A DNA stretch of 64,000 nucleotides from Deltaproteobacteria bacterium (lineage in GTDB: Bacteria; Myxococcota_A; Polyangia; HGW-17; SLPX01), in NCBI GenBank assembly GCA_021162935.1, contig JAGGXR010000152.1:1-64000 (forward strand), read 5' to 3'. This document shows, one piece after another, positions 1 through 64,000 of the stretch. Within the stretch, counting starts at the first letter, position 1, and every line of letters begins with the position of its first letter. Both the position numbers and the translations under genes were made by a program. A model generated the notes under the pieces. It did no database searches, was not told where the DNA came from, and saw only the letters and a list, made by a program, of their open reading frames with translations.

Positions 1-512
1 AAGCATTGGCCATGGGAGTCGACGACACGTGGAACGACGTGGCCGTTTCCATGGGGCCGACCCAAGGCGGCGGCCATTGGGTGGTGCGTGCGGTGGAAAC
101 CGGTGGGTATCATCAGGTCGTTTGGCGCAGGCGGGTCCCGCCCGACTATGGCGGACAAGATGTGCCAATCACACAGCCCCAGCGCAACGCCTTCATTCCC
201 GCAGGCGCGGTGGATGATTCGGGCAGGCTCTATGTCGTCTGGTATGAAACGGACGAAAACAGCGGTCGTCTCAGGCTTGCGCGAAGTTTGAGCAGTGAAT
301 GGGCCGAGGGGTTCTGTGAGCCGATTGTGGTCGACGCGTCGGCTTGCCCAGGAAACTTCTGGTTTCCTTCCATGCAGGAGGGCGCGAACGACAGGCGGCT
401 GAGGGAGTATATCGACATGGCGGTTCAAGGGAACGTCGCATACGTGGTTTGGACTCATGCACCCGTTCCCCCGGCCCGGGTGCGGACAGTCCGGGTCGTT
501 TTTTCCGACTGA
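1..512 (+). CDS. C-terminal part of a BNR/beta-propeller-like secreted protein (5' end outside window)
   Basis: The frame is open from the left edge (first full codon at position 3) to a TGA at 510-512, so this is the 3' end of a longer gene. The roughly 170 visible residues contain recurring beta-strand stretches typical of sialidase/BNR-like propellers, for example WVVRAVETGG, GRLYVVWYETDENSG and NVAYVVWTH, where a strand ending in V-V-W is followed by a D/N-rich turn. No catalytic residues can be assigned from this part. A glycan-binding or surface role is possible but unproven; the propeller call rests on the strand pattern only. An intrinsic terminator overlaps the last codons. Confidence 0.6.
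   Translation, partial: ALAMGVDDTWNDVAVSMGPTQGGGHWVVRAVETGGYHQVVWRRRVPPDYGGQDVPITQPQRNAFIPAGAVDDSGRLYVVWYETDENSGRLRLARSLSSEWAEGFCEPIVVDASACPGNFWFPSMQEGANDRRLREYIDMAVQGNVAYVVWTHAPVPPARVRTVRVVFSD
475..504 (+). terminator. Rho-independent terminator overlapping the end of the first gene
   Basis: The arms CCCGG (475-479) and CCGGG (491-495) form a GC stem, followed by TCGTTTTTT (496-504). It lies inside the last codons of the upstream gene, so the stop codon falls just after the T tract. Confidence 0.55.
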
Positions 513-623
513 CATTTCTTCCACTTTCAGTCCTGTAGCCTTGTGGGGACCAAGGGCTCTATTGTACACTCTTGTCGAGTGGTTTTGCATGGAATGGACG
601 TGAGACGAGATCAACGGTTGCAG

Positions 624-1280
624 CTACCAGGAACTGGCCTTCACCGGCCGCTTGCTGAATCGTGGACGCGTGATCGTGTAGATGCGTGAGACATCGTAGG
701 TCCGGTAGAAAGCCGGCTCCTCCCGCCTGTTCCCTACATACGTAATCACCGCCGCCTCACCGCGCTTCCTGTCCACCCAGAATACGAAGATGACGCTGTG
801 CGTGGCCAAAATGTCCGGGCAGTTTATGATGTAGAGCCAATCGCCGGCCTTGACCAGCCCTGGGTCCGCGTACGGCCCTTTTTTTCGGCCGCGAAACACC
901 CTCTTTCGGGTCCGCCAGTTCTTGAATCCGGCCCGGTTGAAGACAGCGTTGGCGTAGCCCCAGCAGGAGCCGGCCACCACGACACCGGCTTTGATCATTT
1001 TCCGAGCCGCAGCCAGGACAGCCCGCCCCGCCGGGGCTGCCTGATGCTCGGCGCGCAGCAGCTTGTCTTCAAAGGACAACTTCCTGGGCGGGGCGCGATC
1101 CGGCGCCCGAGCTTCATCGCGAGGCTGATATTTGAGCTCAGCGGTCGTTGCGGTTCGTGGCGCCGGAGAGGGTCCACAGGCGCTGAACGCCACGGCACCC
1201 AAGCACGAACCCGCCAACGCAACCACCGCCGCCGCAAAACCTTTCTGCCGCAAAGAACCCGATCTGGCTGTATTCGACAT
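624..1280 (-). CDS. NlpC/P60- or CHAP-like lipoprotein (putative amidase)
   Basis: A 218-residue protein. The ATG at 1280 is preceded by GGAG five bases upstream, which favours it over the ATG at 1304. The N terminus has a basic start, a hydrophobic segment and a lipobox-like AFSAC, so it is probably an outer-membrane or periplasmic lipoprotein. The C-terminal half has GSCWGYANAVFNRAG followed about 55 residues later by ATHSVIFV. This resembles the Cys...His arrangement of NlpC/P60 or CHAP amidases (Cys in a helix start, His in a strand), which cut peptidoglycan peptides. The match is by pattern only; a third catalytic residue was not identified. Its upstream region carries an unusual set of 21-22 bp direct repeats. 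Confidence 0.55.
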   Translation of the reverse strand: MSNTARSGSLRQKGFAAAVVALAGSCLGAVAFSACGPSPAPRTATTAELKYQPRDEARAPDRAPPRKLSFEDKLLRAEHQAAPAGRAVLAAARKMIKAGVVVAGSCWGYANAVFNRAGFKNWRTRKRVFRGRKKGPYADPGLVKAGDWLYIINCPDILATHSVIFVFWVDRKRGEAAVITYVGNRREEPAFYRTYDVSRIYTITRPRFSKRPVKASSW

Positions 1281-1325
1281 CGTCGCTCCATGTTCTGCGT
1301 CCACACGATCCAGTCTTGAGTCTTA

Positions 1326-1364
1326 ATGATACGCCGAACCGCTCTTGATGATACGCCGAACCGC
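1326..1364. repeat. Tandem duplication, 22-bp period, two copies
   Basis: The 17-bp sequence ATGATACGCCGAACCGC occurs at 1326-1342 and again at 1348-1364. Read on the minus strand, each copy contains TATCAT, similar to the TATCNT -10 elements proposed elsewhere in this window. The pair lies 45-85 bp upstream of the NlpC-like lipoprotein start. Confidence 0.85.
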
Positions 1365-1368
1365 CGAC

Positions 1369-1410
1369 GTTTCCTGTATTCATCCATTCGTTTCCTGTAT
1401 TCATCCATTC
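1369..1410. repeat. Tandem duplication, 21-bp period, two perfect copies
   Basis: The unit GTTTCCTGTATTCATCCATTC (21 bp; first 20 GTTTCCTGTATTCATCCATT) is at 1369-1389 and 1390-1410 without mismatch. It lies immediately beside the 22-bp-period pair, so four direct repeats are spaced at about two helical turns. Confidence 0.9.
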
Positions 1411-1747
1411 ATCGAGTAAGCGAATTCGGCCACCAGCCAGTCAGCCCCTCGCAGGTCGACAAGTGACATATGTGTTCCGTGCCGAACGGGCCACCGCTGG
1501 CGCAAGCAGGCCGTCTGCCCTTGGCCTACGCTCCAGACGTCATCCATCTTTCAATCAGCCCACTTTGGGACGACACCACAAATTGGCCTCGAAACCTTGG
1601 ATCGTTCCTATCATGGCTCGAAGCCAGATTTGCGCCGCGCCCACTGATGTGCTAGGAGTATATACGCATGAGCTAGCGTTCGTAATATGGCAAGAACATT
1701 CATGTTCGCAGATAGTTTCAGGTTGAATTCAAACTTTGGAGGCAGGC

Positions 1748-2314
1748 ATGGCAGACGACGTAGAAGCCCTCGTGCAAAACCTTGAAAAACAAATCGACGC
1801 GCTTAAGGAGCGGGTCGAAGAAATCGGGGAGGCAGCCCCCGACGATTCCCTGGCGATTGGGGTCATCAGTGGATCCTTGGACCGGATCATCGCCACCTTC
1901 ATCGTAGCCCTGGGAGCTGCGGCCTACGACATGGATGTGCATCTCTTCTTCACCTTCTGGTCTATCGCGGCCCTCCGGGATCCGAAGAAAACGGCCAAGA
2001 AGAGCTTCCTCGGCAAGATGTTCGGATGGATGCTGCCCAGGGGCAGCAAAAAGCTTCCCCTGTCGTCCATGAACATGGGCGGTATGGGCCCCAAAATGAT
2101 CCGAGGACTCATGAAGAAAAACGGTGTGGCATCTCTGGAGGAGATGATCCAACAAGCGGGCGAATTCGGTGTCAAAATCTACATTTGCGAGATGTCCATG
2201 GACCTGATGGGGTTCAAGCGGGAAGAAATGATCGACTATCCCGGCCTCGAATACGTGGGGGTCGGGACCTTCCTGGGCCTTGCCCAATCCGCCAAGCAAA
2301 CCTTCTTCCTCTAG
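1748..2314 (+). CDS. DsrE/DsrF-family sulfur-relay-like protein
   Basis: A 188-residue protein starting at ATG 1748 behind TTTGGAGGCAGGC. It begins with an acidic coiled coil (roughly residues 1-32). A DsrE-like alpha/beta fold follows: an early G-A-A-A-Y-D-M-D segment with V-H-L-F-F-T-F-W, a basic linker, then V-K-I-Y-I-C-E-M-S-M near the C terminus. That last strand carries the Cys that in DsrE/TusD-like proteins accepts sulfur. The layout matches the DsrE/DsrF/DrsH-like peroxiredoxin-related proteins often found beside sulfur-carrier or rhodanese genes, but no such partner is adjacent here. The substrate is unknown. The gene is probably monocistronic, with a weak terminator just after it. 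Confidence 0.7.
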   Translation: MADDVEALVQNLEKQIDALKERVEEIGEAAPDDSLAIGVISGSLDRIIATFIVALGAAAYDMDVHLFFTFWSIAALRDPKKTAKKSFLGKMFGWMLPRGSKKLPLSSMNMGGMGPKMIRGLMKKNGVASLEEMIQQAGEFGVKIYICEMSMDLMGFKREEMIDYPGLEYVGVGTFLGLAQSAKQTFFL

Positions 2315-2335
2315 GATCTTTAGGACCTTTTTCAG
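2313..2335 (+). terminator. Weak candidate terminator after the DsrE-like gene
   Basis: An imperfect AGGATC-TTTA-GGACCT stem starts in the stop codon and runs into five T. The stem has mismatches, so the assignment is tentative. Confidence 0.3.
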
Positions 2336-2638
2336 AATATGCCACAATGCAGGCTCTGGCCGGGCTCAGCCGCAGCACCCCCCGATGGAAAGGTCCGGCT
2401 GCCCGTATCTCCAATTCTATTACCCCCACTTCGTGCTGCTTTCGCTATGGCGCTCAAAATTTGTCCGTCGATGCAGTCATCTCCAACCCATCCAGTCAAT
2501 GTCTGTGGTGAGGGCGAAGACTTTCTCCTTGAAGATAGAAAAGATTTCTACTATCGTATGTTCGTTCGCACATATTGGGGTTTCGTTTTGGGCCAGCTCG
2601 CAAAACGTAGCTGTTCGAGCATCGATTGGAGGCACGAA
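2315..2638 (+). other. 324-bp intergenic region
   Basis: It holds no supported gene. The open frame that runs through it is only the in-frame upstream extension of the lipoprotein starting at 2639. The one visible signal is a candidate sigma-70-type promoter at 2529-2557. Confidence 0.5.
2529..2557 (+). promoter_or_regulatory. Candidate promoter for the lipoprotein at 2639
   Basis: TTGAAG (2529-2534) and TATCGT (2552-2557) are separated by 17 bp. The leader to the ATG would be about 75 nt. Each hexamer matches consensus at four of six bases. Confidence 0.4.
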
Positions 2639-3691
2639 ATGGCGAAAAAGTTATTGTGGGTGGCTCTTCTGGCCGGAGTGATGGCGGGTTGTGCTGCGCA
2701 GCCGGCCCCGGACAATACGAACAGTGCCCAGAGCGCAGACCAGGCGTTCGACAACCTCCATAACGGGTTCAACGACGGCCAGTTCGGCAAGGATTCGAAA
2801 CAAGACGGATTCTGGGATCGACTGGATGTCTGTAAGGTCCTGGGCGACGTGTTCAGCACCGGCGACCAAGTCGTGCGGCTCGGATTCTTCTACGGAGTCG
2901 AAGGCGAAGGCGTCCTGGGCGCCACTTATGGAATGGCCGGCTATGACGTCGTCTTCGACCTGTATCACCGCCAGATGTCCGTCTCGAAGTACTTTGGAGG
3001 CGGCATGGGCATGCCTGGACTAGGCGTGTCGGCCAGCGTCTATGCCGGCATCGCCGAAGGCTTTCAGCATGGCGTCGGCGACTGGGATGGATACTTCGTC
3101 AACGCCGAGTTCGACGTGGGCCTCCCCTTCCTGAAAGACTACTTTTCCGTGACCCCGGTCTTTTTCGTGAGCGGCGTGGATCAAAATGACGACAACATCA
3201 TTTCGCCGTCCGAAATCCTGACGCCGCCCAACGGCGTCTACGGATTTTCGGTGGGCCTCAGCGTAGGCGTGGACGCCCTGCCCGACGTGCTGCCCGTCTC
3301 TGGCGCCATCACCGAAGGCTTGTGGATGCCCCACAAAAGCGCCATTCGTCACTTCTATGACTTCCTCGACGACACGAACATCCTTGGGTATCAACTGGAC
3401 GTGGAACTCGTGGATCACGAAACAGGGGAACTCTGCCCAAGCGATTGGCCGGACGTGGATTCAGAACGAGAGTGTATCGTGGAATTCGGCAACAACCAAT
3501 CCTCGAACACCAAGGCAGCCCTCCACATGGCATGGGGCATCTGCGAGCTGAACGGCGGATGTCTGTTCCCGCTGGCCGGGTCCGCTGCCCTGTCCGCCGT
3601 GGCCATCGGCGCCTTCCAGGACGCGGGAAATTCCCTTGGCGACATCTGTCCCGACCTGGCAGCCTCCCTCGGCGAACCATCCGGGGAGTAA
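2639..3691 (+). CDS. Lipoprotein of unknown function
   Basis: A 350-residue protein. ATG 2639 is chosen because TTGGAGGCACGAA precedes it and because the next residues form a lipoprotein signal, MAKKLLWVALLAGVMAGCAA (lipobox AGC). After an acidic, Asn-rich linker the mature protein alternates hydrophobic and glycine-rich stretches (GFFYGVEGEGVLGATYGMAGYDVVF; SVGLSVGVD), giving a beta-rich impression. Cys appears in SDWPDVDSERECIVEFG and MAWGICELNGGCLF. No known family is recognised. The start context closely resembles that of the preceding DsrE-like gene. Confidence 0.75.
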   Translation: MAKKLLWVALLAGVMAGCAAQPAPDNTNSAQSADQAFDNLHNGFNDGQFGKDSKQDGFWDRLDVCKVLGDVFSTGDQVVRLGFFYGVEGEGVLGATYGMAGYDVVFDLYHRQMSVSKYFGGGMGMPGLGVSASVYAGIAEGFQHGVGDWDGYFVNAEFDVGLPFLKDYFSVTPVFFVSGVDQNDDNIISPSEILTPPNGVYGFSVGLSVGVDALPDVLPVSGAITEGLWMPHKSAIRHFYDFLDDTNILGYQLDVELVDHETGELCPSDWPDVDSERECIVEFGNNQSSNTKAALHMAWGICELNGGCLFPLAGSAALSAVAIGAFQDAGNSLGDICPDLAASLGEPSGE

Positions 3692-3925
3692 GTCACCGGG
3701 TCACAATGTTGTTCGTCGGTCCGGCGCCTTGCTTTATGACACCCTCTTCATGACCGCCGATCGTCGCTGTCTCGGGAATCATCTCGCAGCCCGATGATCC
3801 AGGCTACCGGCTGCTCCTGGTTGGTCCCGAGCAGCCTCGCCGCCCACAGACGCGCTATCGCCTGTTCATGCGAGTCAGCCATCTGCTCCTCGAAGGAAAG
3901 CGCTGGTCCTCCTCAGGACAACGAG

Positions 3926-3956
3926 TAAAAAAAGAACCGGCGTCGAGCGTCCCGCC
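3926..3956 (-). terminator. Candidate terminator after the Cys-rich/RCC1 gene
   Basis: On the minus strand GGCG (complement of 3953-3956) pairs with CGCC (3939-3942), and the transcript then runs into a tract of seven T (3927-3933). It lies directly behind the stop codon at 3957-3959. The stem is short. Confidence 0.45.
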
Positions 3957-5795
3957 TCAGGGCAAGGTCACTCTCGTGGCAAAAGACCGATCGGCCGTGG
4001 ACTCATCACCAAGCTGCCCCTTGTCGTTGGCCCCCCAGCAATAGGCCTGATGGTTCACGCCTACCGCGCAGCTATGCTTGTCTCCAGCCGACACCTCCAG
4101 GGCGCTCAGACTCGACGTGGTGGTCTTGACCCCAACCGCCGTATTGTGATCGTTTGTGGACCCGTCGCCGAGTTGTCCGCGGTCGTTCTTGCCCCAGCAC
4201 CAAACGAATGCGTCCGGTTGGCTCGCATCCAATCCACAACTGTGGTGTCCACCCGCCGCAACGGCCACTCCACCAGTCATGTTCGTGTTCGTGACCGCCG
4301 TCGGAATCGCCATCTGGTCTGGTCCAGTGACCATGCCAAGCTGACCATCGACGTTTTCGCCCCAGCAATACAAGGCATTACTCGCATCCACGGCGCAGGT
4401 GTGTTTCTCTCCCGCAGAAATGGTGACGAAAGTGTGGCCGCCGGCCACGGAAACAGGCACAACCTCGTCACCATTTGCGCCCTTGCCGAGCTGGCCCTTG
4501 TCGTTTTGTCCCCAGCACACGGTGCTCCCACTGGACCGCACGGCACAGGCGTGCTTGTTGCCCGCATCGAGCGCCGTGGCATCGTCCGACGAAAGCGAGA
4601 CCTGCACCGGCCCAGCCCCGATGGTTCCATTGCCATTGCCGAGCTGCCCATGATCGTCATTGCCCCAGCACCAAACCTCGCCATTGTCGCGCAGGGCGCA
4701 GGCGAAGTCACCGCCCGCCGTCACCGAGGCAACGTTGGTCCATCCTCCCAAAACCGCGATCGGCGTGGAACGGTCCGTGATGGAGCCGTCGCCGAGCTGT
4801 CCATGATCGTCGTGGCCCCAACACCACACGGTGCCATTGTCGCGCACCGCACAGGTGAACGAATGTCCGGCCGAGATGCCCACCACATTTGTCCAATCCC
4901 GAACCTGGACTGGAGTCGGGCTGTCATTCGTAGTGCCATCGCCGAGCTGCCCCTTGTCGTTTGCGCCCCAGCACCATGCCGTGCCATTGCCCATGACGCC
5001 ACAGGTGTGATCGAATCCCGCCGAGACGGTCACCCATCCGCAATCCTCTGGGCAAACATCGATGGTCTCACCCTTGTCCTTGTCACAAACCCCGTCGTCG
5101 CAATCGAAGCATCCGGATTCGTCGAAGGTGCACGAATTCGTGCAGCCCATCTCCCCGCCCGCGTGGTTGCGGTCCGTACACTTGACCCCCGCCAGGGCCA
5201 GTCCGTCACATTCCTCCATGGGGCCTTCGACCGTCCCGTCGCCACAGGTGTGGCAGGTCCCCTTCAACAGCGCCTTGCAGTCGTCACTGCATGACAGGCT
5301 TCCTTCGGTCCCTTTGCCCTCCGACGAACAGGTGGCGCCGCCGAAATCACTGCCGTCACAGGTCTCTCCCGCTTCCTTGATACCATTGCCGCAGCCGTAG
5401 CACTGAGACGTATCAAAGACACAAGTCGCCGTGCAGGACAAAGTGCCACCTGTCATACCCAGACTCTGACAGGTGGCCCCCCCAAGGTTGCCCCCATCGC
5501 ACTCCTCGTTGTTGTCGATCTGCCCGTTGCCGCAATCCAATGGAATACATTGCGTCTCATCATAGGTACAGGACGCCGTGCAGCCCAACACCCCACCACT
5601 GTACCCAAAATCCAGGCAGGTCTTCTGACCGAGATCCTGACCATCACAGAGTTCGCCGTTGTCGATCTGTCCATTGCCACAACCAGTGACCACATCAGGC
5701 CTTGCGTCTGCAGCAACGACTGCATCCGGGTCGAAACGACACCCATTCCCCACGAGAACCATACCGGCCAAGACCGGCCACATCCACCGCTTCAT
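3957..5795 (-). CDS. Secreted lipoprotein: Cys-rich repeats plus seven-bladed RCC1 propeller
   Basis: A 612-residue protein. ATG 5795 follows GAGGAGGACTCGA, and the signal MKRWMWPVLAGMVLVGNGC ends in a lipobox, so lipid-anchored export is likely. Residues about 40-230 hold four disulfide repeats of the form CGNGQID-x(2)-E-x-CDG-x(n)-G-C-T-x-SC-x-D-x(3)-C (DUF4215/Myxococcus Cys-rich type). Residues about 235-612 hold seven RCC1 repeats marked by W-C-W-G-x(2)-D-x-GQLG, with an extra Cys before each W-G that suggests inter-blade disulfides. Seven repeats complete one RCC1 propeller. Bacterial RCC1 proteins are generally of unknown function; a binding or adhesive role is inferred from export and architecture. 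Confidence 0.85.
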   Translation of the reverse strand: MKRWMWPVLAGMVLVGNGCRFDPDAVVAADARPDVVTGCGNGQIDNGELCDGQDLGQKTCLDFGYSGGVLGCTASCTYDETQCIPLDCGNGQIDNNEECDGGNLGGATCQSLGMTGGTLSCTATCVFDTSQCYGCGNGIKEAGETCDGSDFGGATCSSEGKGTEGSLSCSDDCKALLKGTCHTCGDGTVEGPMEECDGLALAGVKCTDRNHAGGEMGCTNSCTFDESGCFDCDDGVCDKDKGETIDVCPEDCGWVTVSAGFDHTCGVMGNGTAWCWGANDKGQLGDGTTNDSPTPVQVRDWTNVVGISAGHSFTCAVRDNGTVWCWGHDDHGQLGDGSITDRSTPIAVLGGWTNVASVTAGGDFACALRDNGEVWCWGNDDHGQLGNGNGTIGAGPVQVSLSSDDATALDAGNKHACAVRSSGSTVCWGQNDKGQLGKGANGDEVVPVSVAGGHTFVTISAGEKHTCAVDASNALYCWGENVDGQLGMVTGPDQMAIPTAVTNTNMTGGVAVAAGGHHSCGLDASQPDAFVWCWGKNDRGQLGDGSTNDHNTAVGVKTTTSSLSALEVSAGDKHSCAVGVNHQAYCWGANDKGQLGDESTADRSFATRVTLP

Positions 5796-6067
5796 TCGAG
5801 TCCTCCTCACCAGAAGCCAACGTCCAATCGGCCCATCACCCTGCACATCCACCGCTCCTCATTGCCCGACAGCACGATCCAACCAGCCGGCTTCTTACCA
5901 CAGCCTCATCACTATCCACCAGTGGCGCCGTGGCACAACAATCCCTACGAGCTCTCATAGTTGCCTGACTTACCCAAAATGGTCAAATACCGAAATGTCC
6001 CGACAGAAAAAAACACACAGCCTCGACGACGCCCGTCGCGTGGTCCGCCAAGTCGAATCCCTACGGA

Positions 6068-7243
6068 TCATTCTTCGCCCATCCTCTCGAATCCATCAAA
6101 TTCTTCCAGGATTCGGTCCTGGTCCTCACCCAGCGTCGGGGCCCTGCGGCCCGGGGTTCGCCCCGGGGCCAACCACGGACCAGGAACCAGCCCCTCCCCT
6201 GCCTGGCCCAGGCGTTCCGTGCGAGCCACGAGTCCTTCATACCCAAGACGAACTGCCTCGCCCAGGTCGGTCACCAAAGTAACCGGCAATTGCTGTCGTG
6301 CGGTCCGTTCGAGCCAGACCGTCGCCGACTCATTGGCGAAGCATTGCTGGACGAGTGTCGCAACCCGATCGGCCTCGGCCCCGGTCACCATTCCCTGTCC
6401 ACGAAGTTCCTCCAGCCCCATCATGGCCATCAGTTCATTCCAAAATTTCATCTCGACGGTGGCCACGGACACCTGCCTGCCATCGGCGCAGTCGTAGATA
6501 CGATATCCGGGACAAACCCCGCCCAAAATGTCATCCACGATCCCTGCGCCTCCACCTGCCGCCCGGTCCGCCATAGGCCACGTGAGAAACGGGATGGGAC
6601 CGGACGAAAGGGGCTGCTCGATCGTCGTTCCCCTGCCCGTCCTGGTCCTTGCCAGCAAAGCCGCCAAAATCGAAGAAACTGCCATGAGTCCGGCAGATAC
6701 GTCTGCGAGTTGGATCAACGGGACGCCCCTGCTGCGCATGGCGGTCAACGCCCCTGAACGGGCGACGAAATTCAGATCATGTCCCGGCTCGTCTGCGTGA
6801 GGACCAATCGTCGGGTATCCAGACAGAGAACACACGACCAGACTCGGATTCTTCGCTGCCATGACCTTGGGCGCAAGGCCCCATTTCTCCATGGTCGAGG
6901 GACGAAAACTCGTAAGCACCACGTCGGCCCGCTCAATGATCCGCCAGAGACTCCGCCGGTCCTCGTCTTGGTCCAGCGCAAGACAAACGGACTCTACCCC
7001 TCTGAAAAACGCGCTGAATCCGGCTCCCACGGGACCCACCATGGGAGGCAGGATGCGCATTGGGTCCCCACCCTGCGGCTCCACTTTGATCACCCTGGCG
7101 CCCAGGTCCACGAGCTGCCGGACCACCACGGCGCCGGGCAGCATACGCGACAGGTCCACCACCAGAGCGCCGTCCAGAGGGCCTCGCGCCTCGCCTTCCA
7201 TCGCATCGATGGGCCCTGTAGGCCTTGAAGGTTCCATTTTCAT
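6068..7243 (-). CDS. CaiB/BaiF family III CoA-transferase
   Basis: A 391-residue protein starting at ATG 7243 behind GGAAG. The opening VVDLSRMLPGAVVVRQLVDLGARVIKVE is the classic N-terminal signature of family III CoA-transferases and alpha-methylacyl-CoA racemases. ADVVLTSFRPSTMEKWGL and the catalytic Asp in GHDLNF (Asp156) also fit. These enzymes move CoA between carboxylic acids through an aspartyl-CoA anhydride, or racemise 2-methylacyl-CoA; sequence alone does not separate the two. The length is normal. It sits near another CoA-transferase (gctAB) and a thiolase, which supports a role in acyl-CoA metabolism. The alpha/beta-hydrolase gene on the same strand ends about 115 bp upstream. 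Confidence 0.88.
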   Translation of the reverse strand: MKMEPSRPTGPIDAMEGEARGPLDGALVVDLSRMLPGAVVVRQLVDLGARVIKVEPQGGDPMRILPPMVGPVGAGFSAFFRGVESVCLALDQDEDRRSLWRIIERADVVLTSFRPSTMEKWGLAPKVMAAKNPSLVVCSLSGYPTIGPHADEPGHDLNFVARSGALTAMRSRGVPLIQLADVSAGLMAVSSILAALLARTRTGRGTTIEQPLSSGPIPFLTWPMADRAAGGGAGIVDDILGGVCPGYRIYDCADGRQVSVATVEMKFWNELMAMMGLEELRGQGMVTGAEADRVATLVQQCFANESATVWLERTARQQLPVTLVTDLGEAVRLGYEGLVARTERLGQAGEGLVPGPWLAPGRTPGRRAPTLGEDQDRILEEFDGFERMGEE

Positions 7244-7358
7244 CCGACTTCCATCGATTCGGTCCGACTCCCTACTTCCTGCTCCATATTTCGGTCGAGG
7301 ATCATCGGGCCGATGATCCGGCGTCGACAGACGAATGGCAACAGGTGATGAGCAGGCC

Positions 7359-9260
7359 TCACTTCATCGGCAGACCGGTATGGCGTTCCAGCCAATGCCC
7401 CATCGTCTTGATGAACGTGAGATCGACCTTTCGATGCCAATCAGCATAGGACGCCATGCTGGAATGGTGCGGTTCCACCTTGAAGAGATGGTCGAGCATC
7501 GGAAAGATCTTGAGAAAAACATCTTTGTTGCCCGCCTGTTTGAGCATGGCGGCCATCTTCTTCGCATCCTTGGTGGGACTGACCTGCACGTCCTTGCCCC
7601 CGTCGAAAATCGCGACCGGGCAATGCACCTTGCGCACGTACGTCGCGATATTCAACTGGATATGGTCCGACAGCCACTTTCGGCTCAGGTGTCCCATTTT
7701 CCACTTCGTCTTGGACACAAGCTTCTCGTCCGGAACCTTGCCCGCCTTGATGGCCGCCACCGTCGCCTCGAATTGGGCCCGAGTCTTTTTGGCCTGGGCG
7801 GGCGGTGCGTTCTTGAGGACCAGATTCTCCATCTGCTCTCGCATGACATCCACGAGATTGCGGGCGGGTCCCGCCATCAGCACGATACCAGCCACCTTCT
7901 TGGGATGTTTCGCCGCCAGAATGACAGCCGTTATCCCCCCCTCGCTGTGCCCGATGATGAACACCTTGCCGGCCAGCACCTCCGGTCGCTTTTCCAGGAA
8001 GGTCAACGCCGCATCCGCATCAGCCACGAGGTCCCAATACCCGAGCTTTGCCGGATTCTTCCCCATGGATGTCTTGCCGGTCCCTCGATCGTCGGTACTG
8101 AGCACCACGAAGCCATGAGCAGCCAACCAATCCAGGATCTGCCACGTACCGATATCCAGTCCTGCTGCGAATCCATTCCGGTCTTCGCTGCCCGACCCGG
8201 AGATGAACAGAACCGCCGGATGGCGTCCCTTTGCCTTTGGTATCCGCAAGGACCCGGAAATGGACACGTCCCGTCCCGGCACCGTTACGTCCACATCGTT
8301 CCACGTGGCCTTGGATGGATGCTTGTAGGGTGGTGCGCCGGCCGACGCCAGGTTCAGGGTGGGCTCGGGCCGGTCTTCGCTCACGAAGGTCACCATCCCG
8401 CCACCGGTCGAAACCGATAGGATCCGGCCAGTCTTCCATCGAATCGTCTCCCCCAATGAATCCTTTAGAACCAGCGATCCGTCCTTTTCCTTCGGCCCAA
8501 CCTGAACATGATAGGGAATCGCGATGCCCGCCTTCGGGCTGTAAAACGACATGGCGATCGTCTGCCCGGCCTTGGGAGCCATCATGTCCAGGAGCAACTC
8601 CACGAGAAACACATGATTGTTTGCAAGAAGCGGCAGGCCGCCCGCCCAGGGCAGATCGACATTGGCGCTGCCTCCCTTGACGGATACCTTTTTGCCGTGG
8701 AACGTCATCTCGAACGTCATGCCGAGGGACGTCTTGCCCCAGTACCGAATGGGCACGGCCTTGTCATCCGTGACGAGGTGGGTCATTGCCCGCACCCGAC
8801 CTGTGAAGGTGCTGCCCAACTTGACCATGTCCAGGTCGATCTTGAACAGAAACTCGTGCTGCAACCCAGAACCAGCCGATCCGCCGACTGTTCCCTTCGT
8901 CCCCACATACTTCCCGAACGTGAATCCGGCCTCGACCGGCTTGCCGCCCTTGTGCTTCGGCTTTCCATATATGACGTAGATCATGTGCCTGCCAGGCTTC
9001 CAATTCGCCATTTGCGAGATGAGCCTGACCGGTTTCCAATTGACCGAGCCTTGGCGCTTCGAATCCGAAGGGGACCCACCGACCCGAGCCGCGGACTTCG
9101 ACCCAGAACCCGATGCTGTGCCGCCCGTCTTCGCAGCACCCGACCTGCTCTCCTTGTCCGACGACGATTTCTTGCCGCAGCCAACCGCTGGCAGGACCAA
9201 CGCCAACGCTCCAGCCAGCAACCACAGCACGAACACCGTCTTCTTGTACTCACGTGGCAT
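7359..9260 (-). CDS. Alpha/beta-hydrolase lipoprotein
   Basis: A 633-residue protein. ATG 9260 precedes the signal MPREYKKTVFVLWLLAG with a lipobox-like VGC (Cys28), then a Ser/Gly/Lys-rich linker. Residues about 70-320 are a beta-rich N-terminal domain without a recognised family. Residues about 330-633 form an alpha/beta hydrolase of the S9/dienelactone-hydrolase type: oxyanion region FISGSGSEDRNG, STDDRGTG, nucleophile elbow GHSEGG (Ser439), acid FDGGKD and His in MLDHLF. It is predicted to hydrolyse an ester or small peptide outside the cytoplasmic membrane; the substrate is unknown. It lies upstream of the CaiB-like gene on the same strand and the two may be co-transcribed. Confidence 0.85.
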   Translation of the reverse strand: MPREYKKTVFVLWLLAGALALVLPAVGCGKKSSSDKESRSGAAKTGGTASGSGSKSAARVGGSPSDSKRQGSVNWKPVRLISQMANWKPGRHMIYVIYGKPKHKGGKPVEAGFTFGKYVGTKGTVGGSAGSGLQHEFLFKIDLDMVKLGSTFTGRVRAMTHLVTDDKAVPIRYWGKTSLGMTFEMTFHGKKVSVKGGSANVDLPWAGGLPLLANNHVFLVELLLDMMAPKAGQTIAMSFYSPKAGIAIPYHVQVGPKEKDGSLVLKDSLGETIRWKTGRILSVSTGGGMVTFVSEDRPEPTLNLASAGAPPYKHPSKATWNDVDVTVPGRDVSISGSLRIPKAKGRHPAVLFISGSGSEDRNGFAAGLDIGTWQILDWLAAHGFVVLSTDDRGTGKTSMGKNPAKLGYWDLVADADAALTFLEKRPEVLAGKVFIIGHSEGGITAVILAAKHPKKVAGIVLMAGPARNLVDVMREQMENLVLKNAPPAQAKKTRAQFEATVAAIKAGKVPDEKLVSKTKWKMGHLSRKWLSDHIQLNIATYVRKVHCPVAIFDGGKDVQVSPTKDAKKMAAMLKQAGNKDVFLKIFPMLDHLFKVEPHHSSMASYADWHRKVDLTFIKTMGHWLERHTGLPMK

Positions 9261-9411
9261 GATAACGAATCCTTCCATTTCTGAATGCCCCCCCTGCCCT
9301 TTTCGCTCTCATTCCAATTTCGTTGCAAAGGCGGGCATCGAATGCCCCAGATGCTACCCAAGCCACGGTCGATACACAAGGGACGTTTTTCATTCGGGAA
9401 AGAGGGAATCG

Positions 9412-9441
9412 TTGACAGCAAAATCGAGCCTCTGGTACAGA
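9412..9441 (+). promoter_or_regulatory. Candidate promoter for the gctAB operon
   Basis: A perfect TTGACA (9412-9417), an 18-bp spacer and TACAGA (9436-9441). If used, the transcript would read through MITE-like copy A as a 5' leader before gctA. Confidence 0.35.
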
Positions 9442-9501
9442 TGGCGGGCAAGGCACGCTAACAGCGCGATCACAAAACGACAGACCGTGCGTTTCGGTCT
9501 C

Positions 9502-9659
9502 AGTCGGCTGTTCAAAATAAGGTTGCCAATTTGGCTCGCCGAGGCGCCTGTCTGGCACGAAGCGACGAGGTTGCGTACTGGTCGTACGCGACCGAGGAAC
9601 GACAAAGCCACACGGGATGGATGGCAGTTCCAAATGGCAGATTTATTCTGATCAGCCGA
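9502..9659 (+). mobile_element. MITE-like 158-bp repeat, copy A
   Basis: It has the same length as copy B (11413-11570) and aligns without gaps, with 126 of 158 positions identical by hand count. The ends are imperfect inverted repeats: TCGGCTGTTCAAAATAA at the left against TCGGCTGATCAGAATAA from the right, continuing as TTGCCAATTTGG against TGCCATTTGG. It encodes no transposase and no plausible protein. The right end touches the ribosome site of gctA. No target-site duplication is evident. Confidence 0.75.
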
Positions 9660-9673
9660 AAAGGAGGTACCAA

Positions 9674-10648
9674 ATGAGTAATCTCGCCTCGGGAAGAGGG
9701 GCGCTCTTCCAGAAGGAAAAGGTGGATGACCTGCGCCATTGGGTTCGAGAAAACAAGCCCAAGGGACTCATGTCCAAAGTGATGTCCGAGCAGGAAGCCA
9801 TCGCTAAGTTCATGACCGAAGGTTGCTACCTCGGGGTGGAACTGTATGGGTCGGTGCGCTGCCCCATGTCGCTCGTGCGCGAAGTGGTCCGACAGGGAAT
9901 CGGCAACCTGCGTCTCGCCGGCCAGGGCGTGCTCGAAAACGACCTACTCATCGCGGCGGGGCTCGTCAAAAAACTGGATATCACCTACCACGGATACGAA
10001 GTTTTCGGCATCTCACCCGTGCTGCGTCGGGCCTGCGAGTCGGGTGAGGTGGAGACGGTCGAATGGTCCAACGCGGCGCTGGCCTGGCGGTTCAAGGCAG
10101 CGGCCATGGGGCTGCCCTTCCTTCCCGTGCGCTCCATGCTGGGAACGGACACGTTCACGTACAGCGCGGCAAAGGAAATCGAATGTCCCTTCACCGGGCA
10201 GAAGCTTGTCGCCCTGCCCGCTCTGACCCTCGACGTGGGGCTCATCCACGTCCACCGATGCGACGAATACGGAAATGCGCAGATCGACGGGATCTCCGGA
10301 TTTGCATCGGAGATGGCGCGGGCCTCGAAGCGACTCATCATTTCGACTGAGGAGATCGTACCTCACGAAGAAATCCAGAAATATCCGGAACGAACCATCA
10401 TTCCGTACTATATCGTGGACGCGGTGGTCCACGCTCCGGGCGGCGCCCTTCCAGGCGAAATGCCCTACGTGTACTGGCGCGACGAAAAACATATGAACCT
10501 CTACTTCGAGCAGGCCAAGAATGCGGAAGGCGTGGAACAGTACGTGGAAAAATGGGTCCGAGGCACGAAAGACCACGAGGACTTCATGAAAAAGCTGGGC
10601 GGCGCGGAACGGTTCGAGCAGCTCAAGGCGCAGGCGACTCGGAGGTGA
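9674..10648 (+). CDS. gctA: Family I CoA-transferase, subunit A (glutaconate CoA-transferase GctA-like)
   Basis: A 324-residue protein starting at ATG 9674 behind AAGGAGGTACCAA. It matches the alpha subunit of glutaconate/3-oxoacid-type CoA-transferases: an N-terminal MSEQEAIAKFM, then G-V-E-L-Y-G-S-V-R-C-P-M-S-L-V-R-E-V, GQGVLENDLLIAAGLVKK, LPVRSMLGTDTF, and the LIHVHRCDEYGNAQIDG segment. With GctB it would exchange CoA between an acyl-CoA and a dicarboxylic or related acid; the acid substrate cannot be read from sequence. The start of gctB is 4 bp beyond the stop, so the two are translationally linked. The pair is bracketed by two MITE-like repeats. Confidence 0.85.
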   Translation: MSNLASGRGALFQKEKVDDLRHWVRENKPKGLMSKVMSEQEAIAKFMTEGCYLGVELYGSVRCPMSLVREVVRQGIGNLRLAGQGVLENDLLIAAGLVKKLDITYHGYEVFGISPVLRRACESGEVETVEWSNAALAWRFKAAAMGLPFLPVRSMLGTDTFTYSAAKEIECPFTGQKLVALPALTLDVGLIHVHRCDEYGNAQIDGISGFASEMARASKRLIISTEEIVPHEEIQKYPERTIIPYYIVDAVVHAPGGALPGEMPYVYWRDEKHMNLYFEQAKNAEGVEQYVEKWVRGTKDHEDFMKKLGGAERFEQLKAQATRR

Positions 10649-10651
10649 GCC

Positions 10652-11413
10652 ATGACTGAGTACAACAAAAGTGAACTGCTCATCTGCACGGCGGCGCGCC
10701 AGATGGCGGACAACACAATCTGCTTCATCGGAACCGGTATCCCCATGCTCGCCGCCGCCCTGGCCAAGCGAACGCACGCTCCCAATCTGGTGGCGGCCTT
10801 CGAATTCGGCGGGGTAGGACCGGACCTGGAGAAATTACCCCTTGCGGTTGGAGGTTCGAGAACCTTCCATCGGGCGGAAATCGCTTCATCCATCTGCGAT
10901 CTCATGGAGGCGGCAGCCAGAGGCTACGTGGAGTACGGATTCCTGGGCGGCGCACAGATCGACCCGTACGGAAACCTGAACGCCACAGTCATCGGCGATC
11001 ACGATCGGCCCAAAGTGCGATTTCCGGGCAGTGGCGGAGCCAATGACATTGGATCGCTGTGCTGGAAGACCATCGCCATCATGCGACACGGAAAGAAACG
11101 CTTCGTTCCCAAAGTCGGCTTCTTGACCACGGCAGGGTACCTGGATGGACCGGGAGCCAGAGAACAGGCTGGCCTGCCTTCCGGTAGCGGCCCCTATCGT
11201 GTGGTGACGGATCTGGCACTGATGGGCTACGACGATGAAACGAAACGCATGAAACTGCTCGCGCTCCAGCCGGGCGTTACGGCTGAACAGGTGCAGGCGG
11301 AAACAGGGTTCGAGTTGATGATTCCAGACGACGTTGCGGTCAACGATGAACCCACCGATGAAGAACTCCGGCTCCTGCGCGAAGAGATCGATCCAGACCA
11401 CCTTTACACGTAA
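10652..11413 (+). CDS. gctB: Family I CoA-transferase, subunit B (glutaconate CoA-transferase GctB-like)
   Basis: A 253-residue protein. It carries the beta-subunit features of family I CoA-transferases: FIGTGIPMLAAALAK near the N terminus, AAFEFGGVGP with Glu51 at the position expected for the glutamate that forms the gamma-glutamyl-CoA intermediate, then EYGFLGGAQIDPYGNLN and PGSGGANDIGS. It pairs with GctA directly upstream (TGA-GCC-ATG spacing) with SD-like AGGTGAGCC. Family knowledge makes a heterotetramer or octamer likely. The stop codon TAA marks the left boundary of MITE-like copy B. Confidence 0.86.
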   Translation: MTEYNKSELLICTAARQMADNTICFIGTGIPMLAAALAKRTHAPNLVAAFEFGGVGPDLEKLPLAVGGSRTFHRAEIASSICDLMEAAARGYVEYGFLGGAQIDPYGNLNATVIGDHDRPKVRFPGSGGANDIGSLCWKTIAIMRHGKKRFVPKVGFLTTAGYLDGPGAREQAGLPSGSGPYRVVTDLALMGYDDETKRMKLLALQPGVTAEQVQAETGFELMIPDDVAVNDEPTDEELRLLREEIDPDHLYT

Positions 11414-11570
11414 GTCGGCTGTTCAAATTGAGATTGCCAATTTGGGGCGCCGAGGCACCCGTCTGGCACGAAACGCCGAGGGCGCGTCCTGGTAGCATGC
11501 AGGCCAGCAGAGACAAAGCCAGGCGCGATGGCTCGCGGTTCCAGATGGCAAATCTATGCTGATCAGCCGA
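11413..11570 (+). mobile_element. MITE-like 158-bp repeat, copy B
   Basis: Its outer base is the last base of the gctB stop codon, followed by GTCGGCTGTTCAAATTGA; it ends in GCTGATCAGCCGA. The left arm TCGGCTGTTCAAATTGAGAT and the complement of the right arm, TCGGCTGATCAGCATAGAT, form an inverted repeat. About 80% identity to copy A, in the same orientation, with gctAB exactly between the two. Confidence 0.75.
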
Positions 11571-11912
11571 CGAAGATAAGCGGATTCTGTCTTCTTCAGC
11601 TCGAACAGTCCAACCCAATGGGCCCCATGCCCACGCGGCCATCTATCATTCCAAGAGGCATGCTGCGCTGAAATCCATAGGCTTGCCTACTTCCAAATGT
11701 GGTTTTGATCCTTTTCAATGGAACTCAGTTCGATTATTGTACCCAAGAAGATAGGAAGGTCCCAAGTACCTGCACGGTCCAGACATCACCGGTACCACTA
11801 TCGGTGATGCAGCGCACAGGGATCCCCGGCGGTCAAACAAACCACGGTCCTCTGTCACGGACCCGCCATCCACAATGGATGCGCAGATGGCCATTTCGTT
11901 GCGAGGAAGACG
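11414..11912 (+). other. 499-bp intergenic region after gctB
   Basis: The first third is MITE-like copy B. From 11571 to 11912 nothing beyond scattered short frames is visible; the ribosome site GAGGAAG just before 11913 belongs to the next gene. Confidence 0.55.
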
Positions 11913-13196
11913 ATGATTCGACAAAAAAACGTACGTTATCTGTGGTTCTTGACTGTTTGCTCCGCTGCAGTGGTTGGTTGCGCCGCGGGAGGCTACACGC
12001 CGGCTCACGAAACGAGTTGCAATGATGGAGTGGACAACGATGGCGACCATTTCACCGATTGCGCGGACTCGGACTGCAGAGGCTTTGCTGGCTGCAGCAA
12101 CATGCAGCCAGAAACGGTCTGCAACGACGGCAACGACAACGACGGCGACGGATTGATCGACTGCCTCGATCCGGACTGCACAGGCAGCGCCGCCTGCCTG
12201 ACCACCGAGATCTGCAACAACGGAATCGACGACGATGACAATGGCGCGATCGACTGCACCGATCCGAAATGCAACAACTCCCCATACTGTGCCGGCCACG
12301 AGAACTGCACGAACGGGCTCGACGACGACAATGACGGACAAACCGACTGTGCGGACTCGGACTGCTCGAGCGCACCCTCGTGCCAAGCAAATCACGAAAT
12401 ATGTAACAATGGAATCGACGACGACGGCGACAACTTTGTCGATTGCGACGATGCCGATTGCTTTTCGGACCCGGCTTGCGCCCCCACACAAGAAATATGC
12501 AACAACGGAATCGACGATGACAACGATGGAGCCACCGACTGCAACGATCCCGACTGCGTGACCTCTCAGTACTGCAAAGAAATATGCAACAACGGAATCG
12601 ACGACGACAGCGACGGTCACACCGACTGTGCGGACTCGGACTGCGCGTCGGACTCGGCCTGCAACACGCAAGGCCTGTCTTGCATGGCGATCAACAACTG
12701 CTACGGCTGCTGTGCCAGCGGGGACAACTCCTGCTACGATGCCTGCGACAGCGCGGGATCGCCCACTGGGTCGAATGAGATGACCGCGTATCTGTCCTGC
12801 GCGCAGACCAACTGTTCGACTGAATGCCAGACGAGCCAGGATGCCTGTTCTCAATGTACTGGGCAATACTGCCAATCCCAGGCGGATGCCTGCGACTGGG
12901 ACCCCAGCGGGACGCAGGGCTGCAACGCACTCAACACCTGCCTTGGAACCTGCCCAGCCATGGCCGCACAAGGCAGCGGCAGCAGTTCGACCTGCCCCTC
13001 TGATTCTGGGCTCACATGCATCGACAACTGCTTCTACCACTCCTCATCCCAAGCCGTGAGCCTGCTCTTCGCCGTGCTCGACTGCCTGGACCAGAACTGT
13101 CAAACCGAGTGCTACGGAACCGGCAGCCAAACGGACTGTCAAAACTGCCAAAGCGCCTACTGCTCGAACGAAGCCTCGGCCTGCGACAATAACTAA
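11913..13196 (+). CDS. MopE-type Cys/Asp-rich repeat lipoprotein
   Basis: A 427-residue protein with a signal ending in VVGCAAGG (lipobox). Residues about 35-260 hold seven tandem repeats of the form E[13 protein letters not shown](2)-D-C-x-D-x-D-C (putative metal-binding motif of MopE and myxobacterial proteins), rich in the Asp pattern of calcium sites. Residues about 260-427 form a different Cys-rich domain: a CYGCC segment, then two copies of a helical pattern with paired Cys ([12 protein letters not shown] / [13 protein letters not shown], each followed by CxxCxxxYC). Export, disulfides and calcium binding are inferred; the ligand is unknown. It is convergent with the thiolase gene, whose stop is 25 bp away. 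Confidence 0.8.
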
Positions 13197-13221
13197 AATC
13201 TGCGAGAAAAGACGCGCTGTA

Positions 13222-14472
13222 TCAGGACTTCGTTCGTGGCACGCGAACCACGGCGGCATCGCCTTGGGCCAGACCACCGCAGATGGCGCATGCTCCAAGT
13301 CCGCCGCCACGCCGCATCAACTCGTAGATCATGGTCAGCAGAATCCTGGCGCCGGACGCCCCGACAGGATGGCCGATCGCCACCGCACCACCGTTCACAT
13401 TGAGACGATCACGGATCCACTGAGTCCGGTCCGGGTCGCCACCGGCAAGGAGCTTGGATGCCACCAACGGCATGGCGGCAAAGGCCTCGTTGATCTCGAA
13501 CAGAGCCACGTCATCGAGTTTCAGCCCCGCTTGATCCAATGCCGCTTGGATGGCCGGGGCCGGAACCTCGGCGATGAGCCTCGGTTCCATGGCCACCGAG
13601 GCAACGGACAGCACTTCGGCCAGAATCGTCAGGTCACGGCGCTCGGCCTCGGCACGACTCGTGACGAGGACCATAGCGGCGCCGGCGTTCAAACCAGGAG
13701 CATTGCCTGCCGTCACCGTCGGGCTGCCGTAGACCGTTTTGAGTCGCTCCAGCTTTTCCATGCTCGTATCCGGTCTGGGAGATTCATCTTGGTCGACGAC
13801 GACCGATTCTCCGCGCCGACCCTGGACCGTGATGGGCACGATTTCACATTCGAATTTTCCCTCGGCCTGAGCCTGGGCATATCGTTGTTGACTGAGCAGC
13901 GCCCAACGGTCCTGTTCCTCCCTGCCGATGTCATGTTCCACGGCGACCTGGCCGGCATCCACCGAAACCGGATTGTAATTCGGATACGACATGGTAAAAA
14001 GTTCGTCGCGCAACGCGAGATGACCCACCTTGGTGCCCCAACGAACGGACGCGTCGAGTTGAAGAGGAACACGGCTCATATTTTCAGCCCCGCCTGCAAG
14101 CACCAGCGAGGCGTCCCCGCATCGAACCGCCCGGCCGGCGAGCTGCACCGCAGCCAAGGACGAACAGCAGGCCCGGTCCAGGGTCATCGAAACGGTTTTG
14201 GGAGGAAATCCGGCCCGCAACAGGGCCTGGCGGGCCACCACGGGAGCCATGGTACCCGTTTCCGCCTGACTGCAGACCCCCAAGTAAATCTCGTCCAACT
14301 CCGACGCATCGAGGTCCACCCGATCCACGCAGGCCTTCATGACATGGGCGGCCAGGTCCACGGCAGAAACGTCCTTGAGAAGCCCTCCGAAGCGGCCGAA
14401 GGCCGTTCGCACGGCTGATGCAATCACCACCTGCCGCTCCGGATCCGAGTCCCACCAATGTGACGTCGTCAT
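13222..14472 (-). CDS. Thiolase (acetyl-CoA C-acyltransferase)
   Basis: A 416-residue protein, normal for the family; ATG 14472 follows GAGGTGAGAAGCC. The acyl-accepting Cys is at 102 in LDRACCSSLAAVQLA. The family usually reads C-A/G-S-G here, so the Gly is replaced by Ser and a second Cys is present. VLAGGAENMSRVP, NVNGGAVAIGHPVGASGAR (active-site His) and the C-terminal CAICGGLAQGDA (second Cys) are intact. It catalyses thiolytic cleavage of 3-oxoacyl-CoA or the reverse condensation. With CaiB and GctAB nearby it fits a fatty-, dicarboxylic- or branched-acid CoA pathway; direction and chain length are not evident. Confidence 0.9.
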   Translation of the reverse strand: MTTSHWWDSDPERQVVIASAVRTAFGRFGGLLKDVSAVDLAAHVMKACVDRVDLDASELDEIYLGVCSQAETGTMAPVVARQALLRAGFPPKTVSMTLDRACCSSLAAVQLAGRAVRCGDASLVLAGGAENMSRVPLQLDASVRWGTKVGHLALRDELFTMSYPNYNPVSVDAGQVAVEHDIGREEQDRWALLSQQRYAQAQAEGKFECEIVPITVQGRRGESVVVDQDESPRPDTSMEKLERLKTVYGSPTVTAGNAPGLNAGAAMVLVTSRAEAERRDLTILAEVLSVASVAMEPRLIAEVPAPAIQAALDQAGLKLDDVALFEINEAFAAMPLVASKLLAGGDPDRTQWIRDRLNVNGGAVAIGHPVGASGARILLTMIYELMRRGGGLGACAICGGLAQGDAAVVRVPRTKS

Positions 14473-14846
14473 GGCTTCTCACCTCACTGGCCGTGGTTCG
14501 TGATGCCCACAGCCGCAGCGGCCTGCCCCTGGCCCAACAACCGAAATGGAAAAAACATCCTGATCGCACGACGAGATTACGAGTTGAGGCCAATCGAAAT
14601 CAAGAAGAAATCGACAGGCCCAAAAGATCGTCGCGAGTTAGCCCCATCTAACTTATGTTTGCTGTATTATTTCATGCATCTGGACATATTCTACCCGCGC
14701 GCTATACAAAACCCTTGCCTTTCCGTCACTTCGCACTACATTAAGAGCAACAAAGGACCGTCACAAACCACGGTTTCGGCCAAGCCCCAAGGGAGCGCCG
14801 ACTGAGCATTCGCCGAGGCACGTGATCAGACAAGAAAGGGATCGAG
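14473..14846. other. 374-bp divergent promoter region between thiolase and nifU
   Basis: The right half is more AT-rich than its surroundings, as expected for promoters. One candidate nifU promoter is visible (14715-14742). No gene or strong operator was found. Confidence 0.5.
14715..14742 (+). promoter_or_regulatory. Weak candidate promoter for nifU-nifS
   Basis: TTGCCT (14715-14720), a 16-bp spacer and TACATT (14737-14742), in an AT-rich stretch about 100 bp before nifU. Weak consensus. Confidence 0.25.
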
Positions 14847-15719
14847 ATGGCGTGGGACTACACGGACAAGGTCAAGGAATACTACAGACACCCCAAAAAC
14901 GTCGGCGAAGTGGAAGCCCCGGATGCAGTAGGCGAAGTCGGCTCCATCGTGTGCGGCGATGCCCTGCGTCTGACTTTGAAGGTGGATCCGGAGACAAAAA
15001 TCATCACGGATGCGAAGTTTCAGACCTTCGGTTGCGGCAGTGCGATCGCCTCCTCCTCTGCCCTGACCGAGATGATTCTGGGCAAATCCCTCGACGATGC
15101 CGCTCAGGTGACCAATCAACAGATTGCAGATTTCCTCGGAGGACTCCCCCCGGAAAAAATGCACTGCTCGGTCATGGGAATGGACGCCCTGGAAGCGGCC
15201 ATTGCAGATTATCGTGGAGAGGAACACAAGCATACCGACGAAGATGAAGGCAAGATCGTGTGCCACTGTTTCGGTATCACCGACAAGTACATCGAACGCG
15301 CCATTCGGGACAACAAATTGACCTCGGTCGAGGACGTGACCAACTACACCAAGGCCGGAGGCGGTTGCGGCAGTTGCCATGATGAAATCGAGTCGATTCT
15401 GTTCAGGGTGCGCAGCGAACAGGCCAAGGAGGCCAAGGAACACGGTGAGACGCCCCGAAAAAAGAAACGCATGAGCACCCTCCAAAAGATCAAGCTCATC
15501 GAAGAGACCATCGACCAAGAAATTCGCCCGGCCCTCCAACAAGATGGAGGCGACCTGGACCTCATCGATGTGGAAGGCAACGAGGTCATCGTCGCCTTCC
15601 GCGGATTCTGCAGCGGCTGCGTCGCGTCCCACCTGACCCTGGAAGGAATCCAAATGAAGCTGCGCGAGGTCGTCCTTCCGGACCTCGTGGTCGTCGAAGA
15701 CCGAGACGAGCAACTCTAG
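14847..15719 (+). CDS. nifU: NifU-type Fe-S scaffold (IscU + ferredoxin-like + Nfu domains)
   Basis: A 290-residue full-length NifU. Residues 1-125 are an IscU domain with scaffold Cys36, Cys63 and Cys107 (IVCGDAL, FGCGSA, MHCSVMG). Residues about 135-180 are a BFD-like [2Fe-2S] domain with CHC (139, 141) and CGSC (174, 177). Residues about 210-290 are an Nfu domain with FCSGCVAS (Cys255, Cys258). It builds transient Fe-S clusters from sulfur delivered by NifS and passes them to apoproteins. The nifS gene starts 57 bp downstream. No nitrogenase gene is seen, so a general housekeeping role, as in other anaerobe-like NIF systems, is the likelier reading. Confidence 0.93.
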   Translation: MAWDYTDKVKEYYRHPKNVGEVEAPDAVGEVGSIVCGDALRLTLKVDPETKIITDAKFQTFGCGSAIASSSALTEMILGKSLDDAAQVTNQQIADFLGGLPPEKMHCSVMGMDALEAAIADYRGEEHKHTDEDEGKIVCHCFGITDKYIERAIRDNKLTSVEDVTNYTKAGGGCGSCHDEIESILFRVRSEQAKEAKEHGETPRKKKRMSTLQKIKLIEETIDQEIRPALQQDGGDLDLIDVEGNEVIVAFRGFCSGCVASHLTLEGIQMKLREVVLPDLVVVEDRDEQL

Positions 15720-15776
15720 GACGACAGGCCACAGCAAACGAACTGGACCGGTGGTCCAAGAAGACGAAGGACGAAC

Positions 15777-16991
15777 ATGAGGACAGTCTATCTGGACAAC
15801 AACGCCACCACGAAAGTCGCTGACGAAGTCATTGACGCCATGATGCCGTACCTCAAAGAAGAATGGGGCAACCCTTCGAGCATGCACGACTTCGGCGGCC
15901 ATGTGAAGCAGGCGGTCGAAGAGGCACGAGCAGCGGTTGCCGGCCTGCTGGGCGCCAAAGACCTATCGGAGATCATCTTCACCAGTTGCGGGTCGGAAAG
16001 CGACAACACGGCCATCCTTTCCGCGCTCCAGGCGCAACCGGACAAGAAACACGTGATCACGACGCGGGTGGAGCATCCGGCGGTTCTGGCCGTATGTCAG
16101 TACCTCGAACGCAAGGGATACCGGATCACGTATTTGGGCGTGGACAACCAAGGCTTACTGGACCTGGACGAGTTGGAGCGGAATATCACGTCCGATACGG
16201 CGCTCATCACCACGATGTGGGCCAACAACGAAACGGGCGTCATCTTCCCGGTCGAAGAAATCGGGGCCATCGCACGAAGGCACGGCGTGCTGTTCCATAC
16301 TGATGCAGTGCAGGTCGCCGGAAAACTCAAGATCGACATGAAAAATACGCCGGTGGACATGCTGTCCATCTCCGGACACAAATTCCACGCTCCCAAAGGT
16401 GTTGGAGCGTTGTATGTACGCCACGGAGTTTCTTTCAGGCCCTTCCTGCGAGGCGGTCACCAAGAACGCGGGCGTCGCGGCGGCACCGAGGCGGTCCCCA
16501 ATGTCGTTGCTCTGGGCAAAGCAGCAGAGTTGGCCGGTGCCCATATCGAGGACGAACAAAGCCGCGTCGGAAGGCTTCGCGATCGTCTCGAACAGGGTAT
16601 CGTCGAGTCCATCCCGCACCTTCGCATCAATGGGCACCGCAAAATCAGGCTACCCAGCACCACGAACATCAGCTTCGAGTTCGTGGAAGGCGAAGCGATC
16701 CTTCTGCTCCTAAGTGACCACGGCATTGCGGCCTCGTCGGGATCGGCCTGCAGCAGCGGATCCCTCGAACCATCCCACGTCCTTCGCGCCATGGGGGTCC
16801 CTTACACCTATGCGCATGGTTCGATTCGCTTCAGCCTGAGCCGCTACAACACGGACGAAGACATCGACTACACGCTCGAACAACTGCCGCCCATCATCGC
16901 ACGGCTGCGCGAAATCTCGCCTTTCTATAAGAAAGAGCATCCCATGCCCCAGGATACGAGGGGGATGACGAACCGTCAGACTGCCCGATAG
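15777..16991 (+). CDS. nifS: Cysteine desulfurase NifS/IscS
   Basis: A 404-residue PLP enzyme that removes sulfur from cysteine as a persulfide for Fe-S assembly. The opening is YLDNNATT; His99 lies in RVEHPAV, Asp175 in HTDAVQ, and the PLP lysine is Lys201 in SGHKFHAPKG. The catalytic loop Cys324 is in SGSACSSGSLEPSHV, a short loop typical of group I (NifS/IscS) enzymes. It lies directly behind nifU, so the two form a two-gene NIF-type Fe-S operon. The ATG follows GAAGGACGAAC. The convergent outer-membrane protein gene ends 30 bp downstream. Confidence 0.94.
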   Translation: MRTVYLDNNATTKVADEVIDAMMPYLKEEWGNPSSMHDFGGHVKQAVEEARAAVAGLLGAKDLSEIIFTSCGSESDNTAILSALQAQPDKKHVITTRVEHPAVLAVCQYLERKGYRITYLGVDNQGLLDLDELERNITSDTALITTMWANNETGVIFPVEEIGAIARRHGVLFHTDAVQVAGKLKIDMKNTPVDMLSISGHKFHAPKGVGALYVRHGVSFRPFLRGGHQERGRRGGTEAVPNVVALGKAAELAGAHIEDEQSRVGRLRDRLEQGIVESIPHLRINGHRKIRLPSTTNISFEFVEGEAILLLLSDHGIAASSGSACSSGSLEPSHVLRAMGVPYTYAHGSIRFSLSRYNTDEDIDYTLEQLPPIIARLREISPFYKKEHPMPQDTRGMTNRQTAR

Positions 16992-17021
16992 GCCCCATCA
17001 TGGAAACTGAAAGGCGAGGAC

Positions 17022-18392
17022 TCAGTACTTGATTGAGGCTCCCACCACGAATCCAAAATACTGGTCCGCTGCTGAATTCGCCACGAACGTGTAGTCATAC
17101 CCAGCCTGTCCCGCCTGGGTGTATTTGATCCCAAAGTAACTGTATCGCCCTTCGAACGACATGTGGAATTTCCAGGTGATGCGCACGTCCAGGCCCAGCA
17201 TGGTCTCGATCCCCCATGCCTTTGCATCGCCGAACGCCCACCATTCGGTGGTGGGGCCGATCTGGAATGGATGCATGTACCCAAAGGAGAACAGCACGCT
17301 CAACCTTTTGGGCAAAACCGGATACAGGAGGTGGAGTCTCGGCATGACGTACCAATACTTCACGCCGACCGCCTTGATCTGGTCGCTTCCTGCAGCGGAC
17401 ATATCGGCATCCACCATGAACCGGAAGTTGCCCAATCCGAGGTCCAATCTCAATTCCGGACTCGATATCTTCTGAAGAATGTTCCATCGATACGTCAGGT
17501 AGAAATCGATTTTCTGGTACACGGTTTTGTACCCGTCGCCGCTGCCGTCTCGATGGGACTTGATGCCAAAAGCCCTGGTCCACCAGAACCCGATGCCGAA
17601 ATTGGCCCCGGCAAGATTTTTGGTTACGAAAGCGCCCGGATAGACCACGAATTGGAACCCGATGGGGGCGATGATCCCCTTTGTCTTGTAGTCAGGATTG
17701 CCGTCCTGTGGCTTCATCGTGAAACGACGGGCAACCGCATCCAGAAGCAGTCCGCCCTCGACGGCCGTAACGTAGGGGGCACGATCCACCAACAAAGACT
17801 TGGAGGGCCCCTTCTTCTTCTTTTTATGGATTGGTTTTACAGGAGGTATCGTCGGAGTCTCTTCTATGCCCTGCGATCCCCCTGACGAGGTCTCTTCCCC
17901 ACTCGTTCCCTCATCGCCTCCTTCGACGCCCTCGACGCGTGGGATGTACCGTTTCAGGAAGCGCCTGACGTCGTGACGACTCGATGCATTCATTCTGGGA
18001 CCACGAAGCCGAATGACGGTCCGTTTCACCCTCCTGCCCGATGCACCGTCCCGAATCATCAACCGCAACCACCAACGCCCGCGCCGTCGCAGGACACGAC
18101 CGTACACCACGGCATCCACACCAGCAGCCTTGCAGATCCTCCGCACGTTTCGGCGACCGGACAACCTGCGGTGCATCCTGTGGGCCGCGCGAGTCAATCT
18201 TTTGATGGAAATGAGATGAAACTGATCACGCACGACACGAATCACATAGGACCGTGCCCTGCCGCCGCCCGGGCCTCCGAATCCCGTGACCACCACACGT
18301 TTTTCAGCATGTAATGCCCCGCCCCATCCGAGCAGGAAAGTTGCACATACGACAGACAACAGCAACCGACCGAACATGCTGACTCTGACCAT
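17022..18392 (-). CDS. Outer-membrane beta-barrel protein with basic N-terminal domain
   Basis: A 456-residue protein. ATG 18392 follows GAGGGGAAATTT and gives a signal peptide ending near GGALHAEK. Residues about 30-155 form a very basic domain (many RR/RRR runs, IRVVRDQFHLISIKRL, GVDAVVYGRVLRRRGRWWLRL) resembling CsgG/TolB-like lipoprotein folds where a short alpha/beta segment binds partners. An acidic linker (EGGDEGTSGEETSSGG) and a KKKKK stretch follow. Residues about 225-456 show alternating aromatic/hydrophobic strands ending in FGFVVGASIKY, a typical barrel terminus with final aromatic residue. It sits 20 bp behind pilT on the same strand and may be co-transcribed. The function is unknown. 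Confidence 0.7.
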   Translation of the reverse strand: MVRVSMFGRLLLSVVCATFLLGWGGALHAEKRVVVTGFGGPGGGRARSYVIRVVRDQFHLISIKRLTRAAHRMHRRLSGRRNVRRICKAAGVDAVVYGRVLRRRGRWWLRLMIRDGASGRRVKRTVIRLRGPRMNASSRHDVRRFLKRYIPRVEGVEGGDEGTSGEETSSGGSQGIEETPTIPPVKPIHKKKKKGPSKSLLVDRAPYVTAVEGGLLLDAVARRFTMKPQDGNPDYKTKGIIAPIGFQFVVYPGAFVTKNLAGANFGIGFWWTRAFGIKSHRDGSGDGYKTVYQKIDFYLTYRWNILQKISSPELRLDLGLGNFRFMVDADMSAAGSDQIKAVGVKYWYVMPRLHLLYPVLPKRLSVLFSFGYMHPFQIGPTTEWWAFGDAKAWGIETMLGLDVRITWKFHMSFEGRYSYFGIKYTQAGQAGYDYTFVANSAADQYFGFVVGASIKY

Positions 18393-18412
18393 AAATTTCC
18401 CCTCTTGGTTCG

Positions 18413-19582
18413 TTAGTCGTCCAACTGGATTCCATCCATGGGCATCGCGCCGTCCCGATACTGCCCCTTTTCGGCCCAATCCGATGCAACCGCATCGTGG
18501 GTCCCTTCTGTAATCCCGCGATAGTACAAGGCGAAATCATCACCGTTCGTCGCGTTTGCGAGAGCCGCTTCGTAAGAAATGGCTCCGGACTGTACCAAGG
18601 CAGTCAAACTCTGGTCGAAGCTCACCATTCCGTACGTCTCACTGCCCTGGGCAATCACGTCCCTCAATTCACGCGCCCTCGTTTCATCCAAGATGAGTTC
18701 CCGAGCCCGCTGATTCACCACGAGCACTTCTGAGGCAGGAATACGTCCCTTGCCGTCCGACCGCTCAATGAGGCGCTGTGAGACGACCCCAATCAGCACC
18801 GAAGCGAGTTGGACGCGAATTTGCTGTTGATGATGCGGGGGAAACACGGAAATGATCCGATTTACCGTTTCGACCGCGTCCGCCGTGTGCAGGGTCGAAA
18901 GCACCAAATGGCCAGTCTCGGCGGCCGTCAGTGCGATCTCGATGGTTTCCAAGTCTCGCATCTCGCCAACGAGCACCACATCCGGATCCTGTCTCAGAGC
19001 GGACCTGAGCGCACTCGAAAAAGTCGTCGTGTCCAAACCAAGCTCACGTTGGTTGATGAGACTCTTCTTGTCCAAAAGCTCATACTCGATGGGGTCCTCG
19101 ATGGTGATGATGTGACAGGATTTCGACGTATTGATGTGCTCGACCATCGATGCAAGGGTCGTGGATTTTCCAGACCCCGTCACGCCCGTCACGAGAATGA
19201 GCCCTCTCGGTCTGTCGGCAAGCGTCAAGACCACGGGAGGAAGCCCCAAAACTTTGAACGTCGGCACGGTGCTGGGAATCACCCGCAACACCATACCCGT
19301 AAATCCCCGCTGTTGAAAGACGTTGACGCGATATCGCTGCCCCGGCTCGGGCGAATAGGCCAGATCCACCTCGCGCATCTCTTCGAAAATGCCCCGCTGT
19401 CTGGGATTCATCATGCCCAGCGCATATGCATTCAGCACTTCCTGGGTCATGGACTGAAAGCCCTTCACACCATGAAGCTTGCCGGAAATACGAAGAATGG
19501 GCGGCTGCCCAACCTTGAGATGAACGTCCGAGGCTCCTGCCTGCCTCGCCTGCGCCAATATTCTGTCTACGTTCGAGTTCAT
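18413..19582 (-). CDS. pilT: Type IV pilus retraction ATPase PilT
   Basis: A 389-residue protein. ATG 19582 opens with MNSNVDRILAQARQAGASDVHL, which matches the PilT start; the longer frame to 19702 adds an unrelated 40 residues, and no strong ribosome site was seen for either. Walker A is GVTGSGKST (133-141), the Asp box IEDPIEYE (from 161), Walker B DVVLVGEMRD (201-210) and the His box STLHTADA (229-236). It disassembles pilin fibres for twitching or gliding and works at the inner-membrane pilus base. No pilB or pilC is adjacent. The C-terminal tail ends GAMPMDGIQLDD. Confidence 0.92.
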   Translation of the reverse strand: MNSNVDRILAQARQAGASDVHLKVGQPPILRISGKLHGVKGFQSMTQEVLNAYALGMMNPRQRGIFEEMREVDLAYSPEPGQRYRVNVFQQRGFTGMVLRVIPSTVPTFKVLGLPPVVLTLADRPRGLILVTGVTGSGKSTTLASMVEHINTSKSCHIITIEDPIEYELLDKKSLINQRELGLDTTTFSSALRSALRQDPDVVLVGEMRDLETIEIALTAAETGHLVLSTLHTADAVETVNRIISVFPPHHQQQIRVQLASVLIGVVSQRLIERSDGKGRIPASEVLVVNQRARELILDETRARELRDVIAQGSETYGMVSFDQSLTALVQSGAISYEAALANATNGDDFALYYRGITEGTHDAVASDWAEKGQYRDGAMPMDGIQLDD

Positions 19583-19764
19583 GACCGGGAAAATAGCACA
19601 AGTCCCCACATTAGAAAAGTGACTTGCATCGGCTTTCAAACACGGGCACGCTGAGAAGAACCGTTGGCCCAGCAGCAGATCCGACTCAACCCAACGTTTC
19701 AACCGTTGCGGGTCACGGCCTTCATGTTGCAGGCTGCAGCAACACAGAAATAATAGAGAGGTTC

Positions 19765-20577
19765 ATGGCGAAACGACCACGACAGGATACGATGGGGATC
19801 GGCAGGACCACGAGACTCCTCTTCAAGGCCATTCGGCCCAAGCGACGAAGTCTCTTCATTCTCCTGTCCGTAGACGCACTGTTGGTCGCATCCGGTGCGT
19901 ATTTCATCTGGACCTGGGGCCGGTCCAGGACACCCCAGGCTCCTGCCCCGGCCCTGATACGGCACCAACCGATGGCTCATGATGCCATTTTGCCAGATGC
20001 TGGTACGCTCAAGCCTTCCATGACCGCCCGGACCGCTGTTCGTCGCAAGACGCGACGAGGCGTCGCGCTGCCCCGAGGGCATGTTGGCGTCGCCGCGTCG
20101 CGGCCGACCGGTCTTCCGCCTGGAGGCCACGCACCCATTGCTCTTGGAAGGGATGCCGGTCTTCCGACCAATCAGCCACAGAAGAACCGACCGAGGAGAC
20201 CCGACTCTGGCGTTCTGGCCGCTCCGACCGACGCGGCGGCATCTTCCCCAGGAATACAAAACACGGTCACCGAAACACAACGGACGAAATATCGAAACGC
20301 CCTGCGGAAGGCATTGCGAAGCCGTCGCAAAAATGTCAAACAATGCTACCATGAAAGCTTGAAGCTGATCGGACACGGCCTATCCGGTCGACTGCTCCTC
20401 CGCTTTCGGCTCAAGGCCGACGGACGGGTCGAAACCGTTTCTTCGACTCAGAACACGACCGGTTCGCCGACGTTGGAACGTTGTATTTTGGCCGTTATGA
20501 GGGCCGTGAGGTTTCCGGCGCCTCCTTCGGGCACGAGTGAATTCGTGTACCCCATTTCATTCAAGGCTCAGAAATAG
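19765..20577 (+). CDS. TonB/AgmX-PglI-like protein
   Basis: A 270-residue protein. ATG 19765 follows AGAGAGGTTC; the longer frame to 19624 has no support. One membrane segment is at about 30-50 (SLFILLSVDALLVASGAYFIW), then a long Pro/Arg/Gly-rich spacer, then a C-terminal domain with KYRNALRKALRSRRKNVKQCYHESL, GRLLLRFRLKADGRVETV, and a second Cys in LERCILAVMRAVRFPAPPSG. This Cys...Cys pattern marks the AgmX/PglI C-terminal domain of gliding and TonB-related proteins in myxobacteria, and a periplasm-spanning link is inferred. It lies next to pilT in divergent orientation, consistent with motility, but this is association only. A perfect CCGCAT/ATGCGG hairpin follows the stop at 20594-20610 without a T tract. 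Confidence 0.72.
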   Translation: MAKRPRQDTMGIGRTTRLLFKAIRPKRRSLFILLSVDALLVASGAYFIWTWGRSRTPQAPAPALIRHQPMAHDAILPDAGTLKPSMTARTAVRRKTRRGVALPRGHVGVAASRPTGLPPGGHAPIALGRDAGLPTNQPQKNRPRRPDSGVLAAPTDAAASSPGIQNTVTETQRTKYRNALRKALRSRRKNVKQCYHESLKLIGHGLSGRLLLRFRLKADGRVETVSSTQNTTGSPTLERCILAVMRAVRFPAPPSGTSEFVYPISFKAQK

Positions 20578-20642
20578 CGCGACTCCTGTGGAGCCGCATC
20601 TTTCATGCGGTCGGTTGAGGGATCAGCAGGATAGGTTGGCCG

Positions 20643-21674
20643 ATGGTGCAATTGATTGGTTTGGAAATACTGGTTGTCGATTCGGATCCCACGGTCATTG
20701 CGGGCCTGGGTGAACTCTTGGGCAAGGGCGGATTCGTCGTCAGTTCCACAGACCAGGTGGATCGGGCACGCGCCTTGCTGTCCGAAAAATTCTTCGCCGT
20801 GGTCCTCTGTGACCTGGACACGCCTGCCCCTGGATCGGGTCTCGAAGTCGTTCGTGCCGCCCGCGAGTTAAGCCCGGCAACATCCGCCATCGTGCTGACG
20901 TCGCGCCGCGCTTACGATGCCGCCGTCACCGCCTTCCGAGCTGGAGCGGACGACGTCATTGCCAAGAGCCCGGACCAAATTCAATACCTGGTCGACCGAG
21001 TGGAACGCGCCGCCATGGAGCATCGTGAGGACCAGAACCGAACGGATCTGTTGCGTCGCGTGATGGACCTCAATGAAGAATTTCTCAAGAACATGATGGA
21101 GCTGTCCCGCCAGAAACTGGACCTGGAGGATCAGCGGACAGGCCGGTCTGACGACAACGGAACTCGACTCGGGCTCTGCCGTCTCCTCTTGGTGGACCCG
21201 ACGAGCCAGACAGCGCAATTCCTCGCCCCCAAGATGACATCCGAGCAGGGCTGGGGCCTGACTTCGTGCCAGACTGGAGGCGAGGCCCTCGACCAAATCG
21301 GAAGGAATGACTATCATTTGATCATGGTCCAAACGGATCTTCCGGATCTGCCCGGAAGCATGGTGACCAGAACCGTCAAGGAACAGACGCCCGACGCCAT
21401 CGTCCTCGAATATGTTCCTCCCTCCGCTGGTCAGGGGTCCCTGGCGGTCGTAGAAGAATCAGACAGGATCCCCGTGCTGGAAGGCTTTACGAAGGGACAG
21501 GAACTACTTGACGCGCTATCCACGCTCAAAAAAGCCTACCAGGCGAAACTGGATGAACGCCGCTATCTCCAGGCGTTTCGCGCCCAGCACTTCGACTTTC
21601 TCAAACAGTACGCGGAAACGAGAAAACAGATCCAACGGGTCCTGGACAAGGAGGAACAGGAAACAGGCTCCTAG
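20643..21674 (+). CDS. Double receiver-domain response regulator
   Basis: A 343-residue protein. Residues 5-125 are a receiver with acidic pocket Asp13/Asp15, phospho-acceptor Asp57 in AVVLCDLDTP, Thr at LTSRR and Lys108. A coiled coil follows (about 120-165). A second receiver-like domain (about 175-300) reads LLVDPTSQ and MVQTDLPDLPG; its phospho site would be the Asp in VQTDL, but the acidic pocket is reduced to one Asp. It ends in a charged coiled coil. There is no DNA-binding or enzymatic output, so it probably acts by protein contact. The start at ATG 20643 is supported by family alignment only; GGATAGG is the nearest ribosome site. Confidence 0.82.
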   Translation: MVQLIGLEILVVDSDPTVIAGLGELLGKGGFVVSSTDQVDRARALLSEKFFAVVLCDLDTPAPGSGLEVVRAARELSPATSAIVLTSRRAYDAAVTAFRAGADDVIAKSPDQIQYLVDRVERAAMEHREDQNRTDLLRRVMDLNEEFLKNMMELSRQKLDLEDQRTGRSDDNGTRLGLCRLLLVDPTSQTAQFLAPKMTSEQGWGLTSCQTGGEALDQIGRNDYHLIMVQTDLPDLPGSMVTRTVKEQTPDAIVLEYVPPSAGQGSLAVVEESDRIPVLEGFTKGQELLDALSTLKKAYQAKLDERRYLQAFRAQHFDFLKQYAETRKQIQRVLDKEEQETGS

Positions 21675-21698
21675 CAAGGTCCGAGCACGAGCTCTGCC

Positions 21699-22730
21699 TC
21701 ACTTGGCCTCGCCTTCGAGACGGGCCAATATTTTCCTGGATCGCCGCTTCGAAACATACCCATTTTCGCAGAACCAGTGAGCCGATTTGGCCAGAGCCGT
21801 TTCGATGCTGCCTGGATCCCACCCCAACTCGTTGCGCGCCTTGTCGATGGAAAAGAAAAATCTCTGTCTCAACAGACGCACATTGGCCAGATTCAACATG
21901 CAGGGGCGCCTCAGCACCCCCTGTACGAAAAGCTGTCCGGCCAGGCCACCGAGGTAGGCAAACAGGTACGGCAACGCCCATGGCCTTCGCAGCCCGGTCA
22001 CCCGGGCAGCCGCGTCCAGCAGTTCCTTGGTGGTCATGTTATGGCCGCCCAGGATATATCGCTGCCCAGCACGCCCTTTGTCCATGGCACGGAGATGGCC
22101 TTCGGCCACGTCGTCCACGTCCACGAAATTGTTCAGTGCGACCGGAACGAAAGGCATCTTGCCGCGGAGATACTGCAGCACGATATGGCCCGTTGGCGTC
22201 GGATTGAAGTCGCCCGCGCCAATGGGGCCGGCTGGATTGACCACGACCAGTTCGAGGTCCTCACCAGCCTCCTCCACAGCCCGCTGTTCAGCCCTCCATT
22301 TGGAGGTCACGTACGGAATCCCCAATGAGTCCAGGTTCCACTCGGTCTCTTCGTCCGCGAGTCCATGGTCGGGAGCGGCCCCCACCGCAGCCACAGAAGA
22401 GGTGTAGACCACCCGCTCGACTCCGGCAGCCTTGGCGGCCCGGATCACGTTCACCGCTCCCTGCACGTTGACTTGGTCGAAAAGTTCCTGGTCCCCGAAA
22501 AGGCGATACAGGCCGGCCACGTGATAGACCCGATCACAGCCTTTCAGGGCACCGGCCATCTTGGATGCGTCACGGATGTCACCCTCGACCACCTCCACGT
22601 CCAACCCCTGGATGCGACGCACGTCGGACTCGGGCCGCACGAGGAGTTTGAGTTCCTCGCCGCGGTCCAGAAGCCGTCCCGTTACGGTCGAACCGATAAA
22701 GCCTGTCGCTCCGGTCACAAATGTCTTCAT
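21699..22730 (-). CDS. NAD-dependent epimerase/dehydratase, HpnA-like
   Basis: A 343-residue extended short-chain dehydrogenase. The nucleotide site is TFVTGATGFIGSTVTGRLL at the N terminus, with VYHVAGLYRLFG and YTSSVAAVG following, and the active pair Y...K in YVTSKWRAE. ILGGHNMTTKELLD and the overall length match the hopanoid-associated sugar epimerase (HpnA) and dihydroflavonol-reductase-like subgroup. No hopanoid genes lie beside it, so a role in hopanoid or sugar-lipid metabolism is only suggested. ATG 22730 follows GGAGATC. Confidence 0.82.
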   Translation of the reverse strand: MKTFVTGATGFIGSTVTGRLLDRGEELKLLVRPESDVRRIQGLDVEVVEGDIRDASKMAGALKGCDRVYHVAGLYRLFGDQELFDQVNVQGAVNVIRAAKAAGVERVVYTSSVAAVGAAPDHGLADEETEWNLDSLGIPYVTSKWRAEQRAVEEAGEDLELVVVNPAGPIGAGDFNPTPTGHIVLQYLRGKMPFVPVALNNFVDVDDVAEGHLRAMDKGRAGQRYILGGHNMTTKELLDAAARVTGLRRPWALPYLFAYLGGLAGQLFVQGVLRRPCMLNLANVRLLRQRFFFSIDKARNELGWDPGSIETALAKSAHWFCENGYVSKRRSRKILARLEGEAK

Positions 22731-22857
22731 GATCTCCTGCTGTCACTTGAGCACGACCGGATAGAACCAGCCGAAAACCACAAAGTCAAGAAAGGGGCCG
22801 GAACGCATGTGGAAAGCAACCCGTCACGCGTCACCCCAACAATCCTGCAGGTTCATA

Positions 22858-24606
22858 TTATATCTTGCCCGCCGCCCGGCGGAGTCTGGCCAGTGCAATC
22901 AGATAATCGTATCGAGAACGGATCAGATTGCCGCGCGCCTGAATCTCTCGAATCTGGGCATCGAGGAGGTCCGTGGTCTTGGCGTTGCCGGCATTGTACA
23001 AGAGTTCAGTGCTGTGATGTGCTGCTGCAGCCAGTTCCACCTGCTTCTTCGAAGTGAGCACCTGCTGTTCCGCCGAGCGGACGTCGAGCAGAGCGGCACG
23101 AAACTGGTGCCGCAGAAGGCGTCCTAGATTTCTCGTCTGAACCTTGGTCTGGAGCAATTCGTACTGCTTGCTCTGCGTCTGATAGTAATCGGACATGGAA
23201 TCGAACAGCGGCATCTTGAGGCTGATGCCGACCATCCAACTTCCGATCCACTTCCTGGGCACCACATCCAGATACTGAATGTACTTCGACCACGAATATT
23301 GGGCCGTGAGGCTCAAAGTCGGCATGAACCGAGCCTGCACGCTCCGCAGGTCGAGCCTCTTTTGAAGAATCGACATCCTGGCCAGACGCATCAGCGGATG
23401 GTGTAGAACGTCCCGGTCCGCCAATCCCGTTGGCTCGGGCAGACGACCCGTAACCTCTGCTGGCGCCACGAGGACCAGCGAGGCCTTGATAGGCCGCCCC
23501 AACAGGTTGTTCAGCAGCATCTTGAGTTGGGCCACTCCAAGATGCGCCTTCAAGAAGTCGAGGCGATTTTGTTCCAACTGAGCTTCCCAACGAAGGAGAT
23601 CCGTCTTGGTGGCCGAACCGGCCTCGACCAGGGCCATGGTCTGTGTGAGGTGTCCCCTAGTCGATCGCATACTCTGCTGCGCCAGACCTGCCAGTTCCTG
23701 CAATTGAAGCGTCTGGTAGAATGTTGCATAGACGCGCAACGACACGTCCTGGCCCTTGTCGAGGACCTGGAGACCCGCCATCTTCACACCGACCCGAGCA
23801 CGCTTGATGCCGACGAGGGCCTGGGCATTGAAGAGCGGCCAGACCAAGGTCACAGCAGGATTGAAAGAATTGGCCTGGAAGATCTTTCCAATGCTCGAAA
23901 AACCGCCCATCGTACTCGATAGCGTGTTGCCCAACATCTTCGCCGTGTTCTGCCCTTCGCTCGTCTGCAGAAACTGGACGCAGGAATCATTCGGATCGGT
24001 GGTGCCACACATGGTCGTTAGCATGGTGTTGATGCAGTTTGGATCCGACATATCCTCGCAACCAAATGGACTGGAAGAAGAACTCCCGCCTCCTTCGAAC
24101 GCACTTCCCCCCCCCTGAAACCGCAAGTCGGCTGAGAGGCTCACGTGTGGTCCCAACGATCCATAAGCAGCCTTGACTCCGATCCTCGCCGCTTTCTGCT
24201 GGTATCGTACCGCCTGCAATTCCAGATTGTGCTTCTTTGCCATGATCAGGGCGGCTCGCAGGGTCAAATGAAGGACCCGACCCGATCGACGTGCGGGCGT
24301 TCGGCTGCTGGATCGTCCAACCCCAAGCGTGCCGCGTGCGCTCTTCCTGACCGCTCGTGCACGCGCATGCGCCGCGACGGCTGCGCGCGCAGAATGAGCG
24401 CTTCTGGGTCGCGGCGCGGCCTGACCACGAGACGATGCGGTCGTCCCTGGGGCGACAGGCACCGATCGAGGCGGCTGCGCCCCCCCTTTGGTCGGCTGCG
24501 ACGACGGAACGCCCGGAGTTCCAAATGCGCTCCCAGACAGACAAAATAACGCGGCCGTGGCTGCTGCCAATCCAACTCTGCGGACCTGTGAGTTCTGATT
24601 CTTCAT
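22858..24606 (-). CDS. TolC-family outer-membrane efflux channel
   Basis: A 582-residue protein. ATG 24606 follows GAGGAGG, then a signal peptide (RRVGLAAATAALFCLSGSAFG) and a long Ala/Arg/Ser linker (about 25-105) absent from standard TolC. From about residue 110, LTLRAALIMAKKHNLELQAVRYQQ begins the first outer-membrane efflux repeat; the second begins around residue 330 (VLHHPLMRLARMSILQKRL) and ends in IQARGNLIRSRYDYLIALARLRRAAGK, typical of the final helix. A Cys-containing insert (CEDMSDPNCINTMLTTMC) sits in the first repeat. It forms a trimeric export duct that needs an RND or ABC partner, which is not adjacent here. Confidence 0.87.
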   Translation of the reverse strand: MKNQNSQVRRVGLAAATAALFCLSGSAFGTPGVPSSQPTKGGAQPPRSVPVAPGTTASSRGQAAPRPRSAHSARAAVAAHARARAVRKSARGTLGVGRSSSRTPARRSGRVLHLTLRAALIMAKKHNLELQAVRYQQKAARIGVKAAYGSLGPHVSLSADLRFQGGGSAFEGGGSSSSSPFGCEDMSDPNCINTMLTTMCGTTDPNDSCVQFLQTSEGQNTAKMLGNTLSSTMGGFSSIGKIFQANSFNPAVTLVWPLFNAQALVGIKRARVGVKMAGLQVLDKGQDVSLRVYATFYQTLQLQELAGLAQQSMRSTRGHLTQTMALVEAGSATKTDLLRWEAQLEQNRLDFLKAHLGVAQLKMLLNNLLGRPIKASLVLVAPAEVTGRLPEPTGLADRDVLHHPLMRLARMSILQKRLDLRSVQARFMPTLSLTAQYSWSKYIQYLDVVPRKWIGSWMVGISLKMPLFDSMSDYYQTQSKQYELLQTKVQTRNLGRLLRHQFRAALLDVRSAEQQVLTSKKQVELAAAAHHSTELLYNAGNAKTTDLLDAQIREIQARGNLIRSRYDYLIALARLRRAAGKI

Positions 24607-24957
24607 GCTCCGACCTCCTCGAGCTTCCCTGCTCGACATCTTCCCCGAACGCCCTGCCCTCTCCCAACCGAGTCATGAGCGAACTACGGTGTTCGTTCAG
24701 TTGTCAAGGAATTCGGGACAATGGCTGGAGCCATGCGTCGTCGTTCCCCAAGCCCTACTTCGTCGGGCATCCAACGGCCAATTTCGCGTTCAGATGCAGC
24801 GTCTCCGGTCGGAGGCGCCCCGTCACATATGGCACATATGAAACGATGCGCACTTTTTTCTTCCTGCCGCAATCCACAAGATGATATTCTAAGAAAGGTG
24901 ATTTTGTTATGCCGTGGCGTCGGCACATCGACGCTGAACGCCAAGGAGGACGTCATC
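24607..24957. other. 351-bp divergent region between tolC-like and EGF-CAP genes
   Basis: It holds a tandem 9-bp pair, CACATATGG CACATATGA (24824-24841). On the minus strand a TTGACA lies near 24703-24708 but without a good -10 at proper spacing. Ribosome site AAGGAGG at 24942-24949 serves the GTG start at 24958. No gene is supported. Confidence 0.5.
24824..24841. repeat. Tandem 9-bp CACATATGR pair
   Basis: Two adjacent copies, each holding the palindrome CATATG, in the divergent promoter region. A possible operator; too short to be sure it is not chance. Confidence 0.3.
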
Positions 24958-26127
24958 GTGAACACAAGACACATGTTGCTGTCTGCCGCCCTTACGATAC
25001 TGGTGGCAAGCAGCCTGTCCTGCACCGGAGAGACGACCGTGCGCTGCAGCTCCGGGCAAACGTTGGCATGTCATTGCAATGGCAGTCAACAAGGCATCCG
25101 AACCTGTCAGGCCGATGGAGTCTGGACAAATTGCGCCTGTGATGGAGACGGCGGAATCACGCAGCGCGATGCTTCGGTGCTTGGAGATGGCTCCATCCCG
25201 AACGGTGACGGATCGACCCTCTGCAGCGGCGTGGACTGCTCGAACCACGGCACATGTCAGGTCCAGAACAACCAAGCAATTTGCCAATGTGACAGCGGAT
25301 ACCACGCAAGCGGTCTTTCCTGCGTGGACGACAACGATCCCTGCAGCGGCCAAACCTGTTCTGGGCACGGCACCTGTCAGGTCCAAAACAATCAACCCGT
25401 GTGCCAATGTAACAGCGGATATCACGTCGAAGGGCTCAACTGCATCCAAAACAGTCCTTGCGACGGCGTGGACTGCTCGAACCACGGCACATGTCAGGTC
25501 CAGAACAACCAAGCAGTTTGCCAATGTGACAGCGGATACCACGCAAGCGGACTTTCCTGCGTGGACGACAACGATCCCTGCGGCGGGCAAACCTGTTCTG
25601 GGCACGGCACCTGCTATGCGTGGAGCGACGGACCTGTCTGCGCCTGCAATGCAGGCTACACGCCATCAAACAGCGCCGGCTTGGATTGCGTGCCCACGAG
25701 TCAGATCTGCGTCGGCGGATCCATCGACTATGACGTGGACGGAGACGGGACCAACGAAACGCGCTTCGATCCAAATGCGGACGAATGCACCATGTACGAA
25801 TTGATCAACCTGACCCGCGCCGCCCACGACAACGAAGGATCACCGGAATGTCACAAACCGCTGGCCTGGGACGTTTTGTGGTCCGCGCATGCCAGAAACC
25901 ATTGCTACAAGATGCAGGCAGCCGGCCACCTGTATCACGAAGACTACCCAGGAGGCCAGAACTGTGCCATGGGCTGCGGTCCATCGTGCGAAATGAACAT
26001 GTACATGACAGGCACGAACGAAGGCCACTGTCCGCCCCTGTCCCACCATTGCAATATCATGCGTTGCCGCTTCGGATACGTCGGTGTGGGATACGTGGGC
26101 ACCTGGAACACGCAGAACTTCCATTGA
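24958..26127 (+). CDS. Lipoprotein with four EGF-like modules and a CAP (SCP/PR-1) domain
   Basis: A 389-residue protein. GTG 24958 is chosen for the AAGGAGGACGTCATC leader and because it gives a short lipoprotein signal ending SSLSC. After a Cys-rich segment, residues about 85-240 hold four EGF-like modules (C-S-N-H-G-T-C-Q-V-Q-N-N-Q-x-x-C-x-C-x-S-G-Y). Residues about 245-389 form a CAP domain: ELINLTRAAHDNEG, LAWDVLWSAHARNHCYKM and the LSHHCNIMRCRFGYVGVGYVG signature (second His and VGVG strand). EGF plus CAP recalls eukaryotic cysteine-rich secretory proteins. A surface binding or lytic role is inferred. A 237-bp tandem DNA duplication underlies the EGF part. Confidence 0.85.
   Translation: MNTRHMLLSAALTILVASSLSCTGETTVRCSSGQTLACHCNGSQQGIRTCQADGVWTNCACDGDGGITQRDASVLGDGSIPNGDGSTLCSGVDCSNHGTCQVQNNQAICQCDSGYHASGLSCVDDNDPCSGQTCSGHGTCQVQNNQPVCQCNSGYHVEGLNCIQNSPCDGVDCSNHGTCQVQNNQAVCQCDSGYHASGLSCVDDNDPCGGQTCSGHGTCYAWSDGPVCACNAGYTPSNSAGLDCVPTSQICVGGSIDYDVDGDGTNETRFDPNADECTMYELINLTRAAHDNEGSPECHKPLAWDVLWSAHARNHCYKMQAAGHLYHEDYPGGQNCAMGCGPSCEMNMYMTGTNEGHCPPLSHHCNIMRCRFGYVGVGYVGTWNTQNFH
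25231..25610 (+). repeat. 237-bp tandem duplication encoding an EGF pair
   Basis: The segment starting GTGGACTGCTCGAACCACGG at 25231 recurs at 25468, 237 bp (79 codons) later, with nearly unchanged DNA through the linker GTGGACGACAACGATCCCTG. Each unit covers two EGF modules. The low divergence implies a recent duplication. Confidence 0.8.
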
Positions 26128-26213
26128 CGGCGGCCTAGAATCCGGACAAAAATACCTCCCGAGCCATGGACACGGGCCGATCATCATCGAACCACAACGA
26201 AAGCGATGTCACC

Positions 26214-27548
26214 ATGAGTGAAACCCAGCGCCCCCACTGGGGCTCCAAAATGGGCTTTATCTTGGCAGCCGCCGGCTCAGCCATCGGCCTGGGCAACATC
26301 TGGCGTTTCCCCTACATCACGCAACAAAACGGCGGCGGTATCTTCGTAATCGTCTACCTCCTGGCCGTGCTGTTCATCGGGCTTCCCGTCATGCTGGGAG
26401 AGATCACCATCGGTCGCCACACCCAACGCAATCCGGTCGGGGCCTACGGACGTATCGCCCCAGGTTGGCGATTCGTCGGTGCTTTGGGAATCATCAGCGG
26501 CCTGGGAATCCTTTCCTATTATTCCGTGGTCGCCGGCTGGACCATTGGATATGCGGTCAAGTCGATAGGCGGATCCCTCGATCCGAATGGCTTCGGTGCC
26601 TTCTTGGGCGACTGGCGCCAACAGATCGGATACCTGGCGGCCTTCAGCCTATTGACATCCTTCGTGGTGGCAAGCGGCGTCCAGGCAGGCATCGAACGCA
26701 TGGCCCGCGTCTTGATGCCTCTCCTGTTCCTGCTCATGCTCGGGCTCATCATCCGTGGTCTGACCCTGCCGACCGCAGGCGCAGGACTCAAGTTCTACCT
26801 GATGCCGGACGTGGACAAGTTGACGACCAAGACCTTCCTGTTCGCCGTGGGCCAGGCATTCTTCTCTCTGTCTCTTGGCATGGGCGCCATGCTCACCTAC
26901 GGCGCCTACCTGAAAAAGGAGGACAACCTGGTCACCTGCGCCGTCGCCGTGGTCGCGCTGGACACCCTCATCGCCTTGATGGCAGGCTTCCTCATCTTTC
27001 CGGTCATTGGACACGGTCTGCATAAGGGCGGCCCTTCGCTCGTGTTCGTGACCATGATTGCCCAGTTCAGCCACATGACCGGCGGAACCGTGACGGCTAT
27101 CCTCTTTTTCGTGCTCCTGGCGCTGGCTGCCCTCACATCGACCGTCTCGCTCATGGAGGTCTTCATTTCGTATCTGATCGACGAGTGGCACATGCGCCGC
27201 CTGTCCGCCGTGGTCCTGACCGGCACCCTGTCCTTTGCCCTAGGTGTGCCCTCGGCCCTCTCTCTGGGCGCCGTGCCCTCCTTAACCCACATCATCCATG
27301 GAAAGGGATTCCTCGACATCTTCGACTTCGCATTCGGAAACCTGGCGCTCACTTTGGGCGGACTGCTCATGTGCATCGTCTTGATCTATCGATGGGGCTT
27401 TCGCCATGCAGCCGATGAAGTGCTGGGCAGCAGTCCAAAATTCCGACCATTTGCCCAAACCTGGAAGATACTGCTACAGTACGTCGCCCCTGTCGCCATC
27501 GCCGGTCTGCTCATCTACTGTCTCGTGACCGGCACGGGACTGAGCTGA
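26214..27548 (+). CDS. Neurotransmitter:sodium symporter (NSS/SNF) family transporter
   Basis: A 444-residue membrane protein with about 11 hydrophobic segments. The first carries the NSS signature: GFILAAAGSAIGLGNIWRFPYITQQNGGG, the unwound TM1 that binds Na+ and substrate. TM6 reads LFAVGQAFFSLSLGMGAMLTYGAYL, matching the bacterial MhsT/LeuT group, which takes up amino acids with sodium. The substrate is not determinable from sequence. Start 26214 is preferred because MSETQRPHWGSKMGF matches family N termini; neither it nor 26166 has a strong ribosome site. The convergent serS gene ends 25 bp downstream. Confidence 0.9.
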   Translation: MSETQRPHWGSKMGFILAAAGSAIGLGNIWRFPYITQQNGGGIFVIVYLLAVLFIGLPVMLGEITIGRHTQRNPVGAYGRIAPGWRFVGALGIISGLGILSYYSVVAGWTIGYAVKSIGGSLDPNGFGAFLGDWRQQIGYLAAFSLLTSFVVASGVQAGIERMARVLMPLLFLLMLGLIIRGLTLPTAGAGLKFYLMPDVDKLTTKTFLFAVGQAFFSLSLGMGAMLTYGAYLKKEDNLVTCAVAVVALDTLIALMAGFLIFPVIGHGLHKGGPSLVFVTMIAQFSHMTGGTVTAILFFVLLALAALTSTVSLMEVFISYLIDEWHMRRLSAVVLTGTLSFALGVPSALSLGAVPSLTHIIHGKGFLDIFDFAFGNLALTLGGLLMCIVLIYRWGFRHAADEVLGSSPKFRPFAQTWKILLQYVAPVAIAGLLIYCLVTGTGLS

Positions 27549-27573
27549 TCAGCCTCTTCGGACAAAATCACGA

Positions 27574-28851
27574 TCAACCCAACTTCGATAGGCCTCCCAT
27601 GTACGGACGAATGGCGTCGGGAAGAATCACCGAACCATCGGCCTGCTGGAAGTTTTCCAAGAGACCAATCATGGTGCGACCCACTGCAAGCCCCGATCCA
27701 TTGAGGGTATGACAGAATCTGTTGTCGCCCTTGGCTTGCCGGTATCGGATCTGGGCGCGCCTTGCTTGGAAGTCCCCACAGTTGGAGCAGGAAGAAATCT
27801 CACGATACCGATCCTGCGCCGGAACCCATGCTTCCAAATCGTAGGTCTTGGTCGCGGAAAACCCCATGTCGCCAGCCGACAGGAGCATGACGCGATAGGG
27901 AATCTCCAGCCTCCGCAGCACCTCCTCGGCGTTGCGACGCAGACTTTCCAGTTCGTCATAGGAGCCCTCTGGTTCCACGATCTTGACGAGTTCCACCTTG
28001 CTGAACTGGTGCTGCCGCATCAGGCCACGAACGTCTTTTCCGTGGGAGCCGGCCTCGGCACGGAAACAGGGCGTGTAGGCCACATACTTGATGGGGAGCT
28101 GATCCTTGTCCAAAATTTCCTCGCGGTGCAGGTTCACGAGCGGCACCTCGGCCGTCGGAATGAGAAAGTAGGGGTCGTCTCCAGCCGTACGATAGGCGTC
28201 CTCCTCAAGATTGGGAAGTTGCCCCGTCCCCTCCATGGCATGGCGCCGGACCAGGTACGGCGGCCACACCTCGACATAGCCATGTTCCTGCGTGTGCAGG
28301 TCCAGCATGAACTGGATCAAAGCACGCTCCAGTCTGGCTCCGGCGCCCTTGAGCACCGCGAACCGCGAACCGGACATCCGGGCGGCGGATTCGAAATCGA
28401 TGATGCCCAACGACTCGCCCAGTTCCCAATGGGCCTGCATCTTGAAAACCGGATGGCGGGGCTCACCCCACCGATCCACTTCCTTGTTATCCTCCTCACT
28501 CAGCCCGTCAGGAACCGATTCGTGGGGCAGATTCGGAATCCTAAGCAGCACGTCCCGCCTCTGCTCTTCCAGGCTGCGAATCTGCTCCTCGGCGGCCTTG
28601 ACCCGGCCCGATACCTCTCCCATCTCCTTCCGCAGCTTGGCGAACTCCTCTCCGTCCTTGGCCAGACGCCCCATCTGGGGGCCCATCTGCTTCTGACGAT
28701 GACGCAGGCCATCCACCTCCGATTTGAGTTCCTTCCATCTCGACTCGATGTCGAACAACGGCTTCGCAACCTCAGCCGCGTAGTCGCCTCGACGGGCGAG
28801 CCCCTTGAGGTATGTTTCCGAGTCCGACACCAACTTCTTTCTGTCCAGCAT
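27574..28851 (-). CDS. serS: Seryl-tRNA synthetase
   Basis: A 425-residue class II synthetase that charges tRNA-Ser. ATG 28851 follows TTGGGAGTCGAATATC. Residues 1-110 form the long antiparallel coiled coil that grips the tRNA-Ser variable arm ([19 protein letters not shown] ... [14 protein letters not shown]). The catalytic core has motif 2 ([22 protein letters not shown]), AYTPCFRAE and motif 3 ([16 protein letters not shown]). [14 protein letters not shown] is the usual SerRS segment before motif 3. Essential gene; length normal. It follows the AIR-synthase-related gene by 54 bp and may share its transcript. Confidence 0.97.
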
Positions 28852-28905
28852 GATATTCGACTCCCAACCTTCGTTCAAAACCAACCAATCCTTAGCACGG
28901 GTCGT

Positions 28906-30009
28906 TCAGCTCTGGTTCCCGAGACATCGAGCCGCCTCGTCCACTTCGAAAAACGGCAGCGACCGCCGCTGTCCATCCTTGAGCATCCAAGCGCCTTCTT
29001 CTACCACACGTCCCACCACCCGGCAGGACGCTCCTGCGAGACGAACCGCCCGCGCCACCAGGTCCGCCTCAAGTTCAGCGCAGGTCAAAAGCAGACCACC
29101 AGATCCGATACTCCCCAACGGGTCAGCGCCTGCAGCCTGGCAGACCTGCACCGTCAGGTCGCTCAGAGGCAGGCGATCCCATGCCAATTCGAGTCCCACG
29201 CCGCAGGCCTCGGCCAACTCATGCGCCGCCTGGGCAAGGCCTCCTTCGGTCACGTCGTGCATGGCGCTCACAAGGCCCGTGGCCGCTGCCGCGCGCGCAG
29301 CCTGCACCACGCTCAACCCGGGGTCCGTCAAATACGCGGCCGCAGCCTTCAGATCCGCCCGATCCAGCCCGGCTGCCAGGAGTCGCCCGGGGATCTCGCG
29401 CGCCAAGAGCGCCGTGGCCTCGACCGCCACGCTGCCGGCCATGAGCAACGCGTCTCCTAACCGAGCCCTCGGCAGGATGAGCTGCTCCTTCGTCGTCCTA
29501 CCCATCATCTGGCCCACGAGAATAGGTCGATCCAGCCCGATCGTCACCTCTGAATGGCCCCCGATCAAGGTGGCTCCCAAACCTGTCAGTTCCTTGCGAA
29601 TCTGCCCCATAATCCGCGCAAACGTTGCCTCGAAATCAACGGTGCCACCACCGGTGGCGACCTCGTCCGCCGCATCGCGCGTTCCAACGTCCGCAACGCC
29701 CTCTCCTTCCCTTCTTCGATTCTGCGTCCCCTTCGATCGCGCAGGATCGTCGGGCATCAGGACGACCACCTGAAACCACTGCGGCGCCGCGCCGCTGCAT
29801 GCCACATCGTTCGCATTGACGATCACGGAATATCGTCCGACCTCCTCCGAGGCGAACGTCACCGGATCGGTGGCCGTGACCAGGACCTCGTCCCCAAGCT
29901 CCACGGCGGCAAAGTCGAGGCCAACTCCAGGCCCGACCAGGACCGACGCATCCTCGATGCGATTCAGGTGACGTGCCACCACGGGCCAGGGAATCTTGCC
30001 TGCTGCCAT
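28906..30009 (-). CDS. AIR-synthase (PurM/HypE-like) related protein
   Basis: A 367-residue protein starting at ATG 30009 (MAAGKIPWP), which fits the family better than 30048. It carries the PurM-superfamily ATP-binding pattern: an N-terminal Asp-rich LVGPGVGLDFAAVELGDE, VTATDPVTFASEEVGRYSVIVNANDVACSG, and GATLIGGHSEVTIGLDRP, ending with MHDVTEGGLAQAAHELAEACGVGLEL and GSIGSGGLLLTC. Closest in pattern to HypE, ThiL or SelD relatives found in archaea and anaerobes; the specific product is unknown. It carries a charged insert of about 35 residues after LMPDDPARSK that is unusual for the family. No hydrogenase genes are near, so HypE itself is unlikely. Confidence 0.75.
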   Translation of the reverse strand: MAAGKIPWPVVARHLNRIEDASVLVGPGVGLDFAAVELGDEVLVTATDPVTFASEEVGRYSVIVNANDVACSGAAPQWFQVVVLMPDDPARSKGTQNRRREGEGVADVGTRDAADEVATGGGTVDFEATFARIMGQIRKELTGLGATLIGGHSEVTIGLDRPILVGQMMGRTTKEQLILPRARLGDALLMAGSVAVEATALLAREIPGRLLAAGLDRADLKAAAAYLTDPGLSVVQAARAAAATGLVSAMHDVTEGGLAQAAHELAEACGVGLELAWDRLPLSDLTVQVCQAAGADPLGSIGSGGLLLTCAELEADLVARAVRLAGASCRVVGRVVEEGAWMLKDGQRRSLPFFEVDEAARCLGNQS

Positions 30010-30151
30010 TCGTTCACCGTTGCCTGAAAGAAAACGTCGGCCGAGCACTCCAGCGTCGCCGTTGAGAATCGCCGGGCGGCCGCCACAGGCAACTTCGCCC
30101 TGTCGAACGCCTCATTCATACCCGAATCCGCCCGGCTTTGCCGGGGTCGAC

Positions 30152-31837
30152 TCAGTAGAGCCGGATCAGCTTCGTGTGGGGATAGTAGTGGCCCAAAATC
30201 TGACGAAAGGCAATACCATGCATGGCCCGACCGATGGCCCCCATCTGGCACATACCCACGCCGTGACCCCAGCCGCCGCCGATAAACAGCAGGCCGGCCG
30301 GCCGGCCGGAAGCGTCGTTGTACGGGGCCACGATGAACATGGTGCTCTTCAAATTTCCAAGGAGCTGCCGGATCTTCAACTCACCGGATACCTTGGCCCG
30401 TCCCGTCGTGCCCTTGACCAGGATGGCGAGGGCGCGGCCGGAACGACCTCGGTGCAACACGGACAGGCCTGTCACACGCCCCACGGCCAACCTGCGACCC
30501 AGGGTCCGACTCAAAGATTTAAAGCTCTTTCTGACTCTCCAGCGAAACAAACCGGCACGCCGCTTCCCCAGAGCCTCCTGACAATATGTCCTGGGTGGAT
30601 GCAGGACCCAGGTCCTCAGATCGGTCGCAACGAGATGCGATGCCCACCCCGTAGAACGCCCCCTGACGGGAATGACGTCGGAGACGCCCTCCAGATGCCG
30701 TCTGGGCACCGTGCGCCACACGTTCGAATTGCTCTCGGTGTGTCCCCCGCAGACCGCATGGAATACCGTGTCGGCCAGATGTCCGTGCTCGTCGACCAGG
30801 ACAAGCCCCCGCGTGTCGCGGATCGCCCTCGTGGACCTAGCCTGCTCCTTGCCGGCCCCGGCATAGACCTGGCAATGCTGGGACGCACACATCAGGTACG
30901 GATCCGCCAGATGCCGCATCCCGATCTTGACCAGGAGTTGGCCGCGCGCAGCCACTGCTTGGGCTCTGAGGGCTGCCATGGGCGCCGACGCGTACATCTC
31001 GGCCGGCACCAGCCCAGCCAGCAGTCGATCGGCTGGAACGGCGTTCACCACGGCCAGGAATCCGTTCCGGTCCACCGCCGCGTAGACCATTCCCCAGTAT
31101 CGCCGATCGGCGAATCCGTGCCAGGCGTAGCCCTTTGCGTACTCGATATGGTGCACTGTGATGGTACCCGGCCCCACGGGGCTGAACCACATCATTCCTT
31201 CATTTCGGATCACGACGCCAGTGTCCCTGTCTCTGGCCACGATCCATCCATGACTCCTGGACACCAGCTCCGCGTGGAGCGCCGTTCGAACCCCATACTT
31301 TCTTGCCAGCCGACTGGATGTCCTCTGAGCCGATCGATAGGACCTTTTCGGCTGCACCGCCACCAGAGTCTTCCTATTGTCCACCATGGTTCCCGATACC
31401 GCAAACACGGAGCCCACTTGGAAGACGCGGACCTTCAGACCGTCCGCCTGGTATCGTTTCACCCGAGCGGCCGTCCAAACCGGGTCCATGCCCACCCGAG
31501 TCTCCATCACCGTCCAGTAGCGGATTCTGGCTGCCTTGCCGCGCAACACCGAGACCTCCCATCGACGACCACCCCGGATCGAAGCACCGCTGCGACCGTT
31601 CGGCAGCACGACCATGGCGGACGGACAACTCAACTCGGCCCGCCTGCGGCCCTCTGCAACCATGACCCGAATGAACGGAATACCCCGACGGTCAAACTCG
31701 AACCGATTCGTGTAGAGCAACTGCACCTGGTCGTCCGAGGTCAAGACGCCAGCGCGCGCCCTCGCAGGCAACACCGTCATCACGATCAGCGCGACCACCC
31801 CGAGCCCCCACAGCAACCACCACCGATAGACGCGCAC
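30152..31837 (-). CDS. SpoIID/LytB-domain protein (putative peptidoglycan stem-stripping amidase-associated)
   Basis: A 561-residue protein. GTG 31837 is proposed because AAAGGAG lies ten bases upstream; the ATG at 31858 is the alternative. The N terminus is a signal anchor (YRWWLLWGLGVVALIVMTVLPARARAG). After a beta-rich N-terminal domain, residues about 270-560 are a SpoIID domain: NAVPADRLLAGLVPAEMYASAPMAALRAQAVAARGQLL, DPYLMCASQHCQVYAG, VCGGHTESNSNVW and the terminal GGGWGHGVGMCQMGAIGRAMHG. SpoIID enzymes cleave glycan strands lacking stem peptides. It is the most upstream gene of a minus-strand run with the AIR-related and serS genes. Confidence 0.85.
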   Translation of the reverse strand: MRVYRWWLLWGLGVVALIVMTVLPARARAGVLTSDDQVQLLYTNRFEFDRRGIPFIRVMVAEGRRRAELSCPSAMVVLPNGRSGASIRGGRRWEVSVLRGKAARIRYWTVMETRVGMDPVWTAARVKRYQADGLKVRVFQVGSVFAVSGTMVDNRKTLVAVQPKRSYRSAQRTSSRLARKYGVRTALHAELVSRSHGWIVARDRDTGVVIRNEGMMWFSPVGPGTITVHHIEYAKGYAWHGFADRRYWGMVYAAVDRNGFLAVVNAVPADRLLAGLVPAEMYASAPMAALRAQAVAARGQLLVKIGMRHLADPYLMCASQHCQVYAGAGKEQARSTRAIRDTRGLVLVDEHGHLADTVFHAVCGGHTESNSNVWRTVPRRHLEGVSDVIPVRGRSTGWASHLVATDLRTWVLHPPRTYCQEALGKRRAGLFRWRVRKSFKSLSRTLGRRLAVGRVTGLSVLHRGRSGRALAILVKGTTGRAKVSGELKIRQLLGNLKSTMFIVAPYNDASGRPAGLLFIGGGWGHGVGMCQMGAIGRAMHGIAFRQILGHYYPHTKLIRLY

Positions 31838-32044
31838 GATTTCGTCACTCCTTTCCATGAAGCCCGATGGGCCAACAACGACCGAACCGTCATCCAAACG
31901 ACGCCGGACCCACCTCTCCAGATATAGACCAGCACCTGTCGTTGGGCAAAAAAGCCACGAGAGCCGTGACCATCCCCAGGGAAAGAAACCTCCTAACGGT
32001 CGCCGCAGCAGCACATGGCCGCCCCACGGCTCCGCATCCCCTTT

Positions 32045-32650
32045 TCAGGTCGACTCGTCCCGGAGCCCCTGATCGACGATGTCCAGAAGATTCCAGTAAT
32101 TGGTCACGAAATGGGCGACCATCGCCCCGAGCACCGTTCCCGTCCCGAGCGTGATACTGGCCAGGCCCAGTCCCACGATGAACGCAAACAAGGGCCAAAA
32201 AGCCAAGCCACGGCCCATGGGGACGTGGAGCAGCGCAAACACGGTCGTGGACCACCAGATCCCGAGGATGGGCAGCAACGCCCCCCGAAAGAGCAACTCC
32301 TCTGCGACAGCCGAGCTGATCGCCACCAGGAACACATCGCTCCGACTCAAGCCGGACAGCACGTCACCGAAAGCATCCCGCATGGCCCGCAGCGCAGACC
32401 AGTACTTGGTTCCCAAACGCGTCAACCACACGATCGCGCCACCAAAGAGCAATCCACCGAACAAGGAGAGGCCTGCGCAGACCGCTCCGCCGAGGCCCGC
32501 ACAAGGCGACGCCGCCCGATCGGGCAACCACAGGCCCCAGCCTCCGCCATGCCAATGAGCCAGCCCGACCCCGGCAGCCGCCAGCAAAACGTAGAAGGCC
32601 ACCATGATCCCTACGGACCAGGTTTTCGTGTCTTCGTGCGATTGGCTCAT
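32045..32650 (-). CDS. CPBP family intramembrane metalloprotease
   Basis: A 201-residue multi-pass membrane protein. The family motifs are present: AVAEELLFRGALLPILG (Glu-Glu...Arg), FALLHVPMGRG (His) and VAHFVTNYW (His plus Asn). CPBP (CAAX, Abi) proteases cut prenylated or other membrane peptides; in bacteria some give bacteriocin self-immunity, but no bacteriocin gene is adjacent. Start ATG 32650 with GTG 32653 as alternative; the ribosome site is weak. The tRNA-Leu terminator separates it from the tRNA. Confidence 0.85.
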   Translation of the reverse strand: MSQSHEDTKTWSVGIMVAFYVLLAAAGVGLAHWHGGGWGLWLPDRAASPCAGLGGAVCAGLSLFGGLLFGGAIVWLTRLGTKYWSALRAMRDAFGDVLSGLSRSDVFLVAISSAVAEELLFRGALLPILGIWWSTTVFALLHVPMGRGLAFWPLFAFIVGLGLASITLGTGTVLGAMVAHFVTNYWNLLDIVDQGLRDEST

Positions 32651-32802
32651 CACCCACTAAGCTCGACATTTTCCGATGAAACAGCGGCTGACCTCGAGCG
32701 AGCATGCCCTGTAACAATCTTGGCTGCTTTGTCGGACATCAGCAAACACCACCCCCCAAATCCCTCGTCCGACAAGATCAATCCATTGAGAATACAAGGC
32801 AA

Positions 32803-32832
32803 GAAAATAAAAACAAAATCCTGGACAGGATC
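32803..32832 (-). terminator. Rho-independent terminator after tRNA-Leu
   Basis: On the minus strand ATCCT-GTCC-AGGAT (complement of 32818-32831) forms a hairpin followed by TTTTGTTTTTATTTT (complement of 32803-32817). It lies about 30 bp beyond the tRNA 3' end. Confidence 0.6.
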
Positions 32833-32859
32833 AGAAGAGCGGACAGTCGAATCATCTCG

Positions 32860-32944
<85 letters not shown>

Positions 32945-32992
32945 TGTACGCCTTTTTGAAGCGTACGGGCGTCTGTGCGTTTCGTGAGTGGG

Positions 32993-33021
32993 TTTTTAGG
33001 AGCATTTTTTCCGTCTGTCAA
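32993..33021 (-). promoter_or_regulatory. Promoter of tRNA-Leu
   Basis: On the minus strand TTGACA (complement of 33016-33021), a 17-bp spacer and TAAAAA (complement of 32993-32998). The transcript would start near 32986 and carry a leader of about 43 nt that includes a 6-bp perfect hairpin. Confidence 0.65.
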
Positions 33022-33307
33022 CTCAAAACAGCCGCGGCTGCAGGGGCATCGCAAAGTCAAACGTGAATGCAAGATGTCGTACCGGAAGGCCAACCGGGTC
33101 TACTTAGGCACAAAGGCGGCGTCGACTTTACGATCACCATGGCCGGTCCTGGCAAACCCCTATCGACCTTCGGAAGCAGACCCAGGTTGGTGTCTGTATC
33201 GGCGCATTTCTGCTCCAGCAAGCAACTTCACCGGTTGCGCCGCCCGCCCACAGAAATGAACCATTGATGCTAAATTCTGAATCTTAATTCGTCGATTGAA
33301 GATTTTG

Positions 33308-33336
33308 TTGATTTTGGACCAAAGCAATGCTATCTG
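33308..33336 (+). promoter_or_regulatory. Weak candidate promoter for the SWIM/SNF2 gene
   Basis: TTGATT (33308-33313), a 17-bp spacer and TATCTG (33331-33336) in the most AT-rich part of the gap, about 90 bp before the ATG. Confidence 0.28.
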
Positions 33337-33424
33337 AACTGAGTATCGGCTATGCGAGTCGGGTCGGCTGAACGCAGCCCACCCCCGCAAGCCATTTTTC
33401 TGCGCATTCCATTGGAATAGGATC

Positions 33425-36124
33425 ATGAGCAGGGAGCAGGAAATCCAGAAACGTCGGACCCGCGCAGAGGCGGGCCAAATCCAACTACGCCGTCTCGACG
33501 AGAGTCGACGCGACCTGCCGACCAGATTCGAGGTCACGGGACGCTACGGGCGCAGCTATCAAGTAACGATCAGGAGCGCGAACCCGGCACTGAACCACTG
33601 CACCTGTCCGGATTTCGAAACGAATGGGCTGGGGACCTGCAAGCATATGGAAGCTGCCTTAGCGCAGCTCAAGTCAAGCATCGCAACGATCGACGAGCCT
33701 TCGAATCTGCCAACGATGGTCTACCTGGATGCCACCAAGGTGCCCATGCAGCTACGCATCCTGGCAATGGACCCGACCAACGAACAGCAGAAATTTATCC
33801 ACAAACACTTCGACTCGGACAGTCAGGCCGCCAAGCAAGACATGGTGAATGCCCCGGCCATGGACGAAGCAGAGAGCCTGGGCATCATGGTCCCTGATGA
33901 GGTCCGCCGGTTCGTGGAGACACAAACCGCCAGGGCCCAGGCCCTCTCCCGATACGCTGCCCTGGCGGGCAAGGTGTCCGGGGTCAAAAATATCTCCGAC
34001 ATCCAACGAGTGGGTACAACCTTTCTCTTGGAACATGGCAGAGCCCTGCTGGCCGACCAACTGGGGCTTGGCAGATCCCTGCAGGCTGCTGTTGCGGCGG
34101 ACATCGCAGTCAAAGCGCGAGTGGCAACCAAAGTCCTGGTGGTCTGCCCTGAATCCAGGCGCCGCCACTGGCGTCGCCTCCTGGTCCGCACGAGTGGACA
34201 GCGCGTCTTCCTCCTGATGGGCCCTTCTCTTTCGGTTTCAGCCCAATCCTGCGCTTCTTGGCCCTTTGCCATCATCAGTTACAAAGACGTCCCAACGGCC
34301 AAGCAGTTCGTCCGGGACTACAACCCGGATATCGTCATCCTGGACGAGGTGCATCGACTGAGGCATTGGCAAAAATCCACAGGCACCATCATCAAAGAAT
34401 TGCCCGCCCCGGCTGTATTCGCCGTGGGCGCTCCCGTCTTGTTGGAACGACCTGAACAGCTTTCCTATCTCGTGCAACATCTGAACACGAATCTTCTGGG
34501 CCCAGCCTGGCAGTTTGATGAAAAATACGTGCAGCGCAACAAGCACGGTATGGTCATAGGTTTCAAAGACCAACCAGCCGTCCTCAAAGTAGTCGAACCC
34601 GTCACGCTCGCGCGCACGCTTCCTCCCAAGAAAACGCATAACGTACTGTTGGCCGTGGATCCGACCACGCAACAAAAGAAACTCATGGCCATGCCGGCCG
34701 TGGGCCTCCTCGCCAAGCTCAAGGTGGCCGAACGACGGTGGACCCAGGTGGACCGGGCCGAAGCCGTGGCGCTCATTTCCCGCCTGCGCAAGATCAGTAA
34801 TTTGGCCGGAACGGGGATGGCCCCTGCGCGGTCCCCGAAAGTTGCAGAGCTGAACACCATCTTGAGGGAAATCTCCAGGGAACGAGACCAAACGAAGGTC
34901 GTGGTCACCACGCGCTTTCGAGACACCGCCACCGTCCTCGCCGAACACCTGACGGAATTAGGCTGGCCCTCCCTTGCGCTTGCAACGTCTTCGGATCTGA
35001 ACGACGCAAAAACTCGCATCGAGTCCCTGCACAAGGCAGCCTCCCTGTCCGTGGTGGTCACATGCGACGACCTGTCGGGCAAACTCCCATCCATCGCATG
35101 CGACGTCCTGGTTCATTTCGACGTGGCATGGTCCCCGACCACCATGGCGGCCAGACGCAGCATCTGCGCCACGAGGCCCAGCCTTCAGATCGAACTGATC
35201 CTCGCAGAAAGCCCCGAGGAGCCCGTACGACTCGCCCTCGTGAAACACGCGGAGCTTCTTTCCGAAATCATTTCAGACCCGGTCACCGAACTCGAAGGAC
35301 TTCCGTCTTTGGACCCGAGCGGCCTCGACCGCGTCGTCGAGGCCTGTGTCGACCAAGCGGTCCTCAAGGCCCTCTGTCCGGCGCAGGCCGTTCAGCAACA
35401 AATCACGAAAACACAGCCCAGCGACATCAAGCACCACGCGGCACACCGGCCGATTCGAAAATCAGGCGCCCGGGCCGCCATAGCTGCAGACACTGGCAGG
35501 AGGGCTGTATCCTCGGGAGGCCTGGGTGATGTCTTGGTGGTCGCCTCCGCCCTACGAGAGCACCTCGAAGAGGACAACCCTAGCCAAAAACCGGCTCTTG
35601 CCCTCGCCGTCACCTACAGCTTCAAGAACGACACCTTCACCGGATGGAAACGCGAATATGTGAACCATCTGATTCGGCAGGTCACATCCTCGGCCCTGGT
35701 GGTGAGTTGGTCACCCGTTGCTCGGGAATTTCGGGTCCTGTCCACCTACACTGGCCTCAATCTCACCAAAATTCCGACCATCGGCATCCTGGACGAAGTC
35801 GCCGACAAGGTCGGCCTCAAGATTCCGCCCGAGTTACTCGCTACGGGAACGCTCGAACGGCGGCGCATGTTCTCCGACGAAGCAGGTGTCCAATTCTGGA
35901 AGAACGGGCGTCTCGAAGAACTCGCTCAGCTCGTCTACGAAGAAGCTCGGCTCATCCGCGACCTGTTCGTCGTGGCCATCACCGAGGGAAAACTCTACTA
36001 TCCGGCAGGCCCCACTGGAAAAACCACCCCCGTGGACCTCGATTTGATGGAACGGCTGCCGGCCGGCCTTGCCGCCAACATCCATAAGCGCTACCGCAGC
36101 AGCGGCACCCAGACCGTCCCATGA
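33425..36124 (+). CDS. SWIM zinc finger-SNF2-like ATPase-RNase H-like exonuclease fusion, apparently catalytically eroded
   Basis: An 899-residue protein. A SWIM zinc finger occupies residues 35-80 with Cys59-x-Cys61...Cys72-x-His74. Residues about 195-620 follow the SNF2 helicase plan: ALLADQLGLGRS (209-218) replaces the usual GLGKT, so the ATP-contacting Lys is Arg217; Walker B LDEVH (306-310) is intact; FAVGAPV stands for motif III. The second RecA lobe has KVVVTTRFRD, VVVTCDDLSGKLPSIACDVLVHFD and AWSPTTMAARRSICATRPS, where the family's Gln and two Arg of motif VI are absent. Residues about 700-860 resemble YprB-like RNase H exonucleases (LALAVTYSF, VVSWSPVAREFRVLSTY, WKNGRLEELAQLVYEEARLIRDLF) but lack the acidic metal ligands. 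It lies alone, between tRNA-Leu and a convergent kinase. Confidence 0.75.
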   Translation: MSREQEIQKRRTRAEAGQIQLRRLDESRRDLPTRFEVTGRYGRSYQVTIRSANPALNHCTCPDFETNGLGTCKHMEAALAQLKSSIATIDEPSNLPTMVYLDATKVPMQLRILAMDPTNEQQKFIHKHFDSDSQAAKQDMVNAPAMDEAESLGIMVPDEVRRFVETQTARAQALSRYAALAGKVSGVKNISDIQRVGTTFLLEHGRALLADQLGLGRSLQAAVAADIAVKARVATKVLVVCPESRRRHWRRLLVRTSGQRVFLLMGPSLSVSAQSCASWPFAIISYKDVPTAKQFVRDYNPDIVILDEVHRLRHWQKSTGTIIKELPAPAVFAVGAPVLLERPEQLSYLVQHLNTNLLGPAWQFDEKYVQRNKHGMVIGFKDQPAVLKVVEPVTLARTLPPKKTHNVLLAVDPTTQQKKLMAMPAVGLLAKLKVAERRWTQVDRAEAVALISRLRKISNLAGTGMAPARSPKVAELNTILREISRERDQTKVVVTTRFRDTATVLAEHLTELGWPSLALATSSDLNDAKTRIESLHKAASLSVVVTCDDLSGKLPSIACDVLVHFDVAWSPTTMAARRSICATRPSLQIELILAESPEEPVRLALVKHAELLSEIISDPVTELEGLPSLDPSGLDRVVEACVDQAVLKALCPAQAVQQQITKTQPSDIKHHAAHRPIRKSGARAAIAADTGRRAVSSGGLGDVLVVASALREHLEEDNPSQKPALALAVTYSFKNDTFTGWKREYVNHLIRQVTSSALVVSWSPVAREFRVLSTYTGLNLTKIPTIGILDEVADKVGLKIPPELLATGTLERRRMFSDEAGVQFWKNGRLEELAQLVYEEARLIRDLFVVAITEGKLYYPAGPTGKTTPVDLDLMERLPAGLAANIHKRYRSSGTQTVP

Positions 36125-36261
36125 GATGGACACCGCGGGCTCGACTTAAGAATCTGGTCAGAAATCTGCTCTTTTGAACAGCCTCCTTATCATCGCCCAG
36201 CCACCTGCTGATCGATGATTGCTCGCGATCCCTGTCGAACATTTTTTTCGGAACTGCACAG

Positions 36262-38043
36262 TCAGTCGATAAATGGGTTGTCGCCGCCGCTGCGGGGTCT
36301 CGGCCTGGGACGAGGCCTTGGACGCGGTCGAGGATGCGTCATGCCAGGCCGGCCGTGACGCGAGCCATGCCTTGCACCGTGCCGACGCGACCCGTGACGC
36401 GAGCCGGATCGTGGCGTGGTCGTCCCTCCCCCTGATTCCAGGGTGACCGAAATCGGGTCCGTGGCCGAACCGGCGACGGACACGGTTTTCGTGACGTACC
36501 CAGCAAGAGCAATGGTTGCCTGCACGGTCTTGTCCTTGGGCACCTGGACGAGACAAGGCGTCTTGCCGACTTCCGTCCCGTTCACCACGACGGAGGCACC
36601 GGTCGGTGTGGACACGACACGGATCTTGGACGTGGCGGCAGGAGCAGCGTCCATGGCGTGGACGGCTCCTGCATCGGTCTTGAGCGCCACAGCCTTGTTC
36701 GTGTTGGACGACGAGGAAGACGAGTCGTCCGAACCACCGCTCGATGACTTGCCCGGCCCCAGGAAAAAGTACCAACCAGCCGCGCCTCCACCGCCCAGCA
36801 GAAGCACGAGGCCCACGATAAGGCCGATCACGAGCCCGGTGGACGACTTGTGTGGCTCCTGTCCAAAAGAGGTCGCCTGTCCCACCCCGAGGGGCATCTG
36901 GGTCGAGGGCGGTACAGTCGACGGGACTGGGGCCCCAGGTGCCTGACCGGGAGGGGGAGGCTCCAGGGAAGGCCCGGTCGCCTGCCCGGTCACGCGAGGT
37001 TGGATTCCAGTCCAGCCGCCACCCTGCGGCGTATTCGGGCTCGCTGCTGGCGGAGGCGGCAACCCCGGATCGGGACGTACCACGTCATGGAAGGCGGTGA
37101 CGGCCCGCTGTACCTTGTAGAGTGCGTCGAGCATCTCGATCACCGTGGCGAACCGCTTGTCCGGATCCTTTTCCATGGCCTTCATGATGACCATTTCGAT
37201 CTCGGGATGGATCTGACGATCCGGCGCGGCCTGCCTAGGCGGAATGGGTTCTTCGGTGACGTGTTTGGTCAAAATCCCGATGAACGACTCGGCCTTGAAC
37301 GGCACAGTGCCGGTGAACATCTCGTACATGATGACACCCACCGAATAGATGTCCGCACGGTAGTCCAACGGCTTACCCATGGCCTGCTCTGGGGACATGT
37401 AATGGGGAGTGCCAAAGACCTGGCCGGTCCTGGTCAGTTGGGAAGAGGCAGGATCGTTGATCTTGGCGATTCCGAAGTCCAGGATCTTCACCAGGTCGCC
37501 TCCGTTGGCGTCCTTGGTGATGAAGATGTTGTCGGGCTTCATGTCCCGATGCACGATCCCTTTGGCGTGAGCCGCAGCCAATCCCCGACAGACCTGAATC
37601 ATGATATTGAGAGCCCGTGGCGAATCGAGCCCACTCTCCAACATCACGTCAGACAGCGCCGACCCTTGCAGGTACTCCATGGTGAAAAAAACGCTGCCGT
37701 CGGGCAACTTGCCGAAATCATCAATGGTGATGATGTTCTCGTGTCCAATACTCGAGGTGGACCTGGCCTCGCGATGGAACCGCTCAAGGGCTTCTTGATT
37801 GTTGGCGATCTCGGGCCGCAGCAGCTTGAGTGCAACCTGCTTGTTGATGTACACATGTTCGGCCAGGTACACCTCGCCCATCCCGCCTTCACCCAGACGT
37901 TTGGTCAGGCGATACCGGTCTGCGACAATCTGCCCCACCCGACTCGGAGACGAATCCTGCGTGACCTCGAGTTTCGTGCCATCTTTCGGACAAAACGCTA
38001 CGGACTCATCATACGTGCCATTGCAGGCAGGGCACACGTGCAT
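36262..38043 (-). CDS. Membrane Ser/Thr protein kinase with zinc ribbon and PEGA domain
   Basis: A 593-residue protein starting at ATG 38043 behind GGGAGTCTTCG. Residues 1-22 are a zinc ribbon (HVCPACNGT...FCPKDGTKL). Residues 44-310 are a Hanks-type kinase: GEGGMGEVYLAEH, Lys73 in VALKLL, HRDMKPDN (Asp167), DFG (189-191), GTPHYMSPEQ. It is likely active. A Pro-rich linker leads to one transmembrane segment (about 400-425), then a Ser/Asp spacer and an extracytoplasmic PEGA domain (RVVSTPTGASVVVNG...TIALAGYV). The tail is an Arg/His/Gly run followed by about eight RP repeats, ending GGDNPFID. PEGA domains are common on myxobacterial kinases; ligand unknown. Convergent with the SWIM/SNF2 gene. 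Confidence 0.9.
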   Translation of the reverse strand: MHVCPACNGTYDESVAFCPKDGTKLEVTQDSSPSRVGQIVADRYRLTKRLGEGGMGEVYLAEHVYINKQVALKLLRPEIANNQEALERFHREARSTSSIGHENIITIDDFGKLPDGSVFFTMEYLQGSALSDVMLESGLDSPRALNIMIQVCRGLAAAHAKGIVHRDMKPDNIFITKDANGGDLVKILDFGIAKINDPASSQLTRTGQVFGTPHYMSPEQAMGKPLDYRADIYSVGVIMYEMFTGTVPFKAESFIGILTKHVTEEPIPPRQAAPDRQIHPEIEMVIMKAMEKDPDKRFATVIEMLDALYKVQRAVTAFHDVVRPDPGLPPPPAASPNTPQGGGWTGIQPRVTGQATGPSLEPPPPGQAPGAPVPSTVPPSTQMPLGVGQATSFGQEPHKSSTGLVIGLIVGLVLLLGGGGAAGWYFFLGPGKSSSGGSDDSSSSSSNTNKAVALKTDAGAVHAMDAAPAATSKIRVVSTPTGASVVVNGTEVGKTPCLVQVPKDKTVQATIALAGYVTKTVSVAGSATDPISVTLESGGGTTTPRSGSRHGSRRHGARHGSRHGRPGMTHPRPRPRPRPRPRPRSGGDNPFID

Positions 38044-38274
38044 CGAAGACTCCCAAACGATTTCACAGACCGAAGTGTCCGGCGCACAGACATCGCCAAA
38101 TTGATCTCAAACGGGCGAAGCTCCGCGCAGACACAGGCCGGTCCGCGATTGACGGAACCTGTATCAAAACGCTGCTATTATGGCCTCGCCACGACGAAAA
38201 GTCCAGAATCAGGACAACAATCGTTTCGCCCCCCCGCCCCTGGACACGGGTCCCAGAAGCGACAAGGAAACGAA

Positions 38275-38787
38275 CTACTCGTCGCCCTCTTCGTCTTCCT
38301 CTTCACCGAGGAATACATCGATGAGGTCATGGATGTCCTCATACCATTCCTCTTGAAGCACGTATTGATAAAGCACTCCGTCTTGTACGAAGGAAAGAGC
38401 CAAGGAAACCAGTTCACCCTCCTCGTGCTCGCCCAAAGCATGGATACGATCCGCCAGGGCCCCCAACTCCGCATGGGACAATTCCCCCTCGATCCACTCG
38501 TCGAGGTCCACCTCATCGTGGAAAAAGTCCAGAGCCTCCAAAAGGCTGTCATCCACCCGGTCTGTTTCCTTGACGATGACCTTGACCCCGAAGGCACGAG
38601 CAGCGGCCAGAAAGCCTTGCACGTCCTCCATGCGGGTATCGCCCGGCTCGTCGATCAATTCGCCCGACGACCAGAGCACGACAGCACCTGGGTTGGTTTC
38701 CAGGATGTCTCCTCGAAACACCACGAAGCCCTCTTTCTTCAACAGGGCGTCTATCTGTTTCATTGCCTGTTCCAAATCACTCGACAT
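38275..38787 (-). CDS. Hypothetical acidic protein
   Basis: A 170-residue protein; ATG 38787 follows GAGGGAAAGACG. There is no signal or membrane segment, so it is probably cytoplasmic. The first half has strand-like segments (GFVVFRGDI, GAVVLWSSGELID, VKVIVKE), the second is helical and ends in an acidic tail (GEEEDEEGDE). Its family is not recognised. It lies upstream of the kinase gene on the same strand, with 231 bp between; a functional link is unproven. Confidence 0.65.
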   Translation of the reverse strand: MSSDLEQAMKQIDALLKKEGFVVFRGDILETNPGAVVLWSSGELIDEPGDTRMEDVQGFLAAARAFGVKVIVKETDRVDDSLLEALDFFHDEVDLDEWIEGELSHAELGALADRIHALGEHEEGELVSLALSFVQDGVLYQYVLQEEWYEDIHDLIDVFLGEEEDEEGDE

Positions 38788-39004
38788 CGTCTTTCCCTCC
38801 GTGGCTCTCACCATCGTTGTCATTCCGCTGTCCGTTTCATTCCTCGCTCGACCTCGCTTTCGCCGATCTCGTCTCGCAAGGACAATCGTTCTCGGTGATC
38901 TCGTTCCTCAATCCGCAATTCCGGTCGGCCCTGGGCCAACTGCCACTCGCCGATCACGCAGTCAACCTCCGTCACGTCTCATCCATTCCTTTCTCTCTTG
39001 ATCT

Positions 39005-39751
39005 CTATAGGTCTTGGGAGGCATCGACCGACAGGGTCCACTTTTCCACGCCTCGAACCTGACGAAACACCGCACCCTGCGCAATCGTCCGAAACAGGGC
39101 TTCACGATCCACCACCACGGCCCCTGCCAGGGCATGCACTCCCCAGTCGAACAGGACCGGCGTCAGAGGGGTCGATGGCCCCACCATCATCACGAACGCC
39201 CCTGGTGCAACCAATTTCATCAACCCCTCGAATGTATGGTTGATCAGGGTCGTGCCACTAATGACCACCACGTCCGCATCGGGGAGGTATTCAAAGGCTT
39301 CACTGGTGTGCCGTTCGTCTGCTTCCGGAATGGGATCCAGTTCAAAGACATCCACCCTCTGTGCAACCGATCGCACCCGCTTGGCAAAAGGAAACCCACC
39401 AATCACGGCCACGTTACGCCCCGATGCGCGTTGCACGAGCACGTCGGCAGCATTCACCTTGATTCCGCGATCCAACGGCGGCGTCAACAAGGAGTTGATG
39501 GAAGCCAAGCCGATGGAAGCCTCCAGGAGCCGTTCGGACCGGGCAAAAGATGCCAAATCGAGTGCCCCAGCCGGCAAAATGTCGCCTGCAGACGGCATGG
39601 GGTCCACCTCATGCAGGCCTCTGCGGGGACGAAGCACCGACGACAAACCGCACCCACGGGAACACACTGCGCTGAAGAAACAGCCCATCAGTAGATGGTC
39701 GACCGGAGCATTCGGTCCACAAGCCGAAACGAGATCATCGATGATGTTCAA
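39005..39751 (-). CDS. DUF364/DUF4213 Rossmann-like protein
   Basis: A 248-residue protein. The start is TTG 39751, supported by CAGGAG six bases upstream. The N-terminal half (MGCFFSAVCSRGCGLSSVL, GDILPAGALDLASFARSERLLEASIGLASINSLL) matches the DUF4213 domain; the C-terminal half (VAVIGGFPFAKRV, DVFELDPIP, ADVVVISGTTLINHTFEGLM, FVMMVGPSTPLTPVLFDWGV) matches DUF364, a Rossmann-like fold linked to metal chelate or corrinoid handling in anaerobes. The VNAADVLVQRASGR segment between is typical. The exact reaction is unknown. Confidence 0.85.
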   Translation of the reverse strand: MNIIDDLVSACGPNAPVDHLLMGCFFSAVCSRGCGLSSVLRPRRGLHEVDPMPSAGDILPAGALDLASFARSERLLEASIGLASINSLLTPPLDRGIKVNAADVLVQRASGRNVAVIGGFPFAKRVRSVAQRVDVFELDPIPEADERHTSEAFEYLPDADVVVISGTTLINHTFEGLMKLVAPGAFVMMVGPSTPLTPVLFDWGVHALAGAVVVDREALFRTIAQGAVFRQVRGVEKWTLSVDASQDL

Positions 39752-39934
39752 GGTCTACTCCTGACCTGCAGTCCCCATGGCCGTGTGCCACGAGTTTTTT
39801 AGGACCAGTAGGCTCGTTCGTCAAGCAAAGGAACGTTAGGCTTGAGTCGTGACCGCCCGCCGTCCCATTGCTTTTCGAACTTGAGTTTGGATGCTCCTTC
39901 GGTCATGCTAACGAAGTACGCGAAAGGAGCCGAC

Positions 39935-40147
39935 ATGGATCCCAAGGTTTGGACGCTTCTCCTTATCGTGATCGCTGTCAGCCTCGTGCTTCTGGTCGTC
40001 CTGAAAGTACTGGCCCGCGTGGTGGCCGATCGCAGAACCAAGAATATCATCTTGACGGGAATGTCCCCCGAAGATAAGTCCGTTCAATCGACATCATCGT
40101 CGCCTTCGTCGGGCCCCGACAGCCGGAACGAAACAGACGACTCGTGA
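39935..40147 (+). CDS. Small single-pass membrane protein
   Basis: A 70-residue protein; ATG 39935 follows GAAAGGAGCCGAC. One transmembrane segment (VWTLLLIVIAVSLVLLVVLKVL) is followed by a basic patch and a Ser-rich, acidic cytoplasmic or periplasmic tail. No family is recognised. The strong ribosome site supports translation. It precedes the amidotransferase by 96 bp on the same strand. Confidence 0.65.
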   Translation: MDPKVWTLLLIVIAVSLVLLVVLKVLARVVADRRTKNIILTGMSPEDKSVQSTSSSPSSGPDSRNETDDS

Positions 40148-40243
40148 TGCGTCCACGACCGATAGACGGGGCCAATAGACAGCGGCAAGGCAGACGAATC
40201 AGCACGTGCCACCAGACGCCACACCACAACGGAATAGGTGACC

Positions 40244-41098
40244 ATGAGTAGACTCTTCGCATTCAGCCTCAACGAAGCTCATTTGTTGGCTCACGCTATT
40301 TATCCTTATCGCCACCTCATGGTGATTCCCGACGTCGAAAGTCCCTACGGCTGGGGAATCGGGTACCACCAGAACTCAGAGGTTCTCCTCAGAAGACGCC
40401 CCAATCAGATCGGACGGCTCGATTTCTATCGGAAACTCCATGACGTCAAGGCTCAGACGGTCATCGGGCACGTGCGTAAGCACACAGTGGGACGCACCGC
40501 CCCTGAAAACACGCATCCGTTTCGGTACCGGCAATGGGTGTTCGCGCATCATGGAACCATCGAACGGTTCGAAACGGTCAAGCCATGGTTGACGAACTCC
40601 ATTCCGAATTTTCTGCGGCGCAACATGCGCGGCGACACCGACTCGGAACACCTCTTCTTTCTCTTCCTGGCCTTCCTGTACGACGACGGCCTCATCGATG
40701 CCAGTGACCTGACGGCGGAAGCAACCGGTCATGCGCTCAAAAACACCCTGCACATGGTCCGCAGGCTCGTCAATGAAGCGGGGGGCTCTCCTTCGGGATT
40801 GAACGTGGCGGTGACGAACGGACGCATCGTGGTCACGAGCATCCTGGACCGACCAGCCTACGTCGCACACATCGACGGCATCGAGGACTGCGCGCTGTGC
40901 CGCAAACAGGAAGGTTGGCGTGGCGACGAGGCACCGCCCAAGCCACATCCCCATCTCAAGGGTGTGCTGACGTTCTGTGACCCACCTTCGGGCAGTCTCG
41001 AAGGACTCCAGCGACTCAAGGAAAATACGATTTTCGGCGTAGAACAGGACTACAGCACTGTGAGTATCGACCTCGGACTCCTGTCCACAGACAACTGA
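40244..41098 (+). CDS. Class II glutamine amidotransferase-like protein with Ser at the nucleophile position
   Basis: A 284-residue protein resembling YafJ/EgtC-like type II amidotransferases. It has GWGIGYHQN, IGHVRKHTVGR, ENTHPFRYRQWVFAHHGTIERF and GDTDSEHLF, the substrate-binding and oxyanion segments of an N-terminal nucleophile hydrolase. These enzymes need Cys directly after the initiator Met (MCR...). Here codons read ATG AGT AGA, so residue 2 is Ser. A GTG six bases upstream (40238) also gives no Cys. Either Ser serves as nucleophile, as in some Ntn hydrolases, or the glutaminase function is lost. An adjacent amination partner was not found. The next gene, a membrane protein, starts 27 bp downstream. 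Confidence 0.8.
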   Translation: MSRLFAFSLNEAHLLAHAIYPYRHLMVIPDVESPYGWGIGYHQNSEVLLRRRPNQIGRLDFYRKLHDVKAQTVIGHVRKHTVGRTAPENTHPFRYRQWVFAHHGTIERFETVKPWLTNSIPNFLRRNMRGDTDSEHLFFLFLAFLYDDGLIDASDLTAEATGHALKNTLHMVRRLVNEAGGSPSGLNVAVTNGRIVVTSILDRPAYVAHIDGIEDCALCRKQEGWRGDEAPPKPHPHLKGVLTFCDPPSGSLEGLQRLKENTIFGVEQDYSTVSIDLGLLSTDN

Positions 41099-41125
41099 TT
41101 CGAAGGACCCCAGGGGACACCCGCG

Positions 41126-41716
41126 ATGGGACACGCACGAGCAGCCGGTTCCCACGTCAGGAAAGATGGCTCCCCCCGGAGCAATAAGGCGACAGCCTTG
41201 ATCGTCCTCTTTTGTAGCGCATGTCTGCCTGCCGGGTTCGCCTGGGCGCGCTATCGTTCCGGAAGCGATTGGATCTGGGGGCTCTACGTGGCGGCGGGAG
41301 CCGTCGTGGCCTTGGCCTGGTCCGGGGCCATCACGATTTCCCATAGGCGAGACGGCCGACGGATCGACCTCGCCATGGCCGTGACGGCTGGCATCTCTGC
41401 GGCTGCGGCCACTTTGGTCATTGCCGCCTTTCCGCCGTCAAATCCTCATCGTCTACGCATGTGGCGCATCATGGCCATTGCCTACCAGCCTTTGTCCGCC
41501 CTCGTCGCTCTGGTCCTCATCGGTCGCTGCGGACCTCGAATCCAAACGTCTGTGTGGTCTGGACTCGCCGCAATCCTGGCGGGAACCACCGCTTTGTATT
41601 CCTTTGGATCTGTGCTGGTCCAAGCCGGACTGCATCCGACTCACTGGTGGTTCGGAATTTTGCTGCTGGTCAGCCTCCTGGCCTTTGGTTTCGGCCGACT
41701 CGTACCACGTGGCTGA
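41126..41716 (+). CDS. Hypothetical multi-pass membrane protein
   Basis: A 196-residue protein; ATG 41126 follows CAGGGGACACCCGCG. It has five or six hydrophobic segments (TALIVLFCSACLPAGFAWA, IWGLYVAAGAVVALAWSGAI, GISAAAATLVIAAF, PLSALVALVLIG, WSGLAAILAGTTALYSFG, WFGILLLVSLLAFGFG). No family is recognised. It is probably co-transcribed with the amidotransferase-like gene. Its last 76 bp overlap the 3' end of the convergent lipoprotein gene. Confidence 0.65.
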   Translation: MGHARAAGSHVRKDGSPRSNKATALIVLFCSACLPAGFAWARYRSGSDWIWGLYVAAGAVVALAWSGAITISHRRDGRRIDLAMAVTAGISAAAATLVIAAFPPSNPHRLRMWRIMAIAYQPLSALVALVLIGRCGPRIQTSVWSGLAAILAGTTALYSFGSVLVQAGLHPTHWWFGILLLVSLLAFGFGRLVPRG

Positions 41717-43404
41717 ATGGGAGCCGAGCGCGGCAGCACGCCCACGACCACAGGCCACCTGCGGCCTAGGATGAGACGGGAATCCAGGAGGATGGATTGG
41801 ATCTCGGTCACGCGTCCGGGAACAACGAGGGCGGCGCAGCGAATGCCCCCGAATCGTCTACTCACCGGATCGTATGAAAACGCCTTGACTGGAATCCATT
41901 TCGGTCGGTCGGTGCAGAGGACGGAAACGTCATAGGGTCCAGCCAGGACGTGACGCACCACGAAGGACCCGTCCACGCCACAGCGGGCCTGATATCGATG
42001 TCGACGCCGCGGACTGGGCCACGGAGCAGGCGACGCGTCACAGCCCACGGATTCTTTGAGACGAATGAGACAGCCACCACGGAGCATCGCCGGATCGACT
42101 CGCACCACGCGACCTTCGAGGACCCCAAACCCGCCTCCCGCCTCCACGCGCCGAACAATCGCCAGGTACTTGTCACGAAGGGGCAACGGCATGGAGGCCA
42201 ACCTGGCACAAACGAGTCTCTCGTACAGAGACCGATGCGTGCGGAAATAGGAAACCACGCGATTCTCGGTGGTCGTATTCCAGTCGGCGCGCGCCAGATA
42301 CGCTTCGACCACCGTTTGGCCCAAACTATGATTCAGGGCCGATCGGACTGCTGCCGTCATGGATCGAACCGAGTCGTCAGCCGCACGATCCACCAACGAC
42401 AGCAACCTGAGGACATCGGCGCGATCCAGTTGGTCCAAAATCGCCGCCACCGTGGGCACCGAATGTTTCAATCTCCGGGCCGCATACCGGCCCCAAAGTC
42501 GGCGCTCGATCGGCTGGATCCTCGATGAAAACAAGGCAATGAGCCGTTTCAGGCCATCGGTGTGAACCGTACTCTCCACGACGTTCTTCTCGAACAAGGA
42601 CCGCACTTCATCCGGAATCGGGCCGCCCTGCACGAGGGTCCGAATGCTCAGCGCCAGAGCATCATCCGGCGACAGATGAAAGACGACCGGAGTCAGACGC
42701 TCCAGTCCTTTGAGGTCCCAGTGGTGGACGACGACCGTCCAGACCAACACGGCCAGGGTCCGACAGAAATCAGTCTCGTCTCGACGCTGCACCGAATCGG
42801 TGCAGACCCTGATCACGTATCGTTCCGCACTACCAAGCAGCGATCGATCCGCAACCAATTCCATTGGCACCTGGCTGCAGGCCGACTCGAACCGACCGGC
42901 CAGTTCCGACAGGCATGCCATCTGAAAAAGAACCAGGGCCGACGGTCGCAAACTCCGATTCCTCAGCCCAATTCGAAAGTGAGCGGCCATGATGGCGTCA
43001 CAGAGCCCGCTCTGTTTCGACGATGCCTCGACACAATAATCGAGTAAAGGCTGAACCCCGCCCCGGGGAAGCAGTGCATGGACGAAGGCGACATAACGAC
43101 GTGTTCGGTCGCCACGCAGCCCCTCACGCGCGCGCCACTTTGCAATGCCCTTGAAGGCCAAGTCCATGGCATCTTCCATGTTCCCCTGACGGGCGGCGGC
43201 CTTCGCCCGATCGTACAGGTCCTCGTGGGGCAGGTACCCACCGGCATCCAGGTGACTGTCTCCCCGGTCCAGCCATCGACAGCCTGAAAGGAACGGCTCC
43301 AGCAACGAGACGACAACCACGACCCAGACGAAGAGAACCGCCTGTCCCGCCATACCGTAGGGTCCAAGATGTCGACCAACAACTCTTGTTGATTTTGCCG
43401 CCAT
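41641..43404 (-). CDS. Large lipoprotein with helical repeats and a carboxypeptidase-regulatory-like C-terminal domain
   Basis: A 587-residue protein. Start 43404 (ATG behind GGGACT) gives a hydrophobic segment and lipobox LSGC; ATG 43353 is an alternative. Residues about 50-440 are helical, with TPR-like opening (YDRAKAAARQGNMEDAMDLAFKGIAKW). Residues about 445-560 alternate beta strands (GVLEGRVVRVDPAML, VDGSFVVRHVLAGPYDVSVLC), matching the carboxypeptidase regulatory-like/Ig-like type found on secreted proteins. Function unknown. It starts back-to-back with the HEAT-repeat lipoprotein. Confidence 0.65.
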   Translation of the reverse strand: MAAKSTRVVGRHLGPYGMAGQAVLFVWVVVVVSLLEPFLSGCRWLDRGDSHLDAGGYLPHEDLYDRAKAAARQGNMEDAMDLAFKGIAKWRAREGLRGDRTRRYVAFVHALLPRGGVQPLLDYCVEASSKQSGLCDAIMAAHFRIGLRNRSLRPSALVLFQMACLSELAGRFESACSQVPMELVADRSLLGSAERYVIRVCTDSVQRRDETDFCRTLAVLVWTVVVHHWDLKGLERLTPVVFHLSPDDALALSIRTLVQGGPIPDEVRSLFEKNVVESTVHTDGLKRLIALFSSRIQPIERRLWGRYAARRLKHSVPTVAAILDQLDRADVLRLLSLVDRAADDSVRSMTAAVRSALNHSLGQTVVEAYLARADWNTTTENRVVSYFRTHRSLYERLVCARLASMPLPLRDKYLAIVRRVEAGGGFGVLEGRVVRVDPAMLRGGCLIRLKESVGCDASPAPWPSPRRRHRYQARCGVDGSFVVRHVLAGPYDVSVLCTDRPKWIPVKAFSYDPVSRRFGGIRCAALVVPGRVTEIQSILLDSRLILGRRWPVVVGVLPRSAPIQPRGTSRPKPKARRLTSSKIPNHQ

Positions 43405-43413
43405 AGTCCCATA

Positions 43414-44520
43414 ATGGGCCAAACGATCATGTGTTGCAAACGGAACGAAACAGTCATCCTCACGTCGGTCGTCGCCATGCTCTTTGCGGCGTCCTCGATC
43501 CGCTGCGGCTCCAGACACAGGCCATCACACCCGACCTGCAAGCGCCCAGAACTCCTCCACGTCGTGGACCTTCGGGTCCAGGATGTCACATCGGTGGCTC
43601 TGGATCCGGTTCGTATGGACGCGCAATCCTTGAAACGGACCGCCAAGGAGGTGCTCCAACTGGCCGACGGTCTCTTGTTCGTGCCAAACGGGCGCACCGG
43701 ATGCCGGCCGCGCTATCGGCTCACCATCGGTGTAGAATTTAGCCGATTGGGACTGGATCGAAAATCCCGCGCAACCGTTCTCATCGCCCTCGCCCTCCAT
43801 CGTATGGGCGACAAAAATTCGACGAACGATCTCCTCTACAGGGCGACAGCGGAAAAAGTGTACGCGCCGTCCCGAACCATGCCACGCAAGGCCGTTTACG
43901 CCGATCTGTTCCGAAACGGACTCCGGGATATCCTTCGATATCCCATCGCCCAGCACAAACTGGTCCGCGCACCAGCGCACATTCTGTCCCAGGCCATCGA
44001 GACCGGTTGCCTCCACGAAGCCGAAGCACGCCTCCACAGAGCCGTTCTTCCGGTGGGCCGACTCATGGCGGCCCTGGCCGGTTTGACCGCCCCCCCCCTC
44101 GCAACCGGGATCCCCGCGTTTCGTACCCTTTCCCGCTTCGTCTCCGCACCTCTGAACCCATTTGAACACGACGTGCGCGACATGGCCATCCAAGCTGCCG
44201 GCCGGCGAAAGATGGACGCGACGGTCCCAAGCCTGATCGATGTGGTACGATCCTCCAACTCACGGCGGAGCAGAAACCTGTCCATTGGCGCACTCGTCTC
44301 GATAGGAGATGAACGGGCCGTCCCGGCTCTCACTGCGGATGCCGACTTCAGCGATCCCGATCGTCTCAGGGAGATCATCGAAGCCTTGTCCCAAATCGGC
44401 GGCGACGAGGCACGACAGTTCCTTGAATTGACAGCGGACGGCAATCCGGATCCCGAAATCAAGACCATGGCCCGTTCGAGCCTCAAACACCTCGAAGAAC
44501 GGGCCCAGTCCCCGCGATGA
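43414..44520 (+). CDS. HEAT-repeat lipoprotein
   Basis: A 368-residue protein from ATG 43414 (ATG 43429 is the alternative); neither has a good ribosome site. The signal ends near SSIRCGS, a lipobox-like site. The N-terminal half is unassigned. From about residue 250 to the end, HEAT-like helical pairs repeat: HDVRDMAIQAAGRRKMDATVPSLIDVV, RRSRNLSIGALVSIGDERAVPALTADA, DRLREIIEALSQIGGDEARQFLE. These usually serve as a protein-binding scaffold. The start is nine bp from the start of the divergent lipoprotein gene, so at least one promoter must lie inside a coding region. Confidence 0.68.
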   Translation: MGQTIMCCKRNETVILTSVVAMLFAASSIRCGSRHRPSHPTCKRPELLHVVDLRVQDVTSVALDPVRMDAQSLKRTAKEVLQLADGLLFVPNGRTGCRPRYRLTIGVEFSRLGLDRKSRATVLIALALHRMGDKNSTNDLLYRATAEKVYAPSRTMPRKAVYADLFRNGLRDILRYPIAQHKLVRAPAHILSQAIETGCLHEAEARLHRAVLPVGRLMAALAGLTAPPLATGIPAFRTLSRFVSAPLNPFEHDVRDMAIQAAGRRKMDATVPSLIDVVRSSNSRRSRNLSIGALVSIGDERAVPALTADADFSDPDRLREIIEALSQIGGDEARQFLELTADGNPDPEIKTMARSSLKHLEERAQSPR

Positions 44521-44567
44521 AAGCTGATGGTCAAACGGTCATCTGCATGAGGGATGACACAAGATGT

Positions 44568-45650
44568 TCAGGACAACAACACCCACAAGGCCACACCTGA
44601 CGCCACCACAGCCCCAACGAGCATGATCGATTTGAACAGGGGTGCCACAGCAACCCCCGTGTCAGGGTCGTCGAGCAGATTCAGGTCTGCTTCCACCGCC
44701 TCCCGATGCCCCTCCACATCATCGAGACGATCCATGGTGTCCTCCAGTCCAGGATGGGATAACCTATTTTGATAGGTGCTTCGACCGGCCTCCAGGTACA
44801 ACTCTTTCAAACCAGAGGCCGCTCCTTCCAGTTCGGAGTACCGGCCCTCCTCAGCCAACGCTGATTCGAAGATGCGTCGATCCCGATCCGCGCTGAACGC
44901 GCGCACTTCTTCCTTGAGCGCCGACACGTGAGCTGCCTGCTCACGGTAGACCTTCTCCACCTCACGCAGCTTCGGATTCAACAGTTCCATGCGATGCTTC
45001 AGTTCGTCTCGCTCATGAGCGATTCGGTCCTGCCTGCCGGATCGAACGTCAGAACGCCCCTCAGGATGAGTGTGCAACGCCGACGTTCGATCTTCTCCCC
45101 CTGCCTGCCGTTCTCGGATGAAGTCGTGTTCGAGGGACAGTTTCCGCACCTTCTGTTCGAGAGCTTCGTGCTCCTCGACGAGGCCGTCCAACGACCGTCT
45201 CGCCTTGGCAGCTTCCTTCTGTGCATCCGCCAGACGTTCCTGCATGGTCACCAGACGTTCGTCGAGAGCTTCCTTGTCTCGTCGCCACTGCTCCTGCGCC
45301 TCGGTCAGAGTCTCTTCGATGTGGGCCTTGCTGTTCGTCAGTGCGTCGAGTCGAAGACGAAATTCATCGAGCATCGGCGCATCCAGGCTGTCCATGTAGA
45401 GCGCCGTCTTGCCCAAACGGGCGAGCTGCTCATCCATGGATTGCTGAAACTCGCCCCTCGCCCGCCGGAGCTGTCGACGCAAACGAAAACGACGAACCAG
45501 AGCCACCAGAACCCGGCCAAGGTACCGTATCGCATGCCACCAGGCACGCCCCCCAAGGCCGGTTCGCCCATGATAGGCGAGGTCCATTCCCCTCAAATCA
45601 ACCGAAACGGAGCTGCTGGACGCAGCATCTTCGTCATTGTGAGACGTCAT
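44568..45650 (-). CDS. Coiled-coil protein with C-terminal membrane anchor
   Basis: A 360-residue protein; ATG 45650, inside the end of the upstream TPR gene (17-bp overlap, so coupled translation is likely). The N terminus is basic; residues about 75-300 are predicted coiled coil (long Glu/Arg/Lys/Leu heptads, e.g. LVTMQERLADAQKEAAKARRSL); residues about 338-360 are one transmembrane segment (SIMLVGAVVASGVALWVLL), so it is a tail-anchored protein. Function unknown; co-transcription with the TPR and response regulator genes suggests a shared complex. Confidence 0.72.
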   Translation of the reverse strand: MTSHNDEDAASSSSVSVDLRGMDLAYHGRTGLGGRAWWHAIRYLGRVLVALVRRFRLRRQLRRARGEFQQSMDEQLARLGKTALYMDSLDAPMLDEFRLRLDALTNSKAHIEETLTEAQEQWRRDKEALDERLVTMQERLADAQKEAAKARRSLDGLVEEHEALEQKVRKLSLEHDFIRERQAGGEDRTSALHTHPEGRSDVRSGRQDRIAHERDELKHRMELLNPKLREVEKVYREQAAHVSALKEEVRAFSADRDRRIFESALAEEGRYSELEGAASGLKELYLEAGRSTYQNRLSHPGLEDTMDRLDDVEGHREAVEADLNLLDDPDTGVAVAPLFKSIMLVGAVVASGVALWVLLS

Positions 45651-46656
45651 CGCCAGCACTCGCCCGCAATTCCTCCTCGATCACCGAGACCAGAACTTCG
45701 TGGAGGTCCTCGGGCTGACGACACATCTTTTCGACGTTCTTTTGGTACACGAGCATGTACGACACCCCATCCCGACCGCCGACGAGAACGGGGATACGCG
45801 GATCCACTCCGTCCAGCACGAGTTCCGTACCCGGATACGGACCGCACCGAACGATCAAACGGGAGCAGTCTCGCTCCACCTTGCCGGCAGCCTGCTCGAG
45901 CGCATCCAGAACCGCCAATTTGAAGGCGTCCCGACTGTATGCCCATGGAGGAGAAATCGCGTCCAAATCCCGTTCTCGACAGTCCAGGAAATGCAGGACA
46001 GACTGGCGTCGGTCTCCCCTTCGATACGCAATATGACCGAGAAAATACTGAGCATCACGGGTCTCGCCCTGTTCCATGGCCAACCGGAGATACCGCTCGG
46101 CAGAACCGTCATCACCCAGGCGGACATACAACGCACCAACCCGCTCGTAGAGTGCCCCCCTGCCCTCCATCAGCTCGGCATCTCGGACCATGATATCTCT
46201 GGCCGCATCCTCTTTGCCCATCTCGGTCAGGATCTCTGCCCGCACCAGCCAAGCCTCGGCGAACAAGCCAGGCTCCTGCTCCACATCCAGCATCTCGATG
46301 GCCTCGTCGCACAGGGACAGGGCCTCTGTGAGTCGCTCAGCATCCTGGGACAGGATCTCCGCAGCATAAATGAACGGGTCCGCCTTGACGGGTTCCAGTT
46401 CCATGGCCTGCTCAAACGCGTCGAGTGCCTGGTCCGTGGCACCGGCACTCCACACCACCGCCCCCCACAGAGTATGGGCGTCGGGCGAATCCGAATCCAC
46501 GTCAAGCGCGCTCAGGGCAGACGTCCTGGCAGCCTCGTAGTCGCCTCTGGAAAGGCCCTCCCAGCCACGATAGATGTGTGCTGTAAGTTGATCCATAGTT
46601 TCGGGCTCACTAAACGCCGTGGGCGCACCATCATCCTGTCCCTCTTCTTCTGCCAT
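45634..46656 (-). CDS. TPR-repeat protein with a C-terminal conserved domain
   Basis: A 340-residue protein; ATG 46656 follows AGGATAGGAGA, and the start lies 4 bp behind the stop of the response regulator gene. Residues about 20-220 hold five or six TPR-like helical pairs (HIYRGWEGLSRGDYEAARTSALSALDVD, AHTLWGAVVWSAGATDQALDAFEQAMELEP). The C-terminal part (about 235-325) has VRCGPYPGTELVLDGVDPRIPVLVGGRDGVSYMLVYQ, which looks like a separate domain, not identified. It is the middle gene of a three-gene operon. Confidence 0.75.
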   Translation of the reverse strand: MAEEEGQDDGAPTAFSEPETMDQLTAHIYRGWEGLSRGDYEAARTSALSALDVDSDSPDAHTLWGAVVWSAGATDQALDAFEQAMELEPVKADPFIYAAEILSQDAERLTEALSLCDEAIEMLDVEQEPGLFAEAWLVRAEILTEMGKEDAARDIMVRDAELMEGRGALYERVGALYVRLGDDGSAERYLRLAMEQGETRDAQYFLGHIAYRRGDRRQSVLHFLDCRERDLDAISPPWAYSRDAFKLAVLDALEQAAGKVERDCSRLIVRCGPYPGTELVLDGVDPRIPVLVGGRDGVSYMLVYQKNVEKMCRQPEDLHEVLVSVIEEELRASAGDDVSQ

Positions 46657-46660
46657 TCTC

Positions 46661-48667
46661 CTATCCTGCATCCTCTTCCGATCCTGGTCCATGTGACGTC
46701 ATCTTTCTCTTTTCAGCCAAGGCATCCAGGGCCTTGGCCGCCTCGCGACTCTGCGGATTGCAATGCAACGCCCGCTCGAAGGATTCCTGCGCCTCCTGGA
46801 GCTGCTCCTGATCCTCGAGGAGATACCCCAAAAACAGGTGGGCACGATCCAGGGACGAATCCAGTTCGATGGCGCGATCGAGGAAGGAACGTGCGTCCTC
46901 GATTTGATCGCGTTCCCCCTCCTGGTACAGGGCCCAGCCCCGATAGACCCAATATTTTGCCTGCCGGGGCTCCAAACTCACCGCCTTTTCGAGGCTGCGG
47001 GTTGCATCGGCCGCCTTGCCCTTGCCAAGCAGCGCCTTGCCCTCCTCGAAGTGTCGGCCAGCGGCCAGAGAAAGGACCGCCGAGGTCAGGTATTCGTCCA
47101 TGTCAGGGTGCTGCTCGGCCTCGGCAACATCCTCTCCCAAGGAAACAGCCGTCACCTTGTCGTATGCGGATTGAAAAATCGCAAAGAGATTTTCCGCCAA
47201 GGAACGCGTCACCTCTCCAAACTGGAAATATCTATCCGGGTGAAAGGTGGTCGCCCGCTCCAGAAAAGCATCGTCCAGTTCGAGAGGATCTGCATCCGGC
47301 CCCACACCGAGAATCTGAAAGTAATTCTTCCCTTTGAGGGACACCAGTTCGGCGGCAAGATGGGACTGGACATCGCTCTCGTCCAAAACCGGTTCGCCCC
47401 TCAAAGAAGGTCTCAACGTTGGCAGACGCATGGGTCTGTCCCACAGTTCCACGATTCCGGACGCCACGAGCGCGTACATGAGGGCCAAACCAAGGTCCGC
47501 TCCCAGATCCATTTCCTCGATGAGCTTCTGAACCGTTCGACTCCCATTGATTTTCTTGACGAGATCCGCCTCCTGCTGGGTCTCCAATTCCATGACCTGA
47601 TACCGCCACTGGACGTCGCGGGCGGGCGCTGCATATGCATGCATCATGGGCGCCAACAACTGGGCGACACGCTCGGGAGGCATTCCCAGCCGTACCCCCT
47701 CGTAGATAAGGGTCGCCGACGTGCAACCCAACGATATCTCGCCAGGAGGCACCTTGGCATTCTCCTTGAACTGATACTCGCCCTCAAGCCAGGCGAAAAC
47801 CTGCAGGATTTTCAACTTCAGCTGACGTTGCAAAGCCTCGACCAGATCTTGAGGCGTCAGCAGACGCATGGAGACCAATTCGGTACCCTGGAGCCTGCCG
47901 CTTTCTTGCATCCGCTCCAGAGACCTTGCGCACTCCTCGGCCGTCAGGATGCCCTCCTGGACGAGCATCTGGCCCAAACATTCCTGGAGGAGATTCGACT
48001 TGACGGAAACGGGACGCCCCTCGAAAAGATAGAGGATCTTTTTGACCTTGCCCTTCATCAGGAACAACGCCCCTGTGCCTGCCGTGCGATACAGCTCGTT
48101 CAGCAACCTGGCAAACTCGGTCTCCTTCAGATTGCCACGCATGGACACGGACTGCGCCGACAGAGCGCGCGTTTCCCGTTCCACCTCCCGCTTCTCCGAC
48201 CGAGCGGCCGCATCCGCCAACAGGGTCGAATATCGCTTCGACCTCGTGCCATCGGATTTGCCCTGTCCTCGTTCGGGCGCGGAAGGATAGTCCTCGCCGA
48301 AATGGACCTTGAGCAGTCGCCGAATCGCCGCCACCTCGACCGGCTTGTTCAAATAATCGAGCAGGCCAAACCGCTCGATAGCGTCCACCCGGTGTTCCTT
48401 GCCCCGATACACGCCTGACAGCATGATGATAGGGACGTTTTGACCCTTCGATGAATCCCGTATCGCCGCCGCCACCTGGAGTCCGTTCACCACCGGCAGG
48501 AGGATGTCCAGGATCAGGACATCCACGTCCGTGCTCTCGAATGTCTTGAGTCCCCAATCCCCGTCGCTTTCAACGAGAATCTTCCACCCGTCCGTTTCGA
48601 GCGCCTTCCGGAGATATACCTGCACATCCCGGTCGTCGTCCACGATGAGAATGGTCTTTCGAGCCAT
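46661..48667 (-). CDS. Response regulator with receiver, DUF4388 (PatA-like), J domain and TPR modules
   Basis: A 668-residue protein; first gene of a three-gene operon. Residues 5-125: receiver with acidic pair Asp10/Asp11 and phospho-acceptor Asp54 (VLILDILLP), Lys in NKPVEV. Residues about 175-300: DUF4388/PatA-type domain (GNLKETEFARLLNELYRTAGTGALFL, KKILYLFEGRPV). Residues about 465-525: a J-like domain with FHPDRYFQFG, the HPD tripeptide that stimulates Hsp70. Residues about 550-655: TPRs. Myxobacterial regulators often combine receiver and DUF4388; the J domain suggests phosphorylation-controlled recruitment of DnaK. The TPR and coiled-coil genes follow directly. Confidence 0.85.
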   Translation of the reverse strand: MARKTILIVDDDRDVQVYLRKALETDGWKILVESDGDWGLKTFESTDVDVLILDILLPVVNGLQVAAAIRDSSKGQNVPIIMLSGVYRGKEHRVDAIERFGLLDYLNKPVEVAAIRRLLKVHFGEDYPSAPERGQGKSDGTRSKRYSTLLADAAARSEKREVERETRALSAQSVSMRGNLKETEFARLLNELYRTAGTGALFLMKGKVKKILYLFEGRPVSVKSNLLQECLGQMLVQEGILTAEECARSLERMQESGRLQGTELVSMRLLTPQDLVEALQRQLKLKILQVFAWLEGEYQFKENAKVPPGEISLGCTSATLIYEGVRLGMPPERVAQLLAPMMHAYAAPARDVQWRYQVMELETQQEADLVKKINGSRTVQKLIEEMDLGADLGLALMYALVASGIVELWDRPMRLPTLRPSLRGEPVLDESDVQSHLAAELVSLKGKNYFQILGVGPDADPLELDDAFLERATTFHPDRYFQFGEVTRSLAENLFAIFQSAYDKVTAVSLGEDVAEAEQHPDMDEYLTSAVLSLAAGRHFEEGKALLGKGKAADATRSLEKAVSLEPRQAKYWVYRGWALYQEGERDQIEDARSFLDRAIELDSSLDRAHLFLGYLLEDQEQLQEAQESFERALHCNPQSREAAKALDALAEKRKMTSHGPGSEEDAG

Positions 48668-49218
48668 CAGCGTCCTCGCTTCCGCAGCCTCTTCAGCCTA
48701 CCGGAAAACATCACCGTCTCGCAATGTCTTTCGCCCGACGGCCTTCATCCCGCCGGCCCATACCATCAGCGATGACAGGAGTCCGAAATACCGGCACCCC
48801 GTCGAGGCCATCCCACAGACAAGAAGGGTTGAGCATCTCGCCGACCGGCAAACGGCACCGCCCATCCACCGCCCCTTCCCGCTCCCGTCCAAACACCCGG
48901 AGTCCATACCATTCATTGCATCCAAACTCAACCTTCGCCGCCGTGGATGGAGTCCTTTATGGCACCAAGCCTTGGCCCACGCATTCGGCCCATCAATCAC
49001 TTGTTGAACGACGCAGGGGTTGGATGTATCCTATTATTAACATGCTGTGTCAGATGCTGCGCTCGCCCAACACCCTTTGCAGGGAGCGCCTGTACCGTCG
49101 GAGGCGGCATTGCGTGGAACCGTAGATTTTGGGTAGAAATGAGAAAGCCTCGGGGATCCAGGATGAATCGAATCGAGTGGTCGCAGGCTGAACGGCCTGC
49201 ATGTCAGGAGGGTGGATC
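48668..49218. other. 551-bp divergent intergenic region
   Basis: It separates the response regulator operon from the Cys-rich repeat gene pair. One candidate plus-strand promoter (49004-49032) is visible. No gene or repeat was found. It holds the GGAGG ribosome site at 49207 for the GTG at 49219. Confidence 0.5.
49004..49032 (+). promoter_or_regulatory. Candidate promoter for the Cys-rich repeat gene pair
   Basis: TTGAAC (49004-49009), a 17-bp spacer and TATCCT (49027-49032). The leader would be about 180 nt to the GTG at 49219. Confidence 0.35.
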
Positions 49219-51189
49219 GTGACCGTCATACGGAAACTGGATAAAGAAGCGTCCGTGTCGGACAGAGTGGACGAACCCAATAGCGATGGTCAAAATGCAT
49301 CCAGAAGCACAAACAGGGATGGGGCTGCCCAGCCCCACGACATAGGCCCGGTGAAAGGAGGCTCTTCGGGACGGCAAACCGGTCACATGCTCCTGCGCCT
49401 CGCCCTACTCATCATCGCGGGTTCCCCCATCCTTTTGAGTCGTTCGGGCTGTATCAAGCGCGTGGGGACCACGTCCTGCCCCGACGGCACCTATTGTGAA
49501 GATGGTTATCTGTGCGTGGAGGCCGGCAATGGCCATTACCTTTGCACCACGGCCCAATGCGGCAATGGCGTCGTCGAGAAGGCGTCAGGCGAAGAATGTG
49601 ACGACGGTCAGCAGAACTCGATGGTTCCGAATCACTGCCGCCCAAACTGCAGGGCTCCATACTGCGGCGATGGCGTGGTGGACGACGGTCTTGGTGAAGA
49701 ATGCGACGATGGCGCGAATAACTCGGACACGGGAGCCTGTCTGACCAACTGTCTCAAAAACGTCTGCGGAGACGGCCATGTCCTGGACGGCGTGGAAGAA
49801 TGCGACGACAACAACCTCAACGACCACGACGATTGTGCCAGCGGACCGCTGGGCCAATGCCGCAAGGCCAGATGCGGCGACGGAATCCTGCAGAGCATCG
49901 GCGCCCACATCGAAGAATGCGACTGTGGTGACAGCACCGAATCGGCCTCGGACAACCCCGCCTGCCAGGGGCTCAACTCCTTGGACCATGGGGCCTTCTG
50001 TCGTCCCAACTGTCAACGGTCGGGATGCGGCGACGGCGTCCTGGACTCGGGGGAAGAATGCGACGACGGCGACGGCAACTCGAACACAACTGCCGACGCT
50101 TGCAGGACGACCTGTCGCCATGCCTATTGCGGCGACAAAATCGTGGACACGGAAGAACAGTGCGACGACGGCAGCGCCAATGCGAACCAGCCGGACACCT
50201 GTCGATTGAACTGCCAGCTTCCCCGCTGCGGCGACGGAATCACAGACCAAGGTGAAGAATGCGATGACGGAGCTAGAAACAGCGATACGCGTCCCAACAC
50301 CTGCAGGACGACCTGCAAACTGCCGCGGTGCGGCGACGGCGTGCGAGATGAAGGCGAAGAATGCGACGACGGAAACACGGTCGACGGTGACGGATGCGCC
50401 CACGATTGCAACGGCGAGATATGCGGTGACAACTACCTCGACCCAGGAGAGGGCTGTGACGATGGCAACCAGGACACCACGGATGCCTGTCCGTCGGGCC
50501 CCATGGGCAACTGCCAGCCTGCGCGATGCGGAGACAGCTTCCTTTGGACCAGAAACTGTTCCACCCACTGCGAGGAATGCGACGACGGAAACACCACAGA
50601 CGGCGACGGCTGCTCCCACAACTGCAAAATCGAAGGCTGTGGAAACGGCATCGTGGAGCCGGCACTGAACGAAACCTGTGATGACGGAAACCGCATACTG
50701 ACCGATGCTTGTCCGGACGGCCCCACCGGGACCTGCCATTCCGCTGTCTGCGGAGACGGATTCCGCTGGCATGGAACCAGCGACGCCACGGAACTGTGCG
50801 ACGACGGGAATCACATCACCACGGATTCGTGCCCGGACGGCCCCAGCGGGACATGCATCCCTGCCCATTGCGGAGATGGATTCGTTTGGGCGGGGTTCGA
50901 ATTGTGCGACGACGGGAACCACAGTAACCATGATGCATGTCCAGACGGCACAGGCGGGAGCTGTGTCCCTGCTTTCTGCGGAGACGGATTCGTATATAGC
51001 GCAGGAGGTGGAACGGAAGCCTGCGACGACGGAAACGACAGCACGAATGATACCTGTCCGTCCGGTCCCTCTGGCACCTGCGCCCCTGCTTTCTGCGGCG
51101 ACGGGTTCGTGTGGCAGGATCACGAAACCTGCGATGACGGCAATACGATGGATGGCGATGGGTGCGATCACACCTGCCACAAGGAATAG
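49219..51189 (+). CDS. Cys-rich repeat lipoprotein (DUF4215/Myxococcus type), paralog 1
   Basis: A 656-residue protein. GTG 49219 follows CAGGAGGGTGGATC; ATG 49387 would place the signal peptide at the N terminus, so the start is uncertain. A hydrophobic signal with a lipobox-like RSGC lies near residue 75. The rest is about 15 modules of CGDG-x(n)-E-x-CDDG-x(n)-D-x-C with GTC/QC spacers, each expected to hold two or three disulfides. Some units vary: CDCGD and CDDNN. It is followed at 5 bp by a paralogous, longer gene with a matching N-terminal region. A cell-surface adhesive or scaffold role is inferred; no ligand is known. Confidence 0.82.
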
Positions 51190-51194
51190 GAACC

Positions 51195-54100
51195 ATGCGG
51201 GATACAGCGACAAAAAAAATCTCTCGTCGAACATCAATCCTCGAAATGCTCCCTGACGGGAATGCGATGGCGCGACTGACCATGCTTCTCATGCTCGGCG
51301 TGGGCTCCCTCCTCCTGTTCGAGTCCTGTGCAGAACGCGTGGGCGCGACGGCATGTGGAGACGGCACCTACTGTCCTCATGATCGCGTGTGCGTACCCGC
51401 CCAGAGTGGTGGCTTCACCTGCGCGAGCCGAGGCTGTGGAAACGGGACCGTAGACCAAGACTCGGAGGAAGAGTGTGACGAGGGAGCCGCCAACTCATGG
51501 GATCCGGACCATTGCCGCCCCAACTGCCTGAATCCATATTGCGGAGACGGCATCGTGGACCCGCAGCAGGGGACTGACGGGCCTGAAGAATGTGACGACG
51601 GCAACATCGACCAGAGCGACGACTGCGCAAACTGCCACATCGCCACGTGCGGCGACGGCTTCATCCACCGTGGAGTCGAAGAATGCGACGACGGCAACAC
51701 GGACGACCATGACGACTGTCCCAGCGGCCCACTGGGTCAATGTCACCGCGCCCGTTGCGGAGACGGTATCGACAACACGAACGGAGCCCAATCAGAAGAA
51801 TGCGACTGCGGCGACGGCGAAAACATGACCCAGCCACCGACCGGCTGCTCGACCTTCAACTCTCGCAACCCAGGCGCCACCTGCCGTCCGGACTGCACGA
51901 AGGCCGGCTGTGGGGACGGCGTCGTGGACCAGGGAGAAGAATGCGACGACGGGGACCGAAACTCGAACGAAAACCCGGACGCCTGCCGTCTCGACTGCAC
52001 CCTACCTCGATGCGGAGACGGAGTGGTCGATTCGGCCGAGGAATGTGACGACGGCGATCAAAACTCAGACACGACGCCGGATGCCTGCCGGACCGATTGT
52101 CAGCTTCCCTTTTGCGGCGACCACGTGATCGACCGACTCCATGGCGAGGAATGTGACGACGGGACCGCCCTCAACTCGAATACCACTCCAGGTGCCTGTC
52201 GGGCCGATGATTGCATCCTGCCCTACTGCGGCGACGGTGTCACCGACGACGCGTCGGGGTACCATGAGACATGCGACGACGGGAATCAACAGGCCGGGGA
52301 TGGCTGCAACGAATTTTGCCAAAGTGAAACCTGCGGCAACGGCGTGGTGGACGCCCAGGCGGGAGAAACCTGCGACGACGGCAATCACGACAACTCGGAC
52401 GACTGTCCCGATGGCGCAGGCGGCACCTGCCGAGCCGCAAGCTGTGGCGATGGTTTTCAATGGACCGGCCACGAAGCATGCGATGACGGCAACAACATTT
52501 CGGGCGATGGCTGCTCAGCGAACTGCCAGCAAGAAAGCTGCGGCAACGGCTGGGTGGACAGCAGACTCGGGGAAACCTGCGACGACGGAAACCATGATAA
52601 TTCGGACGCCTGCCCCGACGGTACGGCAGGCACCTGCGAAAAGGCGGTGTGTGGAGACGGTTTCACATGGACGGGCGTTGAAGGCTGCGACGACGGAAAC
52701 AACGTCAACACGGACGGCTGCCCCGACGGCCCGGGGGGAACCTGCCAGAACGCTTTCTGCGGCGATGGTTTCACATGGTCCGGTCATGAGGACTGCGACG
52801 ACGGCAATAGAAACAACAACGACGCCTGCCCCGACGGTCCCACCGCCACCTGTCACAACGCAGTCTGTGGCGATGGTTTCCTGTGGACCCAGAACTGCGG
52901 CGGCACCTGTGAGACCTGCGACGACGGAAACAACAGCACGAGGGACGCATGTCCCAGCGGTCCGACGGGCAACTGCAAACCGGCTCAATGCGGCGATGGC
53001 TACACGTGGAACGTCGGAGGGCCCGAGGACTGCGACGACAACGGCGTGGACACGGCGAGTTGCGACTTCGATTGCACCTTCGTAGTCTGCGGCGATGGTC
53101 ACAAAAACGTCCCTGCCGGCGAGGGCTGTGACGACGGCGACCACGACATCCATGACCAGTGTCCCGATGGTCCGGGCGGCACGTGTCAGGACGCTTTCTG
53201 TGGCGACAATATCGTCTGGAACGTACACTGCGGAGGCACCTGCGAGGACTGTGACAGTGGCGCGGTGGACAGCCCGACCTGTGACTCAGACTGCTCCTCG
53301 GTGGTCTGTGGCGATGGTCACCAAAATGTCCCTGCGGGCGAGGGCTGCGACGACGGCGACCACGATCTCCACGACAGTTGTCCCGACGGCGCGGGCGGCA
53401 CGTGCCAAAACGCCACCTGTGGCGACGGCTTGGTCTGGAACCATGACGGTGGAAATGAACAGTGCGACGACGGCGATCACGACATCCACGACGCTTGCCC
53501 CGACGGTGCAAGCGGCACGTGCCTAAACGCCACCTGTGGCGACAGTATCGTCTGGAACGAAGACTGCGGAGGCAACTGCGAGTACTGTGACAGTGGCGCG
53601 GTGGACAGCTCGTCCTGCGACTCAGACTGCTCCGCGGTGGTCTGCGGCGACGGCCATAAAAACTCGGTTGCAGGCGAGGGCTGTGACGACGGCGACCACG
53701 ACATCCATGACCAGTGTCCCGACGGTCCGGGCGGCACGTGCCAGGACGCCTACTGTGGCGACAGTATCGTCTGGAACGTACACTGCGGAGGCACCTGCGA
53801 AGACTGTGACAGTGGCGCGGTGGACAGCTCGACCTGTGACTCGGACTGCTCCGCGGTGGTCTGCGGCGATGGTCACCAAAACGTCGTTGCGGGCGAGGGC
53901 TGCGACGACGGCGACAACGATCTCCACGACAGTTGCCCCGACGGCGCGGGCGGCACGTGCCAGGACGCCTACTGTGGCGACGGCTTGGTCTGGAACCATG
54001 ACGGTGGAAGTGAACAGTGCGACGACGGCGATCACGACATCCACGACGCTTGCCCCGACGGTGCAAGCGGCACGTGCCAGGACGCCTACTGTGGCGACCA

Positions 54101-54797
54101 TATCGTCTGGACCGAAGACTGCGGAGGTAACTGCGAGGACTGTGACAGTGGCGCAGTGGACAGCTCGTCCTGTGACTCAGACTGCTCCTCGGTGGTCTGC
54201 GGCGATGGTCACCAAAACGTCGCTGCTGGCGAGGGCTGCGACGACGGCGACAACGATCTCCACGACGCTTGCCCCGATGGTCCTGGCGGCACGTGCCAGG
54301 ACGCCTACTGTGGCGACCATATCGTCTGGAACAACCACTGCGGAGGCACCTGCGAGGACTGTGACAGTGGCGCGGTGGACAGCTCGTCCTGTGACTCAGA
54401 CTGCTCCTTCGTGGTCTGCGGTGACGGCCATAGAAACTCGGTTGCTGGCGAGGGCTGCGACGACGGCGACAACGACGTCCACGACGATTGCCCGGACGGC
54501 CCGAGTGGCACCTGTCAGACCGCCTTTTGCGGCGACGGCTTTACCTGGAACCATGGCAGTGGAACCGAAACCTGCGACGATGGCAACAACGACGTCCACG
54601 ACGATTGCCCCTCGGGTCCGAGTGGCACCTGTCAGACCGCATTCTGCGGCGATGGCTTCGCCCACACCGAGGGATCAGGAGGCGAAGACTGCGACGGTAC
54701 TGATTTGAATGGAAAGACCTGCATCACCCAGGGGTTCACCGGTGGGACCCTCAAATGCACAGCCGGTTGTGCGTTCGACACGTCTAGCTGCATCTGA
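51195..54797 (+). CDS. Cys-rich repeat lipoprotein (DUF4215/Myxococcus type), paralog 2
   Basis: A 1200-residue protein starting at ATG 51195, five bases behind paralog 1. The N terminus has a hydrophobic segment and lipobox ([12 protein letters not shown]), then the same opening as paralog 1 (CGDGTYC..., [18 protein letters not shown]). About 30 modules of the CGDG...CDDG type follow. From about residue 633 the modules become almost identical, organised as a 185-residue higher-order unit present about 2.5 times; some modules read [11 protein letters not shown] instead of CDDG. The last module ([14 protein letters not shown]) matches those of the RCC1 protein at 3957. Exported, disulfide-rich, probably extended and surface-located. 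Confidence 0.85.
53089..54470 (+). repeat. 555-bp tandem higher-order repeat, about 2.5 copies
   Basis: The unit beginning TGCGGCGATGGTCAC at about 53089 recurs near 53643 and 54198, 555 bp (185 codons) apart. Each unit has the same order of submodules: GHKN/GHQN block, [18 protein letters not shown] block, HQN block, NHDGG block, EDCGGNCE block. The low nucleotide divergence implies recent unequal exchange or selection on sequence. Confidence 0.8.
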
Positions 54798-54850
54798 TCC
54801 TGACAATCCTCCCGTTTCGCGTCCGTCTGAAATTTCCAATCCTCGCCCAG

Positions 54851-54868
54851 GCCGCTTCAAAGCGGCCC
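54851..54868 (+). other. Perfect GC hairpin after the Cys-rich gene pair
   Basis: GGCCGC-TTCAAA-GCGGCC, a 6-bp perfect stem, 54 bp beyond the stop codon. It has no T tract, so a simple intrinsic terminator is not supported. Confidence 0.4.
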
Positions 54869-55044
54869 GGTATATGGCAAAACTGGCCCCAGCCCCATCT
54901 TGATGATATATCTCAAGGAGAATCGGCCGTCGCCTGACCACAATCCAGGCTGAATCGACACGCGGCGCAGGGCGTTCCACAGCCTGGACGAGGCGAAATG
55001 GCCCCACGACTCACGTACAGGGCTGCCGCACGACAGACAACACA

Positions 55045-57294
55045 ATGAACCGTATTCGAATCTCGTTCGCTCTCATATCCGTTGCTCTGTGGGTCCATCC
55101 CGCCCAGGCACGTCACCGTCGGGCCAGGCGCCCCGCCAGCCCGCACTACATCCTGACCGCCCCCCTCTCCATACACAATTCGGGAAGGCGCCACATTCGT
55201 GGAGACGTTCCCAATTCGTCTTTTCGACCAGAATCCATTCAGGCCATGGACCAAGCCGAGGCCAAACACGACGCCGAGGTTGCCGTGGCCAACGCACGGC
55301 AACCGAATCCAAGGGGCACGGGCCCCAGCACCTCTCGGTCGCCCATCCGTCTTCCTGCACGCTCACGATCAGCCAATACGGGGGCCCCACAGCAGTTCGT
55401 CCCCGTGCCGCCGCCAGGCAGCCCAGCCTGGATGCATACGCTTAAAATGCCTGACATCTCATTCCGTTGGAACAAACATCTCATCCATTACCTTATGTTT
55501 TATCACGACACGAAACACGGCCATGACATCCTGGCATCCTGGTTTCGGGATATGGGCCGATACGAGCATCTGATTCGCTCGTTCCTGCGCCAATCGAACC
55601 TGCCTCAGGACCTGATTTACATTTCCATGATTGAAAGCGGATTCAATGCAAGGACCCTGTCCTATGCCGGTGCCAGCGGCCTGTGGCAGTTCATGCCGGC
55701 TGGCGGTCGCATCTATGGACTTCGCTACGATTACTGGTTCGACGAACGCAAGGACCCGCTCCGCTCCACCATGGCCGGCATGAAATATCTGGCCGACCTG
55801 CATCACCGATTCGGCAACTGGCCCATCGCCCTGGCGGCCTTCAACGCAGGCTACGGAGCCGTCACCCAAGCGATGCGTCGATTCAACACGAACGACTACT
55901 GGACCCTATGCGAATTCGAAGCCGGTCTGCCTTACAGCACGACCAAGTACGTGCCCAAATTCCTGGCCGTAGCCATCGCCGGGCACAATCGCGCCGAGTT
56001 CAACCTCACCAAGGTCCAACCTCGCCCCGAATGGGACTACGACGTGATCACGGTTCGCGGCCCCGTGTCCCTTCGTCGCATCGCCAGGCTCGCCGGCGCC
56101 TCCCTCAAACAAATGCGCTACCTGAACCCGGCCTTGAGGCGAAGCCGAGTTCCCCCCTACTACAAGAGCTTCCAAGTACGGATTCCACGAGGGGCCAAGC
56201 GCCGCTTCCTTTCGCGTGCGGGAGCAACGAAACTGCTGGCAGGTCGGCACGCACTGCACCGATTGCGCTGGGGCGAGACCCTCGACGATGTGGCAAGGCT
56301 CTACGGCACCAGGACGTCTGTCTTGCGGAAACTGAACGGTATCCGATCCAGCAGGGAGTTGCGTCCCGGCGTCCCTCTGCTGGTTCCCCTGCAACGCCAC
56401 GCCGCGCGCCGGACCGAGTCCGCCCAAGACCGACCGCTCGTCGTCCTGGCCACGACGACGCCCGTCCCGCCCAAGGGGCAGCGCATGGTCCTGTATCGCG
56501 CCTGCCCAGGAGACACGATCGCGTCGCTGGCCCGCCTGTTCCACTGCAAGCGACAACAGCTTCTGGAATGGAACCAGGTGGCCGATGACTCCAACCTCGT
56601 CCCGGGCCTCTTCTTGACGGTTTTTCTGCCCAGGCACCAGCGCTTCCCCCTGGTCCGATTCTATCGGCCCAAAGACGTAGACCTGGTGGTCGTGGATTCG
56701 CCAGAATTCTTCGACAAGATGCTCGCCCGCAGGGGACTCGTGCGGATCACCTACCGCGCAAGACGCAACGACACCATGAAACGCTTGTCCCGACGCTTCC
56801 ACCTTTCGGCGGGATCCATCGCCCGCATCAACCACATCAGTCGGTTCTCGCATCTGAAAGCGGGCCAACTCTTGGTTCTGTACGTCGATGCAAAACGCAT
56901 GCGTTCACGACGCATGAAACGGCACCTTCGACATCGCCGACCGAATGCCCACAGGGCCGTCCACCATCCCTCCAGACCGCGATCACGTCCGCGGCCCGTG
57001 ACCTCGCCCACTTCGTCCGCAACCACGAAGGCACGTCCGGCCCCAAAGCGCACCGGCATGTCGGCTCGCCCTGCCCCGCCGACCACCCATCCGGCCCGGA
57101 CTCCCAAGACCACCAATCGGCGCAGGGGCACCAAACAACGAAAAGCACGCCGAGTGCGGCCCAGCCGCAAAGCTCCTGCTCGGCAGCATCCATCACCTCG
57201 ATCGGCTCCTCATGCCGACGCCGCGCCGCGACCGTATTCGAATCCGGTTCTTCGGCCCTGCGCCGTCGTCGACCGACCCTCTTCTCGCTCATGA
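55045..57294 (+). CDS. Membrane-bound lytic transglycosylase with LysM domains (MltD-like)
   Basis: A 749-residue exported protein (signal FALISVALWVHPAQA). Residues about 150-310 are an SLT domain that cleaves the MurNAc-GlcNAc bond: catalytic Glu197 in SMIESGFNARTLSYAGASGLWQFMPAGG, then LAAFNAGYGAV. Two or three LysM motifs follow (HRLRWGETLDDVARLYG, YRACPGDTIASLARLFHCKRQQLLEWNQV, YRARRNDTMKRLSRRFHLSAGSIARINHI), which bind glycan. The last 120 residues are a very basic Pro/Arg/His/Thr-rich tail, unusual for MltD. The stop overlaps the start of the pseudouridine synthase gene (ATGA). No strong ribosome site was seen. Confidence 0.9.
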   Translation: MNRIRISFALISVALWVHPAQARHRRARRPASPHYILTAPLSIHNSGRRHIRGDVPNSSFRPESIQAMDQAEAKHDAEVAVANARQPNPRGTGPSTSRSPIRLPARSRSANTGAPQQFVPVPPPGSPAWMHTLKMPDISFRWNKHLIHYLMFYHDTKHGHDILASWFRDMGRYEHLIRSFLRQSNLPQDLIYISMIESGFNARTLSYAGASGLWQFMPAGGRIYGLRYDYWFDERKDPLRSTMAGMKYLADLHHRFGNWPIALAAFNAGYGAVTQAMRRFNTNDYWTLCEFEAGLPYSTTKYVPKFLAVAIAGHNRAEFNLTKVQPRPEWDYDVITVRGPVSLRRIARLAGASLKQMRYLNPALRRSRVPPYYKSFQVRIPRGAKRRFLSRAGATKLLAGRHALHRLRWGETLDDVARLYGTRTSVLRKLNGIRSSRELRPGVPLLVPLQRHAARRTESAQDRPLVVLATTTPVPPKGQRMVLYRACPGDTIASLARLFHCKRQQLLEWNQVADDSNLVPGLFLTVFLPRHQRFPLVRFYRPKDVDLVVVDSPEFFDKMLARRGLVRITYRARRNDTMKRLSRRFHLSAGSIARINHISRFSHLKAGQLLVLYVDAKRMRSRRMKRHLRHRRPNAHRAVHHPSRPRSRPRPVTSPTSSATTKARPAPKRTGMSARPAPPTTHPARTPKTTNRRRGTKQRKARRVRPSRKAPARQHPSPRSAPHADAAPRPYSNPVLRPCAVVDRPSSRS

Positions 57295-58337
57295 ATTGGG
57301 TGGTAAAAAGCAGTTCGGTTCGACTGGACCGATTTCTCTCGGATCAAACCGGCAAGGGACGTCGTGTCGTGTCGCGGTGGATCCAGGATGGCTTCGTACT
57401 CGTGGACGGCCGACCGCGCCCCGCCGGATTTCGGCTCACCAAAGGAAACCTGGTCTCGATCTCGCTCGAAGATGACGCCATGGACGACTGGGCCCCTGCG
57501 CCGCAGGACGACTTGGACCTGCCCATCCTCGCCATCGACGATCAGGTTATCGTCCTGGACAAACCATCGGCCATGCCGGCCCACCCAGTCCGATACGGAC
57601 AACGAAACACTGTTGCAAACTTCCTGGCCGGCCGATTTCCCGAATGCATCGAAGCGAGTGCCCAAGGCGGCGGCAAGGCACGCGAAGCCGGTCTCTGTCA
57701 CCGACTGGACAACGGCACATCGGGAGTCCTGGTGGCAGCCCGGACGGCTGCCGTCTATGGAGCCCTGCGCAATGCCTTTGCCACGGGCCATGTGCACAAG
57801 GAATACATCGCCTTGGTCGAAGGCCATCTCGACACATCAGGAACCATCGATAGCCCACTCGTCCAGGACTCCGCCCAGCCAAGGACGATGCGGGTCATCG
57901 AGGCATTGGACGACGAACGGAGCCTGGGGCGTTCCCGCATCCTGACCGCTCACACCGAATACACGGTCCTCTCCTCGTCGAAAACCAGATCGCTCCTCCT
58001 CGTCCACCCCACCACGGGACGCCCCCACCAGATCCGGGTCCATCTCGCCTCCATCGGCCTTCCCATCGTTGGAGATCGACTCTATGGCCAACGCCGTCGC
58101 TCCGGCACCAGTCCTTCACCGAACGACGATCCGTTCCCCAGCCTGGACATCATCGACCCGTCCCACGCCAGTCTGCCCCAAAGCGCACGCCCCGACGACC
58201 TGGAACGATTCTTCCTCCGGGCCGTCACCGTAAAAGCCAATGTGCCTGCAACGTCCGCCGGAAACCTTGGCCTGATTGTCGACGTCCACCTCGACGTCCC
58301 GGCGCCATGGAAAAAACGCATCGACGATGAAATATAG
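57291..58337 (+). CDS. RluA-family pseudouridine synthase
   Basis: A 348-residue protein starting at ATG 57291, overlapping the preceding stop by four bases. An N-terminal S4 RNA-binding segment (VRLDRFLSDQTGKGRRVVSRWIQDGFVLVDG) is followed by the catalytic domain with LCHRLDNGTSGVLV (Asp140 is the nucleophile), IVLDKPSAMPAHPV, VHKEYIALVEG and HPTTGRPHQIRVHLASIGLPIVGD. It isomerises a uridine in rRNA or tRNA; which one cannot be told. The region after VGDRLYGQRR carries an insert (about 265-300) before the last strands. Confidence 0.92.
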   Translation: MNWVVKSSSVRLDRFLSDQTGKGRRVVSRWIQDGFVLVDGRPRPAGFRLTKGNLVSISLEDDAMDDWAPAPQDDLDLPILAIDDQVIVLDKPSAMPAHPVRYGQRNTVANFLAGRFPECIEASAQGGGKAREAGLCHRLDNGTSGVLVAARTAAVYGALRNAFATGHVHKEYIALVEGHLDTSGTIDSPLVQDSAQPRTMRVIEALDDERSLGRSRILTAHTEYTVLSSSKTRSLLLVHPTTGRPHQIRVHLASIGLPIVGDRLYGQRRRSGTSPSPNDDPFPSLDIIDPSHASLPQSARPDDLERFFLRAVTVKANVPATSAGNLGLIVDVHLDVPAPWKKRIDDEI

Positions 58338-58506
58338 ACCTCGGTCAACAGCCCACCATAGTTGAAGTGCGTTGGCTTTTTCGCATCGAGACAATCCATC
58401 TTGACGCGGTCTCCACTTTTCCTGGAAATACGCGCCGGGGCAATGACAGCAGGACCATCATCCTATTGCATTGCTCACGCCGATGGGCCACACTTCCAGA
58501 ATAGAT

Positions 58507-60468
58507 ATGGAACGACGAACGAACATACGATCGACCAAGAAGCGACTCGGCAAGGCGCTCCTGCTCTTGCTGATATCCCTGCAGATCCACATCCTGGTGG
58601 GAATCGGTGTGTGGTGGTGGCAGCGGTCCCAAAGAGAGGAAACCACGCCACGCGAACGCATCGTGGAATTGGAGTACGTTCCGCAGACCAGAAAACCGGC
58701 GCCGAGGCCGAAAGCCAGCATCCCCCTGCCCGCCCGGAAAAGGCCTATTCCGGTCAAGGAAAAGAAACGGCCCCAAGCACCGGCAAAGCCAAAACTCACC
58801 AGGAAGACGCCGCCCAAGCCACGTCCCAGAACGATTCCCAGGCCGCGGCCGAAGGCGAAGCCTCGCCTCGTGGCGCGTCGATTCCGTTTCCGCCGCAAGA
58901 TGGTCGATCAGCCCACCAGGGACAAACAACCTGCGCCGAAACACTTCGACTTCTGGGCCCAGGCCAACAGAAATGTAAAGAAGCAAACCAGGGCAAGGAA
59001 GACGAACCTGACCCACAACGATGCGCGGCCGAAGCACGTGCTGCACGGTCGAAAACGACGCGTGCTCCAGGCGGAACGTCGGGCCCCGAGACCAGCGCCC
59101 AGGACCAAGCCGGTCCTACCGAGGCCCAAGCGTCCCAAACAGCCGCGGCCTCGACCCATGATCGCCAAACAGCAGCCTAGGCCGACGGCGCGGCCAAAGC
59201 CACGCAAGCCGCCCGTGATGATGACGCGCATCCCGCACAAGGTGCCCATACCGAGGCCGGGCCACGTGCAACGGCCCACGACCACCGTGGCCGGCGCAGG
59301 CCCCCTGGACATGCGACTGCACCCACGACATCCTGCCAGAACGGTGCCGGAACGGATGCGGGCAGCCAACCGGATTCGGCCCCGTCGCAACTCGATTCAG
59401 GTGATGCCCACCAAGAACACGATCCAAAAACTATTTGCCGCCCAATGGCGAAAAGAAGCATTGCGACGCATCAGGTCCGGCCCGAAACGTGCGCCGTCCA
59501 CCGACCCGAGCGAACGCCGATGGAAGCGAATCAAGGCGGCCTTGGAAAACTACATCGCCGAGGTGACGCCGGCCAACACGACGGCACTGCGGACGAGAGC
59601 GCATCCATTCGCACGATACATTGCTGCCATGCACCGCAAGATCCACCCACTATGGGGGGATGGATTCCTTGTGGACTGGGACATGAAGCCCAAAGAAGAC
59701 CCCATGAACGAGTGGAGTCGCTGGGCCATGGTCGAGATCGTCCTGAACCGGGACGGCACCCTGGCCAAGGCAGGACTCGTCAAGTCGTCCGGATACATGC
59801 CGTTCGACGTGGCCGCCCTGGACGTGGCATTCTCGGCGGCCCCCTTCAGCAGGCCGCCGGCTTCCATTCTGTCCGGCGACAAGAAGGTGTATCTGCGTTG
59901 GAGGTTCCACCGCGACCAGCGTCAATGCGGCACGTTCGGCGTGGACGCCTTCATCCTGACCCATCCCAGGAGTCGGCCGACCACCGACCCGGGCCATGCG
60001 GCGACGGGCGGCGTTCGATGGAATCCGGGACGCAGCATCGCCAGACTGAAGCGGGGGCCGGCCCTCGAAGTGGCCAGGCCACGACCCGGAACGAAAGCCG
60101 CACGGCAAAACGGCGCGGCTGCCTGGACGGCGCGGGCCTGGCTGGCCGCCGCTTCGTCGCGCCGCTTGGACGCCCTGGAGGCCGTGACCGCCCTGCCCCT
60201 GCGATTCGCCGGCCGAGTCGTGGCGCGGACCAAGCAGGACCTGACGAAAGTATACAAAAGCCTCCTGGCCGAACAATCAGGAAGGGCGAGCGGAAGGGTC
60301 CGCATCCTGTCGGCATCGCAACTCCGCCAGGCGCTCGGGTACCTGCCCAAGGGACTGAGTTCGCCGCCAGGTGCCCTCTTCGCCCTGACCAACCTGGACC
60401 GAAACGTGATCGTGTTGGTTCTCTGCAGACAGAGTGGTCGGTATCGGGTCTGTGACATGGCGAGGTAG
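58507..60468 (+). CDS. TonB-family protein with long basic Pro-rich spacer and extra C-terminal domain
   Basis: A 653-residue protein starting at ATG 58507 (also TTG 58471, ATG 58483; none has a clear ribosome site). A transmembrane segment is at about 15-35 (LGKALLLLLISLQIHILVGIGVWWW), then some 260 residues of Lys/Arg/Pro-rich spacer. A TonB-like C-terminal domain lies around 375-475 (FARYIAAMHRKIHPLW, MVEIVLNRDGTLAKAGLVKSSG, FDVAALDVAFSAAPFSRPP). It should span the periplasm and pass energy to outer-membrane receptors, or act in AgmX-like motility. A further domain of unknown function with ARAWLAAASSRR and RVRILSASQLRQALGY (about 540-653) is appended. Confidence 0.78.
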   Translation: MERRTNIRSTKKRLGKALLLLLISLQIHILVGIGVWWWQRSQREETTPRERIVELEYVPQTRKPAPRPKASIPLPARKRPIPVKEKKRPQAPAKPKLTRKTPPKPRPRTIPRPRPKAKPRLVARRFRFRRKMVDQPTRDKQPAPKHFDFWAQANRNVKKQTRARKTNLTHNDARPKHVLHGRKRRVLQAERRAPRPAPRTKPVLPRPKRPKQPRPRPMIAKQQPRPTARPKPRKPPVMMTRIPHKVPIPRPGHVQRPTTTVAGAGPLDMRLHPRHPARTVPERMRAANRIRPRRNSIQVMPTKNTIQKLFAAQWRKEALRRIRSGPKRAPSTDPSERRWKRIKAALENYIAEVTPANTTALRTRAHPFARYIAAMHRKIHPLWGDGFLVDWDMKPKEDPMNEWSRWAMVEIVLNRDGTLAKAGLVKSSGYMPFDVAALDVAFSAAPFSRPPASILSGDKKVYLRWRFHRDQRQCGTFGVDAFILTHPRSRPTTDPGHAATGGVRWNPGRSIARLKRGPALEVARPRPGTKAARQNGAAAWTARAWLAAASSRRLDALEAVTALPLRFAGRVVARTKQDLTKVYKSLLAEQSGRASGRVRILSASQLRQALGYLPKGLSSPPGALFALTNLDRNVIVLVLCRQSGRYRVCDMAR

Positions 60469-60606
60469 ACAGACGTGGGCAGAAACAGCGGATCGGCTGG
60501 AACGACACGATCCGGGACAAAAGTGGCGCCACTCCATGGCTGGAGAAGACGCAGTGACGACGTAGAGACGAAGATGGGACAGCGTTCATAGGAAGGGACA
60601 GCAACC

Positions 60607-63600
60607 ATGGGGCATCGATTCGCGCACCTGCATCTCCACACCCAATACAGCCTCCTGGACGGAGCGATTCGCATGGCCGACCTCCCCAAGGCCATTCTGG
60701 ATCGGGGCATGGACACGGTGGCAGTGACCGACCATGGCAACATGTACGGCGCCGTGGACTTCTATAAACGGGCGACTGCCGCCGGCATCCACCACATTTT
60801 CGGCTCAGAGGTCTACGTTGCGGCCGAGGACATGACGGATCGATCGGTCCGCAGCTCCTTCCATCTCGTGCTCCTCGCCAGAAATGAACAGGGCTACAAA
60901 AACCTCCAATATCTGGTGTCCATGGCGCACCTCAAGGGCTTCTACTACAACCCTCGAATCGATCGACATATCCTCAAGGACCACAGCGCCGGACTCATTG
61001 GACTTTCAGCCTGCCTGAGTGGCCACGTGGCCAAGACCATCTTGACGTCCGGCACGGAGGCCGCTCGCGAAATCGCCCGGTCCTACAAGGAAATCTTCGA
61101 ACCGGGGTGCTATTTCCTGGAGGTCCAAAGAAACGGGCTGGACGCCCAGGAAACAGTCAACGAAGAACTCGTCAAGATGTCGGCAGCTCTGGACATTCCC
61201 CTGGTGGCAACGAACGACTGCCATTACATAGACCGCAGCGATGCCCTGGCTCAAGAAGTGCTCATGTGCATCGCCCAGGGCCGAACTCTGAATGACGAAA
61301 AACGCATGCGCCACGAAACGGACGCCTACTACATCAAAACGCCCGAGGAAATGGACGAAGCCTTCGCCCACATCCCTCAGGCCATGGAGTCGGTGGGCCG
61401 CATCCTGGACATGATCGAGCCGGTGGCCATCAAACTCGGAGGCCATGAGCTGCCGAAGTTCGAGCCTCCCGACGGATCGAATCTGGAAGACTATCTGCGC
61501 CGTATTGCCAAGGAAGGCCTCGAACAGCGATTCGATGAAATCGCGGCCAAAGGGCGCTCGTTGGACAAGGACGCCTACTGGAAGCGTCTTGAATACGAGT
61601 TGGACGTCATCTTCGAGATGGGCTTTGCCGGCTACTTCCTCATCGTGTGGGACTTCATCCGATACGCAAAGTCCCAAAGCATCCCGGTTGGCCCGGGGCG
61701 GGGATCCGGAGCTGGATCCCTAGTGGCCTACTCGATGCGGATCACCGACCTGGACCCACTGGAACAAGGCCTCATCTTCGAGCGTTTCCTGAATCCGGAA
61801 CGCGTGTCCATGCCCGACTTCGACGTGGACTTCTGTATGAACCGACGGGACGAGGTCCTGTCCTACGTGGTCCAAAAGTATGGAGAAGACAACGTGGGTC
61901 AGATCATCACCCATTCGACCCTCAAGGCCCGTGGTCTCATTCGGGACGTGGCCCGCGTACTGGGCATGCCCTATGCCGATGCGGATACGGTGGCGAAGCT
62001 CGTGCCCTTGGGCCCGAAAGTAACGGTCAGTTCCGCGCTCCACGACGAACCCAAGCTCAAGTCCCTCTACGACGACGACGAACTCATCCATCAACTGCTG
62101 GATCTCGCACTCAAGATGGAGGGTCTACACCGCCACGCAGGCATGCACGCAGCCGGCGTGGTCATCGCCGAAAAACCACTCTGGGAATACGTTCCCGTGG
62201 CCCGAGCCCAGGAGGGCCAGGTCGTCAAGGGCATCACCGGATTCGCCAAGGACGAGGTCGAACAGGTCGGCCTCGTCAAGTTCGACTTCCTTGGCCTCAA
62301 GACCCTGACCATCATCGATGAGGCGATCAAACGCATCAACATCATCCGCCGGGCCAATCAGAAACCTGATTTCGTGCTCCAGGACATCCCAATGGACGAT
62401 CGCGAGGTGTTCGAGATGCTCCAACGAGGGGACTCGGCCGGCGTATTCCAGATGGAGTCCTCGGGGTTCACCGAGATGATCCGCAAACTCAAGCCCGACC
62501 GGTTCTCGGATCTGGTGGCTGGCATTGCCCTCTACCGCCCCGGCCCGCTCCAGGGCGGAATGGTGGATGATTTCATTGATCGGAAACACGGCAGGCAGAA
62601 AGTGACGTATCTGCACCCCGATTTGGCCACAATCCTCGAAGAGACCTACGGGGTCATCGTGTACCAGGAACAGGTCATGCAGGTGGCCTCGAAGCTGGCC
62701 GGCTTCAGCCTCGGCGAGGCCGATATCATGCGACGCGCCATGGGCAAAAAGAAGGCCGAACTCCTCGAAGGCCAGCGGGCTCATTTCATGCAAGGCGCGA
62801 TCGAACGCGGCGTTCCCGAAAAAACGGCGGTCGACATCTTCAACCTCATGGAGCAATTCGCAGGATATGGGTTCAATAAATCCCACAGCGCCTGCTATGC
62901 GCTCATTGCCTATCAGACCGCGTACCTCAAATGCCACTATCCCGAGGAGTACCTGGCCGGCATCCTGACCTGCGAAAAGGACAACTCCGACAAGATCGTG
63001 GAATACATGGGCGTGGCCCGCCAGATGGGGCTATCCATCCTGCCCCCGGACATCAATGAATCGGACGTGGATTTCAGCGTCGTCGTGCTCAAGGACGACA
63101 AAAAGGCCATCCGATTCGGTCTGGGGGCGGTCAAGCACGTGGGAGAAGCAGCCGTTCAGTCCATTTTGGAGGCCCGTCAGGAGGGTCCATTCGAATCCAT
63201 CTTCGACCTCCTCCAACGGGTGGATACAAAAAAAGTCAACCGCTCTGTCCTGGAGGCCCTCATCAAGGCTGGTGCCCTCGACGGTCTGGCCACCGACGGC
63301 GTGCACCGCGCCCAGTTGCTCGCCAGCGTGGGACAGGCCCTGGACTTCGCCCAACGCATCGCCAAGGAACGGGCGTCCGGCCAGACGAACCTCTTCGGAG
63401 CCATCGACGAACCCTCGGTCCTTGGACGCCCCGCATACCCGGATGTGCCTCCGTGGTCGGCCATGGAACTGTTGCAGTTCGAGCGGGCCGCCGTGGGATT
63501 CTACATCTCAGGACACCCGCTCGATCGCTACCAGCAGGACATCAAACACTTCATCACCCACGACGCGACGGACGTAGAAGATATGATGGGCAGCCCCTGG

Positions 63601-64000
63601 TTGAACCACAGGCGTCGATGGGCCAAGGTGAGGATGGCTGGCATCATCACCAAATACCGGGAACGCATGACCAAATCCGGATCCGGCATGATGGCCTTCT
63701 TCGAACTCGAAGACCTCAAAGGCCGCGTGGAGGTTCTCGTCTTACCCAAAGTCTATGCCAGCATCCCAGAAGACGTGCTCCATACCGAGGAGCCCATCCT
63801 GATCCAAGGACATCTTCGATCTCGACAACAAAACAGGAAACAGAATGCGAGGAATGACCAAACCGAAGAACATGGCGAGCAAACAGACGAAGAACAGCAG
63901 GTCCATTACGTGCTGTATCCAGACAAGATCATGCTCCTGAGCCAGGTGCGCATGGAGAAATTCCACAGACTCCAAATCTCGGTCCTATCCAGTGAACTCG
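60607..64000 (+). CDS. dnaE: DNA polymerase III alpha subunit (3' end outside window)
   Basis: 1131 residues are visible. ATG 60607 follows GGAAGGGACAGCAACC. The N-terminal PHP domain starts FAHLHLHTQYSLLDG. The palm has MPDFDVDFC with catalytic Asp404 and Asp406, and KFDFLGLKTLT contains the third aspartate. GRGSGAGSLVAY and the fingers/thumb segments (EETYGVIVYQEQVMQVASKLAGF, FNKSHSACYALIAYQTAYLKCHYPEEYLAGIL) are typical of DnaE1. The visible end is in the OB-fold (RMAGIITKYRERMTKSG, MAFFELEDLKGRVEVLVLP). It is the replicative polymerase; the remainder lies past the window edge. Confidence 0.97.
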   Translation, partial: MGHRFAHLHLHTQYSLLDGAIRMADLPKAILDRGMDTVAVTDHGNMYGAVDFYKRATAAGIHHIFGSEVYVAAEDMTDRSVRSSFHLVLLARNEQGYKNLQYLVSMAHLKGFYYNPRIDRHILKDHSAGLIGLSACLSGHVAKTILTSGTEAAREIARSYKEIFEPGCYFLEVQRNGLDAQETVNEELVKMSAALDIPLVATNDCHYIDRSDALAQEVLMCIAQGRTLNDEKRMRHETDAYYIKTPEEMDEAFAHIPQAMESVGRILDMIEPVAIKLGGHELPKFEPPDGSNLEDYLRRIAKEGLEQRFDEIAAKGRSLDKDAYWKRLEYELDVIFEMGFAGYFLIVWDFIRYAKSQSIPVGPGRGSGAGSLVAYSMRITDLDPLEQGLIFERFLNPERVSMPDFDVDFCMNRRDEVLSYVVQKYGEDNVGQIITHSTLKARGLIRDVARVLGMPYADADTVAKLVPLGPKVTVSSALHDEPKLKSLYDDDELIHQLLDLALKMEGLHRHAGMHAAGVVIAEKPLWEYVPVARAQEGQVVKGITGFAKDEVEQVGLVKFDFLGLKTLTIIDEAIKRINIIRRANQKPDFVLQDIPMDDREVFEMLQRGDSAGVFQMESSGFTEMIRKLKPDRFSDLVAGIALYRPGPLQGGMVDDFIDRKHGRQKVTYLHPDLATILEETYGVIVYQEQVMQVASKLAGFSLGEADIMRRAMGKKKAELLEGQRAHFMQGAIERGVPEKTAVDIFNLMEQFAGYGFNKSHSACYALIAYQTAYLKCHYPEEYLAGILTCEKDNSDKIVEYMGVARQMGLSILPPDINESDVDFSVVVLKDDKKAIRFGLGAVKHVGEAAVQSILEARQEGPFESIFDLLQRVDTKKVNRSVLEALIKAGALDGLATDGVHRAQLLASVGQALDFAQRIAKERASGQTNLFGAIDEPSVLGRPAYPDVPPWSAMELLQFERAAVGFYISGHPLDRYQQDIKHFITHDATDVEDMMGSPWLNHRRRWAKVRMAGIITKYRERMTKSGSGMMAFFELEDLKGRVEVLVLPKVYASIPEDVLHTEEPILIQGHLRSRQQNRKQNARNDQTEEHGEQTDEEQQVHYVLYPDKIMLLSQVRMEKFHRLQISVLSSEL

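Follow-up and report, generated by a model that had tools for sequence, protein, structure and literature searches.

A dispersed inverted-repeat element with a conserved core, probably of MITE type, flanks the gctAB operon in a Myxococcota_A genome

In bacterial MITEs it is normally the ends that define the element, and the internal sequence is free to vary. Among other small mobile repeats, bcr1 has a known RNA structure. Rickettsia palindromic elements (RPE), which measure ~150 bp, can be inserted in frame within protein genes. Correia/NEMIS, RUP, and ERIC/RU-1 elements are ~100 to 200 bp long and non-coding, with terminal inverted repeats and target duplication; they occur in tens of copies, mostly intergenic, and their transcripts would fold into long stem-loops (PMC2229807, PMC10969869). 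bcr1, from the Bacillus cereus group, is a small dispersed mobile element of high copy number (PMC6542083), and predicted short RNA elements of Geobacter metallireducens are present in 24 copies with a central palindrome, GRCGTAGCGCTGCTACGCC (PMC2700814). Here we describe an element that resembles these families in many of the features just listed, two copies of which flank the gctAB operon. At a probability of roughly 0.8, we conclude that the 158-bp units at this locus are copies of a dispersed, non-coding, MITE-type inverted-repeat element of ~160 bp that is mobilised in trans, and that they represent two separate insertions.

A repeat search of the window (the whole stretch of 64 kb that was analysed) recovered a direct, gap-free pair of copies, 158 nt each and 80% identical, at 9502-9659 and 11413-11570, in agreement with the first-pass annotation of this DNA. 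The full extents of the two copies (Table 1) were set by the edge positions of other family members. As that annotation had also stated, copy A ends at the gctA ribosome site and copy B begins in the gctB stop codon: the ribosome site (AAAGGAGG) lies directly 3' of copy A, whose right edge has decayed into it, with the start codon at 9674, and the gctB stop TAA at 11411-11413 is the left edge of copy B. Over residues 2-251 of its 253, GctB aligned with chain B of the glutaconate CoA-transferase structure 1poi, indicating that the protein is full length. The ends of both copies form imperfect inverted repeats (AGTCGGCTGTTCAAA / TCTGATCAGCCGA); these had initially been put at ~30 bp, and while the inverted ends themselves held up, we measured them at ~20 bp. 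A putative lipoprotein with repeated calcium-binding type units is encoded at 11913-13196 of the window.

Table 1. Features of the element copies and the gctAB operon in the window
Feature	Position	Strand	Remarks
Element copy A	9500..9663	+	Edge to edge, including 3-bp edge slots TCA and AAG
Copy A, left terminal inverted repeat	9502..9521	+	AGTCGGCTGTTCAAAATAAG, a variant of family end AGGAGGCTGTTCAAAATA
Copy A, conserved structured core	9533..9628	+	Model R1, 82.5 bits
Copy A, right terminal inverted repeat	9642..9661	+	
gctA, CoA-transferase subunit A	9674..10648	+	Outside element
gctB, glutaconate CoA-transferase-like subunit B	10652..11413	+	Full length; stop is copy B edge
Element copy B	11411..11574	+	Left slot TAA is gctB stop codon; right slot GAA
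Copy B, left terminal inverted repeat	11413..11432	+	
Copy B, conserved structured core	11444..11539	+	Model R1, 55.3 bits
Copy B, right terminal inverted repeat	11553..11572	+	
Third trace, 44-bp end-to-end remnant	36146..36189	-	Both terminal repeats, no core

Copy A returned 42 matches by BLAST in the source genome (G000; 5.13 Mb, 168 contigs), nearly all with E <= 1e-17, far more than chance would give; we count these as at least 42, made up of ~35 full-length copies plus fragments. The whole-genome search with the 158-bp unit supported the earlier suggestion of a small non-autonomous inverted-repeat element with many dispersed copies, and added target-type flanks to it. When aligned, the copies shared common exact edges with the consensus TNA-GGAGGCTGTTCAAAATAGGG...TTATTCTGACCAGCCTCC-TNA, and terminal inverted repeats of ~20 bp (AGGAGGCTGTTCAAAATA) were found in nearly all full copies of this non-coding element of ~160 bp. 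The end motif TNAGGAGGCTGNTCA, searched as 13 fixed letters with at most one mismatch, occurred at 96 sites in the source genome, compared to 4 for the reversed control; these 96 include fragments, half elements, and end-to-end remnants of 30-50 bp. The element therefore has the attributes of a MITE, being short, non-coding, bounded by terminal inverted repeats, and dispersed in many copies, with moderate support for target-site duplication. Individual loci held further variants. Remnants of 30-50 bp like that at 36146-36189 of the window were also seen at L046, L049, L051, L056, and L065, and half elements (L042-L045 and L108) break at the hairpin apex, at nearly the same base at several unrelated sites. 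A copy in L057, around 2027 on the minus strand, carries a tandem array of a ~20-bp unit (CATCTGGAACGCCGATCCATC) in its right arm, and the L077 copy bears two terminal repeat types, AGGAGCCGCGGCG on the left and CGGCCGGGCGCCT on the right, and is likely a recombinant.

We examined the edges of the copies for signs of target duplication. TNA was present at both edges in 21 of the 35 full-length copies in the source genome, and its middle base agreed in 12 of those 21, compared to 7 expected; the TAA/TTA combination that base pairing would give was never seen. Only around one in three of these 35 copies had the same triplet at both edges. Relatives showed matching edges of TAA/TAA, TCA/TCA, and TTA/TTA, and four genomes (G109, G113, G060, and G225) had CTAG edges. 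Together, these edges fit a duplicated target of 3 or 4 bp, with support that is moderate rather than overwhelming. A genuine empty site was not encountered. Six full-length genes in the source genome end exactly at an element edge, encoding a histidine kinase, alanine racemase, SecF, a DUF444 protein, a Na/Ca exchanger, and GctB; the same exact match was observed in other genomes for genes encoding DnaK, NamZ, PhoU, an aminotransferase, and a histidine kinase. Eight edges in the source genome are stop codons, relative to 4.8 expected from TNA sites in short gaps (P about 0.01), and given this modest excess, strong targeting of stop codons was rejected. One copy (L012:2462-2626) lies in frame within a gene for an SBP_bac_5 solute-binding protein (open reading frame 2038-4017, minus strand), to which it adds ~55 residues and no stop, the net insertion length being a multiple of three.

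We propose that a transposase acting in trans, presumably a target-duplicating (DDE-type) enzyme, moves the element, and that insertion at TNA (or CTAG in some relatives) would duplicate those bases, as the matching edges suggest. Under this model, copy B would have inserted in the gctB stop codon, the duplicated TAA restoring the stop, and copy A would have inserted separately, upstream of gctA. Both hairpins would then be transcribed with the operon, where they may affect mRNA processing or stability. The first-pass annotation had proposed looking for an autonomous transposase with matching ends, and none was found in G000, G028, or G029, all incomplete multi-contig assemblies, with family searches that covered PF01609, PF13586, and PF01797; a partner may also have been lost. 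Unpaired ends in G000 and G028 proved to be fragments or to derive from internal deletions, no transposase beside them shares the element ends, and in G028 and G029 the end sequences belong only to elements, their fragments, and deletion derivatives. The DDE genes of the source genome were rejected as partners, since the inverted repeats around them do not match the element ends. TNA or CTAG targets, which are typical of the IS5-family groups ISL2, IS1031, and IS5, agree with that family in both length and sequence. A DDE_Tnp_1-type (PF01609) transposase was not detected in G028 or G029, genomes with fresh copies, and PF13586 had no match in G000.

Beyond the source genome, 26 of the 289 genomes in the class contained a right-core pattern. 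With a covariance model built from the core, matches were obtained in 65 of 282 Myxococcota genomes, many of them with multiple copies and most outside the class of the window. The core stems and ladder have a mean pairwise identity of 0.78-0.89 and the apex 0.61, compared to 0.41-0.49 for the terminal and sub-terminal repeats. Within each of three genomes (G029, G145, and G038), similar cores are enclosed by terminal repeats of different sequence, each set forming an almost perfect inverted repeat. The core is thus conserved while the terminal repeats vary between and within genomes, yet still pair. In G028, at least nine near-identical copies with equal core score occupy different sites, a sign of recent movement; internal-deletion derivatives keeping both ends (L153 and L154) lie beside many near-identical full copies in this genome. 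Rfam yielded no match for the window stretch at E values up to 1, and none for the elements of seven other loci. Plasmid and phage collections gave no convincing match to the element, and viral contigs gave none with one element pattern; five viral-contig matches from a looser pattern were discarded because their fold is unlike the element and they fail the core model. In open-access papers, we found no description of the family.

The whole element folds as one end-to-end rod, and the strand shown was more stable than its opposite in 25 of 25 cases. RNAalifold applied to 40 copies gave 31 pairs, and compensatory double changes occur in 25 of these. In a set of 25 diverse copies drawn from about a dozen genomes, 90.9% of cells are paired and double compensatory changes were observed in 42 of 58 pairs. 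The covariation score was 0.472, relative to 0.167 in shuffles (0 of 500 reach it) and at most 0.10 in slid controls. The slid comparison is biased towards the structure, which comes from this very alignment, and sequence kinship weakens the shuffle control; given the size of the gap, both are poor explanations of the covariation. On one strand of the 25 copies, G-U pairs outnumbered A-C mismatches about three to one (107 versus 33), and a second copy set gave 136 versus 34. Because G-U so far exceeds A-C on that strand, a single-stranded form of it (RNA or ssDNA) appears to be under selection. The two sides beside the apex read CGACGAGG and CCGAGGAG, and between them Watson-Crick pairs could alternate with tandem G.A steps in a continuous stack; the single pair between these putative steps changes from C-G to G-C in 8 of the 25 sequences.

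Two readings would tie the copies to gctAB itself. The first-pass annotation had likened the arrangement to a composite cassette in which both copies act together and gctAB is carried as cargo. Direct-oriented copies 1.9 kb apart do flank the operon exactly, and gctB homologues are patchy (5 of 20 genomes in the relatives search, the source genome counted). However, over the whole element copy A shares 79% identity with copy B but 85% with copies elsewhere, and because A is nearer to those than to B, the two look like separate insertions. No duplication around the whole gctAB unit was seen, other close pairs of copies occur in the source genome (C157 and C34), with ~0.7 pairs closer than 2 kb expected by chance for 42 copies in 5.1 Mb, and gctAB homologues in G003, G016, and G019, together with the source genome's own paralogue, carry no element copy. 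(A weak match 5' of the gctA homologue in G017 was dismissed, as it appears to lie in coding sequence.) We therefore regard a cassette as extremely unlikely. Scarcely credible is the other suggestion made there, that the copies are leader and trailer RNA elements specific to this operon, for which one may cite the strong, conserved hairpin and the position of the copies at both operon ends. Rather than a lone pair that always accompanies gctAB, we found at least 40 further matches beside unrelated genes as well as the homologues without a copy named above, and the copies at gene ends in the source genome are about equally sense and antisense to the preceding gene. The dispersed copies and the unaccompanied homologues refute the suggestion as one of an operon-specific feature; what survives of it is a conserved structured nucleic acid, supported by the strong covariation.

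The folded strand bears on two broader alternatives. Its G-U preference suits folded ssDNA as well as RNA, as would be expected of REP/BIME-like palindromes that a Y1 (RAYT) transposase disseminates by way of single-stranded DNA, and Y1_Tnp genes are indeed present in some element-bearing genomes. Nevertheless, the matching edge triplets imply a target duplication, which Y1 enzymes are not known to make; Y1_Tnp had no match in G028, G029, G038, or G149, all with many copies; and the units measure ~160 bp, with no tagged REP unit of 20-40 bp. Spread by this route is very unlikely. The element could instead be a host-beneficial structured RNA, acting at the 3' or 5' end of mRNA, that is spread by transposases but retained because its function as RNA is selected for. 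Consistent with this, the core is conserved phylum-wide while the ends turn over, the helices covary down to the C-G to G-C swap (17:8) between the putative tandem G.A steps, and stop-codon positions are common. That said, copies at gene ends in the source genome have no orientation bias, no shared gene context was seen, and the stop-codon excess is the modest one given above, so that we consider a host RNA unlikely.

Within the MITE-type reading that we prefer, the pairing conserved deep inside the element, which a plain MITE would not need, points to selection acting on a single strand in folded form. We tentatively raise the possibility that the persisting unit is a conserved, strand-specific folded core of mobile hairpins, probably RNA with a tandem G.A ladder, whose terminal repeats are repeatedly swapped or evolve anew with compensating changes, allowing different enzymes (of TNA or CTAG type) to move it; the core itself would then serve mobility or the host. 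Were the core a functional RNA or ssDNA structure, the family would be a large, unnamed one (65 of the 282 genomes sampled) that annotation has missed, and, being located at gene ends, could act on the 3' ends of mRNA.

Set against the described families, the element departs from Correia/NEMIS, RUP, and ERIC/RU-1 in having no Rfam match or identified partner IS, a GC-rich core conserved across the phylum, ends that change between and within genomes, and edges of TNA or CTAG instead of TA. bcr1 is confined to one species group and has a TTTAT target motif, whereas the element here spans many families with changing ends. Although the SBP_bac_5 copy recalls the RPE, it is the only clear example within a gene in the set of 35 full-length copies, and no shared peptide was seen. 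The G. metallireducens elements are likewise dispersed and intergenic with a GC-rich central palindrome, and the apex of a copy in G385, GGCGTAGCGCCGCTACGTC, is similar (PMC2700814); we offer this relation as a lead only, and an approximate query for a Geobacter-like repeat had no match in plasmids. The family offers a direct test of how non-autonomous elements switch transposase. Compared to bacterial MITEs in general, it reverses the usual logic, with an inside conserved across much of Myxococcota and ends that vary yet pair.

Follow-up and report, generated by a model that had tools for sequence, protein, structure and literature searches.

The open reading frame at positions 33425-36124 (+) of the window, the 64,000-nucleotide stretch of a Deltaproteobacteria bacterium contig that was analysed, raises the question of what a helicase-nuclease fusion could do when the active sites of both its halves appear to be destroyed. 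The frame begins with ATG, has no internal stops and encodes an 899-residue protein, which a preliminary description of the locus had read as a SWIM zinc finger, an SNF2-like ATPase and a YprB-like RNase H exonuclease, in that order; profiles, profile-profile comparison and AlphaFold/Foldseek all support these domains. The chance of an 899-codon frame staying open in random sequence of the same composition is about 1e-12, the codon-position GC of the gene (0.64/0.45/0.71) resembles that of the adjoining genes, and none of the 13 genomes available for the order, which span eight genera and four families, lacks the gene. The best explanation appears to be that the fusion protein is a double pseudoenzyme which has been maintained by vertical descent throughout the order, probably as a DNA-recognition or scaffold factor without catalysis, a reading which as a whole we hold with moderate confidence; that catalysis has been lost twice in a functional gene is very likely.

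All features of the protein lie on the + strand. The SWIM finger (residues 35-82, positions 33527-33670) follows the CxCx(n)CxH pattern with all four ligands present, as C59-x-C61-x10-C72-x-H74, and matches PF04434 with 21.6 bits in one scan (cut-off 19.6) and with 16.4 bits, under the cut-off, in another. The two-lobe core (residues 195-620, positions 34007-35284) is a member of the SNF2 (SF2) family by descent, as seen in both sequence and fold: it matches SNF2-rel_dom (PF00176) of Pfam with E=7e-9 and 35.6 bits versus a cut-off of 24.9, it retrieves the Sulfolobus SNF2 protein 1z63 in a search of solved structures, with GLGRS aligned to GLGKT, and its predicted model matches ISW1 and 1z63 in Foldseek with a probability of 1.00. 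A linker (35285-35521), partly of low confidence in the model, then leads to the RNase H domain (35522-36100); its net charge is +8 to +16 in the order and just +2 in the window protein, whose RNase H part is close to neutral. The predicted models have pLDDT values of 83 and 85, while the relative placement of the domains is unreliable since the full AlphaFold model has a pTM of 0.53. An identity of the protein as the DISARM protein DrmD or as DpdE finds no support, the scores being 33.6 versus 610 bits and 31 versus 500 bits, respectively, when set against the NCBIfam equivalog cut-offs.

The state of the motor was evaluated in an alignment of 32 sequences, comprising the 11 full-length members from the order and 21 homologs from the class. 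The latter (e.g. L008, L010 and L021), which are the nearest full SNF2 homologs, likewise carry an N-terminal SWIM finger followed by the SNF2 core, but differ in having all motifs intact and in ending with other C-terminal regions, which lack this RNase H domain; the Walker A Lys, Walker B DE, motif III [TS]GTP, motif V GLNLQ and motif VI Q-R-x-x-R are invariant in 21/21. In contrast, each of the 11 full-length members of the order has broken motifs III, V and VI. The window protein has GAPV at the [TS]GTP positions of motif III (34427-34438; it can also be read as VGAP versus TGTP), DDLSGKLPSI at the position of DAGGVGLNLQ in motif V (35066-35095) and AWSPTTMAARRSICATRPS for PWNPAVLEQRIGRxHRxGQ in motif VI (35126-35182). 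The absence of the Gln and of both Arg fingers from motif VI had been noted in the preliminary description, neither an R-x-x-R pair nor, in any other register, an intact motif being present; the destruction of motifs III and V adds to the active sites listed there. A search of the window protein for other registers in which motifs I, III, V, VI or those of the exonuclease would be intact showed that there are none. Some traces are left in two relatives, as G002 and G005 retain GLDLA/GLDLS in motif V and one motif VI arginine. The Walker B and SWIM residues remain, as initially described: the Asp307-Glu308 pair (34343-34348) and the four SWIM ligands are invariant both in the 11 full-length members and in the 21 class homologs.

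The Walker A motif is a more particular case. It reads QLGLGRS in the window protein (34058-34078), with Arg in place of Lys217, and the residue is as originally read, from codon AGA at 34073-34075; it is, however, not a conserved loss but private to this genome, as the Lys is kept in 10/11 full-length members, and the change, a single transition from the Lys codon AAA, depends on one base in one assembly. The residue after the Lys, Thr or Ser in the motif, is Arg in eight members of the order, and the Walker A glycines are gone from G002 and G005 (ELDK). Among motifs I, II, III, V and VI, which are all intact in an active SNF2 ATPase, the window protein has kept motif II (Walker B) alone, and judging from the motifs ATP hydrolysis is probably absent from it. 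Nucleotide binding may have been retained in most relatives, because there the Walker A Lys and Walker B survive. The same genome also encodes a separate SNF2 protein (L002, G000:C49:79507-81481) with the canonical motifs DDMGLGKT, DEAQ, TGTP, GLNL and QATDRAFRIGQ, in which the intact-motif SNF2 part is followed by a SWIM match in another frame.

The C-terminal domain had to be reached through relatives, because direct searches of Pfam (including PF13482) and of PDB sequences with the window protein alone gave no match for it. A profile built from four members of the order matched some 36 proteins from a different class of the phylum with E-values of 1e-24 to 1e-32, and the four of these that were scanned all carry MZB and WHD_HRQ1 domains (MrfA/Hrq1-like) together with RNase_H_2 (PF13482), with DEAD and Helicase_C in addition in three of them and a shorter frame in the fourth. 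Stronger evidence comes from the opposite direction: a profile built solely from MrfA-fused RNase H domains that are intact matches the window at 35597-36004 (approximately residues 725-860) with E=1e-22, and among 290 genomes of the class it finds this order's gene only, in G000, G001, G002 and G005. In profile-profile comparison with hhalign the probability is 99.8% for the near members and 94.9% for those of f3/f4, which are more divergent. In Foldseek, the model of the domain (pLDDT 85) is matched at a probability of 1.00 to structures of family B DNA polymerases, enzymes that contain a DEDD exonuclease domain; the profile of intact domains has a weak match only, to a DNA polymerase I, among PDB sequences. 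The domain is thus by homology and DEDD fold a YprB/MrfB-like RNase H (PF13482) by descent, closest to that of the intact MrfA-RNase H fusions in the other class, and the structure prediction and profile searches that had been proposed as checks support both the SNF2 and the RNase H fold, the latter without a direct Pfam match.

In Bacillus, MrfA and MrfB are separate proteins. Fused forms of MrfA-MrfB type have been mentioned (PMC12458937), and they resemble the window protein in carrying the exonuclease fold at the C-terminus of an SF2 helicase, although that helicase is of the MrfA/Hrq1-like DEAD type with MZB, not SWIM-SNF2, and the D-E-D-D residues with Tyr or His are intact. Such proteins of approximately 1000-1085 residues, with an MrfA/Hrq1-like helicase (DEAD, WHD_HRQ1, MZB) and an intact RNase_H_2 in one chain, occur in the other class of the same phylum (L088-L107). 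Separate PF13482 frames of 247-297 residues that score over the cut-off are present in G001, G002 and G005 (L120, L121 and L122) and absent from the window's genome.

The catalytic columns of the domain (D, E, D, the PTFD Asp, Y and D) read D-E-D-D-Y-D in 20/20 intact MrfA-type fusions and A-A-E-G-L-E in the window protein, where the changes are Asp to Ala707, Glu to Ala709, Asp to Glu768, the PTFD Asp to Gly787, Tyr to Leu836 and Asp to Glu840. The earlier claim that all of the acidic ligands are missing therefore stands as far as the site is incomplete (A707, A709, G787), whereas two of the ligands have changed from Asp to Glu (E768, E840). The Asp, Glu, Asp, Asp and Tyr or His of an active DEDD exonuclease are not assembled in the window protein, and we infer from these residues that its nuclease activity is absent. 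The site is incomplete in 10/10 members of the order that were tabulated, the Tyr being Leu or Val in all ten, although the exact residues lost vary among them. The survey of homologs thus largely bears out the conserved loss that had been anticipated, as motifs III, V and VI and a complete exonuclease site are lost order-wide, while the Walker A Lys is kept and the exact nuclease losses vary.

The proteins of the order form one clade with a support of 100/100 in a tree built without the alignment columns for motifs I, III, V and VI, and in the same tree the proteins of G002 and G005 are grouped with that of the window (96/91), although the branches are long and the branching order inside the clade is consequently uncertain. 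Full-length relatives are 18-31% identical to the window protein, and two of the 13 genomes (G001 and G010) carry only a fragment at a contig end. Next after the members of the order come the class-level SWIM-SNF2 proteins. With the window protein as a single query the genome collection yielded one distant locus only, and a plasmid search yielded generic DEAD/DEAH helicases only. No intact version of the order's fusion was found in 290 genomes of the class; class and phylum were represented by a sample of largely fragmented assemblies, and an intact SWIM-SNF2-RNase H ancestor may exist elsewhere. The literature searched contained no paper on SWIM-SNF2-RNase H fusions, nor one on such a fusion with both sites dead and conserved in an order. 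By descent, both halves fall into known families, and the doubly dead, order-conserved fusion can be classed as a pseudohelicase/pseudonuclease.

Selection on the gene was assessed by the Nei-Gojobori method among sister genes within the order. The dN/dS ratios lie between 0.09 and 0.23 (0.011/0.125, 0.038/0.334, 0.035/0.335 and 0.208/0.888 by pair), as low as had been predicted for a functional pseudoenzyme, and the constraint on the linker and RNase H part is as strong as elsewhere in the protein. These values, which include the nuclease domain, argue against general decay in the clade, and such purifying selection with retention in 13/13 genomes despite loss of the active sites is what characterises a functional pseudoenzyme. 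For the window gene itself, which has no near relative, the corresponding argument rests on the intact frame at high divergence; together with the sister-gene ratios, the open full-length frame upholds the original view that this is not a decaying pseudogene.

It is nevertheless conceivable that the family works in the relatives while the window's gene is an early pseudogene, with Arg217, Gly787 and other private changes as signs of decay. The long terminal branch of the window protein (1.31), the most damaged residue set of any member and the lack of a close relative for dN/dS would fit such a lineage-specific decay, which we regard as quite improbable given a frame that is full-length at this divergence with a codon-position GC like that of its neighbors, the clade-wide loss of motifs III, V and VI, and the C-terminal domain of the family mate G001, which is 40-42% identical and likewise open. 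Similarly improbable is residual or re-modelled catalysis, in which divergent residues such as Glu768 and Glu840 would rebuild a working nuclease or ATPase site. The Asp-to-Glu changes at two ligand columns and the intact Walker B could be taken in its favor, but Ala stands in place of both the first Asp and the Glu, Gly in place of the PTFD Asp and Leu in place of the Tyr, and no alternative motif register exists. In MrfB, moreover, the single mutants D107A, D172A and D262A are inactive on dsDNA, and on ssDNA D107A, E109A and H258A are strongly impaired and D262A retains some activity (PMC11194089).

More consideration is due to the idea, though still an unlikely one, that the order's SNF2 part is an ATP-binding switch, which would bind ATP without productive hydrolysis and so toggle DNA or partner binding, the window's lineage having lost the Lys as well. 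The kept Lys and Asp-Glu pair in most or all full-length members suit this model; the Arg that follows the Lys in eight members, the ELDK sequence of G002 and G005 and Arg217 of the window protein do not. Least likely of all appears to be a component of anti-phage defence comparable to the SNF2 helicases of DISARM or Dpd or to the inactivated RNase H domains of TALON. The best weak NCBIfam matches are indeed to DrmD and DpdE, although with scores far under the curated cut-offs, and the YprA helicases of TALON are likewise SF2 helicases with a C-terminal inactivated RNase H-fold domain (PMC12458937), a likeness in domain make-up, although YprA is not SWIM-SNF2 and TALON is encoded in defence operons. 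The gene described here, in contrast, occurs in all genomes of the order and at housekeeping loci, and none of the neighbors typed is a defence gene.

These neighborhoods look like housekeeping contexts and not like mobile or defence islands. In the window the gene stands alone, with a tRNA-Leu on one side and an opposite-strand Ser/Thr kinase with a PEGA domain on the other; the tRNA (anticodon gag, 32859-32943, -) lies about 480 bases upstream, and an ORF at 32015-32959 (+) that runs through it is probably spurious. After the C-terminal fragment in G001 come genes for a protein of metallo-beta-lactamase fold, an FHA protein and a kinase that shares 52% identity with the one in the window. 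In all eight f4 genomes the gene adjoins that of a protein of 271-313 residues (L037:6706-7593, L039:3236-4090, L040:8353-9177, L042:4741-5682, L043:4027-4842, L044:3961-4851 and L041:1924-2751), without Pfam or NCBIfam match where scanned, which is a possible functional partner, and in several of them this conserved gene is accompanied by a DUF503-rbfA-nrnA-truB-rpsO-pnp cluster. A UvrA-like gene adjoins in G006, G007 and G012 (L039:7533-9827, L040:2609-4936 and L042:1-1632), its product being 764-775 residues long where complete, shorter than the UvrA models of 924-943 positions. An operon partner common to the whole order was sought and not found, as the neighbors differ between families.

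For the double pseudoenzyme, the following course of events can be proposed. A DEDD exonuclease domain of MrfB/YprB type would have been joined to the C-terminus of a SWIM-SNF2 protein, and the catalytic sites of the two would later have been lost, an order of fusion and loss that we infer, with the folds and the zinc finger kept throughout. The two RecA-like lobes, the SWIM finger and the linker, basic in most members, could then form a DNA-binding platform, as their folds suggest, while the dead RNase H fold might recognise a DNA end, junction or lesion and/or dock a partner. The protein would thereby contribute to the repair or replication of chromosomal DNA as a recognition or scaffold subunit without catalysis of its own, in analogy to RecC or the PriA of Deinococcus; the choice of repair is guided by the genomic context, which is weak, and by the relationship to MrfB.

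The RecC protein of RecBCD is SF1/RecB-like and its dead nuclease fold is of the PD-(D/E)xK type, unlike the window protein; the comparison is one of analogy and no homology is claimed. It is similar in being a DNA-repair protein derived from a helicase, whose inactivated helicase domains serve Chi recognition (PMC9836394). PriA of Deinococcus-Thermus has the same Walker A Lys-to-Arg change; in E. coli PriA the K230R substitution abolishes the ATPase and helicase activities, and the D. radiodurans protein still binds DNA and is a pseudohelicase clade-wide, as is the order's fusion (PMC4504706), although it belongs to the PriA family and has no SWIM finger or nuclease domain. Because of these precedents a recognition or scaffold role is the most likely function, even if its assignment stays tentative, at somewhat less than an even chance. 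More speculative, although possible, is that the protein is an independently evolved and previously undescribed RecC-like DNA-recognition factor, built from a dead SNF2 motor fused to a dead DEDD exonuclease, which steers an active machine of repair or replication.

Annotation calls for caution here, since on the PF00176 match alone the protein would pass for an active SNF2 helicase. Both halves have intact homologs, in sister orders and in another class, which makes it possible to reconstruct the sequence of losses and to test directly what the SNF2 and DEDD folds do without catalysis. The loss of both motor and nuclease catalysis in one order-wide fusion would amount to a natural experiment in the conversion of a helicase-nuclease into a recognition or scaffold protein.
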